Assembly (NCBI GenBank): GCA_014802105.1
Contig: JAAVCX010000012.1
Coordinates: 16,738-80,737 of the forward strand
Source: Bacteroides sp.
Lineage (GTDB): Bacteria > Bacteroidota > Bacteroidia > Bacteroidales > Muribaculaceae
Direction: 5' to 3'
Length of the DNA: 64,000 bases
A program made the position numbers and the translations under genes. Below are positions 1 through 64,000 of this stretch, one piece after another; position 1 is the stretch's first letter; each line of letters starts with the position of its first letter. The notes under the pieces are model-generated. The model saw only the letters and a program-made list of their open reading frames with translations. It did not search any database and had not been told where the DNA came from.

Positions 1-687
1 TATGGCAACGTCTCCGACTTTTGTCTCTGGCGCACAACCTACGAGCAGACCAACGACCGCCGCTACATCCACTCCTACTTCCGTGCTTCCGACGATCTCA
101 TGAACTCGTTTGACGCCACCCCGGGCGATCTCCGTAAAGACTGCTATGTGATACGCTCTTGGTTCACCATCGCCGACGACGAGGGCAATCTCGTACCGAT
201 GCCCCAGGCTATCGGCAAAGTCAACTATTCGTCACAATATGTAGCCATGGGTAGCACCAATAACTACGGTCGCACCCTCCGTCTCTCTGAGGCTACACTC
301 AACTATGCCGAGGCCCGCGCCAACATGCCGGGCGGCGACGAAGACGCCCTGAAAGCCCTCAACGAGATGCGTGTCTACCGCTTCTCTTTTACCGACTATG
401 CTCCTCTTAAGGCCGAGGACTGCCCCGACGGTGTGCTCAGCTTTGTGCGCGACGAGCGTCGCCGTGAGCTCTGCTACGAGGGTCACCGCTGGTTTGACCT
501 CCGTCGCTGGGGCATGCCCGAGATCAAACACGTGTGGTATCCAGATGCCAATACCGCTATCGAATATACCCTCGGCGAGGGAGATCCCCTCTACACCCTC
601 CCAGTGCCCGACGTCTCGCTCGAGCAGAATCCCGAGCTCGTACAGGCCAAACTCGGCCCTGTACCCCGTCCAGGTGTTAACCTCTGA
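1..687 (+). CDS. SusD/RagB-family outer-membrane nutrient-binding lipoprotein (C-terminal part)
   Basis: The reading frame is open from the first base, so the N-terminus and signal peptide lie outside the window and about 228 residues are visible. The C-terminus carries the typical SusD/RagB signature: a helix ending in [10 protein letters not shown], a conserved LNEMR, then the block [22 protein letters not shown], which is cut here only by the family's usual spacing, and a final [14 protein letters not shown] stretch before the stop. Family members are surface lipoproteins that bind glycans or other oligomers and cap a SusC-type TonB-dependent transporter. The SusC partner would be expected just upstream, outside the window. 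The following gene starts about 40 bp downstream on the same strand and belongs to a family often found next to SusD genes. The substrate cannot be told from this fragment. Confidence 0.93.
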
Positions 688-728
688 TTATTTTCCTCTC
701 ATCAACATCATCATTCATCATGATTTCA

Positions 729-2252
729 ATGAATAAAGCGCTGATATACCTCACACTCGGCACCCTCGCACTGACAGCCTGCGACCAGACTGAGGATCCC
801 ATACAGCCCTCGGGCGACTACTCTGTGATACGCTTTGATTTTCCTCAGGGCGACAACGACTTCGATATGGACATCAAGGAGATCCATGACGTCTATGGCG
901 TTTATCTCATTTACAAGGATGTCACCCTCGCAGACATAAACCGCCGATGGACGTCGCTCGGTACAGGCAACCTCTATAACGGTGATGCCGTACCCGACGA
1001 GTATGTACCCTTCTATGTCAATTTCTTCAAGAACCATATCTTCTCAAATATCTCTCCCGAGATAGCCTACAACGCTCTTCCTATCAAGATATACATGCTT
1101 GAAAACTGGGCTATCTACGACCCCAACAAGACCGATGAAGAGACTCCCGGTACAGGTACAGGCACTGGCACAACAGGTACAGGTACGGGTACATCTGGTA
1201 CTGGCACAGGTACAAGCGGTACCGGCACTGGCACATCTGGTACCAGCACGGGTACTTCTGGAACAGGTACTGGTACAAGCGGTACCGGCACCGGCACATC
1301 TGGCACAGGAACAGGAACAAGCGGTACCGGCACCGGCACATCTGGCACTGGCACCGGAACAAGCGGTACTGGCACCGGAACATCTGGCACTGGCACAGGT
1401 ACAAGCGGTACAGGTACGGGGACATCCGGAACAGGCACAAGCAAGCCTGGTACCGGAACGGGTACATCTGGAACCGGAACGGGTACATCTGGAACCGGAA
1501 CGGGTACATCTGGAACAGGCACCGGCACAAGCGGTACCGGAACGGGTACATCTGGAACAGGGACTGGCACAAGCGGTACCGGCACGGGTACATCTGGAAC
1601 AGGTACCGGCACAAGCAAGCCTGGTACCGGCACCGGCACCTCTGGTACAGGCACGGGAACAAGCGGTACCGGCACGGGTACATCTGGAACAGGTACCGGC
1701 ACGGGAACAACTACCCAGACTAAAAACATTGTCACTACTGTAACCAATGGTTTTGACTATTGGGCCATCAGCTTCACCCGCGATGGTATTCAGGCCAATG
1801 ACAAAGAATCGCTCCGCGTAGCACGCTGCTCATTCCTGTATCAGATGATCAAAAAAGCTTTTGAAGACGGTCTGATCAAAGAGCCCACCGCTATACGCGA
1901 AAAACTCGACCTCAAGACCGCCTATAAGAACACAACCGGCGATCCCAACCACTTCCTCAACCGAGGCATCCCCTACTTCCTCTACGAGAACTTCATCGGC
2001 TCGGCCAGCGGACGTCAGCCGGCCGAAGACAAGACTGTTTCATTCTATGTCACCGAGGTGTCCAACCCGACAGCCACCAAGTTCTACTTCCTTCTCTACG
2101 TGCGCACAGCTATGTTCTTCTCACGCGCCGAGATGCAGAAGAAATATGCCGCCTATCCTCTCACTCTCGAGATATATGATGACATCGTAGCCTATATGAA
2201 AAACGTCTACGGCATCGATCTCGAAGGCATCTGCGCAGGGCCTCAGGAATGA
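729..2252 (+). CDS. SusD-associated lipoprotein with a 187-residue GTGTGTS repeat; resembles zinc metallohydrolase lipoproteins but no HExxH seen
   Basis: This is a 507-residue lipoprotein. The ATG at 729 gives a compact signal peptide ending in the lipobox LTAC (Cys18); an in-frame ATG at 720 would only add three residues. Residues about 30-135 contain the pattern [16 protein letters not shown], and the C-terminus ends [24 protein letters not shown]. From memory both resemble the substrate-import-associated metallohydrolase lipoproteins encoded beside SusD genes (TIGR04549-like). Those carry HExxH; none is present here, so the protein may be non-catalytic. Between the two conserved halves, residues 141-327 are an almost pure Gly-Thr-Ser repeat of seven-residue units, interrupted twice by SKPG. 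The location after susD suggests a surface role with that transporter. The family assignment is moderately certain and the function is unknown. Confidence 0.85.
1149..1709 (+). repeat. In-frame 21-bp tandem repeat encoding (GTGTGTS)n
   Basis: There are 561 bp of degenerate tandem repeat inside the lipoprotein gene. The basic unit is 21 bp, coding for G-T-G-T-G-T-S, with synonymous changes between copies (ggt/ggc/gga and aca/acc/acg). Two copies are replaced by a unit containing SKPG, and one by GTSTGTS. Some neighbouring copies are identical over more than one unit, which suggests recent slippage or unequal recombination. Because length changes in steps of 21 bp keep the frame, the linker length could vary between strains. 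Confidence 0.95.
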
Positions 2253-2273
2253 TAAGCCGCTCCACTCACCCCT

Positions 2274-2315
2274 AAAAAGAGATGGTCTGATCCTTTGACA
2301 GACCATCTCTTTTTT
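2274..2315 (+). terminator. Rho-independent terminator after the repeat lipoprotein
   Basis: A perfect 16-bp inverted repeat (AAAAAGAGATGGTCTG and its complement) with a 9-nt loop starts 21 bp after the stop codon and runs directly into a T tract. It can also work for transcripts from the opposite strand because the left arm begins with an A run. It would end the susD-lipoprotein transcript. Confidence 0.85.
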
Positions 2316-2324
2316 GTAATTTTG
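2294..2324 (+). promoter_or_regulatory. Bacteroidota-type promoter for the TlpA-like gene, embedded in the preceding terminator
   Basis: TTTG at 2294-2297 is followed after 19 bp by TAATTTTG at 2317-2324, which fits the Bacteroides -33/-7 consensus (TTTG, TAnnTTTG). The -33 element lies in the loop of the terminator hairpin and the -7 element just after its T run. The predicted start near 2331 gives a leader of roughly 55 nt before the ATG at 2386. Confidence 0.6.
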
Positions 2325-2385
2325 TGTTGTCAGGAGCCCCTCAGAGGCCCGTCACATCCAATCATCAAATCAATATCAGATCATC

Positions 2386-3390
2386 ATGAAATTTTACTAC
2401 AGGCTGTTACCCATCGTTGCGGTAATGTTTTCAGTCCTCTTCTCCCAGGCTCAAAGTCTCACCCGCGACGACCTGAAAAAATTCTATGACACCAACGAAT
2501 ATATAGCAAAACATCACCCCTCGAGCCAGGTGATCGACTCCCTGCTGGCAACTCTTCCAAACGCAAATACCACTATCACGATTGCCGACATGGCCCCTGT
2601 CTTTGACAAGACCATGTCAATGCTCTTCATCTCCAAAGCCGTCGACGGTCTCTACCTCTCTGACGGCCTGCGTCAAGGAATAGATCTTGACGAGGCGCGC
2701 GACGCCGTCTCCTTCACCACCCTCTATCCCTTCCGGCGCCCCAACGACCGCGATTACCGTAAACTCTTCGACGTCTTCTCGGTCGACTCCCCTCTGCTCC
2801 ACCGTGCCTATCTGGAGAAAATACCCTTCATGCTGCGCAATTCAGGCCCGTCGGAACACACCGGCCACCTGCGTGAACTCATCTCGGCCAACGTTGCCGA
2901 ATCGCCTCTCAAGGCCGAGGCCCTAAAGGTCATCGACGACTTCATGCCCCTCGCTCCGGGCCAACCCGCCCCCGAAGTGACCCTGCTTGACGAGAACGGC
3001 CGGCAACGTAGCCTCGCCGACTACAAAGGACGCCTCCTCGTGGTCGACATCTGGGCGACTTGGTGTCACAACTGCCGCAAGAAAATACCTGAATATCTCG
3101 CCATGGCTGCCGGCTATGATAAAGATCGAGTGACCTTTATCAATCTGTCAATCGACAAGCCCGACAGCCACGAAAAATGGCTTGAAGCCTCACGGAAACA
3201 CTCTATACCCTCGGCTAACAACCTCATCGTAGTCCCTGCCGACGACAACGGCAAGTCACCATTCGAGAACATCTACTGTGTCGGAGGAGTACCACGCTAC
3301 ATCCTCATAGGCTCAGACGGCAACCTTATCGATGCCTTCGCCCCCACTCAGCTCCCTGCGCTCAAAGCTCTCATCGACACCAACCTCTGA
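2386..3390 (+). CDS. Secreted TlpA/ResA-like thioredoxin-fold oxidoreductase
   Basis: A 334-residue protein with an N-terminal signal peptide (residues 1-22, ending SQAQ), a helical region of about 165 residues without recognised motifs, and a C-terminal thioredoxin-like domain from about residue 190. The active site is W-C-H-N-C, with the two cysteines at residues 227 and 230. A later GGVPRYILI segment matches the cis-proline loop region of TlpA-type proteins. Such proteins act in the periplasm on disulfides of client proteins or in cytochrome maturation; the partner here is unknown. It has its own promoter and is followed 60 bp later by another exported thioredoxin-fold protein, so the two may share a transcript and a redox role. 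Confidence 0.88.
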   Translation: MKFYYRLLPIVAVMFSVLFSQAQSLTRDDLKKFYDTNEYIAKHHPSSQVIDSLLATLPNANTTITIADMAPVFDKTMSMLFISKAVDGLYLSDGLRQGIDLDEARDAVSFTTLYPFRRPNDRDYRKLFDVFSVDSPLLHRAYLEKIPFMLRNSGPSEHTGHLRELISANVAESPLKAEALKVIDDFMPLAPGQPAPEVTLLDENGRQRSLADYKGRLLVVDIWATWCHNCRKKIPEYLAMAAGYDKDRVTFINLSIDKPDSHEKWLEASRKHSIPSANNLIVVPADDNGKSPFENIYCVGGVPRYILIGSDGNLIDAFAPTQLPALKALIDTNL

Positions 3391-3449
3391 TCGTTGACTT
3401 ACGAGCTCACTCTGATCCCCGGCAACTTTCACTCTGAAACCCCTAAACT

Positions 3450-4520
3450 ATGATCCGTCTATTCACCCTGCTGTTCGCAATCCTTATCCTATCTACCTCA
3501 GCCAAAGCCGAAGGCATAAACTTCCGCGACATCACCCTCGAGGAAGCCCTCGTCCAGGCCGCCGATGAGAACAAACTCGTATTTATCGACTGCTATACCC
3601 CCACCTGCGGGCCCTGCAAATTCATGGCCGACAAGATCTTCCCGCTCGACGAGTGTGGCGAATTCATCAATCCTCGATTCGTCTCCATCAAGAAAGACCT
3701 TGTCGCCCCTGAGAACGTCTACATTGCCGAGCGCTACGGTGTGCGCATCTATCCGACTTTCATCTTCCTACATCCCGATGGCTCGATATTTTACCTACAG
3801 GAAGGTGGAGCTACACGCACAGCCGATAAATTCCTCGGAATAATGAACCGCATCATGACCATAGGCAACAGCGCTATCGAGTGGAAAAACGGCCGTCGCG
3901 ACACCCCTTTCATGATCAAATATATCAGGGCTTTGAAAGACTTCAACGAAGTGGCTATGCGCGGAGTGCTCGACCTCTTCATCACCTCGACCCCGGCCGA
4001 CACTCTGGCTCAGACCGACCTTTGGGACACCATCACCCAGTCGATCAATGCCGCCGACTCTCCTGCCTTCTACGACATCATCGGCCGGCGCTCAGAGCTA
4101 TCCCGAGCCATGGGCCCAAACCGATTCTCGCTCGGAGTCAAAGCAATGCTCTACAACGACTTCGCACGCAATCGTTTCCAGCTATGCGACTTCGGCAGCC
4201 GCATCGCCACTGTGGTCACCCTCGAGTCAATGGGTATACTCCGCCCCACCGCTCTCACTGCGATAATGACGATACGCTCCATTATCAACAACCGCCAGCC
4301 TGAGAGACTTAACGAAATCATTGAGATAGTCAACGACGCCGCCGGCTCCAACTTGGTCGAGAGCGAGAAGATCACCCTACTCAACGAGACGGCCGGAGTG
4401 CGCACCATCACCAGTTCTGAAGAGCGCCAGCCGCTACGCCAGGCCGTCCAAGCCGCTACCGAGACCCTCACCCCCGACGCCGCCAATCTCATCAGCCCAA
4501 CCCTCTCAGCCCTCCGCTGA
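3450..4520 (+). CDS. Exported thioredoxin-domain protein with CGPC active site and a long C-terminal helical domain
   Basis: A 356-residue protein with a signal peptide of about 20 residues (cleavage after AKA). Residues about 25-130 form a thioredoxin-like domain with the canonical CGPC motif at residues 53-56 and the cis-Pro segment YPTFIFL. The remaining 220 residues are predicted helical and show no motif I recognise; similar two-part proteins are common in Bacteroidales. The CGPC motif points to a reductase or isomerase in the periplasm. It follows the TlpA-like gene on the same strand with a 59-bp gap and no obvious terminator, so co-transcription is likely. The substrate is unknown. 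Confidence 0.85.
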   Translation: MIRLFTLLFAILILSTSAKAEGINFRDITLEEALVQAADENKLVFIDCYTPTCGPCKFMADKIFPLDECGEFINPRFVSIKKDLVAPENVYIAERYGVRIYPTFIFLHPDGSIFYLQEGGATRTADKFLGIMNRIMTIGNSAIEWKNGRRDTPFMIKYIRALKDFNEVAMRGVLDLFITSTPADTLAQTDLWDTITQSINAADSPAFYDIIGRRSELSRAMGPNRFSLGVKAMLYNDFARNRFQLCDFGSRIATVVTLESMGILRPTALTAIMTIRSIINNRQPERLNEIIEIVNDAAGSNLVESEKITLLNETAGVRTITSSEERQPLRQAVQAATETLTPDAANLISPTLSALR

Positions 4521-4564
4521 TCAGGTTCTCTATTACGATAGATCTTAGCCCCTCATAAGATTTT

Positions 4565-4677
4565 AGAGTGTGTTTACTTTTAAATGACTTTATCACAAAG
4601 AGAGATTTTTTGTGATGAAATCAAAAATTATAATACACTCTTCATTTATTAATTTGGTTTTAAAGTAAACACACTCT
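4565..4677. repeat. 113-bp MITE-like element with 16-bp terminal inverted repeats
   Basis: A perfect 16-bp inverted pair, AGAGTGTGTTTACTTT at 4565-4580 and its complement at 4662-4677, bounds an AT-rich 81-bp core with no coding potential. The core contains a second, nested inverted pair (TCACAAA at 4593-4599, TTTGTGA at 4609-4615). The symmetry extends imperfectly into the flanking TTTA/TTAA. The structure fits a small non-autonomous insertion element, but no transposase or clear target duplication is visible. It lies just upstream of the nitroreductase gene and could affect its expression. Confidence 0.6.
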
Positions 4678-4698
4678 TAATCAGTTCAAGAAACAATT

Positions 4699-5328
4699 AT
4701 GAAAATTTCTACTTTAATCATGCCGGTGGTTGCCCTGACCTTGGCCTGCTCCGCCTGTTCAGGAGGCTCCACGTCGGCCGACTCAGCTTGCAATTCGACC
4801 ATCGACGACATCATGACCCGCACCAGTGTGCGCTCCTATTCTGATCGCGTGGTAGAGGAGGGTAAAATCGACACCCTGCTGCGCGCCGCAATGGCGGCTC
4901 CGACAGCCGGCAACAAACAGCCATGGCGTTTTATGGTAGTCAACCAACGTGCCACTCTCGACTCCATTGCCTCAAAATTCGGCTCTATGAAAATGGCAGC
5001 CAACGCCTCGGTAGCAGTCATTATGTGTGGCGACGTGACAGAGACATTCGAGGGTGAGGGTCGTGAATATTGGGTGCAGGACGTATCGGCCGCCTCTGAG
5101 AACCTCCTGCTCGCCGCCCATGCCATGGGGCTCGGAGCCGTGTGGTGTGGCATCTACCCGATCAGCGAGCGCGTAGCTCAATTCTCCGATATGTTGAGCC
5201 TGCCCGAAAATATCATCCCTATGGCCTGTATCTGTGTAGGCTACCCCTCCGGCGAGTCTACACCCAAAGATAAGTGGAAACCCGAGTATATCCGCTATAA
5301 CACCTGGAGCGACACTGACAACCGATGA
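4699..5328 (+). CDS. Nitroreductase-family lipoprotein
   Basis: A 209-residue protein with a lipoprotein signal peptide (cysteines at residues 17 and 20 near a lipobox), followed by a nitroreductase/FMN-binding fold. Visible family features are RTSVRSYSDRVV at the start of the domain, AAMAAPTAGNKQPWRF for FMN binding, and the C-terminal GLGAVWCGIYP and CVGYP segments. Most nitroreductases are cytosolic and use NAD(P)H, so the lipid-anchored form is unusual, though it is known in Bacteroidales; its electron donor outside the cytoplasm is unclear. The gene stands alone between the 113-bp inverted repeat and a convergent methyltransferase gene. Confidence 0.9.
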   Translation: MKISTLIMPVVALTLACSACSGGSTSADSACNSTIDDIMTRTSVRSYSDRVVEEGKIDTLLRAAMAAPTAGNKQPWRFMVVNQRATLDSIASKFGSMKMAANASVAVIMCGDVTETFEGEGREYWVQDVSAASENLLLAAHAMGLGAVWCGIYPISERVAQFSDMLSLPENIIPMACICVGYPSGESTPKDKWKPEYIRYNTWSDTDNR

Positions 5329-5407
5329 TCAACATATCGTCACGACGCTATATCTTACAGTCGGGAGATATGTCATTATCAACGGTGGACGTGTCATAAA
5401 AGCACTC

Positions 5408-5483
5408 GTAGGGGCGCATGGCTCGCGCAGTCGCCGCTGTCTCACTGACACACAGAGCGGCTTTACGGGCCACGCGCCCCTAC
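5408..5483. repeat. REP-like palindromic element
   Basis: GTAGGGGCGCATGGC at 5408-5422 is matched by an inverted copy at 5469-5483 with one mismatch, separated by a GC-rich loop. The sequence type (GTAGGGGCG...CGCCCCTAC) resembles dispersed palindromic repeats seen in many bacterial genomes. It lies between the convergent ends of the nitroreductase and methyltransferase genes, where it could act as a terminator or simply be a tolerated insertion. Confidence 0.55.
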
Positions 5484-5540
5484 AAGATAAAAAATTCTGA
5501 TAATTACACGCTCTTGTCCCCTCTGACAGCGGAGCTGCTT

Positions 5541-6179
5541 TCACTCCTTCACTCTGATGAGAGTGAGGCCGTCGCGCAACGGCAGTATCACTGACTCCAG
5601 GCGCGGATGGGAAGCCACGTATGTATTGAAATCATCGAGTGCCAGAGTCTGGGCATCATGATTTCTGGCGGTATCGGTCACCTTTCCGTCCCACAGAGTA
5701 TTGTCGGCAAGCAGAAAAGCCCCCGGACGAAGCCGCTCCAGCAACAGGTCGAGATAGCGCCGGTAGTCGCGCTTGTTAGCATCTATATAAACCAGATCCC
5801 ACTCCTCGTCGAGCTCGGGGATTATATCAAGGGCATCGCCTACATGGAGCGTCACCCTGTCGCCCCCCGGAGAGGTGGCAAAAAGCTCGGTCAGCTCCTC
5901 CTCCATCTCGTCATCTATCTCCACGGTGTGAACCCTTCCACCCTCGGGCAAAGTCTCAGCCAGACAGAGCGCCGAGTAGCCGGTAAATGTGCCCAGCTCC
6001 AACACCCGGAGCGGCTTGACCATAGCCACTATCATGGCGAGCAAGCGCCCCTGAAGGTGCCCCGAACACATGCGTGGATACAGGTGCGATATATGAGTGT
6101 GACGATAGAGCCGGTTCAGATGAGGCGGCTCCGGCGAAATATGATCAAGAATGTAATCGTCGACAGCGTCCTGAGACAT
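5541..6179 (-). CDS. SAM-dependent O-methyltransferase (class I, CCoAOMT-like)
   Basis: A 212-residue protein with the class I Rossmann SAM-binding motif VLELGTFTGYSALCLA at about residues 58-73, an acidic loop (HTVEID) after strand 2, and DLVYIDANKRDY, the metal-binding region of the catechol/caffeoyl-CoA O-methyltransferase group. The length is usual for that family. The natural substrate in Bacteroidota is not established; small phenolic or hydroxylated acceptors are expected from the family. It is the last gene of a minus-strand cluster and is convergent with the nitroreductase gene. Confidence 0.88.
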   Translation of the reverse strand: MSQDAVDDYILDHISPEPPHLNRLYRHTHISHLYPRMCSGHLQGRLLAMIVAMVKPLRVLELGTFTGYSALCLAETLPEGGRVHTVEIDDEMEEELTELFATSPGGDRVTLHVGDALDIIPELDEEWDLVYIDANKRDYRRYLDLLLERLRPGAFLLADNTLWDGKVTDTARNHDAQTLALDDFNTYVASHPRLESVILPLRDGLTLIRVKE

Positions 6180-6222
6180 GACTATGAAATATTAAATGGA
6201 TTTTCCTATCACACCGGGCTCT

Positions 6223-6636
6223 TCACTCTATAATAAAAGCCTGGGCAGCCAGGAAATAACTTTTTAGACCGAAACCGGCGATCGTGCCCTGACACACTCC
6301 ACCTATCATCGACACATGGCGTATGGGCTCGCGAGACGCCACATTGGAGATGTGAACCTCGATCACCGGCACCTGAATACCCTTGATAGCATCGGCAATG
6401 GCAAGCGAGGTGTGGGTATAAGCCCCGGCATTAAGTATAATACCGTCACAGTCGGCCTCATGGAGCGCATCGATGATATCGCCCTCGTGATTGCTCTGGT
6501 AATAATCAAGTTCCACGCCGTCGAGCATCTCCCGAAGCTCCATAAGATAGGACTCGAATGTGCGGTTGCCATATATCTCAGGTTCGCGTGTGCCTAGCAG
6601 ATTGAGATTGGGGCCGTTGATGATAAGTAATTTCAT
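6223..6636 (-). CDS. aroQ: Type II 3-dehydroquinate dehydratase
   Basis: A 137-residue enzyme of the shikimate pathway that converts 3-dehydroquinate to 3-dehydroshikimate. The family's conserved segments are all present: INGPNLNLLGTREPEIYG near the N-terminus (catalytic Arg and Tyr), NAGAYTHTS in the middle, and EVHISN with the catalytic His. The ATG at 6636 was chosen because MKLLIINGPNLN is where the family starts; the open frame continues upstream by 30 residues of unrelated sequence that overlaps the next gene. The protein is cytosolic and normally dodecameric. Confidence 0.96.
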   Translation of the reverse strand: MKLLIINGPNLNLLGTREPEIYGNRTFESYLMELREMLDGVELDYYQSNHEGDIIDALHEADCDGIILNAGAYTHTSLAIADAIKGIQVPVIEVHISNVASREPIRHVSMIGGVCQGTIAGFGLKSYFLAAQAFIIE

Positions 6637-6685
6637 TATTTTCTTTAGGATAGATATATTTGTGATATAGCGGTTCAAGCCTACC

Positions 6686-6955
6686 TTAAATGCCCTGATC
6701 AAGATTGGTGAGCATGAACACCGCAAGGGTCGAGAGAGCCATCACCACAAGCAGTATCCAGCTCAGATAGCTGCGTTGCGGATAAGCCTTCCAGGCCAGC
6801 CAACCCGAGAGGAGCATATAGAAAGGATAGATGCCGGCGAGAGTGTGGGCACTCCCGGCATCGGCCGGAAGCGAGGCTATCAGCCAGGGATAACTGAAGA
6901 CCGGGAGGCAGAACACAATGATGAGCAACGTCATCCACAGAGGTGTCTTCTTCAT
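6686..6955 (-). CDS. Small hydrophobic membrane protein, unknown function
   Basis: An 89-residue protein with three hydrophobic stretches (about residues 8-28, 40-58 and 64-83) and few charged residues, which suggests a three-pass inner-membrane protein. No motif is recognised. Its start codon overlaps the stop of the epimerase-like gene by 4 bp, so it is probably translated together with it. Similar small proteins in Bacteroidales are annotated only as hypothetical. Confidence 0.75.
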   Translation of the reverse strand: MKKTPLWMTLLIIVFCLPVFSYPWLIASLPADAGSAHTLAGIYPFYMLLSGWLAWKAYPQRSYLSWILLVVMALSTLAVFMLTNLDQGI

Positions 6956-7965
6956 TTCTTATCGTTCTTTTGGTCAGCCAACTCGCGTCGGTAGGCTTCG
7001 ACCGTGAGCCTGATACCCTCCTCGAGATCCACCCTTGGAGAGAAGCCCCAGTCATTCCTGGCGGGCGTCACGTCGCAATCCCAGTTGCGCTGAGCCATGA
7101 TGTTATATTTGTCGGAATTGAGAGTCACGGCCTTCATCTTGGCCGCTCCCCACTTCTCGCTCACTTTACAGACCACTCGGAGCGCCCAAAGGGGCAACCT
7201 CACAGGCACCACGAGTCTGCGGCCCAATACCCTGGAGACTATGTGACGGAAATCGCTCTGGGTATAGGCTCGTGGCTCGGAGACAATATACTTACGACGG
7301 ATAGGCGCACGCTCCAGAGCGTCGAAGACTGCTCTGGCCAGATCCTCGACATAGATAAACGTGAGCATCTGACGGCGAAAGCCAACCCCGACGTCGAGAT
7401 GAGAGTCTATCGTCTTGATCATCATCAGATAGTCCTGTTCATGAGGCCCGTAGACCCCGGTCGGCCGGAGTATCACCCAAGGGAAATCGCCCGGCAGTCC
7501 CTGAAGGAAAGTCTCGGCTTTGATCTTGGAGAGACCGTAACGGGTATTTGGACGCGGCACAGAGTCGCCGTCGAGCGGGGTGTAATTTTTCTCGTCACCG
7601 GGCCCTATGGCCGAGAGTGACGACATATACACCATCTTCTCGGGCACAGCTCCAACCTCGATGAGAGCCTCGGTGAAGTCGCGCAGATACACATAATTGA
7701 TCCGGTTGAAGTCCATGAAATTGACACACTTTGTTGCGCCAAGGTTATAGACTATATAGTCCCAGTGATGGCCCGAGAGTTGGTCGCGCAGACGCGTGGG
7801 GTCGTCATAGTCGAGCGAGATGAACTTGATACGCTCGTCGGTGAGATAGCGGCGCGAGGTCGACTCCCTCACTCCGGCCCAGGTCTCGTATCCGCGACGC
7901 AGAGCCTCGGCCGCGATAAAACCGCCTATAAAACCACCGGCTCCGACTATAAGCACTGATTTCAT
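6952..7965 (-). CDS. NAD(P)-dependent epimerase/dehydratase (extended SDR)
   Basis: A 337-residue extended short-chain dehydrogenase. The N-terminal dinucleotide motif is GAGGFIGGF (from residue 8), the catalytic residues are the YGLSK pair Tyr143 and Lys147, and the preceding SSLSAIG supplies the Ser. Such enzymes act on nucleotide sugars or related hydroxyl/keto substrates; nothing in the sequence fixes the substrate. The C-terminal part is divergent and basic. It is translationally coupled to the small membrane protein downstream, which may tether it or be functionally linked. Transcription probably continues toward aroQ. Confidence 0.88.
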   Translation of the reverse strand: MKSVLIVGAGGFIGGFIAAEALRRGYETWAGVRESTSRRYLTDERIKFISLDYDDPTRLRDQLSGHHWDYIVYNLGATKCVNFMDFNRINYVYLRDFTEALIEVGAVPEKMVYMSSLSAIGPGDEKNYTPLDGDSVPRPNTRYGLSKIKAETFLQGLPGDFPWVILRPTGVYGPHEQDYLMMIKTIDSHLDVGVGFRRQMLTFIYVEDLARAVFDALERAPIRRKYIVSEPRAYTQSDFRHIVSRVLGRRLVVPVRLPLWALRVVCKVSEKWGAAKMKAVTLNSDKYNIMAQRNWDCDVTPARNDWGFSPRVDLEEGIRLTVEAYRRELADQKNDKK

Positions 7966-8003
7966 AATGACATACTTAAGGGATTATCTTTAGAAATTGA
8001 CCT

Positions 8004-9365
8004 TCACGGCTTCACCTGCAGACCGACGTCGACCACCCTGACGCGACCGAGTCCCAGACGCGCCTGAAGATAGCTTTCCAGCTCCTGGCGTCGGGATGCC
8101 GGCATAGGTTCGGAATAGGTCACCAGCGCGAGATCAAGAGTGTCCAGACGCGCATTGGCCACCTCGCCAAACACTGCCTTGGTGACCGACAGATATTTCA
8201 CCTGCGGGAAAAGTACCCTTATCTCGGGAGCCAGACGTCCGGCTATGGTATCGTTCTGATGATAACGGTCGATCACCGCAGTCAGCGAGTCGATAGTGGT
8301 TCTGGAGCTTATGATCGATGCCTGGGCCATCTCATAGATGTCGCGCACCGACGATCCGGCCATATCGCCCCACGATGGAGTGTCGCCCTGAATGATCTCA
8401 AGGCGTGTCCCTGCGAGGCCATACTCCTGTAAACGCGAGCTCAGCGCGAGCTCCAGCGAGTCGGCCGGCAGAGCCTTGCCTATCAGAGTGATGGTCAGCG
8501 AGCGGCCGTCGCTGTTCATCTCGGCGTCGCTGCTGAGCACCCTGGTGTTGGGAAACCGACACTCCTCGGCCACAAAGCGGGCGGCATTAGCCGAGAAGCG
8601 ACTCTGTTTCAACATATTGTATGTGAGATAGAGCGAGGGGAGCATCGTGAGCACGGCCACCGTATAAATCAGATGGCGCACCTTGCGCGCACGTGCCGGA
8701 TTATCGTTGGGATGCTGGTGATAGTTCATCAGTTTCACCCCGATGAAAGTGGCCAGAGCGATATATATCGAGTTGATCAGAAACAGATAGAAAGCTCCGA
8801 CAAAATAATTCAGTTGCCAGGTCGCCAGACCATAGCCTGCAGTACAGAGCGGAGGCATCAGAGCTGTGGCGATCGCCACGCCGGGTATCACGTTACCCTT
8901 GCTTTTGGAGCCTATGGCAATGATACCGGCAGCTCCGCCGAAAAATCCGATGAGCACATCATAGATAGTGGGCGACGTGCGCGCAAGCAGTTCGCTATGA
9001 CCCTCGCTCACAGGCGAAATCAGGAAATAGAGTGTCGACGTGAGCACACTGAAAGTCGTGGCCATCAACAGATTGCGTCCCGAGTGCTTGATGAGCTGAA
9101 AATCCTGCACTCCCACTCCCAGACCGATACCGATAATAGGGCCCATGAGGGGCGAGATAAGCATCGCGCCGATAATCACGGCCGTAGAATTGGTGTTGAG
9201 ACCCAGAGAGGCTATGAAGATAGCTATGACAAGTATCAGTATATTGGTGCCTCTGAAAGTGACGCCGTCACGTATAGCGGCCTCGGCCTCATCCTGACTG
9301 ACCAGGTAGCCGTTGAGCGAGAAATATTGGACGAAATAGTCCCTGAAAGCCTTGGCAGAGAACAT
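8004..9365 (-). CDS. DUF389 (TIGR00341-type) multi-pass membrane protein
   Basis: A 453-residue protein. Residues about 40-250 hold six or more hydrophobic segments with the family's conserved GAMLISPLMGPIIGIG and GVAIATALMPPLCTAG motifs. The C-terminal 200 residues are soluble and probably periplasmic or cytosolic. The DUF389 family is widespread but has no established function; the Gly/Pro-rich paired motifs suggest a transport-like core. It lies 26 bp after the Na/Pi cotransporter gene on the same strand, which suggests co-expression and possibly a role in ion or envelope homeostasis. Confidence 0.9.
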   Translation of the reverse strand: MFSAKAFRDYFVQYFSLNGYLVSQDEAEAAIRDGVTFRGTNILILVIAIFIASLGLNTNSTAVIIGAMLISPLMGPIIGIGLGVGVQDFQLIKHSGRNLLMATTFSVLTSTLYFLISPVSEGHSELLARTSPTIYDVLIGFFGGAAGIIAIGSKSKGNVIPGVAIATALMPPLCTAGYGLATWQLNYFVGAFYLFLINSIYIALATFIGVKLMNYHQHPNDNPARARKVRHLIYTVAVLTMLPSLYLTYNMLKQSRFSANAARFVAEECRFPNTRVLSSDAEMNSDGRSLTITLIGKALPADSLELALSSRLQEYGLAGTRLEIIQGDTPSWGDMAGSSVRDIYEMAQASIISSRTTIDSLTAVIDRYHQNDTIAGRLAPEIRVLFPQVKYLSVTKAVFGEVANARLDTLDLALVTYSEPMPASRRQELESYLQARLGLGRVRVVDVGLQVKP

Positions 9366-9391
9366 ATTTTTGACAGAAGCTGAAGATTATG

Positions 9392-11212
9392 TCAGGCGTG
9401 GGAATTGCGCATCAGAGTCTTGATCTCGTCGACCACATTGATCACATAGTCGCCTATCTTCTCGAGCGAGCCGATAATATCCATATAGAAGATACCGGCC
9501 TGATACTCATAGAGGTGATCATTGATATTCTCGATATTGGCCGACCGCATCTGGTTACGCAGGTTATTGATCTCGCGCTCATAGTTATAGGAGGAGATAA
9601 TATCCTTCTCGTCGGCGTTCTCGATAGCATGGAGCAGGAGTATCTCGTTGGTCACAGCAGCCTCTACGGCAATAAACATCGTCTCGATATTGTTGTAGAT
9701 CTCCTCGTTGAACTTGGCCTTGCTGTCGTGTTTGCGCAACATTATCTTAGCGATACTGTAACAGCAGTCGGCCATGCTCTCTATCTCGCCGACTATGCGC
9801 AACATCGAGGCGATGCGATGCTTACCTTCATTTGAGAGTCGACCCTCGGAACAGCGGTTGAGATAGTCCGCAATCTCGATCTCCATGCGGTCAGAGATCT
9901 CCTCATATTTCTCCAGTCTCGAGAACTGGCGTGTAAACTCCTCGGCGCTGTCCTTGTGACGCACTATCTCCTGGGCCATACCGACCATGCGCTGCACCCT
10001 CTGGGCATAGACCACGATCTCCTTCTCGGCCTGGGAGATATTGAGCTCAGAGGCACTCATCATACCGCCCTGGATAAACTTGAGCTGAAACTCCTCCTCG
10101 TGATTGGGACGCGAGGGCACGAGCTTCTCCACGATCTTGACATACAGGCCTGTCATCCAGATCATCACACACAGGTTGATCAGATTGAACACAGTGTGAA
10201 ACACCGACAGACCTATCGACACGCTCTGTTGCAAGGCTGCTACCTTGACCGAGACCGGATGTCCGGCAGGGAGCGAGTTGTCAAAGAGGTGATTGTAGGT
10301 ATCGGGATCGGTGGCCTCGATATGGTTCACATAGGCCGAGAGAGCGGCTGGATCTCCCTGACCGAGCTCCTCGGTGAGCCACTGGGTGAAGTGACAGAAA
10401 GGAAAGAAGATGGCCAGCGTCCACACCGTGCCCAGGAGGTTGAACAGCAGGTGACCCATAGCAGTGCGCTTGGCCGCCACGTTACCTCCCATCGACGCCA
10501 TGAGCGGAGTGATGGTCGTACCTATATTGGAGCCGAGCACCAACGCACACGACAGGTCGAAATCGATCCAGCCCTTGCTACACATGATCAGCGTAATGGC
10601 AAACGTGGCAGCGCTCGACTGTATCACCATGGTCAGCAACATGCCCACCATGCAGAAGATCAGCACCGAGCCAAAGCCCATCGACGTGTAGCGCTGAAGG
10701 AAGGCAAACATCTCGGGGTTGCTCTGAAGATCAGGCACGTATGTACTGATCATATCGAGGCCCATGAACAGGAACGAGAAGCCTATAAAAAATTCGCCTA
10801 TCGATTTATTGCGGCTGCTCTTGCTGAACAGCAGCGGTATCGACAGGCCGATGACCGGGAGCACGAAGGCTGAAATATTGACTTTGAAACCAAACAAGGC
10901 TATGACCCAGGCCGTGAACGTCGTGCCGACATTGGCGCCCATGATCACGGCCATCGACTGGCCAAGCGACATGAGACCGGCATTGACAAAGCTGACCACC
11001 ATGACGGTCGAAGCCGAGGAGCTCTGGATGAGTGCCGTGATGAGAAGACCGGTGAGCATGCCCGTGAAACGGTTGCGGGTCATGGCCGACAAAATGTTGC
11101 GCAGGCGGTCGCCGGCAGCTTTCTGCAAGCCTTCGCTCATCACTTTCATGCCGTAGAGAAAAAGGGCTACGGAACCCAGCAGACAGAGGAAGTCTAAGAA
11201 ACTGTAACTCAT
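9392..11212 (-). CDS. Na/Pi cotransporter family protein with C-terminal PhoU-like domain
   Basis: A 606-residue protein with two inverted-repeat halves typical of the PNaS/NptA family: IQSSSASTVMVVSFV and, later, VIQSSAATFAITLI, each followed by GANVGTT or GSNIGTT. The C-terminal 200 residues are helical, with a PhoU-like pattern (KYEEISDRMEIEIADYL, GEIESMADCCYSIA). It probably imports phosphate with Na+ at the inner membrane. The ATG at 11212 (MSYSFLDFLC) was chosen over an upstream in-frame start because the family begins there. A promoter with good -33 and -7 elements is found 80 bp upstream. Confidence 0.93.
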   Translation of the reverse strand: MSYSFLDFLCLLGSVALFLYGMKVMSEGLQKAAGDRLRNILSAMTRNRFTGMLTGLLITALIQSSSASTVMVVSFVNAGLMSLGQSMAVIMGANVGTTFTAWVIALFGFKVNISAFVLPVIGLSIPLLFSKSSRNKSIGEFFIGFSFLFMGLDMISTYVPDLQSNPEMFAFLQRYTSMGFGSVLIFCMVGMLLTMVIQSSAATFAITLIMCSKGWIDFDLSCALVLGSNIGTTITPLMASMGGNVAAKRTAMGHLLFNLLGTVWTLAIFFPFCHFTQWLTEELGQGDPAALSAYVNHIEATDPDTYNHLFDNSLPAGHPVSVKVAALQQSVSIGLSVFHTVFNLINLCVMIWMTGLYVKIVEKLVPSRPNHEEEFQLKFIQGGMMSASELNISQAEKEIVVYAQRVQRMVGMAQEIVRHKDSAEEFTRQFSRLEKYEEISDRMEIEIADYLNRCSEGRLSNEGKHRIASMLRIVGEIESMADCCYSIAKIMLRKHDSKAKFNEEIYNNIETMFIAVEAAVTNEILLLHAIENADEKDIISSYNYEREINNLRNQMRSANIENINDHLYEYQAGIFYMDIIGSLEKIGDYVINVVDEIKTLMRNSHA

Positions 11213-11289
11213 AAGTTGAGTGCGTGGGGGGATGGAAATGAGTGGACGGGAAAAGTTCAGGTGTCGCTCTGACACTTTTTTCCCGCTTG

Positions 11290-11320
11290 CAAAGTTATAA
11301 CATTTTTTTACTATTTCAAA
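11290..11320 (-). promoter_or_regulatory. Promoter for the Na/Pi cotransporter-DUF389 transcript
   Basis: On the minus strand, TTTG (11320-11317) is followed after 19 bp by TAACTTTG (11297-11290), an exact match to the Bacteroidota -33/-7 consensus. It lies about 80 bp before the ATG at 11212. Confidence 0.65.
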
Positions 11321-11370
11321 CCGGGCCCTGTATTTTCACTCTACTGAGATCCCACATGTCGAAATGATTT

Positions 11371-11404
11371 TTTGCAGCCATGACAATATTTTTTCTTAAC
11401 TTTG
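11371..11404 (+). promoter_or_regulatory. Promoter for the DUF1573-meaB-ruvB gene series
   Basis: TTTG at 11371-11374 and TAACTTTG at 11397-11404 are separated by 22 bp, slightly longer than the usual 19-21. The implied leader to the ATG at 11569 is about 155 nt, AT-rich, and shows no recognised riboswitch. The 356-bp gap 11213-11568 holds this promoter and the divergent one for the Na/Pi gene. Confidence 0.5.
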
Positions 11405-11568
11405 TGTGTTAATCATAGAAAAGACTGTTTTCTTAAGTAACTCTTGAAAATTAATTTATACTATATGTGAGATTTATTTTAGCCAAAATAAAGCCACAGA
11501 GAGTATAAAAGTCTATCACGGGTTACTAATGGAAAAACATTTTGACGTTTAATTTTAAAGAGTTACTT

Positions 11569-11955
11569 ATGAAAAAGATCCTGATGATAGCCATCGCCGT
11601 GGTCTGTGCGCTCGGAGCCTGGGCCAAAGGCGAAGTGACTTTTGACAAACGCACCAACGACTTCGGCACCGTAAAGGCCCATGACGGCATGGTGACGATG
11701 ACCTATGAGTTTACCAACAATACCGACGAGCCCGTCAGCATCGTCACCGTCACCAACGGTGGCTGCGGCTGCACACGCCCCGAGTATCCCCTCCAGCCTA
11801 TCGCAAAAGGGGGCAAGGGAACCATCACCGTCCATTTCAATCCCTCCAACTTCAAGGGTGAAGTGTCGCGATCAGTGAAAGTCCAGTTCAGCAATTCGCG
11901 CAAACGTCAGGTGCTGAAATTTTCAGGAACAGTTTTACCCGGTAAATCCAAATGA
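11569..11955 (+). CDS. Small exported DUF1573 protein
   Basis: A 128-residue protein with a signal peptide (residues 1-19, ending WAKG) and a single DUF1573 domain, an Ig-like (ASH-related) fold. The conserved block TNGGCGCTRPEYP is intact. DUF1573 proteins are abundant in Bacteroidota and have no settled function; the CGC motif could bind metal or form a disulfide. MKKILMIAIAVV is a normal exported start, so the ATG at 11569 was preferred to an upstream TTG. The stop overlaps the next start by 4 bp (ATGA), which couples it to a second, larger DUF1573 protein. Confidence 0.9.
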   Translation: MKKILMIAIAVVCALGAWAKGEVTFDKRTNDFGTVKAHDGMVTMTYEFTNNTDEPVSIVTVTNGGCGCTRPEYPLQPIAKGGKGTITVHFNPSNFKGEVSRSVKVQFSNSRKRQVLKFSGTVLPGKSK

Positions 11956-13046
11956 CACTTTCGGCAAGTCTGCGCCACCTGATGGCGCCCCTCGCTATCC
12001 TGATACTCCCGGCTCTGTCTACCCGAGCCGAAAACCGATGGATCGGTGGCGATGAGCATGATTTCGGTGCCTTTGACGAAGACACCGGCGTGGTCTACTG
12101 TGAGTTCCGTATGGTCAACGAGGGCTCCGAGCCCATGGCTATACTCGGCGCACGCGCCAACTGCGGCTGCACCCGTCCCGAATACTCCCGCGAGCCGGTG
12201 GCCCCCGGCGATACTGCCGTGATACGCGTCGGCTACGACCCCAAAGGTCGTCCCGGACGCTTCGCCAAGAAGGTCTTTGTCGACTGCTCGGCCGCTCCTA
12301 CACGCTCGGTGCTCACCATCACGGGCACCGTCATAGGCTCGTCCAACACCCTGCGCTCGCGCTACCCGATCGAGATAGGCCCCGTGAGGATGCGTACCGC
12401 CGTCATCCCCTACGGACGCGTGCTCAAGGGTGAGACCATGGGACAGTATATCGATGCCTACAACGCCTCGGCCGATACCCTGCGCCCGAGGGTAGAGCAT
12501 AAGCCCAGGGGCATAAATGTCATTGTCCAGCCGGCCGTAGTCCCTCCGGGCGAGCAATTTGTACTCTCGACCATCCTCCACAGCAACCAGATCAACAGTT
12601 GGGGCACCGTCACCGACTCGCTCACATTCTATCCCGACAGCGACTCGCGCGAGGGACGCAAGATCGAGACCGTGGTGATTATCGAGGAGGACTTCAGAAA
12701 GCTCACCCCCGACCAACTCGCCAAAGCCCCGCTGATCGACACCTCCACTACCGCCATCGACCTGCGCTCGCTCAGCCGCTCGGCCGCTCCGGTCAAGGAG
12801 TCATTTACCGTCAGCAATCGCGGCAAGTCGCCCCTGATCATACGCGACATCACCTGCGCCGACAGTGCGGTGAGCCTCGATATGAAGACCCGCACCATAC
12901 GCCCCGGCAAGAGCTCCCGCGTAGACCTGATCATCGACCCCTCCAAGGTAAAGAGCCGCGATCTGCTCAACGCCCGCATCTTCATAATAGCCAACGATCC
13001 GGCCCACCCGACAACGACCGTGCGCGTAGTGGCCGAAATGAATTAA
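11952..13046 (+). CDS. Exported protein with an N-terminal DUF1573 domain and further Ig-like domains
   Basis: A 364-residue protein with a signal peptide (residues 1-26). The N-terminal domain repeats the pattern of the preceding gene, including ARANCGCTRPEYSREP. A second domain from about 140 to 245 and a third from about 265 to 364 (VKESFTVSNRGKSPLIIRDITC, then IDPSKVKSR) look like degenerate copies of the same Ig-like fold, so the protein is probably a three-domain DUF1573 array. It is translationally coupled to the small DUF1573 protein, which suggests that the two act together in the periplasm. The function is unknown. Confidence 0.87.
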   Translation: MTLSASLRHLMAPLAILILPALSTRAENRWIGGDEHDFGAFDEDTGVVYCEFRMVNEGSEPMAILGARANCGCTRPEYSREPVAPGDTAVIRVGYDPKGRPGRFAKKVFVDCSAAPTRSVLTITGTVIGSSNTLRSRYPIEIGPVRMRTAVIPYGRVLKGETMGQYIDAYNASADTLRPRVEHKPRGINVIVQPAVVPPGEQFVLSTILHSNQINSWGTVTDSLTFYPDSDSREGRKIETVVIIEEDFRKLTPDQLAKAPLIDTSTTAIDLRSLSRSAAPVKESFTVSNRGKSPLIIRDITCADSAVSLDMKTRTIRPGKSSRVDLIIDPSKVKSRDLLNARIFIIANDPAHPTTTVRVVAEMN

Positions 13047-13065
13047 TCTTCCCATCTCCAACCCC

Positions 13066-14169
13066 ATGGAACACATCGAAAACGACTCTCAATACAACGG
13101 TCTGACCGTCAATCAAGGCGTCAGCCAGCCCCCAAGTGTCAATCCCTACCTGCGTCGGCGGCGTCCGCGCCCCATGCCGACAGCCGGCGAGCTCGTCGAG
13201 GGTATCCTGAAAGGCGACATCACCATGCTCTCGCGTGCCGTCACCCTCGTTGAGAGTCTCTCGAGCGATCACCACGCCTTGGCTCAAGAGGTGATAGAGA
13301 AATGTCTGCCCCACTCGGGCAACTCCCGACGCATCGGCATCACGGGTGTCCCCGGTGCCGGCAAAAGCACCTCTATCGACGTCTTCGGTCTGCACGTGCT
13401 CCGTCAGGGCGGCAAGCTCGCCGTGCTCGCAATCGACCCCTCGAGCGAGCGCACCAAGGGAAGTATCCTCGGCGACAAGACCCGCATGGAGAAACTCTCG
13501 CTCGAGCAGAACGCGTTCATACGTCCCAGCCCCTCGGCAGGCTCGCTCGGCGGAGTGGCCCGCAAGACCCGCGAGACCATAGTGCTTTGCGAGGCAGCCG
13601 GATATGACAATATATTCGTCGAGACCGTAGGCGTCGGTCAGAGCGAGACAGCCGTCCACTCTATGGTCGACTTCTTCCTGCTCATACAGTTGGCGGGCAC
13701 CGGCGACGAGCTCCAGGGCATCAAACGAGGCATCATGGAGATGGCCGACGGCATCGTCATCAACAAAGCCGACGGCGACAATATACCTCGAGCCGAGCTG
13801 GCCAAGGCCCAGTTTACCAGCGCGCTCCACCTCTTCCCCACCCCCGAGAGCGGATGGACACCCGAGGTTCTCACCTATTCGGGCTACTATGAACTCGGCA
13901 TCGAAATGGTGTGGAACATGATCGACCGATACTTTAACTTCGTTAAGGCCAACGGCTACTTTGAATACAAGCGCTCCAAGCAGGCCCGCTACTGGATGTA
14001 TGAGACCATCGACTCGGAGCTTCGCGCCAATTTCTATCGCAATCCCGAGATAGAGGCCATGCTGGCCGACCGCGAGAAACAGGTGCTCGACAACCGTCTC
14101 TCCTCGTTCATTGCCGCGCGACAAGTGCTCGACACCTATTTCAACCGGGGCAACAACCTCGGCAAGTAG
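13066..14169 (+). CDS. meaB: Methylmalonyl-CoA mutase-associated GTPase MeaB
   Basis: A 367-residue G3E-type GTPase that protects and reloads the cobalamin of methylmalonyl-CoA mutase. Visible motifs are the P-loop GVPGAGKS (residues 94-101), the ASIDPSS-like LAIDPSSERTKGSILGDKTRM, the switch region ETVGVGQSE, and the guanine-specificity NKAD. The length and the C-terminal helical dimerisation segment are normal. No mutase subunits are in the window; in Bacteroidota they are often elsewhere in the genome. It sits between the DUF1573 genes and ruvB with short gaps (19 and 34 bp), so it is likely part of one transcript. Confidence 0.95.
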   Translation: MEHIENDSQYNGLTVNQGVSQPPSVNPYLRRRRPRPMPTAGELVEGILKGDITMLSRAVTLVESLSSDHHALAQEVIEKCLPHSGNSRRIGITGVPGAGKSTSIDVFGLHVLRQGGKLAVLAIDPSSERTKGSILGDKTRMEKLSLEQNAFIRPSPSAGSLGGVARKTRETIVLCEAAGYDNIFVETVGVGQSETAVHSMVDFFLLIQLAGTGDELQGIKRGIMEMADGIVINKADGDNIPRAELAKAQFTSALHLFPTPESGWTPEVLTYSGYYELGIEMVWNMIDRYFNFVKANGYFEYKRSKQARYWMYETIDSELRANFYRNPEIEAMLADREKQVLDNRLSSFIAARQVLDTYFNRGNNLGK

Positions 14170-14203
14170 CCATCCCCACACCTCGTATCTACAAGTCCCA
14201 TAA

Positions 14204-15238
14204 ATGGAACAAAACGATTTCGACATACACGAGCACGCCGCCTCGGGAGCCGACAAAGATTTTGAGAAAGCTCTGCGCCCTTCTCATTTCGACGCCTTCA
14301 ACGGCCAGGAGAAGATCGTGGAAAACCTCAAGGTCTTCGTCAAAGCCGCCCGTATGAGAGGCGAGGCCCTTGACCATCTGCTGCTGTTCGGCCCTCCGGG
14401 TCTGGGTAAGACCACTCTTGCCGGCATCATAGCCAACGAACTGGGCGTCAACCTCAAGGTCACCTCCGGCCCGGTGCTCGACAAGCCCGGAGATCTCGCC
14501 GGCATACTCACCTCGCTGGGCGATAACGACGTGCTCTTCATCGACGAGATACATCGCCTGAGCCGTGTGGTCGAGGAGTATCTCTACTCGGCCATGGAGG
14601 ACTACCGCATCGACATACTCATCGACAAGGGCCCGGGAGCACGCTCGGTGCAACTCTCGCTGTCGCCCTTCACTCTGGTGGGAGCCACTACACGCTCGGG
14701 CATGCTGACGGCCCCTATGCGAGCCCGTTTCGGCATCAACTGCCACCTGGAGTATTACTCCCACGAGGTGCTGGAGCGTATCATCAGCCGATCGGCCGCC
14801 CTGCTCAAGGTCAGGATCACTCCCGAGGCAGCCTACGAAATAGCCATGCGTTCGCGAGGCACCCCCCGCATCGCCAACTCTCTGCTCAGGCGTGTGCGCG
14901 ACTTCGCCATGGTCAAGGGCTCGGGCGACATCGACGCTGAGATAGCACGCTATTCACTCGAGGCTCTCAACATCGACCGCTTTGGCCTTGACGAGATGGA
15001 TCATAAACTCTTGCGCACGATGATCGACAAATTTTCAGGAGGCCCCGTGGGTCTCTCGACCATCGCCACGGCCATCGGCGAGGAACAGGACACTATCGAG
15101 GAGGTCTATGAGCCCTTCCTCATCATGGAGGGCCTGCTCAAACGCACTCCTCGCGGCCGTGTAGTCACCTCGCTGGCCTACACCCATCTCAACATCACCC
15201 CACCCCCCTCACAGCTACCATCCCTATGGCCGGAATAA
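14204..15238 (+). CDS. ruvB: Holliday junction branch migration ATPase RuvB
   Basis: A 344-residue AAA+ motor that drives branch migration with RuvA. Walker A is GPPGLGKT (residues 63-70), Walker B is LFIDEIHRL (about 111-119), sensor 1 is GATTRSG, and the arginine finger/sensor 2 region [20 protein letters not shown] is present. The C-terminal winged helix is intact ([14 protein letters not shown]). The last 13 bp overlap the flippase start, a tight coupling. Neither ruvA nor ruvC is in the window, which is common in this phylum. Confidence 0.97.
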
Positions 15239-16710
15239 AGTCTCTCGCTAAAGACACAGCCGTGTATGGCCTGAGCAGTATCATCGGACGCTTTCTCAAC
15301 TGGTGTCTGGTGCCGCTCTACACCCAGGTGTTCCCCTCGGCCGAATATGGCGTCGTCACCTACATCTACTCGGCCGTAGCTCTGGCATTGATAGTGCTCA
15401 CCTACGGCATGGAAACCGGTTTTTTCCGTTTTGCCAACCATGAGCGTTACCACGACCCGATGGAGGTCTACTCCACGGGGCTTATCTCGCTGGCGGTCAG
15501 CTCTTCGGTCTTTATAGTCCTGGCTTTACTCTTCATCAGCCCGGTCTCGGCGGCCCTCCATGCCCCCCACCACCATATATATATAGTGATGATGATTCTG
15601 ACGGTGGCCCTCGACGCCTTCACCGCGTTGCCGTTCAGCTATCTCCGATATGCCCGGCGCGCCATGCGTTTTGCCACGCTCAGACTCATCAATATCGGTC
15701 TCAACATCGGTCTCAACCTCTTCTTCATCCTGCTTTGTCCTATCATCTGGGAGCACGCCCCCGGTTGGATCGCATGGTTCTATGATCCTGACTTCGGCAT
15801 AGGATATATTTTCCTGGCCAACTTGATCTCCTCGGCTCTCAACCTGTTGCTTATTGTGCCCGAACTCACCGGCTTCAGCTGGAAATTCAATCCCCGGCTG
15901 TGGAAAGAAATGATCGTCTACTCGGCACCTCTGCTGGTGCTCGGAGTGGCCGGTATCATGAACCAGACTCTCGGCACCCTGCTCATGCCACAGCTCTATG
16001 CCGACAAGAGCGAGGCAATCGCGGCCGTCGGTATCTATGGAGCCAACTACAAGATAGCCATCGTAATGGTGATGTTCATCCAGGCTTTCCGTTTTGCCTA
16101 CGAGCCGTTTATCTTTGCGCGTGCCAAAGACCGGGGCGAGGATAAACTTCAGAGCTACCGCGACGCTATGAAATGGTTTGTGATCTGTGGCATGTTTATC
16201 TTCCTCGGTGTCATGACCTATATGGACGTGTTGCGCCACTTCATAGCCTCCTCCTACTTCAGCGGCCTGAAAGTAGTGCCAATACTCATGATCGCCGAGC
16301 TGTTTTTCGGCGTGTTCTTCAACCTATCCCTGTGGTATAAACTCACCGACCGCACCATCTGGGGCACCTGGCTCTCCCTGCTCGGACTCGCCGTGACTGT
16401 AGCTCTCAATGTATTGTTAGTGCCGCGCTACGGTTATATCGGTTGTGCCTGGGCCGCCCTCGGATGCTACGGAGTGATGATGGTGGCAAGCTACATAGCC
16501 GGCCGCATACATTATCCTATCGGCTACAATGTGCCCCGCCTGACACTTTATTTCATGCTTGGTATCGCGCTATGGATCCTCGGAGTAGCTATCGCGCCAA
16601 CAGCCCATCCCGTATGGGGAATGGTGATACGCACCCCCCTGCTCCTGCTCTACATCCTCATCACCCTACGCCTCGAAAAAATCCCCCTCCGCTCCCTCAT
16701 GCGGAAATAA
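15226..16710 (+). CDS. Polysaccharide biosynthesis/lipid-linked oligosaccharide flippase (MOP superfamily)
   Basis: A 494-residue, very hydrophobic protein with about 14 predicted membrane segments. It starts [32 protein letters not shown]-like, the typical Wzx/PST opening (kept short here), and has the central [23 protein letters not shown] segment of this family, split by its loop. Such proteins flip lipid-linked sugars across the inner membrane. In Bacteroidota this standalone gene, not placed in a capsule locus, is often found beside ruvB. The start lies inside ruvB. It is the last gene of the plus-strand series that begins at 11569. Confidence 0.9.
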
Positions 16711-16723
16711 TTGATAGTAAAAA

Positions 16724-16779
16724 ATCTCCCGACCGGGACCTGCTTCTATCCATAGGAGCAATTCCCTCGGCCGGGAGAT
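16724..16779 (-). terminator. Terminator of a lost minus-strand gene
   Basis: An extended hairpin: ATCTCCCG at 16724-16731 pairs with CGGGAGAT at 16772-16779, with an inner stem TGCT/AGCA and CTAT/ATAG. On the minus strand the stem runs into TTTTTT, so it terminates leftward transcription, although no intact minus-strand gene now precedes it. The small coding remnant at 16797-16904 ends 17 bp before it. Confidence 0.65.
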
Positions 16780-16796
16780 CAGCAATAGATATTTAA

Positions 16797-16904
16797 TCAG
16801 CGTACTATCACTTTCTGTACCGTATTCCCTTTACGGCAGATGCAGAGACCTGTAGTGGGATGAGAAGCCTTGGTTATATATATCCAATTACGACACAGTG
16901 CCAT
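16797..16904 (-). pseudogene. 3' remnant of a gene with a secretion-sorting-like C-terminus
   Basis: A 35-codon open frame on the minus strand ends TGLCICRKGNTVQKVIVR before its stop and an adjacent terminator. The pattern Gly-hydrophobic-x-hydrophobic-x-x-x-G-x-x-V-x-K-V-hydrophobic-V-R is what C-terminal sorting domains of the type IX (Por) class look like. The similarity probably starts at NWIYITK, and there is a stop codon three codons upstream of the first Met. It therefore looks like the surviving tail of a larger secreted or surface protein gene. The call rests on pattern memory only. Confidence 0.4.
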
Positions 16905-16931
16905 AATTTATACACGATTACCCTCAATAGG

Positions 16932-17069
16932 ACAATTCCGACAATGAAACCGGCACATTTCATACAATAGATTTGGTACAATCCATACAATGAAACAGGA
17001 ACAATTCATACAACGGATTTGGTACATTTCATACAATAAAATCGGGACAATTCATACAACTGTCCCGAT
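16932..17069 (+). repeat. Upstream array: six 23-bp direct repeats
   Basis: There are six contiguous units of exactly 23 bp, starting at 16932, 16955, 16978, 17001, 17024 and 17047. Each begins ACAATTCATACAAT (with one to three changes) and ends in a 9-bp variable part that tends to alternate between a GAAACxGG type and an AGATTTGG type. The last unit diverges into TGTCCCGAT, creating an inverted repeat. The array ends 39 bp before the ATPase start codon. A matching six-unit array in the same orientation follows the gene. Confidence 0.92.
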
Positions 17070-17084
17070 TATTTAGTATCTTTG
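17040..17084 (+). promoter_or_regulatory. Inverted repeat and -7 element before the ATPase gene
   Basis: AATCGGGACA at 17040-17049 and its exact complement at 17061-17070 form a 10-bp inverted repeat with an 11-nt loop, made from the last array units. TATCTTTG at 17077-17084 fits the TAnnTTTG -7 element; no -33 TTTG lies at the right distance. The inverted repeat occupies about -40 to -12 of that promoter, so it could be an operator, or an activator site replacing the -33 element. The predicted leader is about 18 nt. Confidence 0.5.
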
Positions 17085-17108
17085 CACTCAACATCAACCG
17101 ATTGAGTC

Positions 17109-18395
17109 ATGGCAAAGTCATCTTACCGCCCACGCATAGCCGACATCATCCTCGAAAAGAAACTTAAGGGAATGGGAGCCGTTCTTATAGAAGGGCCCAA
17201 ATGGTGTGGAAAGACAACCACAGCCGAGCAACATGCCGCCAGCGTCATATTCATGGATAACCCGGCCTCCCGCAACGCCAATATCGAGGCTGCCGAGCTC
17301 GATCCCAACCTGATACTCGACGGTGAAACCCCACGGCTCATCGACGAGTGGCAGATAGCGCCCCAACTATGGGACGCCGTGCGCTACACTGTGGATCATC
17401 GCGACGAGGAGGGTCAGTTCATACTCACCGGGTCGGCCGTGCCCCCCGTCAAAGAGGAGAACAAGAAACGTATGCACACCGGCACTGGACGCATAGCCCG
17501 TCTGAAGATGCGCCCCATGAGTCTCTGGGAGTCAGGCGAATCGTCAGGAAAAGTGAGTCTGAAAGCATTGTTTGACGGCGAAAAACCGAGCGCCGCTAAC
17601 GACACCGAGCTTGCCCGCATAGCTTTCATGACCTGCCGCGGAGGATGGCCGAGAGCCATACACCAAGAGCCTGAGATCGCTCTCGAAAGAGCCTCCGACT
17701 ATTTTGACGCAGTCATCAACTCTGACATCAACCGCACCGACAGTTCGCTCAAAAATCCGACAAAGGCCGCCCTGCTCATGAGATCCTACGCTCGGCTGCT
17801 CGGCTCTCAGGCCCCGCTGACGGCCATCTGTGCCGACATGTCGTCGACCGAAAACACCCCGACCGACAGCCGCACGGCTCAATCATATATTGACGCCCTG
17901 AAACTGATATATGTGATCGAGGATATGCCGGCGTGGAATCCCAATCTCAGAAGCAAATCGGCTATACGCACCAGCGACACACGCTATTTCGTAGATCCGT
18001 CTATCGGCGCCGCCGCTCTGGGCATCGGACCTGAAGATCTGCTGTCTGACCTGCGCACATTCGGTTTTTTCTTTGAAAACCTCTGTGTGAGAGATCTGCG
18101 CATTTATGCCGAACCTATCAGCGGACAAGTGTATCATTTCCGTGACTCCAAGGGTCTCGAATGTGACGCCGTGGTGCATCTCCGCAATGGCAGATATGGC
18201 CTGATAGAGATAAAACTCGGAGGAGACAAACTCATCGAGGAGGGAGCAACCAATCTCCTGAAACTCCGCGACAAGATCAACACCGACAAAATGAACGAAC
18301 CCTCTTTCCTGATGATCATTACGGCCGTCGGCAAATTTGCCTATCAGCGCAAAGACGGTGTATATGTCGTCCCTATCACCTGTCTCAAAGACTGA
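17109..18395 (+). CDS. AAA ATPase with DUF4143-type C-terminal domain
   Basis: A 428-residue protein. The N-terminal ATPase has Walker A GPKWCGKT (residues 29-36), Walker B LIDEWQ (about residues 77-82) and sensor LTGSAVP (about 106-112). The C-terminal half has the DUF4143 arrangement and ends with a restriction-nuclease-like pattern, GLECDAVV then LIEIKLG, in which E/D...E-x-K could be a PD-(D/E)xK site. Proteins of this family are numerous in Bacteroidales and archaea; their role is unknown, and links to mobile or defence genes are only suspected. It stands alone between two six-unit repeat arrays and has its own predicted promoter. Its neighbours are unrelated in function and partly broken, which suggests acquisition as a cassette. 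Confidence 0.88.
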   Translation: MAKSSYRPRIADIILEKKLKGMGAVLIEGPKWCGKTTTAEQHAASVIFMDNPASRNANIEAAELDPNLILDGETPRLIDEWQIAPQLWDAVRYTVDHRDEEGQFILTGSAVPPVKEENKKRMHTGTGRIARLKMRPMSLWESGESSGKVSLKALFDGEKPSAANDTELARIAFMTCRGGWPRAIHQEPEIALERASDYFDAVINSDINRTDSSLKNPTKAALLMRSYARLLGSQAPLTAICADMSSTENTPTDSRTAQSYIDALKLIYVIEDMPAWNPNLRSKSAIRTSDTRYFVDPSIGAAALGIGPEDLLSDLRTFGFFFENLCVRDLRIYAEPISGQVYHFRDSKGLECDAVVHLRNGRYGLIEIKLGGDKLIEEGATNLLKLRDKINTDKMNEPSFLMIITAVGKFAYQRKDGVYVVPITCLKD

Positions 18396-18402
18396 CTTCG
18401 GT

Positions 18403-18540
18403 ACAATTCATGCAATAGATTTGGCACAATCCATACAATGAAATCGGGACAATTCACACAATGGATTTGGGACAATTCATACAATAAAATCGGAACAATT
18501 CATACAATAAAATCAGAACAATTCATACAATGATGATTTG
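18403..18540 (+). repeat. Downstream array: six 23-bp direct repeats
   Basis: There are six contiguous 23-bp units starting at 18403, 18426, 18449, 18472, 18495 and 18518, beginning 8 bp after the ATPase stop codon. All start ACAATTCATACAAT with few changes. The variable ends are AGATTTGGC, GAAATCGGG, GGATTTGGG, AAAATCGGA, AAAATCAGA and a diverged last one. Orientation, unit length and copy number equal those of the array before the gene. Some units contain the short dyad TTCAT-ACA-ATRAA. The rest of the 211-bp gap up to 18606 shows nothing recognisable. Confidence 0.92.
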
Positions 18541-18606
18541 CGCGATGAAATAACGTTCTGATTTACGATTGATTGACAGAACATTACCACTATCTTCCGG
18601 TCGGTA

Positions 18607-19929
18607 TCAGCGGATGATGTCGGCGGGTGAAGGGAAGGTTATGACGAAGCGGGTGAGACGGTCGGCGCCGGTGAGCAGAGAGTACTGACAATGATGCCGG
18701 TCGAGGACTTCCCTGACAAAAAGCAGACCGATCCCCTGCCCTTGAGGTTTGGTTGTGAAGAAAGGACTGAAAAGACGATCAGACTCCTCAGGCGAGATGC
18801 CACGGCCATTGTCGGTCACCACAAGCGTCGCCGGAAAGGGACGTGTGGAGATCACTATCTCGCCACCGCCTCCACGCTCGCCGATGCTCTCGGCTCCATT
18901 CTTGACTATATTGATAAGTGACTGCTCAAACAAAACGTGGTCAAGCATCACCCTTAGCTCCCCCTCACATAAATCAAACCTTAGCGAAACTCCCCACTTC
19001 ACACACAGACTCTCGAGCATCACGCCCACCCCACGTAAAAAAACATTCAGGTCAGTCCCGACGGGTGAAATATCAGGGATTTTCACCACATCGGCATAGG
19101 TAGTGATAAAATCGCTCAACGACTTACACCTATGTTGACACACCCTCAGAGCCTCGGCCTCGACCTCATCACGGTCAGAGTCCATGCCCAGGGTTTCAAG
19201 CATGGTACACATCCCGGCCATCGAGTTGTTTACCTCGTGGGCTATCACCCTGATCACCTTTTCGTATGAGCGTCGCTCGGCAAGTCTCACCTCCTCGGTG
19301 AGCGCCTCGATCGTGATAAACGGGTGGGCATAACCATTGTCCATGAAGTAAAGTCGCGAACAGCGATAGACCTGCATACTGTCGGGACGCACCGTCAGAG
19401 TTTCGCCGGTCTTCAATCCCGCCAATATCATCCCCAGCCGTCCGTCAAGCTCATCCAAAGACCGACCTTTGACTTCGTCAGAGTCCTCCCCATAACCGAG
19501 ATAAATCCCGGCCGCCCGATTGGCATGAGACACACGGCCGCTCTCGTCAATGATAAGTATGCCCATAGGAGAGACTTCGATCAGCAGATCCATGAAGTGG
19601 TTCTGCTCCCTCACTCTGAGCCGCTCTTTCTTAAGGACAGTCATCATCTTATTGAACATCTCCACTATACGGTCGGAGTCTTGCTGTCCGACAGGTACAA
19701 GCCGGCACGAGAAATCCTGCTCGTTAACAAGATCGAGCCCAAGACTGATCCTCCTCAACAGCCTGACGACATGACGGTCAAACACCACAAAAGTCAACAC
19801 ACTCAAGCCTGCCGCTATCCAAGCTGTCACCGCCACAGCTCCACTATCTTCATGAGAGTCAAAGTATATGATAGCGAGCGAGGCCAGCAGGATCAGTGCT
19901 ATCAGACTGCGTATAAATAGAAATCTCAT
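18607..19929 (-). CDS. Membrane sensor histidine kinase (NtrB-like) of the efflux operon
   Basis: A 440-residue kinase: two N-terminal membrane segments (about 5-22 and 32-50), a HAMP-like stretch, a PAS-like region from about 110 to 210, the H-box VIAHEVNNS with His231, the N-box NIVKNGAES, the G1 box DNGRGI and the G2 box GQGIGL. The very short periplasmic loop suggests that it senses membrane or cytosolic cues. It phosphorylates the NtrC-type regulator encoded just before it, whose stop overlaps its start by 4 bp. It is the last gene of a seven-gene operon with the pump it presumably controls. Confidence 0.94.
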   Translation of the reverse strand: MRFLFIRSLIALILLASLAIIYFDSHEDSGAVAVTAWIAAGLSVLTFVVFDRHVVRLLRRISLGLDLVNEQDFSCRLVPVGQQDSDRIVEMFNKMMTVLKKERLRVREQNHFMDLLIEVSPMGILIIDESGRVSHANRAAGIYLGYGEDSDEVKGRSLDELDGRLGMILAGLKTGETLTVRPDSMQVYRCSRLYFMDNGYAHPFITIEALTEEVRLAERRSYEKVIRVIAHEVNNSMAGMCTMLETLGMDSDRDEVEAEALRVCQHRCKSLSDFITTYADVVKIPDISPVGTDLNVFLRGVGVMLESLCVKWGVSLRFDLCEGELRVMLDHVLFEQSLINIVKNGAESIGERGGGGEIVISTRPFPATLVVTDNGRGISPEESDRLFSPFFTTKPQGQGIGLLFVREVLDRHHCQYSLLTGADRLTRFVITFPSPADIIR

Positions 19930-21263
19930 AACTTTATGCCATACTTTTCGATGCGGCGATAGAGCGACTGACGACTGATGCCCAGCATAGCCGCCGCTCT
20001 CGACAGATTGCCTCCCGAGCGTGTCAGAGCCTGCTCTATCAGCTGACTTTCATTCTGTTCGAGCTGACGTGGGGCCAGCGAGGCTGTGGCAGCGAGCGTG
20101 GCTCCGGAGACCTGAGCCTGAAACTCCTTGCGTCCCAGATGTCGCGAGTCTGAGACCAGCAGAGTGCGTTCCACAAGGTTTTTCAACTCTCGTATATTGC
20201 CCGGATAGGGGAGCGTAGCCAGGAAATCAAGACCGTCGCCGGTGATCTCGGGCAACTCGAGGCCCGAACTTTCACAGAACCCCCTGGCTATATGATCGAC
20301 CAGCAACGGAATATCCTCGGGCCGCTCGCGCAACGGAGGAAGCGTCACGGTGATAAGATTGATACGATAGAACAGATCCTCGCGGAAAGTACGCTCCCTG
20401 ACCATCGAGGCAAGATCGGCATTGGTGGCACAGACCACTCTGACATCTACCTTGCGCGGACGGCTGTCGCCCAGCATCTCGAAAGTGTGTTCCTGAAGGA
20501 CTCTCAACAATTTCACCTGAGAGTTGAGATCGAGCTCTCCTATCTCATCGAGAAATATCGTGCCTCCGTCGGCCATCGAGAAACGACCCTCCCTGTCGGC
20601 CACCGCCCCGGTGAAAGCCCCCTTGCGGTGGCCAAACATCTCGCTCTCGAAGAGCGACCGGGAGATACCTCCGAGATTGACCTTGACCATAGGTCGCGAG
20701 GCTCGGCGGCTGTTGCGGTGTATCGCCTCGGCTATGAGCTCCTTGCCTGTGCCGTTCTCGCCCATTATGAGCACCGAGGCATCGGTCGCCGCTATGCGCT
20801 CGATAGTGTCGAGCACATTCAGCAGGGCCGGACTACGGCCTATGATGAACGAGCGGTCAAAACCTCGGTCCTCCGCCCTGCCGGCAGGAGTCTGAGTGTT
20901 GAGTTCGAGAGCGGTAGAGATGCGCTGAAGCAGCACACGATTGTCCCACGGCTTTGTGATGAAATCAAAAGCTCCAGCATGAATACCACTGACGGCAAGA
21001 GGGATACTTCCCCAGGCAGTCATCAGTATCACCGGCACGTCGGGACGAAACAGTTTGATCTTCCTGAGCAGAGTGAGCCCCTCGTCGCCGGTGGTAAAAC
21101 GCGAGTAATTCATGTCGAGCATGATCAGCGAGGGGGCTTTGGATCTCACTATCTCCATAGCCTCATCAGGCGACGAGGCTGTCACTACCTCATAGCCCGC
21201 ACGTGTGAGCAACATCTTGAGTGACAGCCTGACAGTGCTGTCGTCATCAACTACCAGTATCAT
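19926..21263 (-). CDS. NtrC-family sigma-54-dependent response regulator
   Basis: A 445-residue regulator. The receiver domain has the acidic pocket DDD (residues 6-8) and phospho-acceptor Asp50. The AAA+ domain has Walker A GENGTGKE (168-175), the sigma-54 contact loop GAFTGA (215-220) and the Walker B region IFLDEIGEL. The C-terminus is a Fis-type helix-turn-helix (LSRAAAMLGISRQSLYRRI). It activates sigma-54 promoters from distant upstream sites. A sigma-54-like promoter and a 26-bp palindrome are found before the first gene of this operon, so the likely target is its own operon. Confidence 0.95.
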   Translation of the reverse strand: MILVVDDDSTVRLSLKMLLTRAGYEVVTASSPDEAMEIVRSKAPSLIMLDMNYSRFTTGDEGLTLLRKIKLFRPDVPVILMTAWGSIPLAVSGIHAGAFDFITKPWDNRVLLQRISTALELNTQTPAGRAEDRGFDRSFIIGRSPALLNVLDTIERIAATDASVLIMGENGTGKELIAEAIHRNSRRASRPMVKVNLGGISRSLFESEMFGHRKGAFTGAVADREGRFSMADGGTIFLDEIGELDLNSQVKLLRVLQEHTFEMLGDSRPRKVDVRVVCATNADLASMVRERTFREDLFYRINLITVTLPPLRERPEDIPLLVDHIARGFCESSGLELPEITGDGLDFLATLPYPGNIRELKNLVERTLLVSDSRHLGRKEFQAQVSGATLAATASLAPRQLEQNESQLIEQALTRSGGNLSRAAAMLGISRQSLYRRIEKYGIKL

Positions 21264-21287
21264 ACCACAAATATACTCAAAAAATAC

Positions 21288-22793
21288 TTACTTTTTCAGA
21301 TTACCTACAACTTTGCGTATGTCGGCTTCGATGTCGTCCCCCGAGGAATAGTCCCAGAGGGTGAGGCTGCGCAACTGATAGTAGTAGTCCCAATATCGGT
21401 AGAGATGATTGATATACGACTGCCGGGCCTGATCCTTGCTCACCTGAGAGTCGTTGAGATCAAGCGTAGAGATACGGCCGATCATGAAAGTCTCCACGTT
21501 GGTGTGGTAGCGGCGCAGAGCTATCGTGTCGGCCTGCAGAGCCGTAGCCAGTTGCTGACGCTGATTGTTGAAGCGCTCCACGAGGATGAAGATGTCCTGA
21601 TCAAAATCCTGCTGCTCCTTGCGCAGACGGCTGCTCACCACCTCACGGTTGCTCTCGGCCACCTTCACCTTGCCGCGGCGTTTGCCCCAGTCGAGCAAAG
21701 GCACTGAAATACCCAGCTCTACTACCTGATTATCTTTCAGGGGATTGTAGGCTCCGCGCAGACGGTCGGCCGTGCCCGTGTAGCCTATCTGGGCATACAG
21801 GTTGACCTGACGTTGATCCCCCTTGGCCTTGGCCACGGCATATTCGGCCTCGAGCTGACGGCGGCGTATGTTCTGACAGAAATAGTTGCGCTCGCGTGCT
21901 TTGGCCAGCACATCCTCATAGTTAAGGACTACATCGGGAATTGTCTCGGGCACCACAGGCACCAGATCAACCCCCTCATCGATGTCGAGGAAAGCCCGGA
22001 GCTTGAACATCCGGGCCTTGTAGTCGCTCTCGCTCGAAGTGAGCGACGATCGTGCGTTGAGCATCCCGAGCTCCAGCTGCAACAGGTCGTTCTCGCTGAT
22101 CTGCCCCATCGTGCGCTTCACCTTGGCTATCTCATAGAGTTTCTCGGCATTGGAGAGATTCTGCTCGGCTATATTGCGGTTTTCCATGGCCAGCAGGAGG
22201 TTGAAGAAATAGTCAATGGCTGTGATGGCCACCTCCTCGGTAGCACTGATGAAGCGCGCCTGAGCCTCGCGGTATCTCACAGGCTCGATGCGGCGATCCC
22301 ATTTCACAGAGTTGACTCCAAAGATGGGTTGGCGCAGCGTCAGGGCCACCGGGATAGACATGAAGCGCGACGATCCGTCATGGCCCAACTGGCGCAGATA
22401 GTCGAGCGAGGTAGTCAGCGACAGAGTGCCACCCGTGGCCCAGATATTCTGGTCGATGGAGATCTGGCCATTCATATTGAGATTGTTGTTGCGCACGAAG
22501 GTGTAGGAGCCGTTGTCGAGCTGATAGGAGGAATAGCTCTTGACATAGCTCGGGAGGGTGGCTTTGAAAGTCACTTCGGGGAGCAGATCGGCCCGATAGG
22601 TGCGGTAAGACCAATAAGAGGTCTTGAGCTCGTTGAGGGCCACGGCCGCATCGACACTTCGTGACCGGGCCAGTGTCACGGTCTCGTCAAGAGTGATCTC
22701 GCTGACGGTATTGCCCCGGGCGGCCACGCCGACACTCCAACCCAAGGCCAGCGCGATAATAGCCACACGGCGGTATATATATTTGACACCCAT
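21288..22793 (-). CDS. TolC-family outer-membrane efflux channel
   Basis: A 501-residue protein with a signal peptide (cleavage after VAARG-like, about residue 26) and the TolC/OEP repeat pattern of long helices. The segments ARSRSVDAAVALNELKTS and LLQLELGMLNARSSL at the repeats, and NDSQVSKDQARQSYINHLYRYWDYYYQLR cut by its loop, match this family. It forms the outer-membrane tunnel of a tripartite pump with the adaptor and ABC permeases encoded upstream. The gene lies 9 bp after the ATPase gene. Confidence 0.92.
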   Translation of the reverse strand: MGVKYIYRRVAIIALALGWSVGVAARGNTVSEITLDETVTLARSRSVDAAVALNELKTSYWSYRTYRADLLPEVTFKATLPSYVKSYSSYQLDNGSYTFVRNNNLNMNGQISIDQNIWATGGTLSLTTSLDYLRQLGHDGSSRFMSIPVALTLRQPIFGVNSVKWDRRIEPVRYREAQARFISATEEVAITAIDYFFNLLLAMENRNIAEQNLSNAEKLYEIAKVKRTMGQISENDLLQLELGMLNARSSLTSSESDYKARMFKLRAFLDIDEGVDLVPVVPETIPDVVLNYEDVLAKARERNYFCQNIRRRQLEAEYAVAKAKGDQRQVNLYAQIGYTGTADRLRGAYNPLKDNQVVELGISVPLLDWGKRRGKVKVAESNREVVSSRLRKEQQDFDQDIFILVERFNNQRQQLATALQADTIALRRYHTNVETFMIGRISTLDLNDSQVSKDQARQSYINHLYRYWDYYYQLRSLTLWDYSSGDDIEADIRKVVGNLKK

Positions 22794-22802
22794 GACTTTG
22801 AG

Positions 22803-23474
22803 TTAATTGACCCGTCGGCCGTCGAAAAATCTCACTATACGATCAGTGCCGGTGGCCTGCTCCTCGTTGTGGGTCACCATCATGATTGTGCGACCATCCT
22901 CACGGTTGAGGGTGTGGAGCAGAGCCATCACCTCCGATCCCATCTTGGAGTCGAGATTGCCGGTAGGCTCGTCGGCAAGGATGATCTCTGGATTGCCTAC
23001 GATAGCTCGGGCTATGGCAACACGCTGACACTGACCGCCCGAAAGCTGGGAGGGGGTATGGAACATGCGGTGGCTCAGCCCTACCCGCTCGAGCACATCC
23101 TTGGCCCGCCGGCGACGCTCCGAGGCACTCATGGAGCGGTAGATGAGCGGTAGTTCCACGTTGTCGATGACGTTGAGCGAGTTGATGAGATGGAAACTCT
23201 GGAACACGAAACCGAGTTTCTCATTACGGAAGCGTGCCAGCCGGCGGTCTGACATATTTCCGACTTCGACACCGTCGATGGTGATAGAGCCTGACGACGG
23301 ATTGTCGAGAAGTCCGACAATGTTGAGCAGAGTGGATTTGCCGCAGCCCGAGGGGCCCATGACACTGACAAATTCGCCTTTCTCTATCGAGAGGTTGACA
23401 TTTTCGAGAGCCAGAGTCTCGATTTCATCGGTGCGATATATCTTGTTGATTTCTTTGAGTTCTATAAGAGACAT
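22803..23474 (-). CDS. MacB/LolD-type ABC transporter ATP-binding protein
   Basis: A 223-residue ATPase with Walker A GPSGCGKST, Q-loop FQSFHL, signature LSGGQCQR, and Walker B ILADEPTG followed by the D-loop SKMGSEV region. The pattern is that of the MacB/LolD/FtsE group. MSLIELKEINKIY at 23474 is the normal start; a GTG upstream in frame would add 17 residues unlike the family. It energises the two FtsX-like permeases encoded just before it, so ATPase and permease are separate chains, unlike E. coli MacB. Confidence 0.95.
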   Translation of the reverse strand: MSLIELKEINKIYRTDEIETLALENVNLSIEKGEFVSVMGPSGCGKSTLLNIVGLLDNPSSGSITIDGVEVGNMSDRRLARFRNEKLGFVFQSFHLINSLNVIDNVELPLIYRSMSASERRRRAKDVLERVGLSHRMFHTPSQLSGGQCQRVAIARAIVGNPEIILADEPTGNLDSKMGSEVMALLHTLNREDGRTIMMVTHNEEQATGTDRIVRFFDGRRVN

Positions 23475-23526
23475 GGTGTGATAAGTATAGGGTTTAACGT
23501 ATAGAGTTTTTCGGGGGAGAGACACA

Positions 23527-24831
23527 CTATTCTTCGCGGAGAGCGTCGACAGGACTGACGCGTGAAATGTGGCGGGCGGGGAGCCAGATGCCGAGAGTGA
23601 CCGAGAGGAGCATCAGGCCAAGCACTACGGCCGAGACGATAGCAAAATGTTGGCCGAAATTGTCGATCCACAACGGTATTGCCTCTACCAGTCGCTGAGA
23701 GGGCTGATCCATCAGTTCCTGCCCCTTGGTCAGACCGTCTTTCTCAACCCAGAAGTAGACGCCCGCGCAACCGATGATCCACGCGAGGATAGTCATCATC
23801 CATCCCTCGGCTATGAGGTTGAGCATGATGGAGGCGCGTGAGGCTCCGAAAGCCCTCATGATACCGGCGTCGCGGCTACGGTCGCGGGTCTGGAGATAGA
23901 ACGAACCGGTCACGCATAGGAATAGATTGACTATAAGAAAGAGAGCGAGAGCCGACATGAGGAAGTTTCCCTTTCTCATATCTATCGACTGGATGTCGCG
24001 ATATTCGCTGAAAGTCATTGGGGAATGAGCGTATGCGCGGCCCGACCTGAGATCGCGGCCTATGGTCTCGTAATTGTCGCGCACGAAGTCGGCGGGACTT
24101 ACTCCCGGTTTCATGCGGGCGATAAGTGATGTATTGTAAAATCCACCCATATTCTTCTCCATATCCTCGTCTGACTTGGGAATGTAGACGATAGCCGAAC
24201 GGCTGAAACGGGGTAGATAGACAGCATCCTCAACCACTCCGACTATCAGATCCTTACGCCCGTGGGTATAGGTCTCGGAATACTCATTTATGTAATGGTC
24301 TATCGGATTGACTCCCGGATGCATCACCTGAGCCATGCCCCGGCTGACTATCCTGTCATGATCACCCAACGGTGGCTCGCTGAAGACTTTGCCGTCGTCG
24401 GGGCCTCCGCTCGAGCGTATGCCGAAAGTCTTGAAGAAGTCCTGGCCTTTGACAAAGTCGACTTCGAAATAGGCACCGCCGGTAGAGTCACACGGGTAAG
24501 AGTTGGCATTGATGTTACGCGACTCAAAAGATTTGCTTGTAGCGATCGTGGCCGACTCGACCTCGGGGAAAGATCTCAGACGCGAGAGCAGTCTCAACAG
24601 ATCGGCATAACGGTCGGCACGGCTATACTCCTCGGCCGAAGAGCGCTCTCCTACCTCTATGCGCACCAGTCGGTCAGGTTCATAGCCCGGGTGACGGTCG
24701 AGAAGATATTTCTGCACAATCACCGGCTCAAGAACCAACCAGGCGACGGCCGCGATGAGTATCAGTTCGACCATCACGGGGAGATAGCGTCCCCTGTTGG
24801 CCAGGATGTTTTTGAAAATCAGTTTTATCAT
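23527..24831 (-). CDS. FtsX/MacB-type ABC permease, first subunit
   Basis: A 434-residue permease: one membrane segment near residues 18-38, a periplasmic MacB_PCD-like domain of about 240 residues, and three C-terminal membrane segments (about 285-310, 335-360 and 395-420). The conserved FtsX-domain phrase RDAGIMRAFGASRASI is present. It pairs with the next permease to form a heterodimer. It lies 8 bp from that gene and 52 bp before the ATPase gene; that gap contains a short (TATAGAG)-like repeat. Confidence 0.9.
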   Translation of the reverse strand: MIKLIFKNILANRGRYLPVMVELILIAAVAWLVLEPVIVQKYLLDRHPGYEPDRLVRIEVGERSSAEEYSRADRYADLLRLLSRLRSFPEVESATIATSKSFESRNINANSYPCDSTGGAYFEVDFVKGQDFFKTFGIRSSGGPDDGKVFSEPPLGDHDRIVSRGMAQVMHPGVNPIDHYINEYSETYTHGRKDLIVGVVEDAVYLPRFSRSAIVYIPKSDEDMEKNMGGFYNTSLIARMKPGVSPADFVRDNYETIGRDLRSGRAYAHSPMTFSEYRDIQSIDMRKGNFLMSALALFLIVNLFLCVTGSFYLQTRDRSRDAGIMRAFGASRASIMLNLIAEGWMMTILAWIIGCAGVYFWVEKDGLTKGQELMDQPSQRLVEAIPLWIDNFGQHFAIVSAVVLGLMLLSVTLGIWLPARHISRVSPVDALREE

Positions 24832-24839
24832 GATAAGGA

Positions 24840-26150
24840 TTATCTTTTATTGTTAAGTGAAGTCACGATCGGTCGACGCAGAGCCAGCCTCACCGGGATG
24901 TAGGCCGACAGTACATTCAAGACCACACACACCACCAGCGCGCCGATAAATACCGCCGGAGCAAAGAGCATCTCGGCTGTCACCTCGGGGGGAGAGATCA
25001 TGAATGACCAGATCTCCTCGCCTGACGCCAACATGATGAGTAGCCGGTTGTGGCCCAGGATAAGTACCAGCCACACGAGTATCAGCCCCAAAGCTCCTCC
25101 GACAAGAGTGAGAATAAAGTTCTCAAACATCACCTGGGAGCACAGGGAGCCTCGGGGAGCTCCGAAACTGCGTCGCAAGCCTATTTCAGAGAGACGCCGG
25201 TTCATCTGGCCGCCTATCATGCCGCTGATATTCAAGGCCGGGATCACAAGCAGTACCATCAGGACTATGATATAGGGCTTGAGGATGTCGAAAAGGGTCT
25301 CCGACTCAGTGCCATCGCTGCCAAAGGCACTTTCGACTTTTGACGGCATGCTCCTGACTATAAGGCTCCATCCCTCTGGATCAGTAGCACTGATGCGGCT
25401 CACCTTCTCGTTGATCTCATCCTTCAGAGCCTGGATCCTATCGGGATCGCTGACCTTCATAGCCACCTTATAGCCACCCATATAGCGTCTGAGGTCGCCC
25501 TTATCGTCTGAGCGGCTGCCTTTTAAAGATACAGGCACGAAGATATTGGAATAGGAGTCGGGATTGATCGACGAGCCTTCCCTGACCACACCTCTGACGC
25601 GATAAGTATAAGACTCGACAGTGATGTCGCGCCCCAGGGCGGCCTCAGCTGAGCCGAAGAGCTTGGAGGCCAGTCGGTCGGTGATGATCGCCACGTTCAC
25701 CCCTGAGTCTCTGTCGGCCCGGGTGAAAGGCTCGCCGGCCATAAACTCATAGTCGTAGAGCCTGAAGAAGTTTTCGTCGACCATCGACAGGAGCTGGCGT
25801 ATATCGGTCTTCCCGTCGGGATGCTTCACAAACACCATATTGCCCATACTGGTGACAGTGAGATAGTCACAGTTTTTGAGATCAGAGAGATGTTCCTCGA
25901 TAAAGGACGACCCTATCATCGATTGCATCAACATCTTTTTCTCAGGATTGTTACACTGCATGTTTTTGAGAAACAGCGTTGTCTCGCGGTTGTACTCCGG
26001 ATAGACCGGGGCCACCTCTACATATATGAGGATGGCATAGAGCATCGTGAAAGCCACGGCAAACGTGACACCGCCGATGTAGAGCGCGGTAAAGACCGGG
26101 GTAGCCTTTGACTCGCGCCATAACTGTTTGAGTGATGTCTTAAGATTCAT
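24840..26150 (-). CDS. FtsX/MacB-type ABC permease, second subunit
   Basis: A 436-residue permease with the same plan as its partner: a membrane segment near residues 20-42, a large periplasmic domain, and three C-terminal membrane segments. The FtsX-domain signature is RLSEIGLRRSFGAPRGSL. The two permeases share topology but differ throughout, which indicates an asymmetric pump. Its start overlaps the adaptor's stop by 4 bp. Confidence 0.9.
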   Translation of the reverse strand: MNLKTSLKQLWRESKATPVFTALYIGGVTFAVAFTMLYAILIYVEVAPVYPEYNRETTLFLKNMQCNNPEKKMLMQSMIGSSFIEEHLSDLKNCDYLTVTSMGNMVFVKHPDGKTDIRQLLSMVDENFFRLYDYEFMAGEPFTRADRDSGVNVAIITDRLASKLFGSAEAALGRDITVESYTYRVRGVVREGSSINPDSYSNIFVPVSLKGSRSDDKGDLRRYMGGYKVAMKVSDPDRIQALKDEINEKVSRISATDPEGWSLIVRSMPSKVESAFGSDGTESETLFDILKPYIIVLMVLLVIPALNISGMIGGQMNRRLSEIGLRRSFGAPRGSLCSQVMFENFILTLVGGALGLILVWLVLILGHNRLLIMLASGEEIWSFMISPPEVTAEMLFAPAVFIGALVVCVVLNVLSAYIPVRLALRRPIVTSLNNKR

Positions 26151-27394
26151 TTTATTTTCAGAGATTTATTATTGTAGAGTGAAGTCATGTCACTGATCAC
26201 CACCTGCTCGCCGGTGGTCAGGCCCGAGACCACCTCGACATAATCGTAGTTGGCATCACCCAAAGTCACGTCACGCAACTCGAGGCGATCGTCGCCGGTG
26301 GCCACAAACAGACGGTAGACTCCGGCACCCGAGTAGACCGAGGGGACGGGAATACGGATCACATCGTCCATTATTGCGTTCATGATATAGACATCGACCT
26401 TGAGGCCCGATCGGAGCCGTGGATCGGAGGCATTGTCGAGACTGACCGAGAAGGCGATCACGCCGTTGCGCGACAGAGGGGTGATATTGCTGACACGCCC
26501 CGGAAGCTTCTCCTGCCCTATCCTGACCATGGCCCCGGAGCCTACCGAAATGCGGTCGGCATAGCCGTCGGGCAGCTCGCCGTCGACCTTGAAGCGCGAC
26601 AGGTCAGAAATGACGGCTATGCGTTCGCCCTCCGAGACCTTCTGGCCTATCTGGTCGTTGATATAAGTGACGGTAGCCGAACGCGGGGCACAGACTTGCG
26701 CGTCATCAAGGGTGCGTCGCTTCTCGAGCATATTTTTTTCGGCTATGCTGATATCGAGACGCTTCACGTTCATAGTGGCGTCGGCCACCCTGCGCTCGTT
26801 GTCGAGTTGCTGGCGCAGCTGACTCAGCTCGAGACATCCGGTGTCGTAGGCAAGCTGGGCCTGACGCACACGATCACCCGTACCCGAACCAAGAGAGTCG
26901 AGATAACGCTCGTTGCGGAGCTCCACGGCCTGTCGGTCTACACTCATTTCCTTGACCTTGATACGCAGGGCCAGATCTTTGAGACGGGTGTCGTCATTGA
27001 TGCGTTGTTGCTCGAGTTCGTAGCGTTTCATCTCTATCTGGTCGGCCTGTTTGTTGAAGTCGCTCTCGGTATTCTGCAGATCAAGGCGCAAGAGAGGCGT
27101 ACCGGCCGCCACAGTGTCGCCAGGTTTGCAATATATCTCCACCACACGGCTTGAGATTGGCGAATTGATTATCTCCTCAAAGGCTGGCACCACACTGCCT
27201 GCCCCGGTGACCGATGTCTCTATTGTTCCGCGGTCGGCCGTAGCCATGAGGAGTTCCTCACGTTTGACCGCAGGCTTCATCATCGCAAACAGGATAACGG
27301 CACCTGTGAGCAACACTCCACCACCGACAGCTATCGGCAAGAGTCGTCGGCGACGCATCAGGGCCCGTTCTCGCTTGGTTAATTCTCTATCCAT
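26147..27394 (-). CDS. HlyD/MacA-type periplasmic adaptor (membrane fusion protein)
   Basis: A 415-residue protein: a cytosolic basic start, one membrane anchor (about residues 20-40), a lipoyl/barrel-sandwich half motif (VVEIYCKPGDTVAAGTPLLRLD), a coiled-coil hairpin of about 100 residues (KRYELEQQR through RTLDDAQ), the second lipoyl half (APRSATVTYINDQIGQKVSEGERIA, interrupted by its loop), then beta-barrel domains. It bridges the ABC permeases and TolC. The ATG at 27394 was chosen; an in-frame TTG lies six codons upstream. It is the first gene of the operon. Confidence 0.9.
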   Translation of the reverse strand: MDRELTKRERALMRRRRLLPIAVGGGVLLTGAVILFAMMKPAVKREELLMATADRGTIETSVTGAGSVVPAFEEIINSPISSRVVEIYCKPGDTVAAGTPLLRLDLQNTESDFNKQADQIEMKRYELEQQRINDDTRLKDLALRIKVKEMSVDRQAVELRNERYLDSLGSGTGDRVRQAQLAYDTGCLELSQLRQQLDNERRVADATMNVKRLDISIAEKNMLEKRRTLDDAQVCAPRSATVTYINDQIGQKVSEGERIAVISDLSRFKVDGELPDGYADRISVGSGAMVRIGQEKLPGRVSNITPLSRNGVIAFSVSLDNASDPRLRSGLKVDVYIMNAIMDDVIRIPVPSVYSGAGVYRLFVATGDDRLELRDVTLGDANYDYVEVVSGLTTGEQVVISDMTSLYNNKSLKIK

Positions 27395-27431
27395 TATCTG
27401 TGATTGTTTCAAGGGTTTTGCCTTAAATAAT

Positions 27432-27447
27432 CACATTAACCGTGCCA
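27432..27447 (-). promoter_or_regulatory. Sigma-54-like promoter for the efflux operon
   Basis: TGGCACGGTTAATGTG on the minus strand, 37 bp before the adaptor ATG, matches the -24 element (TGGCAC) exactly and has the right spacing, but carries GT instead of the usual GC at -12. The operon encodes an NtrC-type activator, which supports the reading. Confidence 0.5.
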
Positions 27448-27486
27448 AAATATTAACTTACTGATTATCAACCATGGGCAAATTTC

Positions 27487-27512
27487 ATTATTGTCCGATT
27501 TCGGACAATAAT
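27487..27512. promoter_or_regulatory. 26-bp palindrome, candidate enhancer site for the NtrC-type regulator
   Basis: ATTATTGTCCGA at 27487-27498, a TT spacer, and the exact complement at 27501-27512 form a perfect palindrome. A further GTCCGA half follows at 27513. It lies about 40 bp upstream of the sigma-54-like promoter, which is a typical place for an activator dimer. Confidence 0.6.
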
Positions 27513-27571
27513 GTCCGAGACCAAGCCATTCTTGACATCCTGACAAGATGCCGAAATGTAGATTTGACAAA

Positions 27572-27645
27572 AAGAGACATCAGGAAACCTCCCGGTGTCG
27601 GTCTCACGATAGAGAGCGCCACGCGGAGTTTTCCTGATGTCTCTT
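27572..27645 (-). terminator. Terminator of the TPR-protein gene
   Basis: A perfect 16-bp inverted pair, AAGAGACATCAGGAAA at 27572-27587 and its complement at 27630-27645, encloses a GC-rich 42-nt loop with its own partial pairing. On the minus strand the stem leads into a T tract. It separates the TPR gene from the efflux operon. Confidence 0.75.
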
Positions 27646-27677
27646 GCAGATCTTAAGCTATCTTCTCAGCCGACAGA

Positions 27678-29279
27678 TCAGTTGTTGAAGAGATGGGAGT
27701 ATTTCTTGAGGAGGGTGTCAAACTCAGGATTGGAGCGCAGGGGAGCACAATTGAGATTGGCGGCCGAGGCTTTGGTCCAGTTATGATAATTGGCATAGCC
27801 CTTCTCGAGCGAAGTCTCCATGCAACGGAGGGCACGCTCGGTCAGTCCGGCCTGAGAGTAATAGCAAGCGGCCAGATAGTTGACCTCGCCATCATAGTCG
27901 TCGGCACTCTTGAGCACATTGGCCATCCACTTGTCGGCCTCCTCCTTGCGGTCGAGAGCCAGAAGGGCAAAACCGCGTAGTGACTTCACATCGTAATCAT
28001 CATATTCCATGTCGAGCACCATCTCATAGGCACGTTTGCCGTTGCGCTCCTGATGGCGGTAATCGGTGAGTACCCATCCACGCAGTATCTGAAGCTCAGG
28101 ATTTTCGGGATTGACCATCGCAGCCTCACTGAGAGCCACCGAGGCCTCGGCGCTCTGACCGTTGGCCACCATGGCGAGAGCCTTGGCACGGAGAGCATCG
28201 ATCAGTTCGGGGTCTTTCTCAAGAGCCTTTTCGGCGGCGGCCACCGCATCGGCAGCTTCACCCTTGGCGGTAAGGATTAACGACTTGGTGACATAATAGG
28301 GGCCGTTATACTCGGTGGCACTTATTGCAAAGTCGGCATTGAGCAGAGCGCGGTCATACTTTCCGAGATAATAGAAACACTCGGCCAGGGCACCGTTGAG
28401 ACCGGGATAGGAATCGAGGTTCTCGTTAATGATCTTGTCATAATCGGCGATAGCGGCGAGATAGTGGCAATGGCCCTGGGCGATCATGGCGCGGATAAAG
28501 TAGAACATACCGTTGCGCGGGGCCTTGCTGATAGCATTGGAGAGACCGGCCATCACCACGGGATAGTTGTGGCGCGAAGTCTCCACGAGATAGGCCAGTG
28601 CGTTGCCCGTGCTCTGATCGTCGACCGAGATGGCCGTAATGTAATCCTCGACGGCTCCGGGATCGTTGCCCATGAGACGGCGCACCGACGCTCGTCCCAG
28701 ATAGATCTCGCTGCGGTTGGGGGTCAGTGCCACGGCACGGTCAGCAAGCTCGTTGGCTGTGCCGAGATTGTTTTGCTTGACATCCACACGAGCCAGACCC
28801 AACAGGGCATCCTGGCTGGCGGGATTGAGGCGGAGCATCAGGTTATAGTCGGCCTTGGCCTCGTTGTAGCGTCCCATCTCATAGAGCACATTGGCACGCT
28901 GGAAGATTGTGCCATATTCCTGAGGAGCCATCTCGAGTATCTTGTTGAGATCGGCGAGAGCCTCGGCATATTTCTTCTGACGCTGATAGATGCGCGCCCT
29001 CACCTGATAGGCCGGATAGAGGGCTTCGGCATCGTTGGGGTCAAAGTATTTGAAAGCGGTGTTGACATCGTCGAGCGCCTTGACGTAGTCGTGGTGAGCA
29101 TAATAGAGATCAGCCCGGCGCACGAGAGTCTCGGGATCGCGGGGGTCTTCCTCGAGAAGCTCCTCGTATGCTTTGGCAAGGGCCTGCGACATGGGGTCGC
29201 TGTAAGTCATCTGAGCCTTGGCTGAGAATGATGCGGCACCCAGGAGCAGGGCAATGGCAGTGAAACGGAGTATGCGCAT
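27678..29279 (-). CDS. Exported tetratricopeptide-repeat protein
   Basis: A 533-residue protein with a signal peptide (ending SAKAQ, about residue 23) followed by about 14 TPR-like helical pairs through the whole length, for example AEALYPAYQVRARIYQRQ, AEALADLNKILEMAPQEYG and ATEYNGPYYVTKSLILTAKG. TPR arrays bind other proteins; no enzymatic domain is seen. The gene stands alone, ended by a strong terminator, and its partner is unknown. Confidence 0.88.
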   Translation of the reverse strand: MRILRFTAIALLLGAASFSAKAQMTYSDPMSQALAKAYEELLEEDPRDPETLVRRADLYYAHHDYVKALDDVNTAFKYFDPNDAEALYPAYQVRARIYQRQKKYAEALADLNKILEMAPQEYGTIFQRANVLYEMGRYNEAKADYNLMLRLNPASQDALLGLARVDVKQNNLGTANELADRAVALTPNRSEIYLGRASVRRLMGNDPGAVEDYITAISVDDQSTGNALAYLVETSRHNYPVVMAGLSNAISKAPRNGMFYFIRAMIAQGHCHYLAAIADYDKIINENLDSYPGLNGALAECFYYLGKYDRALLNADFAISATEYNGPYYVTKSLILTAKGEAADAVAAAEKALEKDPELIDALRAKALAMVANGQSAEASVALSEAAMVNPENPELQILRGWVLTDYRHQERNGKRAYEMVLDMEYDDYDVKSLRGFALLALDRKEEADKWMANVLKSADDYDGEVNYLAACYYSQAGLTERALRCMETSLEKGYANYHNWTKASAANLNCAPLRSNPEFDTLLKKYSHLFNN

Positions 29280-29327
29280 TAATGTAATGTTTAATGATTG
29301 TCTATTGTGAGTGTATTTTTTAATATC

Positions 29328-30035
29328 TTATCCCAGGCTGTCGAGCACGTGACAGGCAGTGATGGAATAGAGGGCAGCTGTCTCGGTACGAAGCCGATTA
29401 TCGCCAAAGGTCACGGGGATCACGCCCGAGCCGGCGAGCATGGCGATCTCGGCCGGAGTGAAATCGCCCTCGGGCCCTATGAAAACGACGGTGTCGACCC
29501 CACGGTGATAGGCCGAGGCGAGATCACGACGCTCGACACTCTCGTCGCAATAGCCGACAAAACGCTGAGGGGCTGAGAGCCCGGCAACAGCTTGCCTGAG
29601 CGGGGTCAGAGGATCTATGACCGGCATCCACGCCTTGAGCGACTGCTTCATGGCCGAGACGGCTATCTTCTCGAGCCGCTCGGTCTTGAGTTCGCGGCGC
29701 TCGCTGCGGTCACAGAGTATGGGCACCACCCGATTGACGCCTATCTCGGTGAGCTTCTCCACAAGCCACTCCATGCGGTCGAGATGTTTGGTCGGAGCCA
29801 CCGCCACGGTGAGCTGCTGAGTCCAGCTCAGGGGCTGAGGTCGGCACTCCACTATCTCGACACCGGCGCGTTTGGGATGGGCGTCAACGAGCCGGCACAC
29901 GTAGAGGTTACCCTTACCGTCAATGACCTGCAGATCGTCGCCCGGCTGCATGCGCATCACTTTGACGGCATGACGCGAGTCGCTCTCGGGGAGCGTCAGA
30001 CTTGAGGCTATGTCGGGTGAATAGAATTGTATCAT
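29328..30035 (-). CDS. rsmE: 16S rRNA (uracil1498-N3)-methyltransferase
   Basis: A 235-residue SPOUT-class enzyme that methylates U1498 of 16S rRNA with SAM. The N-terminal PUA-like part (HAVKVMRMQPGDDLQVIDGKG) and the C-terminal knot motifs FIGPEGDFTPAEI and RLRTETAAL are present. The length is usual. It follows the DUF151 gene with 12 bp between and probably shares its transcript. Confidence 0.96.
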   Translation of the reverse strand: MIQFYSPDIASSLTLPESDSRHAVKVMRMQPGDDLQVIDGKGNLYVCRLVDAHPKRAGVEIVECRPQPLSWTQQLTVAVAPTKHLDRMEWLVEKLTEIGVNRVVPILCDRSERRELKTERLEKIAVSAMKQSLKAWMPVIDPLTPLRQAVAGLSAPQRFVGYCDESVERRDLASAYHRGVDTVVFIGPEGDFTPAEIAMLAGSGVIPVTFGDNRLRTETAALYSITACHVLDSLG

Positions 30036-30047
30036 CTCTCTCGAAAC

Positions 30048-30782
30048 TTAACTATTAGAGTCCGAAGGGTCTGAAATATCTGTCGGCTCTTCCCCCTCTG
30101 ACTTCCCTCGGGCCTGCTCCTTGAGGCGGATGATCTCCGAGACCTTGGAAGCCTCCTCATATTCCTCTTTTTCAATGAGGCGGTCGAGGGTGCGGCGCAG
30201 CTCCTCGAGAGAATAGTTTTCGAGACGCGGTTCCCGCGGATGAGTGTCGGAGTCCTTGTCGCCGTTGGCGATCGCGCCCCCCTCCTCATCAGAGTCTGAG
30301 TCAGAGCCGGGAGCCGGGTTTATCTCCATCTCAAAACCGGTCTCTTCGAGGATAGCCCGGGTGGTATAGATCGGCGCGCCGGTGCGCATGGCTATGGCCA
30401 CAGCGTCAGAGGTGCGCGAGTCTATTGTCACAGTGCGCTCAGAGTCGCTGAAGGTGAGTTCAGAGTAGAACACTCCGTCCTCAAACCTGTAGATAAACAC
30501 CTCCTGAAGCTCTATGCCGAAAGCGCGGCCCAGACTGGTGAACAACTCGTGAGTCATAGGGCGCGGAGTGACGATCCCCTCCATCCTGATAGCTATGGCC
30601 TGTGCTTCGCCGGCACCTATCACCACGGGGATGCGTATCGGGCCGTCGATCTCCGAGAGGATCAGCGCATAGGCTCCGTTGCTGATCTGGCTATAGGAGA
30701 GACCCAGCACTTTGAGTCTCACACGCTCGTCGGGGTCGGGAGTGGCACCCGAGAGCGAGTCAAAGATATTATCGTTGTCCAT
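30048..30782 (-). CDS. Bifunctional nuclease-family (DUF151) protein with UvrB/C-like motif
   Basis: A 244-residue protein. Residues about 20-155 form the BFN/DUF151 domain (IPVVIGAGEAQAIAIRMEG, TPRPMTHELF and SDAVAIAMRTGAPIYT). An acidic linker follows, then a UVR motif (SLEELRRTLDRLIEKEEYEEASKVSEIIR, split at its turn) at about 195-225. This domain pairing is usual for Bacteroidota. Family members have reported nuclease activity in plants and are poorly known in bacteria. It lies between the thiouridylase gene and rsmE, so an RNA-related role is plausible but inferred. Confidence 0.9.
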   Translation of the reverse strand: MDNDNIFDSLSGATPDPDERVRLKVLGLSYSQISNGAYALILSEIDGPIRIPVVIGAGEAQAIAIRMEGIVTPRPMTHELFTSLGRAFGIELQEVFIYRFEDGVFYSELTFSDSERTVTIDSRTSDAVAIAMRTGAPIYTTRAILEETGFEMEINPAPGSDSDSDEEGGAIANGDKDSDTHPREPRLENYSLEELRRTLDRLIEKEEYEEASKVSEIIRLKEQARGKSEGEEPTDISDPSDSNS

Positions 30783-30802
30783 AGGATTGATTTTTCATTA
30801 CT

Positions 30803-31882
30803 TCAGAGCATTGTGTCGCGGCCGGTGATCACTCCGCTGCCAAGACAGATGGAATGGTCGGGGGTATAGATCACCGCAAACTGTCCCGGGGCTATGCCCT
30901 GGACCCGCCACTCCGACTCTATGACATATTCGCCCTCGTCAAGACGTGTCAGCCGTCCGTGCAATATCTCGGGTGTGTGGCGGTTTTTGAACGTGATCTC
31001 CACATTCTCACAGGCCTCACGCCAGGGATCTTCGGTCAGCCAGTGCATCTCATCGAGATGGAGGGTGTGACCATACTGCTTGTCGGTGTCATAGCCGCGC
31101 GAGACATACACCACATTGTCGTGGACATTCTTCTTGACCACATACCAGGGGCCTCCGCTGAGGCCGAGCCCCTTGCGCTGGCCGATAGTGTGAAACCAGA
31201 AGCCGCGGTGAGTGCCGAGTTTGCGTCCGGTCTCGAGCTCTACGATGGCTCCGGGCTTTTCGCCCAGATGGCGCGCGAGAAAATCATTATAGTTGATCTT
31301 ACCGAGGAAACAGATACCCTGACTGTCGCGTCGGAAAGCATTGGGCATAGAAGTCTCGATAGCTATGCGCCTCACCTCAGCCTTGGGGAGGTCGCCGATA
31401 GGGAAGATCAGGTGGCTGAGCTGTGGATAGGTGATGCGGCAGAGGAAGTCGGTCTGATCCTTGACAGGATCGGGAGCTGTACCGAGCCAGACCTTGCCGT
31501 CCTTCTCGACACGTCGGGCGTAGTGGCCGGTGGCAGTGAGGTCAAACTCCTTGCCCCAACGCTCCTCGAAGAAACCAAATTTGATCATCCTGTTGCACAT
31601 CACGTCGGGGTTGGGGGTCAACCCTTCCCTGACAGTGCGCAGGGCATACTCCATGACATTGTCCCAATACTCCTGATGGAGAGAGACCACCTCAAAGGGG
31701 AGCCGGTAACGGGCGGCTATGTAGCGACACATCTCGATATCCTCGTCGGCCGAGCAGTCGCCGCGGCCGTCATCGAGACCTATGCGTATGTAGAAGAGGT
31801 GAAGATCGTGACCCTCCTCGAGCAAGCGATGGACGGCCACGGCGCTATCGACGCCTCCTGATATGAGCACGGCTATTCTCAT
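30803..31882 (-). CDS. mnmA: tRNA-specific 2-thiouridylase (MnmA family)
   Basis: A 359-residue enzyme that puts sulfur on U34 of tRNA. It shows the PP-loop SGGVDS (residues 8-13), the catalytic-Cys region NPDVMCNRMIKFG and the second Cys region RRDSQGICFLG, then the C-terminal beta-barrel. Bacteroidota often carry two MnmA homologues, so this may be one of a pair; the symbol is given with that reservation. The stop is 20 bp before the DUF151 gene. Confidence 0.92.
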   Translation of the reverse strand: MRIAVLISGGVDSAVAVHRLLEEGHDLHLFYIRIGLDDGRGDCSADEDIEMCRYIAARYRLPFEVVSLHQEYWDNVMEYALRTVREGLTPNPDVMCNRMIKFGFFEERWGKEFDLTATGHYARRVEKDGKVWLGTAPDPVKDQTDFLCRITYPQLSHLIFPIGDLPKAEVRRIAIETSMPNAFRRDSQGICFLGKINYNDFLARHLGEKPGAIVELETGRKLGTHRGFWFHTIGQRKGLGLSGGPWYVVKKNVHDNVVYVSRGYDTDKQYGHTLHLDEMHWLTEDPWREACENVEITFKNRHTPEILHGRLTRLDEGEYVIESEWRVQGIAPGQFAVIYTPDHSICLGSGVITGRDTML

Positions 31883-31886
31883 GGGC

Positions 31887-32396
31887 TTAGACCTCCTCGA
31901 GTTCCTCCTCCTCGTTCTTGCCGAGGGTGTTGATCAGATAGAGCGATAGCAGATAATCGACCGAAATCTTTCCGGGCCCGGCTATGAGCATGTAGATATA
32001 TATGCCTATAAACATGATAGGCAGATAGCCGGGATCGGTGGAATCGAGTCCGTAGACGGGGAGATTGGGCACCATGTCGTGGAGGATATAATACTCGGCG
32101 GCACACATGGCCACGATGCAGGGCACGGTGCTCAGGCGTGTCAGAAAGCCGACCATGATGAAGAGCGAGCACACCAGCTCAATGATGATCATCAGGGTGA
32201 GCGAGGTAGCCGGCGAGAAGTCCATCACTGTCGGGAAGGTCTGAGACAGAGCTTCGAAATGAACCAGATGACGTATTCCGAACTGCAGGAGCATGACTCC
32301 GACGAATAGGCGCATGAAGAGACGGGCAAGGTTGGTGTAGGTGAAACCTGTGAGTCTCAGATAGATCCTCGAGAGTATAGATGCTATGCTTGACAT
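31887..32396 (-). CDS. DoxX-family membrane protein
   Basis: A 169-residue protein with four membrane segments (about residues 25-45, 65-88, 92-110 and 125-145). The first contains LFVGVMLLQFGIRHLVHFEAL, split across the DoxX hallmark region, and the second VCSLFIMVGFLTRL. The C-terminal tail is acidic (KNEEEELEEV). DoxX-type proteins are linked to redox homeostasis in some bacteria; here the role is unknown. It is followed 4 bp later by mnmA, so both are likely co-transcribed with the upstream redoxin. Confidence 0.85.
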   Translation of the reverse strand: MSSIASILSRIYLRLTGFTYTNLARLFMRLFVGVMLLQFGIRHLVHFEALSQTFPTVMDFSPATSLTLMIIIELVCSLFIMVGFLTRLSTVPCIVAMCAAEYYILHDMVPNLPVYGLDSTDPGYLPIMFIGIYIYMLIAGPGKISVDYLLSLYLINTLGKNEEEELEEV

Positions 32397-32422
32397 GATG
32401 CTTGAATTCCTTTAGTGGTTGC

Positions 32423-33316
32423 TTAACGTTTTCTGAGCTGTCGGGCTATATCGAGCAGTTGATTGATGCCCAGATGTTTGTACCATATATTACCGTTACG
32501 CCCGAGGACATAGAAGTCAGGGGTACCGCTACGCAGATCTATGGTCAGGTCGGCATCGGGGGCGGCCCCTACTATCCAGTTTTTGGGATAAGACTCCATC
32601 ATTTTGCGCCACTCATCATCGGGCTCACAGAGCGAGAGCGACACAACTTTGACAAGACCGCTGTTGATCAGCTCGGTCATCGACACGTCGGCATCGAGAC
32701 GCAGACGTGTCATGGAGCAGTCGTCACAATCGGGATCATTGAAAAATACTATCACCACCTCGGCCGTGTCGTTCTTGAGATTACCCTGAGAGCCGTCGAG
32801 ACGGGTGTAGGGAAGCGAGGGGGCAGGTTGGCCGATCAGGGAATTGCGCAACACCTCGGCCTGCTGGACATAGCGGGCTTTCTCGGCCTTTGATATACGC
32901 TTGTTGGAGGCAATGGCTTCGGCCACAGGGAGGTAAAGCTCGTCAATCCACATCTGGGCCGTGTCGCCATAGAGATGGCCCTCAGCTATCTCAGCCAGAA
33001 AGAGCTGATCTTTAGGCTGTTTCTCAAGTTTTTTCATCAGTGCCGTCATACCTTTTACAGCCGAGTCGGCCGAGGCATTGGCTATGATTTTCATATAGGT
33101 GCGCATCTCATTGGCCATCTTCTGTTTGGCCGAGAAGGCTTTAGACATCTCACAGAAGTCCCAGAAATGGTCAGCGAGATAATCACATCGGCCCTGAAAG
33201 GTCTTCACCGAGTCAGGCACTATCGGATAGGGGAAATAGGTATTGGGAGCGCTCTGAGCCCGTCCGGCCAGGCCTACGAGCGTCAGTATCATTATTATCA
33301 GATATTTTAACTTCAT
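32423..33316 (-). CDS. Exported DUF5106/thioredoxin-fold protein
   Basis: A 297-residue protein with a signal peptide (ending GRAQS, about residue 21), an N-terminal DUF5106-like helical domain (about 25-170) and a C-terminal redoxin-like domain from about 175 (IGQPAPSLPYTRLDG, then FFNDPDCDDCSMTRLRLD). The CxxC is C-D-D-C. The ATG at 33316 was chosen because the -7 element at 33395-33402 would leave a start at 33391 untranscribed. It is the third exported thioredoxin-fold protein in the window and leads a transcript toward DoxX and mnmA. Confidence 0.87.
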   Translation of the reverse strand: MKLKYLIIMILTLVGLAGRAQSAPNTYFPYPIVPDSVKTFQGRCDYLADHFWDFCEMSKAFSAKQKMANEMRTYMKIIANASADSAVKGMTALMKKLEKQPKDQLFLAEIAEGHLYGDTAQMWIDELYLPVAEAIASNKRISKAEKARYVQQAEVLRNSLIGQPAPSLPYTRLDGSQGNLKNDTAEVVIVFFNDPDCDDCSMTRLRLDADVSMTELINSGLVKVVSLSLCEPDDEWRKMMESYPKNWIVGAAPDADLTIDLRSGTPDFYVLGRNGNIWYKHLGINQLLDIARQLRKR

Positions 33317-33394
33317 AACTTTGTTTTTAACTTTATTTATATCAGGCAAAACCGTAGAGCCAAACGGAAACGTAAATCCACAGTTTCGCAATCA

Positions 33395-33402
33395 CAAAGT
33401 TA
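33395..33402 (-). promoter_or_regulatory. -7 element before the DUF5106 gene
   Basis: TAACTTTG on the minus strand, about 80 bp before the ATG, matches TAnnTTTG. No TTTG stands at the expected -33 distance. Confidence 0.4.
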
Positions 33403-33459
33403 CGCAAAATCCCCGTAATCACCAAGAAAAACCCATCCCCCATCATATCCTCCACCGCC

Positions 33460-33571
33460 GAAAAGGAACATGGACATAGGGAATAAATACGACAAAAGGA
33501 TTAAAGTATACGGGTAAGAACAAAAAATAATCCTTATGTCTTTTATATTCCTATATCCATGTTCCTTTTTC
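33460..33571. repeat. 112-bp long imperfect hairpin element
   Basis: Left arm 33460-33503 and right arm 33528-33571 are complementary over about 43 bp with roughly six differences; the outer part is AAAAGGAACATGGA with its complement. The loop is about 24 nt. It begins 5 bp after the stop of the PKD-like gene. It could end that transcript, but the long arms and size also suit a small non-autonomous element. No coding frame is present. Confidence 0.75.
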
Positions 33572-33576
33572 GCGTC

Positions 33577-35274
33577 TTATCGTGCCTTGATGGCGGTGAC
33601 TTCGGTGGAGATTTCGCCGAGGATACCGCTTTGACCAAGCACTGCGCTTTGGATCTTGACAAAGTCGATATAGTCAAGTGCAACGGGTGAGCCGTCGGCC
33701 ATGACGGCATTGCTTATTTTAAACCCGTTGGCCACACCTCCCGGGAGAAGGTCTGAACCGGTATTATCGACATAGCCCCAGCCATAAGGAGCGTTTGTCC
33801 AAAATCCTGTCACAGGATCCTGAGTGTGATGGGGCGGCAGCATACGTCCGCGCAGGGTGTAGACCCCTGCTCTCAGCCATGAGGGATAATAACTCGGCTG
33901 AGCATGATTGACACCGAGATAGGCCACCTCGCCCTCAGTACCTCCGTTATCGCTCCACATCACCGGGAGCTCCCCGGCCGAGGGTCGATAGTAGGTCACT
34001 GCATAATCGGCTGTCGGTGAGGCAGACGACCATTCTGATCCGCGTAGCTCATACCACTCGTCGTCGGGCAGTCCGTTGCCATTTACATCCTGCATCACCC
34101 AAACGACACCAGGCTCACACGAGGAGCCTTGGGCGCTCTCAAACTGATTGCCTGAGACCGCGAAATCCCAATCGGGATTACCGGCCGCAACGCTGTAATC
34201 AAAACCGGCGATCAGACAGCCGCCAAAAGCTCCGAGCGAGACGGCTCGTCCTCCGGCCAGTGCATCCTGAGCCCAACGGGCCGCCTCCAGTGAGTCGGTG
34301 AGCTGAGCCTGATCCCCGTCGTTGATAAATTGTCCCGGAGCGGGCGTATATTCAAAGACCTTGAAACCATTGCCACCCGTAGGGCCCTGACGGCGGCGCG
34401 AGGCTTCGTCAGAGTCGACACACACTACCTCAGCTGTGGCCATGATCCCCTCGGGAGTAATGACGGTTATGTCGTAACTCCCCGGAGCGCCGGGGGTAAA
34501 AACGAGCATAGGGCCGCTGTCGCCCTGCGGCTCTCCATTGACGCTCCAGCTATAAGAAGATGGACTGAAACCCTCGGCCACGACACTGAGGCAGACAGCC
34601 CGGCCGGGGAAAGTATAACGGGTAGACGAGCGGTAACCATAACTCAGTCCGGGAAAATGGAGAGTTCCGGGAGAACCGTCGGTAACGGTCACTACAAACT
34701 TCAGGCTGGTCTCCCCATCAGTATTGGAGGCCTTGACCGCGAGATGAAAGACACCGGCTTCGTCAGACTTAAACGTATATTGGCTCTCGCTCGAGACCTC
34801 TCTCTCATCCACGCTCCACACTATCGTGAAGTCATCGTCTTCAGCGTTGAGCAGTGTCGGCTCAAAAGTTATCTCCCGGCCTGTCTGCACCCTGTAACCA
34901 CCCTGAGGCACCCTCAATTCTATCACCGGGGCCGAGGGTTTCACCACATTGATTCTGATATCCACCTCGGTTGTACCCGAGGAGTTGGTGGCCCTGAGCG
35001 TGAAATAGTAAGAGCCTGGAGCGGAGGAAGTAAACCTCAACACCGGGCCACGCTCCACTACCGATCCGTCGGTCACCCACTCCACCTCTCCGCCATCGAG
35101 ATAACGGAAGAGCGGAGCCACCACGATCTCGCGGTCGGTGACGCCGGTGTAAGTATTGTCATCGCTCGAGAGCACTATTTCAGGCAGGGCGAGCGCAGGG
35201 ATAACCTCGTCGCGGCTACAAGCCGAAATGAGCATCGCCAAAGCAACCGCTATTACACACATCCACCCTTTCAT
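33577..35274 (-). CDS. Surface lipoprotein with PKD/Ig-like repeats
   Basis: A 565-residue protein with a lipoprotein signal (LISAC, Cys19). There are three PKD/Ig-like domains of about 85-95 residues, each ending in a variant of PGSYYFTLRATNSSG (about residues 25-110, 115-200 and 205-290). The C-terminal 270 residues contain VWVMQDVNGNGLPDDEWYELRGSE, which could bind calcium at D-x-N-x-N-G-x-x-D, then a beta-rich tail. Related proteins in Bacteroidales sit near TonB-dependent transporters, but none is adjacent here. It is probably a cell-surface binding protein with an unknown ligand. Confidence 0.85.
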   Translation of the reverse strand: MKGWMCVIAVALAMLISACSRDEVIPALALPEIVLSSDDNTYTGVTDREIVVAPLFRYLDGGEVEWVTDGSVVERGPVLRFTSSAPGSYYFTLRATNSSGTTEVDIRINVVKPSAPVIELRVPQGGYRVQTGREITFEPTLLNAEDDDFTIVWSVDEREVSSESQYTFKSDEAGVFHLAVKASNTDGETSLKFVVTVTDGSPGTLHFPGLSYGYRSSTRYTFPGRAVCLSVVAEGFSPSSYSWSVNGEPQGDSGPMLVFTPGAPGSYDITVITPEGIMATAEVVCVDSDEASRRRQGPTGGNGFKVFEYTPAPGQFINDGDQAQLTDSLEAARWAQDALAGGRAVSLGAFGGCLIAGFDYSVAAGNPDWDFAVSGNQFESAQGSSCEPGVVWVMQDVNGNGLPDDEWYELRGSEWSSASPTADYAVTYYRPSAGELPVMWSDNGGTEGEVAYLGVNHAQPSYYPSWLRAGVYTLRGRMLPPHHTQDPVTGFWTNAPYGWGYVDNTGSDLLPGGVANGFKISNAVMADGSPVALDYIDFVKIQSAVLGQSGILGEISTEVTAIKAR

Positions 35275-35280
35275 AACTAT

Positions 35281-36531
35281 TTAGAGAAATAAACATGCAT
35301 CGCCGTAGGAGAGGAAACGGTAATCCCCTGCGAGCGCATAATCATAGACACGTCGCCATTCCTGCCCGTCGGCTCCGCGCTGATTGAGAAACGCCGAGAC
35401 AAGAAGCAGAAGGGTCGACCGCGGCTGATGGAAATTGGTAACCATACCCTCGACCACCCTGTAACGGTAGCCGGGTGCTATCATCAGACGGGTGGAAGCC
35501 ATGAAGGTGTCTTCGCCGGTGGTATCGAGATGGGTCAGTATATGCTCCATCGCCTCCCCGACCGTGAGATCGGGATGATCTTCGGAATATGGATACCATT
35601 GGGGCAACAATGAGGCGTCGAGTCCGCGACTCAGGCGGCATCCGAAGTGATAGAGACTCTCGAGAGTGCGCACCGAGGTGGTGCCGACGGCTATCACGCG
35701 ACGGTCGCCGCGGGCCAGTTGCTCGATGAGCTGACGGCCGATGGTGACAAACTCGCTGTGCATCGGGTGCTCGCCGATGGTGTCGCTCTTGACAGGCTGG
35801 AAAGTTCCGGCGCCTACATGCAGAGTCAGCTCGCGACGAGGTATGTCCCGGCGGTCTATAGCCTCGAGCACAGCGGGGGTGAAATGGAGTCCGGCGGTAG
35901 GAGCGGCCACCGATCCCTCGACGCGCGAGAACACTGTCTGATAGTCGCTGGAGTCGCTCTCCTCGGTCGAACGGTTGAGATAGGGGGGTATCGGTATCTC
36001 GCCGAGAGCACCCAGGAGCTGACTGAAAGTGACCTCCCGGTCATCCCAGTCAAATCTCACCACCGACGAGGCTCCATCCTTGCTCTCACGGGTAGCCCGC
36101 AGTGTCACCTCCCGGCCGTCGACCGTGACCCGCTGAGAGAGCGGCCCCTCTTTCCAACGCTTGGAATTGCCCACGAGACACACCCAGCTACACCCCTCGG
36201 TAGAGGCGAAATTGAGCGCATAGTCGGCAGGTTTAGCCGGCTCGAGGGCAAATATCTCGATCAGTGCGCCATCGCCATGCTCCTCTTTGCGGAAACGCAG
36301 GCGCGCGTTGATGACCCTGGTATTGTTATAGACAAGCATCGAGTCGGCAGGCAACAGATCCGGCAGATCGCTGAACACGCGGGTGGACAGCGATCCGTCA
36401 GCACCTCTGACGAGCAGAAGACACTTATCGCGTTCAGGGAGCGGATGTGGAGCTATACGCCCCTCGGGGAGCGGATAGTCATAATCGTCGATACGTATGC
36501 CGGTGATATTTTCAGTAGTCATAGTCTTCAT
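35281..36531 (-). CDS. queA: S-adenosylmethionine:tRNA ribosyltransferase-isomerase (long-form QueA)
   Basis: A 416-residue protein with the QueA core motifs VYNNTRVINARL, AAPTAGLHFT, HVGAGTFQPVK, VGTTSVRTLES and NFHQPRSTLLLLVSAF. QueA moves the ribosyl part of SAM onto preQ1-tRNA to form epoxyqueuosine. It is longer than typical QueA (about 340-350 residues) and starts IRIDDYDYPLPEGRIA; from memory this is a Bacteroidota-type paralogue, and a shorter QueA may exist elsewhere, so the symbol is tentative. The start overlaps the stop of rpe by 4 bp. Confidence 0.85.
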   Translation of the reverse strand: MKTMTTENITGIRIDDYDYPLPEGRIAPHPLPERDKCLLLVRGADGSLSTRVFSDLPDLLPADSMLVYNNTRVINARLRFRKEEHGDGALIEIFALEPAKPADYALNFASTEGCSWVCLVGNSKRWKEGPLSQRVTVDGREVTLRATRESKDGASSVVRFDWDDREVTFSQLLGALGEIPIPPYLNRSTEESDSSDYQTVFSRVEGSVAAPTAGLHFTPAVLEAIDRRDIPRRELTLHVGAGTFQPVKSDTIGEHPMHSEFVTIGRQLIEQLARGDRRVIAVGTTSVRTLESLYHFGCRLSRGLDASLLPQWYPYSEDHPDLTVGEAMEHILTHLDTTGEDTFMASTRLMIAPGYRYRVVEGMVTNFHQPRSTLLLLVSAFLNQRGADGQEWRRVYDYALAGDYRFLSYGDACLFL

Positions 36532-37178
36532 CCAAGTCTCGACAGATCACTGATAGCCTTGACGGGATCGGGGGCCGAGAACACATAACTGCCGGCCACG
36601 AGCACCGAGGCTCCGGCCTCGATAAGCACGGGAGCTGTCTCAAGGTTGACGCCGCCGTCGATCTGTATCACTGCCCGCGAACCGGTCTCCTCAATGAGCC
36701 GCTTGAGCCGCCTCACCTTATCGATGGTGCCCGTTATGAACTTCTGCCCTCCGAAACCGGGATTGACACTCATAAGCAACACCAGGTCTACGTCGGCCAC
36801 TATGTCGCGCAAGAGTTCCACCGGAGTGGCGGGATTGAGCGTGACTCCGGCCTTCATCCCGGCCGCGTGTATCTCAGAGATCACCCGGTGGAGATGAGTG
36901 CAGGCTTCATAATGGACATTCATCAGGTAAGCCCCGGCCCTGGCCACCGCTTCGACATAGCGGCCGGGATCAACCACCATCATGTGGACATCGAGAGGCT
37001 TGGTTGCCAGTCGGCCGATAGCGGCTATCACGGGGAAACCGATGGTGATGTTGGGCACAAACATGCCGTCCATGACATCTATATGTATATAGGATGCTTC
37101 ACTGCGGTTGACTGTCTCGACCGCCTCGCCCAGACGGGCAAAGTCGGCCGACAGCAACGAAGGGGCTACATGTATCAT
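36528..37178 (-). CDS. rpe: Ribulose-phosphate 3-epimerase
   Basis: A 216-residue TIM-barrel enzyme of the pentose phosphate pathway. Conserved parts are APSLLSADFARLGE, HIDVMDGMFVPNITIG (metal-binding His/Asp), VDPGRYVEAVARAGA, LMSVNPGFGGQKF and IQIDGGVN with the catalytic Asp. The length is normal. It is coupled to the queA-like gene and lies 23 bp after the DedA gene. Confidence 0.97.
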   Translation of the reverse strand: MIHVAPSLLSADFARLGEAVETVNRSEASYIHIDVMDGMFVPNITIGFPVIAAIGRLATKPLDVHMMVVDPGRYVEAVARAGAYLMNVHYEACTHLHRVISEIHAAGMKAGVTLNPATPVELLRDIVADVDLVLLMSVNPGFGGQKFITGTIDKVRRLKRLIEETGSRAVIQIDGGVNLETAPVLIEAGASVLVAGSYVFSAPDPVKAISDLSRLG

Positions 37179-37201
37179 CGTCGGTTAAGAATGAGATTGT
37201 T

Positions 37202-37891
37202 TCACTCCTTGATTGATTGTTTCTTAGGCTTGAAAGCATTATATAGAATAATGCCGATACACACCACGCCCAGCGCCAGACCGGCGTAGGTGAGATAGTC
37301 ATTATACTCCTCGACCTTGACATAGAGATCCTCGCGGCTCACCATCGTGCCGAGCCAATAGCCCAGGGCGGCGAGCACACAGTTCCACACTCCGGCTCCC
37401 AAGCCGGTGAACAGAACGAATTTTCCGAGGTTCATCCTCGAGAGGCCGGCGGGAATACTGATGAGCTGTCTCACAGCCGGAATCAGTCGCCCGACAAAGG
37501 TCGACACAGCTCCATGGGCATCGAAATACTCCTCGGCGTGTCTCACCTTGGCCTCGTCTATCAGGCAGGCGTGGCCCAACCGGCTCCCGGCAAATTTATA
37601 GATTATCGGGCGCCCTATCCACAGTGACAGGAAATAGTTGACCAAAGCCCCGACGATAGCTCCGGCCGTGGCCAGTATCACCACCGTGACTATATTGACC
37701 TCGTGGCTCGTGCAGGCCAGATAGGCGGCCGGGGGCACTATGACTTCCGACGGGAAGGGGATGAAAGAGCTCTCAACCACCATGAACACAAACACCAGCA
37801 TATAGACCGTCGAGGCGTCGGCAGTCAGAAACCTCTGCATGATCTCGGCCGGATCAAAAATTGCCAGGAGAGGGAGGAAATCAACTAACAT
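37202..37891 (-). CDS. DedA-family membrane protein
   Basis: A 229-residue protein with about five hydrophobic segments and the DedA hallmarks: ESSFIPFPSEVIVPPA, the FxGRLIPAVRQLISIPAGLSRM block with its conserved Arg residues, and GAGVWN. DedA/UPF0043 proteins act in the inner membrane; some are implicated in undecaprenyl-phosphate or phospholipid translocation and in membrane homeostasis. It lies between asd and rpe with short gaps. Confidence 0.93.
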   Translation of the reverse strand: MLVDFLPLLAIFDPAEIMQRFLTADASTVYMLVFVFMVVESSFIPFPSEVIVPPAAYLACTSHEVNIVTVVILATAGAIVGALVNYFLSLWIGRPIIYKFAGSRLGHACLIDEAKVRHAEEYFDAHGAVSTFVGRLIPAVRQLISIPAGLSRMNLGKFVLFTGLGAGVWNCVLAALGYWLGTMVSREDLYVKVEEYNDYLTYAGLALGVVCIGIILYNAFKPKKQSIKE

Positions 37892-37911
37892 GACCGTGAG
37901 AGAGATGCTGA

Positions 37912-38925
37912 TCAGTGACGGGGATGAGCTATCATATACTGGGCGATCTGCACTGCATTGAGCGCCGCACCCTTCTTGATCTGATCACCTACAAGCCAGA
38001 AAGTCAACCCGTTGGGATTGGCCACATCCTCACGCAGACGACCCAGGTAAACGGGATCCTTGCCGGCGGCGTCGAGAGGCATGGGATACTGCTTCTCGGC
38101 GGGATTGTCGATCACCACCAGACCCTCGGCCTTGGCGAAGGCTTCGCGGGCCTGCTCTACGCTGACGGGCTGCTCGGTCTCTACCCAGACAGCCTCGCTG
38201 TGGGCACGGAGCACCGGCACTCTGATGCAGGTGGCGCTCACCGAGAGCTCGGGCGCGTGCATGATCTTGCGTGTTTCGTTAAACATCTTCATCTCCTCTT
38301 TGGTGTAATCGTTGTCGAGAAAGACGTCGATGTGGGGTATGAGATTGTAAGCCAACTGGTAGGCAAACTTCTCGACAGTGGGCTTCTTGCCCTCGACGAT
38401 CTGGGCGGTCTGATTGACAAGCTCGTCCATACCGGTGGCTCCGGCGCCGCTGGCTGCCTGATAGGTGGCTACATGCACTCGCTTGATGGGCGAGATGTCG
38501 TTGATAGGCTTGAGGGCCACTACCATAATGGCAGTGGTGCAGTTGGGGTTGGCTATCACTCCGCGTGGAGCGTCAAAGGCATCCTCGCCGTTGACCTCAG
38601 GCACCACCAGGGGCACATCGGGATCCATGCGGAAAGCCGAGGAGTTGTCGATCATCACGGCTCCAAATTTGGTAATCACGTCGGCATATTTCTTTGAAAC
38701 ACCGGCTCCGGCCGAGACAAAAGCAAAGTCGACTCCGCGGAAGTCCTCGGGTTCTTCACGCAGAAGCTGTACTGTGTAATCCTTGCCACGGAAGGTGTAA
38801 GTGCGTCCGGCCGAACGCTCCGAGCCGAAAAGCAGAAGTTCGTCAATAGGGAAGTTCTGCTCGTCGAGCACTCTGAGAAATTCCTGACCTACGGCGCCGC
38901 TGGCGCCTACAATAGCAATTTTCAT
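37912..38925 (-). CDS. asd: Aspartate-semialdehyde dehydrogenase
   Basis: A 337-residue enzyme that reduces aspartyl phosphate with NADPH in the route to lysine/diaminopimelate, threonine and methionine. The dinucleotide motif is [10 protein letters not shown] (residue 6 on), and the active-site Cys129 lies in [18 protein letters not shown] and the later [15 protein letters not shown] contain the conserved substrate and His residues. The length is usual. It is the first gene of a minus-strand run toward rpe and queA. Confidence 0.97.
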
Positions 38926-38933
38926 AATTGAGA

Positions 38934-38972
38934 TAGTATAGAGTATAGAGTATAGAGTATAGGGTATAGATA
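38934..38972. repeat. TATAGAG heptamer microsatellite before asd
   Basis: Four near-perfect copies of the 7-bp unit TATAGAG, with a fifth variant TATAGGG, lie directly upstream of the asd start codon. The same heptamer occurs at 41097-41176 and, in shorter form, at 23486, 41011 and 59536. Length changes could alter asd translation or transcription. Confidence 0.85.
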
Positions 38973-39027
38973 CTTTTTTAGGCGGGACAAGCCTATAAGA
39001 TTAATAAAGGCTCTGAGTTAACGGTCT

Positions 39028-40833
39028 TTAGAGGTACAATTCGTCGATGAGCGAGGCATATTTGTCGCTGATCACCCTACGCTTGACCTTGAGGGTGTTG
39101 GTGAGCTCGCCACCCTCCATCGTAAATTCCTTGGGCAGGAGCGAAAAACGCTTGATCTGCTCGTAGCCGGCAAGTCCTTTCTGAGCCTGCTGTATGCGTT
39201 CCCAGATCATATCCCTGACCCGCTGATCGGCCAGCAGGGAATCGATGGAATCAAAGTCGATACCTTGTGCTGAAGCCCATTCCCTGACTGCTTCATAGTT
39301 GGGCACGATGAGCGCCGAGACAAATTTGCGGCTCTCGCCTATGACGGCAACCTGCTCTATATACTTGTCCATAGTCAGGAGGGTCTCGATGACCTGAGGG
39401 GCTACATATTTGCCGTTGGAGGTCTTGAAGAGGTCTTTGATGCGGTCGGTGAGCCACAAGGCCCCTGAGTTGTCAATGAAACCGGCATCGCCGGTGCGGA
39501 ACCATCCGTCGGCCGTAAAGGCCTCGGCGGTGACCTCGGGCTTATTGTAATAACCGCGCATCACCGAGGGGGCTTTGACAAGCACCTCGTTATTGTCGCC
39601 GATCCTGATATTGATTCCGGGCAGAGGGGTGCCGACCGAACCGATCTCAAAACCGACAGTAGGGAAGCAACACACCGTGGCCGTGGTTTCGGAGAGACCG
39701 TAGCCCACGGTGAGTGTCAGACCGGCCGAGTCGAAAAACTCTACCATCTGCGCCGACACGGGGGCGCCGGCAGTCGGGAAGAGGTTGGGCCGGTCTATGC
39801 CGATAGCTTCGCGCAACTGGGCAAACACCTTTCTGTCAAAGAATCGATAGAGCATCTCGATATGGGCAGGGGCTTTACGTCCGAGACGGTGATATTCTAT
39901 ATTGCGCTTGCGGCCTATGCGGAGAGCATACCTGACCACACTCCGCTGCAACGGGCTCATGGACTCGATCTTGTCATTGACGGCGGTATAGACCTTCTCC
40001 CAGAACCGCGGGACGGCACACATACAGGTGGGTCTCACCTGTTTGATAGTGTCCTGTATGGCACGCGGGTCACGGTTGACGGCCACAGTGGCTCCTACAC
40101 AAAGACAGACGTATGTAAAGCCTTTCTCAAAGATGTGGCTCAAGGGAAGGAATGCCATCGAGACATCCTTGTCAGTGAGCATATCGAGACGCTCGAAGTG
40201 GGCCGGAAGAGTGAAATTATAACACGAATGAGGCAGAATGGCGCCCTTGGGTTCTCCGGTGGTACCCGAGGTGTAGACCAGGGTAGCCAGATCGTCGGGC
40301 GACGACTCGTCGGTGCGCTTGTCGACCTCGGCGACGATTTCAGCTGTGGCCTCAGAGCCGAGACTGATGAAGCGTGCCCAACTGAGAGTAGTGGAGTCGG
40401 AGGGATCAAGCTCAATAGGCTTGATGACTATTATATGCTTGACTGTGGGACACTGGGGGAGCAGACTGCGGGCTATCTGATACTGGGTGGTATTGCCTAC
40501 AAAGATCACCGAGGCTCCACAGTCGTTGACTATATAGCTGACCTGATCGGGCGAGGATGTGGCGTAGATCGACACCGAGGCGGCGCGGTTGCGATAGCAG
40601 GCAAAGTCGGTAATGATATTCTCAACCCTGTTGGCCGAGAAGGTGGCCACATTGTCAGAAGGTCTCACCCCCAGTCTACACAAAGCCCGAGCAGCCTTGG
40701 CTACACTCTCGTCAAGTTCCCGCCAGGTGATGTCATACCATTTGGCCTGCTCGTCCTGGCCCTTGAGGGCTATCGAGTCGGGGCGCTCCTTGGCCTGACG
40801 TCGGGTCAGGGAGGTGAGTATATTTTCGGTCAT
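39028..40833 (-). CDS. Long-chain fatty acid-CoA ligase (AMP-forming)
   Basis: A 601-residue ANL-superfamily enzyme that activates fatty acids to acyl-CoA. The P-loop TLVYTSGTTGEPKG, the YGLSETTATVCC motif and the GWFRTGDAGFID region with the hinge segment DRIKDLFKTSNGKYVAPQ, cut by its loop, are present, along with the Lys-containing C-terminal part. The ATG at 40833 (MTENILTSL) was chosen; upstream in-frame sequence overlaps the -7 region. It is separated from asd by the heptamer repeat. Confidence 0.94.
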   Translation of the reverse strand: MTENILTSLTRRQAKERPDSIALKGQDEQAKWYDITWRELDESVAKAARALCRLGVRPSDNVATFSANRVENIITDFACYRNRAASVSIYATSSPDQVSYIVNDCGASVIFVGNTTQYQIARSLLPQCPTVKHIIVIKPIELDPSDSTTLSWARFISLGSEATAEIVAEVDKRTDESSPDDLATLVYTSGTTGEPKGAILPHSCYNFTLPAHFERLDMLTDKDVSMAFLPLSHIFEKGFTYVCLCVGATVAVNRDPRAIQDTIKQVRPTCMCAVPRFWEKVYTAVNDKIESMSPLQRSVVRYALRIGRKRNIEYHRLGRKAPAHIEMLYRFFDRKVFAQLREAIGIDRPNLFPTAGAPVSAQMVEFFDSAGLTLTVGYGLSETTATVCCFPTVGFEIGSVGTPLPGINIRIGDNNEVLVKAPSVMRGYYNKPEVTAEAFTADGWFRTGDAGFIDNSGALWLTDRIKDLFKTSNGKYVAPQVIETLLTMDKYIEQVAVIGESRKFVSALIVPNYEAVREWASAQGIDFDSIDSLLADQRVRDMIWERIQQAQKGLAGYEQIKRFSLLPKEFTMEGGELTNTLKVKRRVISDKYASLIDELYL

Positions 40834-40893
40834 AAAACTATTATGTTTACCTCGCAGAATAATCAATTGATAGTCGACGAGGATATTCGGCTA

Positions 40894-40901
40894 CAAAGTT
40901 A
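40894..40901 (-). promoter_or_regulatory. -7 element before the acyl-CoA ligase gene
   Basis: TAACTTTG on the minus strand, about 60 bp before the ATG. No -33 TTTG at the usual spacing. The 358-bp gap 40834-41191 holds this element, AT-rich sequence and the large heptamer repeat at its right end. Confidence 0.45.
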
Positions 40902-41096
40902 GCACGTTTTTTCGGCCCGATAGCTAAAGTGGTTGACAAATGTTGCAATTTGTTAACATTAAGTCACAACCTGCACACTTCCGTTAACTTTTAAAAACAA
41001 AAGGTCGTTTAGTATAGAGTATAATTTACAGAGTCTTCAGTAGGGGAAGGGAGTGGATAGGAGCCCAAGACATTAGTCAGGTGCAAAGTTTATAAA

Positions 41097-41176
41097 AGTA
41101 TAGAGTATAGAGTATTGGGTATCAGAATCCCTATACTCTATACTCTATACTCTATACTCTATACTCTATACTCTAT
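41097..41176. repeat. Back-to-back heptamer repeats forming a hairpin after secA
   Basis: On the left, about 2.7 units of TATAGAG (41097-41115); on the right, about 6.5 units of its complement CTATACT (41131-41176), with a 15-bp spacer. The two blocks can pair as a hairpin, and the right block can pair in several registers. It begins 16 bp after the secA stop and may serve as a transcript end. Confidence 0.85.
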
Positions 41177-41191
41177 TTTATTATACTAAAC

Positions 41192-44100
41192 TTAGAGTCC
41201 TTTGCCGTGGCAGTTTTTGTACTTTTTACCTGAGCCGCAGGGACAGGGATCGTTACGGCCTATGCGCGGAGCGGCTTTGACGGGCTGTGTGGGCTGAGCG
41301 GAACGCGAAGCTCCCTGGGCGGCGGCACGGTTGGCAGACTCGCCGGGAAGGTTCTCCTCGCGAGAAGCATGATATTTGGAGTAATCCTCCTTGCGTTCGG
41401 GCATAGCGCGCTTAAGTTCGGGAGCCGGACGCGAGGGGGCTGCGGGAGCCTCGGGAGTCTGGGGAGCCTCCTCACCCTCGGCAGGAGCGGCAGGAGCCGG
41501 AGCCTGGGGCATGGGAGGAGCCTGCTGCACATAGATCTGGCCACGCATAAGAGTCGACATAGCCTTGACATTGAGCTGATTGAGCATAGCCTCAAAGAGA
41601 TGGAATGACTCCACCTTATAGATCACCAGAGGATCTTTCTGCTCGTAGGAGGCGTTCTGAACGCTCTGTCTGAGCTGATCGAGTTCGCGCAGATGTTCTT
41701 TCCAAAGCTCGTCGATAGTCACGAGAAGCACAGCCTTGTGCCACTCCTTGACGATAGACTTACACTCGGTGCGATAGGCCTCGTCGATGTCTACCACCAG
41801 ATTGTAGAACCGCTTGCCGTCGGTCATAGGCACTGCGATGCGCCCCTTGAAGCCACGGTTTTCAACACAGTCCTTGACCACGGGCATAGCCACATCGATG
41901 ATGCGCTGACCCTTGCGGGCAAAGGCCTCGTTGGCGGCGGCATGGACACGCTCGATGGCATCCTCCTTGGACATGTTGCGATACTCCTCGGCGTTGAAGG
42001 GGGTCTCGATGGTGAGGGTGCGGAAGAGATCCATCGACAGCGACTCGTAGTCGCCGGGCCAGGTGTTCTCGATGAAGTTCTCGATTACATCCCACATCAT
42101 ATTGGCGATATCGATACCGATACGCTCACCCAGCAGGGCGTGGTGACGACGGTTGTAGATATATGTGCGCTGCTTGTTCATGACGTCGTCATACTCGAGC
42201 AGACGTTTACGTATACCGAAGTTGTTTTCCTCGACACGTTTCTGAGCGTTGCCGATGGCATTGGTGACCATGCGGCTCTCGATACGCTCGCCCTCCTGGA
42301 GACCCAGAGTGTCGAGCATCTTCATGACACGGTCGGTGGCGAAGAGACGCATGAGCTGATCCTCAAACGAGACATAGAACACTGACGAACCGGGATCGCC
42401 CTGACGACCCGAACGACCGCGCAACTGACGGTCTACACGACGGCTCTCGTGGCGCTCGGTGCCAATGATGGCGAGACCGCCGGCCGCCTTGACCTCGGGA
42501 GTGAGCTTGATGTCGGTACCACGTCCGGCCATATTGGTGGCGATAGTCACCATGCCTTTCTTACCGGCCTGGGCCACGATCTCGGCCTCCTTCTGATGGA
42601 GCTTAGCGTTGAGCACATTGTGGGGTATGCGTCGCATGGTGAGCATCCTGGAGAGAAGCTCCGAGATGTCGACCGAAGTAGTGCCCACCAGCACGGGGCG
42701 ACCCTGATCGACCATAGCCTGTATCTCATCGATGACGGCGGCATATTTCTCCTTCTTGGTCTTATAGACACGGTCGTCCATATCCACACGTGCCACGGGG
42801 CGGTTGGTCGGGATGGTAACCACGTCGAGCTTGTAGATGTCCCAGAGCTCGCCGGCCTCTGTCTCGGCCGTACCGGTCATACCGGCCAGCTTGTGATACA
42901 TGCGGAAATAGTTCTGGAGAGTGATGGTGGCGAAAGTCTGGGTAGCGGCCTCGACCTTCACATGCTCCTTGGCCTCGATAGCCTGGTGGAGACCGTCGCT
43001 GTAACGGCGACCCTCCATGATACGGCCGGTCTGCTCATCGACGATCTTGATCTTGCCCTCGTCGATGACATACTCCACATCTTTTTCAAAGAGAGTGTAG
43101 GCCTTGAGGAGCTGGGTGACGGTGTGGACACGCTCGGCCTTGATGGCATACTCCTGCATGAGCTCGTCCTTGACGCGTGCGCGCTCGGCAGGATCGGCGA
43201 TATTCTCGGCTTCAGAGAGCTGGGCGGCTATGTCGGGGAGCACGAAGAACTGAGGGTCGTCGCTCTTGCCGGTGAGTTCGTCGATACCCTTGTCGGTGAG
43301 TTCGACCGAGCGGTTTTTCTCGTCGATCACGAAATAGAGGGGATCGGTGACGGTAGGCATCTCGCGCTGATTGTCCTGGAGATAATAGGCCTCGGTCTCG
43401 AGCATGAGGTTTTTCATGCCCTCCTGAGAGAGGAACTTGATGAGGGCTCCGTTTTTGGGAAGACCCTTGAAAGCACGGAAGAGCAGCAGGGCGCCCTCCT
43501 TGCGGGTCTCCTTGTCGTCAGAGGCGATCTTGGCCTTGGCATCGGCAAGGATCTTGGTGACCAGGCGACGCTGGGCCTCGTAGACCTTCTCGACATTGGA
43601 ACGATACTGGTCAAAGAGCTGGTTCTCGCCCATAGGCACGGGACCCGAGATGATCAGAGGGGTACGGGCATCGTCGATAAGCACCGAGTCGACCTCATCG
43701 ACAATAGCGTAGTAGTGTTTGCGCTGCACCATGTCGCCGGGGGTCAGCGCCATGTTATCACGCAGATAGTCGAAACCAAACTCATTGTTGGTGCCGAAGG
43801 TAATATCGCAGTTATAGGCGGCACGACGCTCGGGAGTGTTGGGCTGATGCTTGTCGATACAGTCGACAGTCGAGCCGTGGAACATATACAGAGGGCCCAT
43901 CCACTCCGAGTCACGCTTGGAGAGGTAGTCATTGACCGTCACCACATGCACTCCGCGACCCGAAAGCGAGCGCAGGAACACCGGCAGTGTAGCCACGAGG
44001 GTCTTACCCTCGCCGGTTGCCATCTCGGCAATCTTGCCCTGATGGAGCACGATACCGCCTATGAGCTGCACACGGTAGTGTACCATGTCCCACTTGATCT

Positions 44101-44593
44101 CGTTGCCACCGGCCACCCAGTGGTTTGACCACACGGCGTTATCGCCCTCGATCCTCACGAAGTCTTTGCCGGCCGCAGCCAGATCGCGGTCGAGCTGAGT
44201 GGCTTTTACGGTAATGGTCTCGTTGGCCGCAAAACGCGCTGCGGTCTCGCGCACCACGGCAAACACCATGGGCAGGTGATAGTTGAGACGCTCCTCTATG
44301 ATGTCGAGCATCTCCTTTTCGTTGCGGTCTATCTTGTCCCACAGTGGCTGGCGCTCGTCAAAGGGGAGCTCCTCGACCTCCTGGCGCAGCCTCTCGTTCT
44401 CTTGGGTGGGCTCAGCTACCGAGGCGGCGATGTCAGCTCGTATCTCAGAGATGCGGTCGCGCAGTTCGTCGACACTCATGGCCTTGACCTCCGACTCAAG
44501 AGCCTCGATCTTTCTCACGATAGGCTCGATCTCCTTGAGGTCACGGGTTGATTTGTTTCCAAAAATCTTGGATATGAATGAAGTAAAACTCAT
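41192..44593 (-). CDS. secA: Preprotein translocase ATPase SecA
   Basis: A 1133-residue motor that drives proteins through SecYEG. Walker A is ATGEGKTL and the DEAD-like box is [19 protein letters not shown], cut by the family loop; the motif III-VI region includes [11 protein letters not shown] and [10 protein letters not shown]. The extra length compared with E. coli (901) lies in an insertion in the first nucleotide domain region and in the Ala/Pro-rich tail, as in other Bacteroidota. The C-terminus ends with the zinc motif [14 protein letters not shown]. It is transcribed alone, with no clear promoter in the 129-bp gap upstream. Confidence 0.98.
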
Positions 44594-44722
44594 TGTTGCT
44601 TTATAATGTATATGTTGTGGTTGAGAATCAGATGATTATTTTTACCTGTCGGGCTTCGGGAACTTTAAAGCCCCAGTCGTCGTGGCGGAACTGACAGGTG
44701 GAGAGAAAGTGGACGCGACTAT

Positions 44723-46372
44723 CTATCTGAGCATCACGGCCGGGAGCGATGCAGCATTGGGCGAGCGTATCCTGAGTATACGGGCCACGGTTGGAGCCAC
44801 GGCCCGGGCGTCGACCGGCTCCACTATCTCCGAAGCGTCGAGTGTCGGGGCCAGTATATAGACGGGCGAGGAAGTGCTCTGCCATCTCACTACCGGGAGC
44901 TGGGCCTGGGAGGTTTCCTCGAGGTCGGCACCTTCGGGAGCATCGCTGATCTCCCAACCGGGATTGACACTGATGAGCACATCGCCGGCAAAGGCGGGAG
45001 TGATATTGCGCTGGAGGGCGGCGGGATCGTCGCCTGCACGGCGGCTGAGTATATCGTCGATGGTATAGACTTCGCTGACACCGCTCATCTTGGCAAGCAG
45101 CTCGGCACTCTGACGCCTGATCAGATCAGTGTCTATACCTCTTTCCTTGATCAGATCGGAGTTGAGATAGAAGAAGCGGTTATGATAGCCCTGCACCCAC
45201 TCGCCGTTGCCATAGATGGCTATGAGATACATGTTGAGCAGCGAGATCGCCTTGCGGGGCGAGAATTGTCCCGAGGGGATGTGCCAACGCTCCTCGTCGC
45301 GCTTGCCTCCCGAGGGAGCGGGAGTTCCGGCCACGAGCAGCAGAGTGTTTGACATGCCGGGGCCCTTTTCGATAGCCTGTATCAGCCTGGTTATGTCGCG
45401 GTCGAGCCTCAGGTAGGCGTCCATTGTCTCGATGCGGTTGTCGGCATCCCGACCATAGAGCCAGGGGGTGACATCGGCTGTCAGCGACACCATATCGGTG
45501 ACGCCACGGGTGCCGAGTTTATGCCCCTCGATATAGTCGGAGGCTATCGAGACAAGCTCCGAGGTGGCCAGAGGCGACCGTCCGTACATCTCGTAGCGGG
45601 CTTTCTCGCGTGCCGGAAATGTGTGGCGGAAGGGATAGAGTTTCTTATAGGCAGGCAGATCGGGATAACGCTCCAGAGCCATCGAAGGCTCCCAAGCCAT
45701 AGTGTCGATACGGGCGGCAAGGGTGAGACCCACATTGCGCCGCGAGATCGATGCCGGAGTCTCGGGATAATAGCGCGAAGTGACCCATCGGCCGTTGGTG
45801 TCATCGAGCCAGAAGCACGAATTGGCGGCATGCCCGGCAAGCAGTATGGCGCTCTGGGGGTCGGCCGACAGAGCGTGTACCTGTCCCAGACCGCCGTCGC
45901 TGATGCGCAGTTCGTCGGCCAGAGTCGATACCCTCAGAGGCTCGGGGGTGAGCTGGGTATAGCTGTAACTCCCGGCCAGCGACGGATCGAGCATCACGGG
46001 GTGCTGTCGGCGAGTCACGGGATCCCACACATTTTCTGAAGGGATGCCGTTGACGGCCGGCGACGACCCGGTCACGAGCATAGCCGTGGCGGCAGTAGCG
46101 TCGACACCCGGGCCAAAACCAACGTTGCGCAACGTGACACCCTCGGATATGAGTCGGTTGAAGCCCCCTTCACCCATATTGGAGCGGAGCAGGTCGACAT
46201 AATCGGCACTCAGACCCTCCACAAAGATGCCCACCACGAGAGTGGGGCGCGGAGCCGGACTCCCTGACGCCGAGGGGGTCTCGGCCGAAACTCGGGCGCT
46301 CAGCGTCACCATGCCGAGCAGCAGGGCACTCAGCAGGCGTGTATTCAGGGCTATGTTCTTACGTCGTTTCAT
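44723..46372 (-). CDS. Alkaline-phosphatase-superfamily protein lacking expected metal ligands
   Basis: A 549-residue exported protein (signal peptide ending RVSAE, about residue 31). It has the fold pattern of PafA-type phosphatases: VVGIFVEGLSADYVDLL in place of the usual metal-binding Asp (a Glu here), DATAATAMLVTGSSPAVNGI around the nucleophile region, and TLLLVAGTPAPSGG where PafA has a DHG motif. The middle SSTDYVGH-type motif is VSLTADVTPWLYG. The acidic and His ligands thus seem missing, which suggests a non-catalytic role. It abuts the DUF4105 gene with no gap and closes the mutL-ostA run. Confidence 0.85.
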   Translation of the reverse strand: MKRRKNIALNTRLLSALLLGMVTLSARVSAETPSASGSPAPRPTLVVGIFVEGLSADYVDLLRSNMGEGGFNRLISEGVTLRNVGFGPGVDATAATAMLVTGSSPAVNGIPSENVWDPVTRRQHPVMLDPSLAGSYSYTQLTPEPLRVSTLADELRISDGGLGQVHALSADPQSAILLAGHAANSCFWLDDTNGRWVTSRYYPETPASISRRNVGLTLAARIDTMAWEPSMALERYPDLPAYKKLYPFRHTFPAREKARYEMYGRSPLATSELVSIASDYIEGHKLGTRGVTDMVSLTADVTPWLYGRDADNRIETMDAYLRLDRDITRLIQAIEKGPGMSNTLLLVAGTPAPSGGKRDEERWHIPSGQFSPRKAISLLNMYLIAIYGNGEWVQGYHNRFFYLNSDLIKERGIDTDLIRRQSAELLAKMSGVSEVYTIDDILSRRAGDDPAALQRNITPAFAGDVLISVNPGWEISDAPEGADLEETSQAQLPVVRWQSTSSPVYILAPTLDASEIVEPVDARAVAPTVARILRIRSPNAASLPAVMLR

Positions 46373-47599
46373 TTATCGGAGTGACGCGGCGCTTGAGCGA
46401 CCGGTCGCAAGATACTTATATATTATAGTTAGACAGCGGATGGCCGTGGCTATCATCAGCGGAATGAAGGCCGGGTTGGGCGACTGCACTCCGCAGGCGA
46501 AGATCACCGCCAATGCTATCAGAAGTGCAAAGTTAACACTTTGATAGGTAAACTCCAAGCGACGGCCGTTTTTTAGCCAGGGAGCTACCGCTCCGATGAA
46601 GGCCGCAGGATTGAGCCAGAGATAGAGCCAGTTGGGCGACGTGGCCTCGTGGACCGACACAAATATCAGAAACGTGAGCACCAGTCCCTCGAGACCCGAG
46701 ATCGAGAACCACACTGTGTCAAACCATCTCGCTCCTCCCGGGCAACCTCTGAGCTGACCGACGCTCACCACCGCCGAGAGGATCATCACCACGAGGGCGA
46801 CAGCCATCGGTGTGAGCCACGGAGAGGTGGGCCCGGCGCTTACACAGGGACTCGATTCCGACCCCGAGAGATATCTGCGGCCGGTCACGGCCGGTGCGCC
46901 CGAGGGGAGAGTAGCTCCGGCCGTCATAGGTGCTAACAACAGAGGGGCGAAAGTGTTCTCGCGCTCACTGATAGGGCGGTCTATCCCACTGCCGAGAGCT
47001 GTGTCGATACCAAACTGATACCAGGGATAATTGACATGAAAATGTCTCATAACGTTGCGGAACGTCGACGAAGCCTCGTCCGACAGAGGCACAGGTGCAA
47101 GCCTCAGAGAGTCGCCTACAGCCTGCTCTATCACGGCCAGAGGTCGGGTTGCGCAGTTGTCGAGCACATAATTATATCGGTAGGTGCGGTTTTCGGGTCT
47201 GACGTTGTCGAGCACAATCTGAGTGACCCTTTCGGCCTGGATGGAATCAAGATTAAGATCGAGCTCGACCACCGGGCGCCCCTGGGCGGCGTATGCGTTG
47301 AGGAAATAAGTGGTCGGCGCGGCCGCGGCTATATAGTCGGTCTCGCCCTTTACGAACCGATACACGAAATTGGGCGAGTTGAAATCAAAGACACCCCAGT
47401 TGACCGTAAAGTCGCCATAGACCGGATGTATCACCCTGAGAGCAGCATGTCCCTCGAGCTCATAGATCTCCCTGCCGGCGTCACACACCAGCAACGACAC
47501 CCTCGGGGCCTCACCTCTGAGCTGTAGCGAGACGAGGATCATCATCAGGAGCGTCAAAATGTGTCCTGTAGGCAACAGTCTTTTCTTCAAGGTTTTCAT
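46373..47599 (-). CDS. DUF4105 membrane protein
   Basis: A 408-residue protein with a signal peptide or anchor (about residues 8-28). The N-terminal DUF4105 domain (YELEGHAALRVIHPVYGDFTVNWGVFDF, interrupted at its loop, then YRYNYVLDNCATRP) has a conserved His and Cys that resemble an NlpC/P60-like or LapB-type papain fold. Four to five C-terminal membrane segments follow from about residue 255. The start at 47599 overlaps the mutL stop by 4 bp; a long upstream in-frame extension overlaps mutL in another frame and was rejected. Function unknown. Confidence 0.87.
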   Translation of the reverse strand: MKTLKKRLLPTGHILTLLMMILVSLQLRGEAPRVSLLVCDAGREIYELEGHAALRVIHPVYGDFTVNWGVFDFNSPNFVYRFVKGETDYIAAAAPTTYFLNAYAAQGRPVVELDLNLDSIQAERVTQIVLDNVRPENRTYRYNYVLDNCATRPLAVIEQAVGDSLRLAPVPLSDEASSTFRNVMRHFHVNYPWYQFGIDTALGSGIDRPISERENTFAPLLLAPMTAGATLPSGAPAVTGRRYLSGSESSPCVSAGPTSPWLTPMAVALVVMILSAVVSVGQLRGCPGGARWFDTVWFSISGLEGLVLTFLIFVSVHEATSPNWLYLWLNPAAFIGAVAPWLKNGRRLEFTYQSVNFALLIALAVIFACGVQSPNPAFIPLMIATAIRCLTIIYKYLATGRSSAASLR

Positions 47600-49572
47600 C
47601 CGAGTATACGTTGGAATGTGTCGTCGGGGAGGATGGTGAGTATCTTCTTGCCGTCGGGAGCAAGAGTGGGCGAAGTGGAGCTGAAAAGCTCTGAGAGCAG
47701 CGAGTCGATCTCGTCGGAGCTGAGCGGCTGACCACGTCTGACGGCACCACTGCGGGCCATCGACAGCGCCACCTGCTCGCGCATAGCCCAATTGAGATCA
47801 AGACCGGTCTCGGTGACATTGTCGATCATGGCCAGAAGAGTCTCGCGTGGAGAACTCTCTGAGAGACGTGCCGGTATGCCGTCGACACTCCAGCGGTTCT
47901 CACCTCGGGGGGTCACCACAAAACCGAGACACTTCAAGGGTTCCCTGAGCTCGCTCATCACCGCGCTCTGGGAGGGCGAGAGTTCGAGTATTTCGGGAAA
48001 CATGGTAGCCTGAGGGGCAAATTCGGGTTGCTCGCCTTCGGCCCCGGTCTTGGCCATATACCTGTCGTAGAGCACTCTCAGGTGGGCTCGGTGCTGGTCG
48101 ATCACCATCAGGCCCTCGCGAGAGGAGGTGATGATATAACTGTTGCGATACTGCATGGCTCCGCCTCCGGGAGCCGTGGCCTCGAAAGGCAGGGCTCCGT
48201 CGCGGTGCTCAGGCGCGGGGACTGTAGCTCCGGCGGCCGTGTCAGACTCAACGGCGGGGAGAACAGCTCCCGACCCGGGCTCGGGGTCAAGCCCCTCGTC
48301 ACGCTTGCGCATGAAATCGTCATAGAGTTGCGCCCAGTCAGTGACAGGAGCTCTTAAAGAGCCTCTGAGAGAGCCTCCGGCGGTGTTTTCGCGAGGAGCG
48401 GCGACATGACGCCGGCCTGTCACTCCCGACTGGCCGAAAAACTCTGTGGCCGAGGGTACTGACTCGCCAAAGGGATTGTAACTTGGATCAATATCAATCT
48501 CGGGAGCAACCCTGTCCGACGGGTCGAAGACAGGTATCTCGGGCACATCGTTGTCACGGTTGAAGTCGAGAGACGGGCCCACATTAAATCGGCCCAGCGA
48601 GTCGCGTATGGCGGCAGTGAGTATCTGCCAGATACCCTGCTCGTTCTCAAACTTGATCTCGTTTTTTGTGGGGTGGATATTTACATCGATTGTCTCGGGA
48701 TCAACCCTGAGATTTATGAAATAGTTGGGCTGAGAGTCGGCCGGTATCAGATGTTCATAACATTGCATCACGGCCTTATGGAAATAGGGATGGCGCATGT
48801 TGCGGCCATTGACCATAAAGAACTGCAGGGGATTGCGTCGGCGTGCGTTCTCGGGCAGACCGACAAAGCCCTGTATGCCGACGATAGAAGTGTCGGTCTC
48901 GACGGGGATCAGCTGCTTGTCGAGATTTTTGCCGAAGAGATCACAGATACGCCTCTTGAAGGAGCCGTGCATCAGCGAGTGGACGGTGACATCGTTGCTC
49001 ACCAGAGTGAAATCCACGCCGGTATTCACAAGTGCCAGACGCTCAAACTCTCTCATGATAGCACTCATCTCCACGGTGTCTTTCTTGAGGAACTTCCGTC
49101 GGGCCGGCACATTGAAAAAGAGGTTTTTGACCATCATGTTTGACCCGGCCACACAGGCCTCGGGCTCCTGGCTCTCTACCTTGGAGCCATTGATGATCAG
49201 ACGAGTTCCCAACGTCGCTCCCCGCTTCATCGTGACAAGTTCGACCTGCGAGACTGCCGCGATCGAGGCCAAAGCCTCGCCGCGGAAACCCATGGTGTGG
49301 AGCGAGAACAGATCGGCAGCCTCAGTGATTTTACTCGTAGCATGACGTTCAAACGCCATGAGCGCGTCGGTGTCGCTCATGCCCGAACCATTATCGACCA
49401 CCTGTATCAGTGTACGGCCGGCATCCTTGAGCACAATAGTGATCGAGGTGGCTCCGGCATCGACCGAATTTTCGACAAGCTCCTTGATCACCGAGGCCGG
49501 ACGCTGTATCACCTCGCCGGCCGCTATCTGATTGGCCACGGAGTCGGGGAGGAGACGTATGATGTCACTCAT
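47596..49572 (-). CDS. mutL: DNA mismatch repair protein MutL
   Basis: A 658-residue protein with the GHKL ATPase motifs near the N-terminus: VKELVENSVDAGATSI, DNGSGMSDTDAL and GFRGEALASIAAV. The linker (about 350-470) is poorly conserved, and the C-terminal dimerisation domain is present. The endonuclease motif DQHA(x)2E is replaced by DQHRAHLRVLYD, and the CPHGRP-type Zn motif is absent, a form common in this phylum as far as I recall. Its start overlaps the OstA-like stop by 4 bp. Confidence 0.97.
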   Translation of the reverse strand: MSDIIRLLPDSVANQIAAGEVIQRPASVIKELVENSVDAGATSITIVLKDAGRTLIQVVDNGSGMSDTDALMAFERHATSKITEAADLFSLHTMGFRGEALASIAAVSQVELVTMKRGATLGTRLIINGSKVESQEPEACVAGSNMMVKNLFFNVPARRKFLKKDTVEMSAIMREFERLALVNTGVDFTLVSNDVTVHSLMHGSFKRRICDLFGKNLDKQLIPVETDTSIVGIQGFVGLPENARRRNPLQFFMVNGRNMRHPYFHKAVMQCYEHLIPADSQPNYFINLRVDPETIDVNIHPTKNEIKFENEQGIWQILTAAIRDSLGRFNVGPSLDFNRDNDVPEIPVFDPSDRVAPEIDIDPSYNPFGESVPSATEFFGQSGVTGRRHVAAPRENTAGGSLRGSLRAPVTDWAQLYDDFMRKRDEGLDPEPGSGAVLPAVESDTAAGATVPAPEHRDGALPFEATAPGGGAMQYRNSYIITSSREGLMVIDQHRAHLRVLYDRYMAKTGAEGEQPEFAPQATMFPEILELSPSQSAVMSELREPLKCLGFVVTPRGENRWSVDGIPARLSESSPRETLLAMIDNVTETGLDLNWAMREQVALSMARSGAVRRGQPLSSDEIDSLLSELFSSTSPTLAPDGKKILTILPDDTFQRILG

Positions 49573-51557
49573 GGCTCCACCTCCTCTTCTTCAGTATCAT
49601 CGACTGTCTCGGTTGTTTCGGAAGATCCGACCGATCCGGAATCATCATCCGGTGTATCCGGTGTATCTGTTGTATCGGATTTGTCCGATGTATCTGATGT
49701 GTCGGAGTTGTCTGGTGTGTCTGTCGGGTCGGCCGGGTCAGATGATTCAGCCGGCAGGGCCTGGACATCGGGAGGAGTTGTCGGTAGTGATTCGTCCTCT
49801 TCGACGGGCTGCTGCAATCCGGGTATCAAAGCCCCCTTGGGCACAGCCATCGGTTTGCCGAGCGCCTGACCTCTCATAGTCATGGCGTCCTTGCTCATGG
49901 ATCCGAGTATATTCTGCCGCGCAAGGTCGGCCATTTCAGCCGGATAGTCAAACACTTCCATAGGCTCCATAGGTCTCAGAGGGCCATACCAACGGAATTT
50001 TGGTAAAATATAAGAGGTGCGGCGCGCCAGATATAGGGGAGTTACCTTGCCGGTAGTTTCGGGCCACATCACGAGCTTGTCTATATCTCCATCGGTAAAG
50101 TCCACATTCATATAGGAACTCTCCGTGTAGGAAAACTTATTATAGGTCGAGTCGTTTTCCATCGGGAACATGATGGTCTGCACGTTGCCCTCGGCATAGA
50201 GACGGCGTATCGTGGTATCCTCCATCCACACAGTCATATCGCTTGCCGAGAGCTGATTGTAACAGTCTTCGGCGATGTGTTGGGACATGATGCCCATCTC
50301 GGGCAGACGGGCCCAGTCGGCGGTAGAGTCAGTGAGATGCACCCAGATGAGGTTACCGGCCACCTGCTTGTCGTCGGTCCACACTATCGGGTTGTAATAC
50401 ATATATAATATAGAGTCTCTCTCGACCATGCTCATGGAGTCGCAGAGTCCCTGGATGTCGCGACGGAAGAAGCGCACCCTGTGGAATATGTTGGTGATCT
50501 TGGTCGAGTCGGGGAGCTGATAGGCTGTGATGGTGTCGCCATGGAGATAGAGCGTATCGGTACGCGAATATTCCATAGCCAGTGCATTGCCGGTCACAAA
50601 CGCGCTGTCTTTCATCTCGTCATAGTACCCGTAGGCACCGCTGATGGCCGACTGATTGACCGAGTCGGTGAGCACCATGTGGCCGAACGCCTCGCCGAAA
50701 CCGCCCTGGCGGTCGTAGAACAGAGTATCGCCGGTCAGGGTGTTGCCACGGCGGGTGTGAACCACCGAGCGGTCATAGAGATCCGCCACACCGTCGCGGG
50801 TGTCATAGAGCCCCGAAGTCGAGGTGATCTCGCCGTCTTTGCTGACAATGAGGGTCTGACACATCAATTGGGCCACGGCGGTAGCCGTGTTGTAGGTGAG
50901 CGAGTCGGTATATATATGAAGCGTATCGTTGTCTGACGGGCCTGTCAGCTCCACATCGAGATAGAAGTAAGCGTCTTTGGTCGCAGGATAAAAGTAACCC
51001 TGGCGCGAGGTGAGCGTATTGGTCTTGTCGTCGAGCCTGCCGTCGGTCATATAGTAGCCTACATCGGCCCCCATGTCATAGAAACACACAGGAGTGGTCA
51101 GCGTCACGTCACGATTGATGAGCCTGACATTACCGCCGGGGGTCGCACGCAACTCGGCCAACTCGGTGAGTCCGTCGTAGTAGAGCTCGTCGGCATAGAC
51201 AAACAGAGTGTCGCCCTGCTCCATCCTGACGTTGCGGAAAGCCTCCAGCGACGAAGTTTCCTCATAGAAACGAGCCGAGTCACAGTACATGAACATGTCG
51301 CCCCTGCGAAACTGCACGTTACCCACAAGTATCTGGGCATCGGTGCCGTAGGGTTTGTCAAGAATATCTGCATGCTCGATAAACACGCGCCCCGGCTCGT
51401 GGCGGTCGGCCTGAGGTATCATAGGGCGTATGGGCTGGTCGGTGCCGGCGGCGGTCTTGGGAGCGGGGGGCGTCTGAGGATCGTCGGGAGTCTGGGCCAG
51501 CATGGCCGGCAGCGACACTACGGCTACGGCCAGCAACGGCAACAGCGGTGATTTCAT
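49569..51557 (-). CDS. OstA/LptA-like protein
   Basis: A 662-residue exported protein (signal peptide ending MLAQ, about residue 21). Residues about 50-330 have the repeating beta pattern of OstA/LptA domains (GNVQFRRGDMFMYCDSARFYEE, split at its turn; GYFYPATKDAYFYLD). Such proteins bridge LPS across the periplasm. The last 65 residues are almost only Asp, Ser, Thr, Pro and Glu, a disordered tail coded by DTSDTSD-like repeats. It lies 38 bp after the SurA-like gene, so outer-membrane biogenesis is the common theme. Confidence 0.88.
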   Translation of the reverse strand: MKSPLLPLLAVAVVSLPAMLAQTPDDPQTPPAPKTAAGTDQPIRPMIPQADRHEPGRVFIEHADILDKPYGTDAQILVGNVQFRRGDMFMYCDSARFYEETSSLEAFRNVRMEQGDTLFVYADELYYDGLTELAELRATPGGNVRLINRDVTLTTPVCFYDMGADVGYYMTDGRLDDKTNTLTSRQGYFYPATKDAYFYLDVELTGPSDNDTLHIYTDSLTYNTATAVAQLMCQTLIVSKDGEITSTSGLYDTRDGVADLYDRSVVHTRRGNTLTGDTLFYDRQGGFGEAFGHMVLTDSVNQSAISGAYGYYDEMKDSAFVTGNALAMEYSRTDTLYLHGDTITAYQLPDSTKITNIFHRVRFFRRDIQGLCDSMSMVERDSILYMYYNPIVWTDDKQVAGNLIWVHLTDSTADWARLPEMGIMSQHIAEDCYNQLSASDMTVWMEDTTIRRLYAEGNVQTIMFPMENDSTYNKFSYTESSYMNVDFTDGDIDKLVMWPETTGKVTPLYLARRTSYILPKFRWYGPLRPMEPMEVFDYPAEMADLARQNILGSMSKDAMTMRGQALGKPMAVPKGALIPGLQQPVEEDESLPTTPPDVQALPAESSDPADPTDTPDNSDTSDTSDKSDTTDTPDTPDDDSGSVGSSETTETVDDTEEEEVEP

Positions 51558-51595
51558 AAACTGACAGTCTTGGTAGAGTCTCGCGATGGGAGGTC

Positions 51596-52987
51596 TTACT
51601 TAGAGTTCTTGTTGCCCTTGATCCAACCCTTGTGGACGAAATCGCAGTTGCGCCAACCGTCCTCGATGCGCACATAAGTCTCTGCGATCTTGCTCTCCAC
51701 CCATTTCTCGAGTTTTTTCTGCTTCTGGTCGTTCTCGGCCATGGTCTTGATCAACTGATAGTCGTCGGCAAAGGTGGCACGATGGCCTTCATGTCGGGCC
51801 ACAAGCTTGACGAGCGCCACGATCTCCTGATTGGTCTTGGGGTCTTTCATGATGAAAGCCTGGGAGATCTGTCCCGGCTCCATATTATTGACCTGACGGG
51901 CCACCTCCTGGGGGAGTTCGGCCATCTCGAAGCGAGAGGTACCGTAGTTCTCCGAACTGCGGTCGCGCACCACCATGAGGCCACGGTTGTTACGGGTGTC
52001 CTTGTCCATCGACAGGGCTATAACGGCCTCTTCAAAAGGTATATCGTTCTGAGTGATGTCGGCACGCAGGGAGTCGAGACGTATCACAGCCTCCTCGAGA
52101 TCTTTCTCAGCCACACGAGGTCTCAGCAGTATGTGGCGGAAGTTGGCGCGGTCGCCGCGCTTCTCGATGAGCTGGATGATGTGATAGCCAAACTCGGTCT
52201 CCACCACCTTGCTAACCTTCTTGGGGTCATTGAGATTGAACGCCACGGCCGAGAACTCGGGCACGTATGTGGCACGGCCCTGAAAGCCGAGCTCGCCGCC
52301 ACGCGCTGCCGACACGGGGTCGTCGCTATAAAGGATGGCAAGCGTCGAGAACTCGCTTTCGCCGCGGGTGACACGGTCGGCATAGTCGCGCAGACGAGCC
52401 TTGACGTTCTCGATCTCCTCGCGGGGGATGGCCGGCGCGGCCGTGAGTATCTCGACCTCAACTTTACGGGGCACGTAAGGGATGGAGTCGGCCGGCAAAG
52501 CGTCGAAATACTTGCGCACATCACTGGGAGTAGCCTTGATGTCGCCGACTATCTTATCCTGCACCATATTGATGCGGCTGCTGTTGGTGCGCGATTCGCG
52601 CAGGCTCTGACGGATGCGGCTGATCGGCTTGCCAAACATCTGCTCAAGCTTCTCCACCGAACCGAGGTCGCTGACGTATGCGTTGATATACTGCTCGACT
52701 TCCTGATTGACCATCGAGGCCTGCACCTCCACGGTGTCGACATCGGCCTGATGCAGATAGAGCTTCTGGATAGCCAACTGCTCGGGTATCACACAGTAGG
52801 GATCGCCGTTGATAGCGATGTTATTAGAGAGCATCTGCTGATATGCCTCCTCTATCTCTGACTTCCAGATAGGCTGATCGCCTACGACCCAGGCCACTTC
52901 CTCGGCCGAATTGTCTATAGCCGCCATTGCTGCGGCCGCCCCGATGAGCGAGGCCATTCCTACCAATATAATATTCTTGATTTTCAC
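51596..52987 (-). CDS. SurA-like periplasmic peptidyl-prolyl isomerase
   Basis: A 463-residue exported protein (signal peptide about residues 1-22). It has an N-terminal chaperone-like domain and two parvulin-type (PpiC) domains: the first around 175-275 (GELGFQGRATYVPEFSAVAFNL, split at its loop; VVETEFGYHIIQL) and the second around 285-400 (FRHILLRP). It likely guides outer-membrane proteins, as SurA does. It is the first gene of the run ostA-mutL-DUF4105, with a -7 element about 65 bp upstream. Confidence 0.92.
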   Translation of the reverse strand: MKIKNIILVGMASLIGAAAAMAAIDNSAEEVAWVVGDQPIWKSEIEEAYQQMLSNNIAINGDPYCVIPEQLAIQKLYLHQADVDTVEVQASMVNQEVEQYINAYVSDLGSVEKLEQMFGKPISRIRQSLRESRTNSSRINMVQDKIVGDIKATPSDVRKYFDALPADSIPYVPRKVEVEILTAAPAIPREEIENVKARLRDYADRVTRGESEFSTLAILYSDDPVSAARGGELGFQGRATYVPEFSAVAFNLNDPKKVSKVVETEFGYHIIQLIEKRGDRANFRHILLRPRVAEKDLEEAVIRLDSLRADITQNDIPFEEAVIALSMDKDTRNNRGLMVVRDRSSENYGTSRFEMAELPQEVARQVNNMEPGQISQAFIMKDPKTNQEIVALVKLVARHEGHRATFADDYQLIKTMAENDQKQKKLEKWVESKIAETYVRIEDGWRNCDFVHKGWIKGNKNSK

Positions 52988-53051
52988 GCTGATTGGCTTA
53001 ATTTTGCAGGCCGGTCACGGCCCAAGGTAAATGACTGTTGATTTTAGCACC

Positions 53052-53059
53052 CAAAGTTA
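53052..53059 (-). promoter_or_regulatory. -7 element before the SurA-like gene
   Basis: TAACTTTG on the minus strand matches TAnnTTTG. It is divergent from the cytidylate-kinase-like promoter, with the two -7 elements 41 bp apart. Confidence 0.5.
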
Positions 53060-53076
53060 CGAAATTTTTGCGGTAA

Positions 53077-53108
53077 TTTGTCGACTTGCAATATTTTTTA
53101 TATTTTTG
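53077..53108 (+). promoter_or_regulatory. Promoter of the cytidylate-kinase-like gene
   Basis: TTTG at 53077-53080 and TATTTTTG at 53101-53108 are separated by 20 bp, a full consensus match. The predicted start near 53114-53115 coincides with the ATG, which suggests a leaderless transcript. Confidence 0.65.
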
Positions 53109-53113
53109 ACCCC

Positions 53114-53794
53114 ATGAAGAAGCCTCAGACCCCCCCGTTTGTCATCTCGGTAGGCCGCCAGTTTGGTAGCGGCGGCCGGGTGCTCGCCCAGGCTCTGGCC
53201 AAAGAGCTCGGCATCGATTATTACGACAAGGAACTGTTGATCAAAGCCGCCGACCACTCGGGCATCTCCCCCCGGTTTTTCGAGAAAAACGACGAGAAAT
53301 TCCCTTCGTTTCTCCAGGGTCTTTTCTCGTTCACCATGGGTGTCACCCCCATGTGCTACTACACCGGCACAGGCGCCATCACCGACGATTCGCTCTATAA
53401 AGCGGTCAGCGACTTCCTGCAATCCGAGTCAAAGAAAAATTCCTTTGTAGTAGTCGGTCGCACAGCCGACTACATCCTGCGCGATCATCCGCGGATGGTG
53501 AGCATATTTCTTCACGCGCCGATGGATGAGTGTGTGAAGCGCATCATGGGCCGCAGCAAGGATCTTACCCCCGAAAAGGCCGCCCAGATCGCCAAGCGCA
53601 CCAACAAATGGCGCTCTGAATACTACAACTTCTTCACCGACAAGGAGTGGGGACATGCCTCAAGTTATGATCTCACCATCGACACCTCGCGCGTCTCAAT
53701 TCCTCAGGCCGTAAGTCTCATCAAATCTTACCTGAGTATGCGCGGTCTGCTGGATGCCGAAGCAACCCCTGAAAACACCGGCGGAAACGCCTGA
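53114..53794 (+). CDS. Cytidylate kinase-like family protein
   Basis: A 226-residue protein with an N-terminal P-loop-like GRQFGSGGRVLAQALAKELG and the acceptor region YYDKELLIKAA of the cytidylate kinase-like family, which is distinct from the main Cmk. VVVGRTADYILRDHP and a C-terminal Arg-rich segment are also visible. The true substrate of this Bacteroidota group is not established. The ATG at 53114 was chosen because MKKPQTPPFVISVGRQFG starts the family. Convergent with the porin gene. Confidence 0.9.
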   Translation: MKKPQTPPFVISVGRQFGSGGRVLAQALAKELGIDYYDKELLIKAADHSGISPRFFEKNDEKFPSFLQGLFSFTMGVTPMCYYTGTGAITDDSLYKAVSDFLQSESKKNSFVVVGRTADYILRDHPRMVSIFLHAPMDECVKRIMGRSKDLTPEKAAQIAKRTNKWRSEYYNFFTDKEWGHASSYDLTIDTSRVSIPQAVSLIKSYLSMRGLLDAEATPENTGGNA

Positions 53795-53933
53795 ATGATT
53801 TTTCAGCCAGACACTCAGCCTTTTCCCGACAAGACATTCAGCCCCTTTCGCGCTACCGCGACATAATCGCGGCAGCCGGGTTCTGACACGCCCCACCCCT
53901 CGTTACTCATAGGCAAGCATGAGAGGTAGGAAA

Positions 53934-54974
53934 TCAGAACTTTATGATCATTTCGGCGACAATCTTATCCATATCGCCGGCCGCTACGAGTGCCCCGTTG
54001 TGTCGCTCACGCCCGAAATATTTCTCATAGTCGAGCCTCAGATCACATCTCACAGCCTTATAGGCGTATGTCAGAGTGCCTCCGGCAGTGATGCGCTGAC
54101 GCGCCGGATGATTTACGGTGAGCACGCCGTCAGTGCGCACTCCGCTGCTATGGGCCGTAATTCCATCCCAGCGCAGGTCTATTGAGGCACGGTTGAACAC
54201 CCCGGCCTTGACCGGCATCCAGAAATCGCCCCACACCACCCAGGCATGAGCCGGCCGGGCCGCACGATGAGTATAATGCTTGTGCATATATTCAGCCTCG
54301 AGAGTCCAACGGCCCGATTGCCACCCGGCCGAGACATCCCAGAGATTGGCTCTCACCGAGTCGGGTACGATGGTCATAGCCCCCGAGCTCACCTTGAAAT
54401 CGCCGACAGTCAGAGTTGCCTTACCTGAGTAGCTCATAGTCTTGACCCAGACATCATGATCGGCCATCGAGGTAGGATTGAAGGCTCCGGCCTCGAGCTG
54501 AAGCGAACTCAGACTGCTCAGTCGGGGCGCATAAGAGAGCTTTGCGCCGACAGCCCTGACATTACACATCTGCTTGCCGAGAAACGACCGATTGGAGAAC
54601 AGATAGTTGCCGGGGCCGCGGAAACAGTCGGTACCAAACGGCATCCTGAACTGTCCGGCCTGAAATTTCAAACATCCGGCAATGGCTATGCGCCCCCAGG
54701 CGTCAAGTATCTTCATCTTGCCGCGGTCACAGAGGTCGGTCTGAAAGAAATAGTCGATACCCGGAGCAACTGCCCCGTCAATACTCACGCGGGCATTTCT
54801 CACCTGAAAACGCGACCCCTCGCCATCGAGCCCACCTTCCCAGCGGGCGCGGAAAGTACCGTGAAGCCGGGGCGTCAGATCTATTTTCTCCTCGCTATAT
54901 GCCGAAATCATAGCCACACAGGCCAAAACGGCCGTCAACACACGACGGGCCGTCAAAGTATAGTCTTTTCTCAT
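53934..54974 (-). CDS. OprP/OprO-like porin
   Basis: A 346-residue outer-membrane protein with a signal peptide (about residues 1-29, ending ISAYS). The mature part has the beta-barrel pattern of phosphate-selective porins: LHGTFRARWEGG, VRNARVSIDGAVAPGIDYFFQTDL, split at its turn, and GQFRMPFGTDCFRGP. Barrels of this kind take up anions or small molecules; specificity is unknown. The ATG at 54974 was chosen; an upstream in-frame start adds 13 unrelated residues. The ECF sigma gene is 59 bp upstream. Confidence 0.85.
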   Translation of the reverse strand: MRKDYTLTARRVLTAVLACVAMISAYSEEKIDLTPRLHGTFRARWEGGLDGEGSRFQVRNARVSIDGAVAPGIDYFFQTDLCDRGKMKILDAWGRIAIAGCLKFQAGQFRMPFGTDCFRGPGNYLFSNRSFLGKQMCNVRAVGAKLSYAPRLSSLSSLQLEAGAFNPTSMADHDVWVKTMSYSGKATLTVGDFKVSSGAMTIVPDSVRANLWDVSAGWQSGRWTLEAEYMHKHYTHRAARPAHAWVVWGDFWMPVKAGVFNRASIDLRWDGITAHSSGVRTDGVLTVNHPARQRITAGGTLTYAYKAVRCDLRLDYEKYFGRERHNGALVAAGDMDKIVAEMIIKF

Positions 54975-55033
54975 AAATAACAGTTGGTGATCAGTCACGC
55001 ACACAATGCGCACACAAAATCAGCTCAGCATCA

Positions 55034-55624
55034 TCACACAGCGAGGCTGAGATTTTTTTCTGTCGCCATGCGACGTATATTGAGTATCGCATAGCGCATA
55101 CGTCCGAGAGCGGTGTTGATGCTCACCCCCGTGGCCGCAGCTATCTCCTTGAACGACATATTACGGTAATATCTCATCACAAGCACTTCGCGCTGGGCAT
55201 CGGGGAGAGCCATCACCAGCGAGCGGAGGTCTTCATCAATCTGAAAACTCACCATCTCGTCCTCGATCGTGCCCGAGCAGAGGTCGCGGCGATTGAGCAG
55301 ATCACACCCCTCGTCGTCGGTCGATACCACGGGAGCCGTGCGCTCCTGACGGTAATAGTCGATGATGAGATTGTGGGCTATACGTGTCAGCCACCCGGGA
55401 AATTTTCCGTGTTCGATATACCGGCCCTGACGTATAGTCATGATTACCTTCACAAATGTCTCCTGAAACAGGTCGTCGGCAAGCACTTTATCCTTGACTA
55501 TATTGATGATATAGCCGTAAAGCCTCACCTTGTGGCGCTCGAGCAACACGTCAAACGCTTCGTTATTTCCATTGGCATAAGCGGCGACCAGCTGAGAGTC
55601 GGTCTGCTTAGTCAGTTCTTGCAT
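55034..55624 (-). CDS. ECF-type RNA polymerase sigma factor
   Basis: A 196-residue sigma factor. Region 2 is at about 25-95 (FDVLLERHKVRLYGYI, DDLFQETFVKV and WLTRIAHNLIIDYYR). Region 4 with its helix-turn-helix is at about 130-185 (ALPDAQREVLVMRYYRN, FKEIAAATGVSINTALGRMR). No anti-sigma gene is adjacent, unlike many ECFs. The preceding -7 element is about 140 bp upstream. It may control the porin that follows, but that is only an inference from position. Confidence 0.95.
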   Translation of the reverse strand: MQELTKQTDSQLVAAYANGNNEAFDVLLERHKVRLYGYIINIVKDKVLADDLFQETFVKVIMTIRQGRYIEHGKFPGWLTRIAHNLIIDYYRQERTAPVVSTDDEGCDLLNRRDLCSGTIEDEMVSFQIDEDLRSLVMALPDAQREVLVMRYYRNMSFKEIAAATGVSINTALGRMRYAILNIRRMATEKNLSLAV

Positions 55625-55761
55625 TGTTTTCTTAGCTTTTAGGTTAGTGTAGAGTTCTCTTCAATAGGCAGCTATGTTTGGGATGGAAATAATAGGGAAA
55701 AACTATTCTGTTAATATTATCTAAAATTCTACAACCTGTACAATAAGTTGGTTTACTAATG

Positions 55762-55769
55762 CAAATATA
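55762..55769 (-). promoter_or_regulatory. -7 element before the ECF sigma gene
   Basis: TATATTTG on the minus strand fits TAnnTTTG; no proper -33 was found. Confidence 0.4.
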
Positions 55770-55857
55770 GTGATTTTTCGGCAACCGGCCAATTTTCTTA
55801 GCATAATTTAACCACCCTAAAATATACGACACCCATACTTATATCGTTATTATTAGC

Positions 55858-55865
55858 TATCTTTG
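55858..55865 (+). promoter_or_regulatory. -7 element before the prolyl oligopeptidase gene
   Basis: TATCTTTG, about 32 bp before the ATG at 55898, fits TAnnTTTG. No TTTG is at the -33 distance. Confidence 0.45.
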
Positions 55866-55897
55866 CGTGGTTAGTAACTCTCATAACATTTCACTTA

Positions 55898-58027
55898 ATG
55901 AAACCCATTCATTCCATCGCTTCAGCAATGCTCGGATTGACTATAACAGCCTGCTCGGCGGGCCATGGCTCCATCAAGTATCCCGAGGCTCCTCAGGACG
56001 GCACTGTCGACACCATCTTTGGCCTCACGGTCAGTGACATCTACCGCCCCCTCGAGAACGACACCGCTCCCGCCACCCTGGCCTGGGTGGAGGCCGAGAA
56101 CAAGGTGACTCAGGACTATCTCTCGAAGATCTCTTTCCGTAAGGATATAGCCGACAGACTGACCACTCTCAACAACTATGTGAAGCGCGGACTCCCCTCG
56201 CTCAAGAACGACGGCTACTTCTACTATGCCGAGAATGACGGCCTGCGCAACCAGAGCGTCATCTACCGATCAAAAGATCTCGCCGACGACTCGGCCCGGG
56301 AGGTGTTTCTCGACCCCAACACTCTGAGCGACGACGGCACAGTGGCTCTCGACGGCATCTTCCGCTCCAAAGACGGCAAATATACCGCCTACACCATCAA
56401 CCGCAGCGGCAGTGACTGGGCCGAGATCTACGTGATGGACACCGAGACCCGGGAATTGCTCCCCGACCATATCGAATGGGCCAAGTTCACCGGCGCCGAG
56501 TGGGACGGCGACGGCTTCTATTACAGCGCCTACCCGCGACCCGAGGCCGGCAAGGAGTTCTCAAACGCCAACGAAAACCATCAGATCTATTATCACAAGA
56601 TAGGTACCCCTCAGAGCGAAGACACCCTGGTGTTCAGCGATCCCGCCAATCCTCTCCATTTCCACTCGGCCCAGGTGGCCGAGAGCGATCCCGTGCTCTT
56701 TGTCTCGATAGGGGGCCAGGGCGTGGGCAATGCCGTCAAGATGCGCCGTGGCAACGATTGGGTTACTGTGTCGCCCGACCAGCAGTATAAGACCGACATC
56801 ATCGACGTGATCGACGGCAAGATATATATCCTCACTACCTGGGGTGCTGACCGCAAGCGGCTCATGGTGGCCGACGTGAAACGCCCCTCGCGCGAAAACT
56901 GGCAGGAGCTCATTCCCCAGGGTGAGGGCGTGATGAAGAGCGTCAGCCTTGTGGGCGACGACCTCTATGTGGTAAACCAGAAAGATGCCACCGACCATAT
57001 CGAGATCTACTCGCTCGACGGCACCCGCAAGGGCGAAATCAAGCTGCCCATTCTCGGCTCGGTGTCACTCTCGACCTCGCGCCGCCATCCCGAGAGCGTC
57101 TACTACGCGCTGAGCTCCTTCACCTCTCCGGCGACAGTCTATCGCTATGACACCGCCACCGGCGAGAGCTCGGTAGTGTTCCGTCCCGAAATCGAGGGAG
57201 TGAATTTCGACGATTATGTCACCGAGCAGGTATTCTACCCCTCGGCCGACGGCACCAAGGTGCCCATGTTCCTCACCTATAAGAAAGGTCTCGAGCGTAA
57301 CGGCAAGAACCCCGTCTACCTCTACGGCTATGGCGGCTTCAATATATCTCTCACCCCCGGCTTCTCGGCCAACCGTCTCTTCATGCTCGAGAACGGTGTG
57401 ATCTATGCCCAGACCAACCTGCGCGGAGGCTCGGAATATGGCGAGGCCTGGCATCAGGGAGGCACGAAGCTCAACAAGCAGAATGTCTTTGACGACTTCA
57501 TCTCGGCCGCCGAATATCTTGTCAAGGAAAACTATACCAATCCCGAGCTGATCACCATCGAGGGCGGCTCTAACGGTGGACTGCTCGTCGGAGCGGTGGT
57601 CAACCAGCGTCCCGATCTTTTCAAGGTAGCCTTCCCCAGAGTAGGAGTGATGGACATGATGCGCTATCACCTCTTCACTATCGGCTGGAACTGGGCTTCT
57701 GACTATGGCACCTCGGCCGACTCTCCCGAGATGGCAGCCTATCTCCTGGGCTACTCGCCTCTCCACACCATACGAAACGACGGCACCCCCTACCCCGCCA
57801 TCATGGTCACCACAGCCGACCATGACGACCGCGTGGTGCCCGCCCACTCCTTCAAGTATGCCGCCGCCCTCCAGGCTGCCGACACCGGTGACGCCCCCAA
57901 ACTCATACGCATCGACTCAAAAGCCGGACATGGAGCTGGCAAACCTATGAGCAAGATCATCGACGAGTATGCCGACATCTACTCATTCATGTTCCACAAT
58001 CTCGGCCTGACTCCCGTAATCAAGTGA
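55898..58027 (+). CDS. Prolyl oligopeptidase family serine peptidase (S9A)
   Basis: A 709-residue enzyme with a lipoprotein-like signal (TITAC, about residue 19). The N-terminal seven-bladed propeller spans about 80-435, and the C-terminal alpha/beta-hydrolase carries the triad: Ser558 in GGSNGG, Asp643 in DHDDRVVP and His678 in AGHGAGK. It cuts short peptides after proline, here probably in the periplasm or at the outer membrane. The length is usual. Its stop overlaps the GTG start of the next gene, so the two are coupled. Confidence 0.95.
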   Translation: MKPIHSIASAMLGLTITACSAGHGSIKYPEAPQDGTVDTIFGLTVSDIYRPLENDTAPATLAWVEAENKVTQDYLSKISFRKDIADRLTTLNNYVKRGLPSLKNDGYFYYAENDGLRNQSVIYRSKDLADDSAREVFLDPNTLSDDGTVALDGIFRSKDGKYTAYTINRSGSDWAEIYVMDTETRELLPDHIEWAKFTGAEWDGDGFYYSAYPRPEAGKEFSNANENHQIYYHKIGTPQSEDTLVFSDPANPLHFHSAQVAESDPVLFVSIGGQGVGNAVKMRRGNDWVTVSPDQQYKTDIIDVIDGKIYILTTWGADRKRLMVADVKRPSRENWQELIPQGEGVMKSVSLVGDDLYVVNQKDATDHIEIYSLDGTRKGEIKLPILGSVSLSTSRRHPESVYYALSSFTSPATVYRYDTATGESSVVFRPEIEGVNFDDYVTEQVFYPSADGTKVPMFLTYKKGLERNGKNPVYLYGYGGFNISLTPGFSANRLFMLENGVIYAQTNLRGGSEYGEAWHQGGTKLNKQNVFDDFISAAEYLVKENYTNPELITIEGGSNGGLLVGAVVNQRPDLFKVAFPRVGVMDMMRYHLFTIGWNWASDYGTSADSPEMAAYLLGYSPLHTIRNDGTPYPAIMVTTADHDDRVVPAHSFKYAAALQAADTGDAPKLIRIDSKAGHGAGKPMSKIIDEYADIYSFMFHNLGLTPVIK

Positions 58028-59010
58028 GCATACTGACAGAAATAAAACATCTTAAGACAAGCCTGAGTATTCCCCTGACCGGGGGAATACCCGGGTTAGT
58101 CATATCTATCACTTCATCCCTGATGTTGCAGGGGTGTTATTTCACAGGCGTGGAGTCGACTCCGCGCATCTCGGCACGCGAGGTGAGCCGCGAGGTGCCT
58201 CTCCCTTCGGCCGACGATTTCCTCCTGGCCGGTGTGAGCCAGAAACCTCTATCGGCATGGACTCCCGGCAAGACCTTCATCATCACCCACCCCAGGGTGG
58301 AACGCATCTTCGGAGCCTCTGCCCGAGCCTTGGGGAGTTCCGACCCGACAGGCATGATCATCACCTTCCGGGATGCAGGCGAAGTCCCCTCGCCGACCGG
58401 CTCTACCGTCACCGACCTCAACTTCCTGACTCCCGGTGGCGAACGACTCTCTTACAGGGTCAACCGGCCGCTCGCCAAACTGTTGACCGACTCGATCACC
58501 GAGGTGCCTTTCACCATACAGCTCTCGGCGGTAGCAGAGGCCGACTCGATATTAAGAGGCCGGGACTTCTGGACACTCACAGCCCTGTGGCGCGACGACG
58601 ACGATACACCGGTCAGAGGTCGCAAGTTTGTGCGCGTCCATATCGATTCAGTGGCCCCGGGCAACGAGCTCTTCCCGCTGAAGATCGCCTTTACCGACGA
58701 TACCGGCCACTCGGCCAGGCTCTTCATCTTCCCCGGAGCCAAAGGACAGGCCCAGCGCACTTTCCCGCAGGTCTTCTCCACTACCGATCCTCAGCTACGT
58801 TATCCTCACATCTCGCCCGAACACTGGGCCCTGATCATCGACTCACGCATAGCCGAGGGGATGACTACCGAGGAGTGTCGCCTGGCTCTGGGTGCGCCCA
58901 AGGAGGTCGAGCGAGGAGCCACCAACAGTTTCCTGCGCGAAGCGTGGCTTTACGACAACGGGGTGTGGCTGCTGTTTGAAGACGGCCTGCTCAAACGTTT
59001 CAGGCGCTGA
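58024..59010 (+). CDS. Lipoprotein with BamE/SmpA-like C-terminus
   Basis: A 328-residue protein starting with GTG within the prolyl oligopeptidase stop. A hydrophobic stretch leads to the lipobox MLQGC at about residue 38, longer than usual, so a later start is possible. The middle is unrecognised beta-rich sequence. The C-terminal 55 residues (IAEGMTTEECRLALGAPKEV, then WLYDNGVWLLFEDGLLKRF) resemble the BamE/SmpA/OmlA small fold. The role is unknown; the location suggests the envelope. Confidence 0.8.
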   Translation: MSILTEIKHLKTSLSIPLTGGIPGLVISITSSLMLQGCYFTGVESTPRISAREVSREVPLPSADDFLLAGVSQKPLSAWTPGKTFIITHPRVERIFGASARALGSSDPTGMIITFRDAGEVPSPTGSTVTDLNFLTPGGERLSYRVNRPLAKLLTDSITEVPFTIQLSAVAEADSILRGRDFWTLTALWRDDDDTPVRGRKFVRVHIDSVAPGNELFPLKIAFTDDTGHSARLFIFPGAKGQAQRTFPQVFSTTDPQLRYPHISPEHWALIIDSRIAEGMTTEECRLALGAPKEVERGATNSFLREAWLYDNGVWLLFEDGLLKRFRR

Positions 59011-59073
59011 CATTCCTTCCATCCGTTCCGCCGGCGCTACCAGTCAATCAATTCTGAAAATACTTCAACAACT

Positions 59074-59517
59074 ATGGAAAAGATAACCGTCAAGATCATC
59101 AACGACTCTCCCAATCCGCTGCCCGCCTACGAGACCCACTCGGCCGCCGGCATGGATGTCAGAGCCAATATCACCGAACCGATCACCCTGGGCCCGCTCG
59201 AACGCCGTCTCATCCCCACAGGCCTGCGCATGCAGTTGCCTCAGGGCTACGAGTGCCAGATACGCCCCCGCTCGGGTCTCGCCCTGAAGCACGGTATCTC
59301 ACTTGTAAATACCCCCGGCACAGTCGACGCCGACTACCGCGGAGAGATAGGCATCATAGCCATCAACCTCTCCTCCGAGCCCTACACCATCACGCCCGGC
59401 GAACGCATTGCCCAGATGGTGATCAAGGAATATGTCCATGTGAGCTGGGAGAGCGTCAGCCATATCGACGAAACCGTCAGAGGCGACGGAGCTTTCGGCC
59501 ACACCGGAGTCGACTGA
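59074..59517 (+). CDS. dut: dUTP diphosphatase
   Basis: A 147-residue trimeric enzyme that hydrolyses dUTP to dUMP and pyrophosphate and keeps uracil out of DNA. All five dUTPase motifs are visible: [41 protein letters not shown] and the C-terminal [10 protein letters not shown] arm. The length is normal. It leads a series dut-TPR-DUF4292-EnvC-like that, as far as I recall, is conserved in Bacteroidales. Confidence 0.98.
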
Positions 59518-59535
59518 ACCTCCTCCACTCAAAAA

Positions 59536-59567
59536 ACTCTATACTCTACCCCCCATACCCTATAACT
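59536..59567. repeat. Short heptamer-like repeat before the TPR gene
   Basis: CTCTATACTCTA and CCCTATAAC blocks echo the CTATACT heptamer of 41131-41176, placed right before the ATG at 59568. It is the fifth such site in the window. Confidence 0.5.
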
Positions 59568-61337
59568 ATGACCCGCCTCCCCGTCATACTGACACTTCTT
59601 ATAGTCACACTGCTGGCATCGGTGGAAGCCTCGTCGCGCTCCGACAGGAAGAACCCCGGCTCTCCCTCTCCGACCGACGTAGCCAAGGCCGACTATCTAT
59701 ATCTCGAAGCCCTGCGCAGCAAGAGCAACGAAAACTTTGACGCCGCCTACGAACTGCTCTCACGTGCCCACAGGCTTAATCCCGCCGACAAGGAGATAGG
59801 CCTCGAGCTCAGCAACTACCTCTTCATGATGGCCACCGATCCCGGCGACACCCTTCTGCTCAACGACGGCATGACCATGTTGCGCGACTACTGGATGGAA
59901 AACCCCGGCGACTATCATGCCGGCGTACGTTACGGTCTGCTGGCTATAAGGTTGCTCTCACGTCCCGAGGCTGTGGAGGCCTGGGAAAAACTCCACTCAG
60001 CATTTCCCGACAAGAGCGAGATCTCCTTTCAGTTGGCCGACGTGCTCTCGAGGGCCGGAGGCGAGGAAGACCGCTCGAGGGCTCTGGCTATATTTGACTC
60101 TATTGAGGCAGTCGAGGGGCCAAGCCCCCAGTTGTCGTCCAACAAGATACAGCTCTATCTCTCCCGGGGCGACACCACCGCTGTCATCTCGGAAGCCGAG
60201 CGACTCTTTGACGCCCATCCCGACAACTCTGAGTTTGCCGTTTTTGCAGGAAAGATCCACGCCATGTTTGGCGACTCCGACATGGCCCTTGCCCTCTTTG
60301 ACCGCGCCTGTCAGCTCGACCCGACCTCAGGCCTGGCTTATTATTCCAAAGCCGAGTATTACAACTCGCGTGGCGATTCCGTAGGATTTGACCGAGAGGT
60401 GTTCAACGCCCTGCGTCAGCCCGATCTCGACGTCGACACCAAGCTATCTATCCTCAAGGGATACATCCACGAGATCTATACCGACACCGTGCAACAACCG
60501 CGCATCACCCACCTGTTTGACACTCTGGTGGTCCAGCACCCCGCGGCACCCGAGATACGCGACGACTATGCACGCTATCTTGTAGTCACCAAAGACTATC
60601 CCGGAGCCGCCGAGCAACTCGAGCAGGCAGTGGGTCTCGAGCCCGACAATCCCGAGGGTTGGGAGATGCTCACCTCGCTATATATCCAGCTCGATCGTCT
60701 GCCTCAGGCTGCCGATGCCGCCCGACGCTCTCTCCATTATTTTCCCGAAAACGCCCGCCAATATCTGGTGCTCGCTACCATCCACTCTCAGGAACATCGC
60801 TACGACAGTTGCCGAGTGGAGTTGGAAAATGCTCTGAAATATACCGACCCGGCCGACATCCAGGCCCTATCGAGCATCTACACCACCATGGGCGACAACT
60901 TCTTCCTGCAACAACAACCCGACAGCGCTTTCCACTACTATCGCCGGGCCCTGCAGTTTAACCCCGATAATACTCTGGCTCTCAACAACTGCGCCTATCA
61001 CATGGCCGTGGAGGGCAAGGATCTCGACGACGCCCTCGCCCTGATCGAGCGGCTCATGTCGATCGAAGACAATAATCCTACCTCGCTCGACACCTACGCC
61101 TGGGTATTGTTCCGCCGCAAGGACTACGCCAAGGCCAGGGAGATAATCGACCAAACCCTTGAGCTCACCCCCGACGAGGACTTGACCGCCGATGTGCTCG
61201 AACACGCCGGCGACATCTACTTCATGGACGGCGACCCCGACCGTGCCGTGGAGTTCTGGAAACAGGCTCTGAAGTTTGACCCCGACAACAAACTGCTGCA
61301 ACGCAAGGTAACCAACCGCGCCTATTATTTCAAATAA
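59568..61337 (+). CDS. Exported TPR protein in the dut-DUF4292-EnvC cluster
   Basis: A 589-residue protein with a signal peptide (about residues 1-22, ending VEASS). TPR units run through the length, for example DMALALFDRACQLDPTSGLAYYSKAEYYN, split at its turn, YPGAAEQLEQAVGLEPDNPEGW and PDSAFHYYRRALQFNPDNTLALNN. The ATG at 59568 was chosen because it opens a normal signal peptide; the frame is open far upstream through dut. It probably scaffolds envelope proteins made by the next genes. Confidence 0.9.
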   Translation: MTRLPVILTLLIVTLLASVEASSRSDRKNPGSPSPTDVAKADYLYLEALRSKSNENFDAAYELLSRAHRLNPADKEIGLELSNYLFMMATDPGDTLLLNDGMTMLRDYWMENPGDYHAGVRYGLLAIRLLSRPEAVEAWEKLHSAFPDKSEISFQLADVLSRAGGEEDRSRALAIFDSIEAVEGPSPQLSSNKIQLYLSRGDTTAVISEAERLFDAHPDNSEFAVFAGKIHAMFGDSDMALALFDRACQLDPTSGLAYYSKAEYYNSRGDSVGFDREVFNALRQPDLDVDTKLSILKGYIHEIYTDTVQQPRITHLFDTLVVQHPAAPEIRDDYARYLVVTKDYPGAAEQLEQAVGLEPDNPEGWEMLTSLYIQLDRLPQAADAARRSLHYFPENARQYLVLATIHSQEHRYDSCRVELENALKYTDPADIQALSSIYTTMGDNFFLQQQPDSAFHYYRRALQFNPDNTLALNNCAYHMAVEGKDLDDALALIERLMSIEDNNPTSLDTYAWVLFRRKDYAKAREIIDQTLELTPDEDLTADVLEHAGDIYFMDGDPDRAVEFWKQALKFDPDNKLLQRKVTNRAYYFK

Positions 61338-61348
61338 GTTCCTTCCCT

Positions 61349-62098
61349 ATGCTCAGACCCTCCACCGCCGGCTATGCCAGGCTGTCGTTGCTCGCTATCA
61401 TACTGCTGGTACTCGCCGCCTCGTGCAACACATCGCGACGTGCCGTCAAGACCGACTCCTCGGCCCTCAGTGAGTGGCACGACATCAGTGTGCCTGTCAA
61501 CGTCACGCTCCATTCGCCGCGTCAGTTCTCGACCGGCAGTGTCAACATGTATATGGTCAAAGGGGAGGAGATCACCTTCTCGATGCGTTTTCTCGGCATG
61601 GTGGTCGGTGCCATCCATATCACTCCCGACTCACTGATGGCCTACTCGGTGCCCCAGCGTATCTATGTCGCGGAAGATCTGGCTTCGGCTCTGGGAGGAG
61701 TCTCCCTGCCGTTGACCGATATCCAGGCTCTGCTCATAGGCCAGTCTTTTCCCGACTTTGACCGTCTCCCCGGGCTCGGGGCAACTCCCATCTTTACCAT
61801 CGGCACTCAGTCTTATCCTCTAACCGATCAACCTCAGAGCCTCACTGTCGCCCAAACCTCCCCAGATCGTCGGCTGACTCTGGAATGGAGCCGTGACGAC
61901 TCCCGGCCCTCACTCCCATTTGCTCCCTCGCTCTCTCTCACTCTCACCGGCTCTTCGGCCCCGGCTTTCTCGGCCACGCTCACCTACTCATGGAGCCGCG
62001 CCACCATCGACTCCAATGCCGAGCGACGCTTCAAGCTCCCATCCTCCTATAAGCGAGTCGCCGCCCGCGACCTGCTTAAAGTTTTCACTGCCAACTGA
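61349..62098 (+). CDS. DUF4292 lipoprotein
   Basis: A 249-residue lipoprotein (lipobox LAASC, about residue 26). The DUF4292 beta-rich domain resembles LolA/LolB-type or LppX-like half barrels: VNVTLHSPRQFSTGSVNMYMV and EITFSMRFLGMVVGAIHITPDS, each split at its turn. Such folds bind lipids or lipoproteins, but this is inferred. It lies between the TPR gene and the EnvC-like gene with 11- and 50-bp gaps. Confidence 0.88.
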   Translation: MLRPSTAGYARLSLLAIILLVLAASCNTSRRAVKTDSSALSEWHDISVPVNVTLHSPRQFSTGSVNMYMVKGEEITFSMRFLGMVVGAIHITPDSLMAYSVPQRIYVAEDLASALGGVSLPLTDIQALLIGQSFPDFDRLPGLGATPIFTIGTQSYPLTDQPQSLTVAQTSPDRRLTLEWSRDDSRPSLPFAPSLSLTLTGSSAPAFSATLTYSWSRATIDSNAERRFKLPSSYKRVAARDLLKVFTAN

Positions 62099-62148
62099 TC
62101 TCCTCATCTACCCGTCATCTTCACCCACACTTCAGTCTATACCGATAA

Positions 62149-63615
62149 ATGAAACGCGTCCGGATCCTGATTTCTATCCTGGTTACCATGCTGGTCCTTT
62201 CGGCTCAGCAGCAGGCCTATTCACAGACCTCCCGACAGCGCAAATCAACCACCACGACCACTACCAAGAAATCGTCGTCGACCTCACGCAAGAACACATC
62301 GACCACGCACAAGAACACCACTCCCGCGCGTAAAAGCAACTCTTCGGCTCAATCATCCCGACGATCGGCCGACAATATACGCTCGGAAAAGGATGCCACC
62401 GACCGACGTATCTCCGAGACCACCAACCAGCTCGACCGCAACGGAGCCGAGCTTAAGCGACAGCTCAATACACTCAACTCGCTCAACGCCGACATCGAGC
62501 GACAGCAGTCGACCGTCAACACCATGCTCTCGCGCATCGACTCGATCCACTCGGCTATCGGCTCGACCAATGACACGATCGCTTCACTCGAGCATAATCT
62601 CGAAGACCTGCGCCAGGCATACGCACGCGCTCTGCGTCAGATACAGCCTTCGGCCACAAGTATGAGCACCCTGTCGTTTATCTTCTCAGCCTCGTCTTTT
62701 TCCGAGGCTTACGCCCGACTGCGCTATCTCTCCCGTTTCGGCCGCTGGCGCCAGCGCAAAGCCGAGGAGATCGACCGCGCCCTCGAGAATGTGGCTCAAC
62801 GCCGTCAGCATCTCACAGCCCTGCGTCACGCCCAGGATCGAGCCTACCGTCAGGCGCGTGATGCCGAGCGAGTGCTATCCCAGAAACAAGACGAGAGCCG
62901 GCGCATGGTCGACAACCTGCGCCGTCAGGACACCCAACTGAGGGGCGAGCTCGAGCGTCAGAAGAAACAGGCTCGGGCTCTCGACCGCGAGCTCGACCGA
63001 CTGATAGCCCAGGAGCAGGAACGGCTGGCTCGCGAGGAGAAAGCACGCCAGGCGGCCCGCCAGCGCAAAGAACAGAAAGCCTCGCCAAAGACTCCTGAAA
63101 AATCATCGGGATCGGCCGCCACCCCCTCGGCACGCGATATAGCCTCAGCCCGCGCCCCCGAGCAAAAAGCTGCCTCAACGAGTGCCGCCGATCTCGACGG
63201 ATCATCGTTTGCCGTCAACAAGGGTAAACTGCTCTTCCCGGTGGCAGGAAATTACAAGATCGTGCGCCAGTTTGGCCGTCAGCCCCATCCGACCCAACGC
63301 AACGTAATGACCGACAATTCAGGCATAGACCTGGAGGTGGCTCCCTCAACCCGAGCGCGAGCAGTCTATGCAGGCATAGTCTCGGCAATTTTCCATCAGG
63401 ACGGTTTCCAGACCATTATCATGCTGCGCCACGGCTCCTATCTCACCGTCTACGCAGGTCTGGCATCCTCTGACGTCCGCGTAGGTGAGAAAGTCACCGC
63501 CGGTCAGAGCCTCGGCACAATCTACTCAGATCCGACCGACTCGGGCCGCTCGATACTCCACTTCGAGGTGCGCAACGAGCGAGCCAAACTCAACCCCAAC
63601 CAATGGGTCAAATAA
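62149..63615 (+). CDS. EnvC-like murein hydrolase activator (degenerate M23/LytM domain)
   Basis: A 488-residue protein with a signal peptide (about residues 1-26), a basic Ser/Thr/Lys-rich stretch (residues 30-75), a long coiled coil (about 75-310) and a C-terminal LytM/M23 domain (about 360-488). The Zn ligands of active M23 enzymes are mostly replaced: the HxxxD region is NSGIDL, the YaH motif is TVYAGL, and HxH is ILHFEV. EnvC-type proteins with such a domain activate cell-wall amidases at division instead of cutting peptidoglycan. It is last in the dut cluster. Confidence 0.9.
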   Translation: MKRVRILISILVTMLVLSAQQQAYSQTSRQRKSTTTTTTKKSSSTSRKNTSTTHKNTTPARKSNSSAQSSRRSADNIRSEKDATDRRISETTNQLDRNGAELKRQLNTLNSLNADIERQQSTVNTMLSRIDSIHSAIGSTNDTIASLEHNLEDLRQAYARALRQIQPSATSMSTLSFIFSASSFSEAYARLRYLSRFGRWRQRKAEEIDRALENVAQRRQHLTALRHAQDRAYRQARDAERVLSQKQDESRRMVDNLRRQDTQLRGELERQKKQARALDRELDRLIAQEQERLAREEKARQAARQRKEQKASPKTPEKSSGSAATPSARDIASARAPEQKAASTSAADLDGSSFAVNKGKLLFPVAGNYKIVRQFGRQPHPTQRNVMTDNSGIDLEVAPSTRARAVYAGIVSAIFHQDGFQTIIMLRHGSYLTVYAGLASSDVRVGEKVTAGQSLGTIYSDPTDSGRSILHFEVRNERAKLNPNQWVK

Positions 63616-63636
63616 CCCATCCCTCTCGAGAAGGGC

Positions 63637-63738
63637 CTCACGAGAAGGGCCTCACGCAAAGAACGCTAAGACCGCAAAGGAATAATTATCTCGCTTAATA
63701 ATCTCACGCAGAGGCGCGGAGATCGCAGAGAGATTATT
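63637..63738. repeat. Left arm of a large modular inverted repeat
   Basis: It contains the modules CTCACGAGAAG, CACGCAAAGAACGCTAAGAC and TCACGCAGAGGCGCGGAGAT, each built of about 11-bp CGC-AAAG or CGC-AGAG steps. The same modules appear reverse-complemented at 63860-63996. The whole 385-bp stretch after the EnvC-like gene has no coding frame. Confidence 0.85.
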
Positions 63739-63820
63739 TAAAAGACGTTAGCGATTTCTTAGTCTAAACAGCGTCCTTCTACGAAGAATCAAATAGAGCC
63801 TGTAAGATCTGATACACAAA

Positions 63821-63857
63821 AAAACGCAGAGTGATCCAAGAAATCACCCTGCGTTTT
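63821..63857. terminator. Terminator hairpin between the repeat arms
   Basis: AAAACGCAGAGTGAT at 63821-63835 pairs with ATCACCCTGCGTTTT at 63843-63857 (one mismatch, 7-nt loop), with A and T runs at the ends, so it can terminate in both directions. Confidence 0.7.
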
Positions 63858-63859
63858 AA

Positions 63860-63996
63860 TTTATATTCTCTCAACGCCTCCGCGTAAAACCTTCAAGCGA
63901 GATAAATATCCCTCTGCGATCTCTGCGCCTCTGCGTGAGATTATTATTATCCCTTTGCGGTCTTAGCGTTCTTTGCGTGAGGCACTTCTCGTGAGA
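63860..63996. repeat. Right arm of the modular inverted repeat
   Basis: Reverse-complement copies of the left-arm modules occur here, in order: a degenerate CGCCTCCGCG unit, the AAGCGAGATAAATA unit, the CTCTGCGATCTCTGCGCCTC unit, the CTTTGCGGTCTTAGCGTTCT unit and the ACTTCTCGTGAG end. The order is partly rearranged compared with the left arm. It may continue past the window. Confidence 0.8.
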
Positions 63997-64000
63997 TACT

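Follow-up and report, generated by a model that had tools for sequence, protein, structure and literature searches.

The analysed window, a 64-kb stretch of Bacteroides DNA, contains a forward-strand gene (17109..18395) for a protein of 428 amino acids, framed by two arrays of 23-bp direct repeats. The upstream array (16932..17069, + strand) was found to consist of six units, starting at 16932, 16955, 16978, 17001, 17024 and 17047, with a 15-bp core like TACAATTCATACAAT (in the register of the homologues) and an 8-bp variable spacer, and it ends 39 bp before the ATG at 17109. The downstream array (18403..18540, + strand), with six 23-bp units starting at 18403, 18426, 18449, 18472, 18495 and 18518, has the same orientation, begins at the eighth base past the stop codon (18393–18395) and carries a core matching the upstream unit at 14 of 15 positions; the final nine bases of its sixth unit are degenerate. 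Six units per side in a single orientation, 138 bp per array, at distances of 8 bp and 39 bp from the gene, had been described in the original prediction and were confirmed from the sequence. The equal copy number, regarded there as telling, proved to be incidental, since upstream arrays elsewhere hold two to nine detected units (174 arrays). The 46-bp higher-order unit proposed at the same time held in part: by eye, the alternation runs through units one to five upstream and one to four downstream, and is absent from the last units of both arrays. With up to two mismatches, the 14-mer ACAATTCATACAAT occurred 12 times in the window, all 12 copies lying inside the two arrays, compared with a mean of 0.17 in 100 shuffles, none of which reached 12. 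A two-unit pattern with up to three mismatches gave five matches in the genome of origin (a MAG, 77% complete), all five at these arrays. A putative Bacteroidetes-type −7 promoter element, TATCTTTG (17077..17084, + strand), lies 31 bp by hand count from the last upstream unit start (position 0 = 17046), and a 9-bp perfect inverted repeat, ATCGGGACA / TGTCCCGAT (17041..17069), was seen by eye to span the last upstream unit just 5' of this box. The neighbouring genes are ordinary: those for RuvB and a polysaccharide flippase lie upstream, and downstream follow those for a histidine kinase and a sigma-54 response regulator. A CRISPR array was ruled out, as the units are contiguous at 23 bp with about eight drifting bases and without repeat-length unique spacers. 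Two other repeat structures were observed in the window: heptamer arrays of AGTATAG and its reverse complement CTATACT (38935–38970 and 41131–41176), inverted around a gene for an AMP-binding enzyme (39028–40866, − strand), and an 84-bp tandem repeat with a 21-bp sub-unit (1155–1693) within the ORF at 720–2252.

The architecture of the encoded protein was evaluated by sequence and structure searches. Pfam returned AAA_14 and DUF4143 and nothing beyond them, both over the gathering score (PF13635 with 101.4 bits against a cut-off of 28.1, and PF13173 with 51.6 bits against 27), whereas the NCBIfam search was without a match and the sequence search of the PDB found no relative (best E values of 0.15 and 0.39). 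The PADLOC HMMs for PDC-S01 matched residues 5–426 with a best E value of 6.6e-59, identifying the protein as a match to this candidate antiphage family, with a presumed antiphage role. The NBD–helical–winged-helix core of a STAND NTPase is present; G34, K35 and D79 are invariant and E80 is found in at least 90% of 85 sequences, so that the Walker A lysine and the Walker B acidic residue are retained. In the AlphaFold model, the helix-turn-helix (HTH) of the winged-helix domain is formed by helices 237–245 and 254–266. The C-terminal domain (residues 310–428; 18036..18392, + strand) models as a PD-(D/E)XK nuclease fold with its catalytic residues, and E351, D353, E367 and K369 are invariant; searched alone with Foldseek, this domain gave no PDB match at E ≤ 0.001 (best 4.1e-3). 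The non-nuclease 2czr, a TBP-interacting protein, scored 9.4 in a list together with McrC, Can1/Can2, Card1 and NucC. The protein is best modelled as a STAND (NLR-like) ATPase fused to a predicted PD-(D/E)XK nuclease with putative nuclease activity. The STAND core matches occupy residues 1–305 and the nuclease domain residues 310–428, leaving no space for a separate sensor domain, so that sensing could be built in. The nucleases McrC, Can1/Can2, Card1 and NucC are driven by McrB or by cyclic oligonucleotides, and to our knowledge none of them reads an array beside its own gene. The alignment with the archaeal STAND ATPases PABY2304 (2qen) and SSO1545 (2fna) covers the ATPase/winged-helix part only, and we know of no array at either gene. 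The STAND regulator MalT carries a C-terminal DNA-binding domain of the LuxR type; no such C-terminal domain was found in the window protein by Pfam, its C-terminus modelling instead as the nuclease fold.

Homologues were collected from related genomes and from named contigs, the latter being the 80 best of a longer listing. In a first set of 103 full-length homologues, the upstream signal at lag 23 exceeded the threshold in 89 and lag 23 was the best among lags 15–40 in 101, whereas a single one of 433 control segments taken at these loci reached the lag-23 threshold. The extended set comprised 202 genes, including the partial duplicates L186_0 and L259_0, which contribute to this gene total and to the 200 downstream regions but not to the 199 homologues with upstream sequence; 23 bp was the strongest upstream period in 193 of these 199, and the best lag was another one in the remaining six. 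The array thus belongs to the family and is no peculiarity of this locus, and the observation is correct and more general than the window alone could show. The repeat sequence itself is uniform within an array and differs between loci, and the hosts, judged by record titles, include Bacteroidota, Bacillota, Spirochaetota, Lentisphaerota and one member of the Actinomycetota. Confinement of the units to such genes, suggested earlier as a check, was observed in every genome scanned with its own unit: none lay elsewhere in the genome of origin (G000) or in G368, G456, G522 and G019, the scans of the latter four placing the respective units solely at the gene loci (13 and 5 matches), so that scattered genomic repeats were ruled out in these five genomes. 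Seven other genome scans gave no match for a foreign unit. Generic two-unit patterns were unfit for whole-genome array counts, as they recovered only 20–79 of the 202 arrays at 0–1 mismatches. When each of the 103 loci was searched with its own consensus, the 300 bp upstream contained 285 unit copies and the 300 bp downstream 16, while a reversed-unit control gave one match in all. Inverted copies were absent from these 300 bp on either side; two single ones were found farther off. The upstream orientation follows by construction from a consensus derived upstream; the downstream orientation is free of such bias.

Two-sided loci such as that of the window are a recurrent minority. A downstream array exceeded the threshold at 20 of 200 loci, some for other reasons, and about nine in ten loci lack one; these 20 rows include the two duplicates, L284 and L315 (a block unlike the own unit) and L262 (the array of a tandem neighbour with a different unit, 13/23). 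With the addition by eye of the sub-threshold L113, 16 two-sided loci were obtained, not all independent, as L244, L248 and L249, and likewise L256, L257 and L274, are close kin. In these 16 loci the downstream unit agrees with the own upstream unit at 18–22 of 23 positions in direct orientation and at 8–14 of 23 in inverted orientation, and positions 9–10 are identical on both sides in 15. L012 (in G019) and L097 carry a second array 1.1–1.5 kb downstream, past a reverse-strand ORF, and L341 (1788–7750) has three arrays of similar unit, two of which are separated by genes for a HicA-type toxin and an HTH protein. Farther out, L341 carries ATPase_2 and Fic genes, and a gene for an IS200-like transposase adjoins its outer array.

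The register of the unit was set by a fixed DNA template and the protein was not consulted. In this register the consensus reads GCCAA, a variable centre, GAA and an A-rich spacer. Among 75 arrays with at least four copies, agreement with the consensus was 88–96% at positions 0–13 and 65–89% at positions 14–22. Between 133 loci, positions 2–4 and 12 were nearly fixed (95–98%) and positions 5–11 were variable (major base 32–72%). A centre that is uniform inside an array and different among loci is the pattern expected from a locus-specific reader.

The position of the arrays relative to the promoter was studied with the motif TAnnTTTG, which we take to be the consensus of the Bacteroidetes-type −7 element and whose background density is 2.9e-4 per bp. 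Unit detection kept 174 of the 202 genes, and 114 of these, with the motif 15–70 bp from the last unit start, were used. The distances from array to −7 box clustered near 20, 30, 41, 52 and 63 bp, shifting by about one helical turn per step across the 114 loci. When each 65% cluster was represented by a single locus (n = 40), the phase concentration was 0.73 at 10.5 bp (p about 5e-10) with a best period of 11.0. Overlooking the last unit would, however, move a distance by 23 bp or about two turns, and the phasing therefore follows in part from unit counting. The concentration R at period 23 was low (0.17–0.28) owing to two classes half a unit apart. Distances to the ATG were without such phasing. 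Repeated boxes beside the promoter, the arrangement of the MalT type, were thus observed.

Co-variation between protein and unit was evaluated in the 133 of 202 genes whose units fit the fixed register template, the divergent units staying outside. Protein windows over residues 241–264, which take in the HTH, gave the top partial correlation with the unit (0.26), compared with at most 0.11 for six decoy DNA stretches, 0.08 for the unit spacer and at most 0.116 for 60 label shuffles. The strongest single residue was 255 (R here; codon 17871..17873, + strand), where the HTH recognition helix begins; it co-varies with unit positions 9–10: D occurs with CC in 46 of 49 cases, E with CG in 17 of 25 and K with GG in 15 of 21, while N has C at position 9 in 16 of 16. 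Mapped on the protein tree, residue 255 changes 36 times, and in 28 of these cases a change at positions 9–10 falls on the same branch, where 5.2 were expected (Fisher 2e-22). As Fisher p-values weight all branches alike, a better control is how residue 255 ranks among the columns: the next best of 323 reached 3e-5, and residue 255 came first in each data half. With one representative per 65%-identity cluster (34 clusters), D was paired with CC in 12 of 13, and all 6 representatives with K had GG or AG. An acidic residue 255 went with C at position 9 in 72 of 74 cases and lysine with G in 16 of 21, so that the chemistry of the residue fits its base preference. A second residue, 347 (S here; codon 18147..18149, + strand), lies in a nuclease-domain loop by the invariant D346 and co-varies with positions 0–1, K occurring with GC in 84 of 94 cases and S with CA or TA in 17 of 21, with R mixed. 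It ranked first overall (2e-10, the next column 5e-5) and in the first data half, and fourth in the second half. Since residue 347 adjoins D346, the nuclease domain probably contacts the unit too. Positions 5–8 had no partner column of comparable strength. The protein of the window carries R255 and S347 and its own unit has TA at positions 0–1; S347 thus obeys the rule, whereas R at residue 255 is seldom found (7 of 133) and only loosely coupled. The co-variation suggests that the unit is probably read by the ATPase-nuclease itself, and binding of the protein to its own array is strongly supported by sequence. This co-variation, found in both the HTH and the nuclease domain, lends strong support to one of the roles offered in the original prediction, in which the ATPase or its nuclease-like C-terminus recognises the repeats.

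We consider it likely that the protein cooperatively binds its own array as a promoter-coupled operator. The tandem 23-bp units would then be DNA-binding sites of the NLR-like ATPase-nuclease encoded beside them, each with a site of 14–15 bp whose edge (positions 0–1) may be read by the nuclease-domain loop and whose centre (about positions 9–10) by the winged-helix recognition helix, followed by a drifting spacer of about 8 bp. Two to nine such units, about two helical turns apart, would align several protomers beside the promoter, through which the protein could cooperatively control its own transcription, so that the array would tie gene output to the oligomeric (ADP/ATP) state of the protein. 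In this scheme the protein could repress its gene at rest and let go upon an infection-related trigger; MalT-like activation is equally compatible. The downstream arrays of a minority of loci would give this protein additional places to bind, but an array in that position, such as that of the window, has no obvious role at the promoter, which counts against the operator. Tandem repeats are prone to expand and homogenise, and selectively neutral slippage repeats carried along with the gene might look similar; this is very hard to reconcile with a period of 23 retained despite sequence change, with co-variation between base and residue focused on one column of 323, with helical phasing to the promoter and with a core retained while the spacer drifts, and is given almost no weight. 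Binding of the arrays by another regulator has a precedent in RptR, a small separate repressor that binds short direct repeats at a defence promoter, according to the available text of PMC12255303. Such a regulator is nevertheless improbable here, as the co-varying residues sit in the HTH and nuclease domain of the ATPase-nuclease itself and the units occur only at these genes in the genomes scanned, the gene neighbours having been viewed at few loci. It is also conceivable that the array is a scaffold or safety catch in place of an operator, nucleating or sequestering the nuclease at its own locus until infection displaces it and active nuclease is set free. The catalytic domain may dock on the array, as the co-varying loop beside D346 suggests, some arrays sit away from the promoter, and STAND proteins assemble multimers in the account of MalT available in PMC4381067; a mere scaffold, however, need not lie nearly always upstream nor be promoter-phased where this can be examined, and we regard it as quite unlikely. 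A more speculative extension, to which only tentative weight is given, makes the array more than an operator: a scaffold with a catalytic domain docked on each unit, which would set the dose, keep the nuclease poised and harmless, sense infection and release it, each lineage having a private residue–base code (255 to positions 9–10, 347 to positions 0–1). If true, such private codes would insulate paralogues from one another.

A further alternative takes the two arrays as the termini of a small mobile element, in which the protein binds, cuts and moves the array–gene unit and the array–gene–array of the window is a full element, excisable by direct-repeat recombination. Like units (18–22 of 23) flank the gene in one orientation at 16 loci, and a nuclease-domain residue co-varies with the unit; upstream arrays alone are nevertheless found at most loci, and no inverted ends were detected. 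A transposon with terminal inverted repeats was ruled out on its ends, the downstream arrays being direct in 16 of 16 two-sided loci and no inverted units lying near the gene (103 loci). Two copies in G059 are 99.6% identical over 1391 bp, the common part comprising the gene and 122 bp upstream and diverging 6 bp past the stop codon; no clean target-site duplication was found in this pair, the one compared, and one of the copies lies 99 bp from the end of a MAG contig and has a weak array (score 23). The other copy has a 188-bp direct repeat by its left edge (L218, 3320–3507 and 5003–5190; 96%). Similarity of 94–96% ends no more than about 10 bp from the outer edge of the array in L342/L343/L344 and breaks off just beyond the stop codon in L345/L346, but continues through the flanks in L222/L224 and L337/L339. 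Repeat-rich variable DNA adjoins the synteny ends at L342, L343, L344, L345 and L346. Across the 35 relatives searched, identity in the flanking histidine kinase does not exceed 54%, which makes them too distant for a base-level comparison of an empty site. Rampant transfer between phyla, suggested by the host list, receives no support from the protein tree, which clusters mostly by phylum (7 changes where 4 is the least possible; 81 rows). Matches were found in 7 of 50,697 phage records and in 242 of 72,556 plasmid records, the latter all below 60% identity (six above 40% among the best 30 listed), and two loci came from viral contigs; these few phage and viral matches and low-identity plasmid matches indicate a mainly chromosomal gene. 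Mobility also leaves the promoter phasing unexplained. The proposal of cassette ends or excision is thus weakly supported, one near-identical pair (gene and 122 bp upstream) speaking for it and the absence of a downstream array at about nine in ten loci against it, and we hold a mobile element to be rather unlikely. It is ranked below autoregulation because selection on array and gene together would give similar edges and the tree follows mostly the phyla.

The accessible portions of two accounts rank PDC-S01 fourth in frequency among prokaryotic defences (PMC12988326) and first among the individual loci of rumen genomes (PMC13356809), with no mention there of repeat arrays, self-recognition or a mechanism. 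This PADLOC candidate for single-gene phage defence resembles the present protein in its ATPase and PD-(D/E)XK domains and by the HMM match. MalT is described, in the text available from PMC4381067, as a STAND switch that multimerises, binds its boxes cooperatively and contacts RNA polymerase, so that the simplest model by analogy is that the same would happen here at the gene's own promoter. The likeness lies in the STAND switch and the repeated boxes near the promoter, whereas here the co-varying HTH belongs to the STAND winged-helix domain, a nuclease domain is present and the target is the own gene. RptR represses its own defence-island promoter through direct repeats, but differs, by the available part of PMC12255303, in being a separate 9-kDa repressor with three 9-bp repeats containing a 6-bp palindrome and neither nuclease nor ATPase. 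No paper on such arrays was found in the open-access literature, covered by titles and abstract openings, with subscription papers and preprints outside. What emerges from the comparison of homologues is a STAND ATPase-nuclease with a dedicated, co-evolving and promoter-phased DNA array. Should a broad clade of PDC-S01 read its array through the two residues named, it would offer a ready-made binding site and a predicted specificity code that spans natural homologues, and one could test directly whether these NLR-like nucleases act as self-regulating operators, as scaffolds or as mobile units; bacterial STAND transcription factors such as MalT and STAND immune receptors would then be united in one protein. 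The 23-bp period is not general among distant DUF4143 proteins, as the lag-23 threshold of 25 was reached among the distant ORFs listed by L178 only, a GPKAVGKT-type relative in which the 23-bp repeats extend into the assumed start codon. In another DUF4143 group, chosen by sequence motif, TTGAGTA repeats stand directly before the start codon, with at least two copies in 4 of 6 members vs. 2 of 71 other ORFs, and self-recognition may therefore extend past the present clade. These direct repeats have a spacing of about 22 bp in L174, L172, L177 and L179 (also L169, L181, L175 and L167), and upstream 22-bp direct repeats of unrelated sequence were observed at the other DUF4143 genes L156, L118 and L031.
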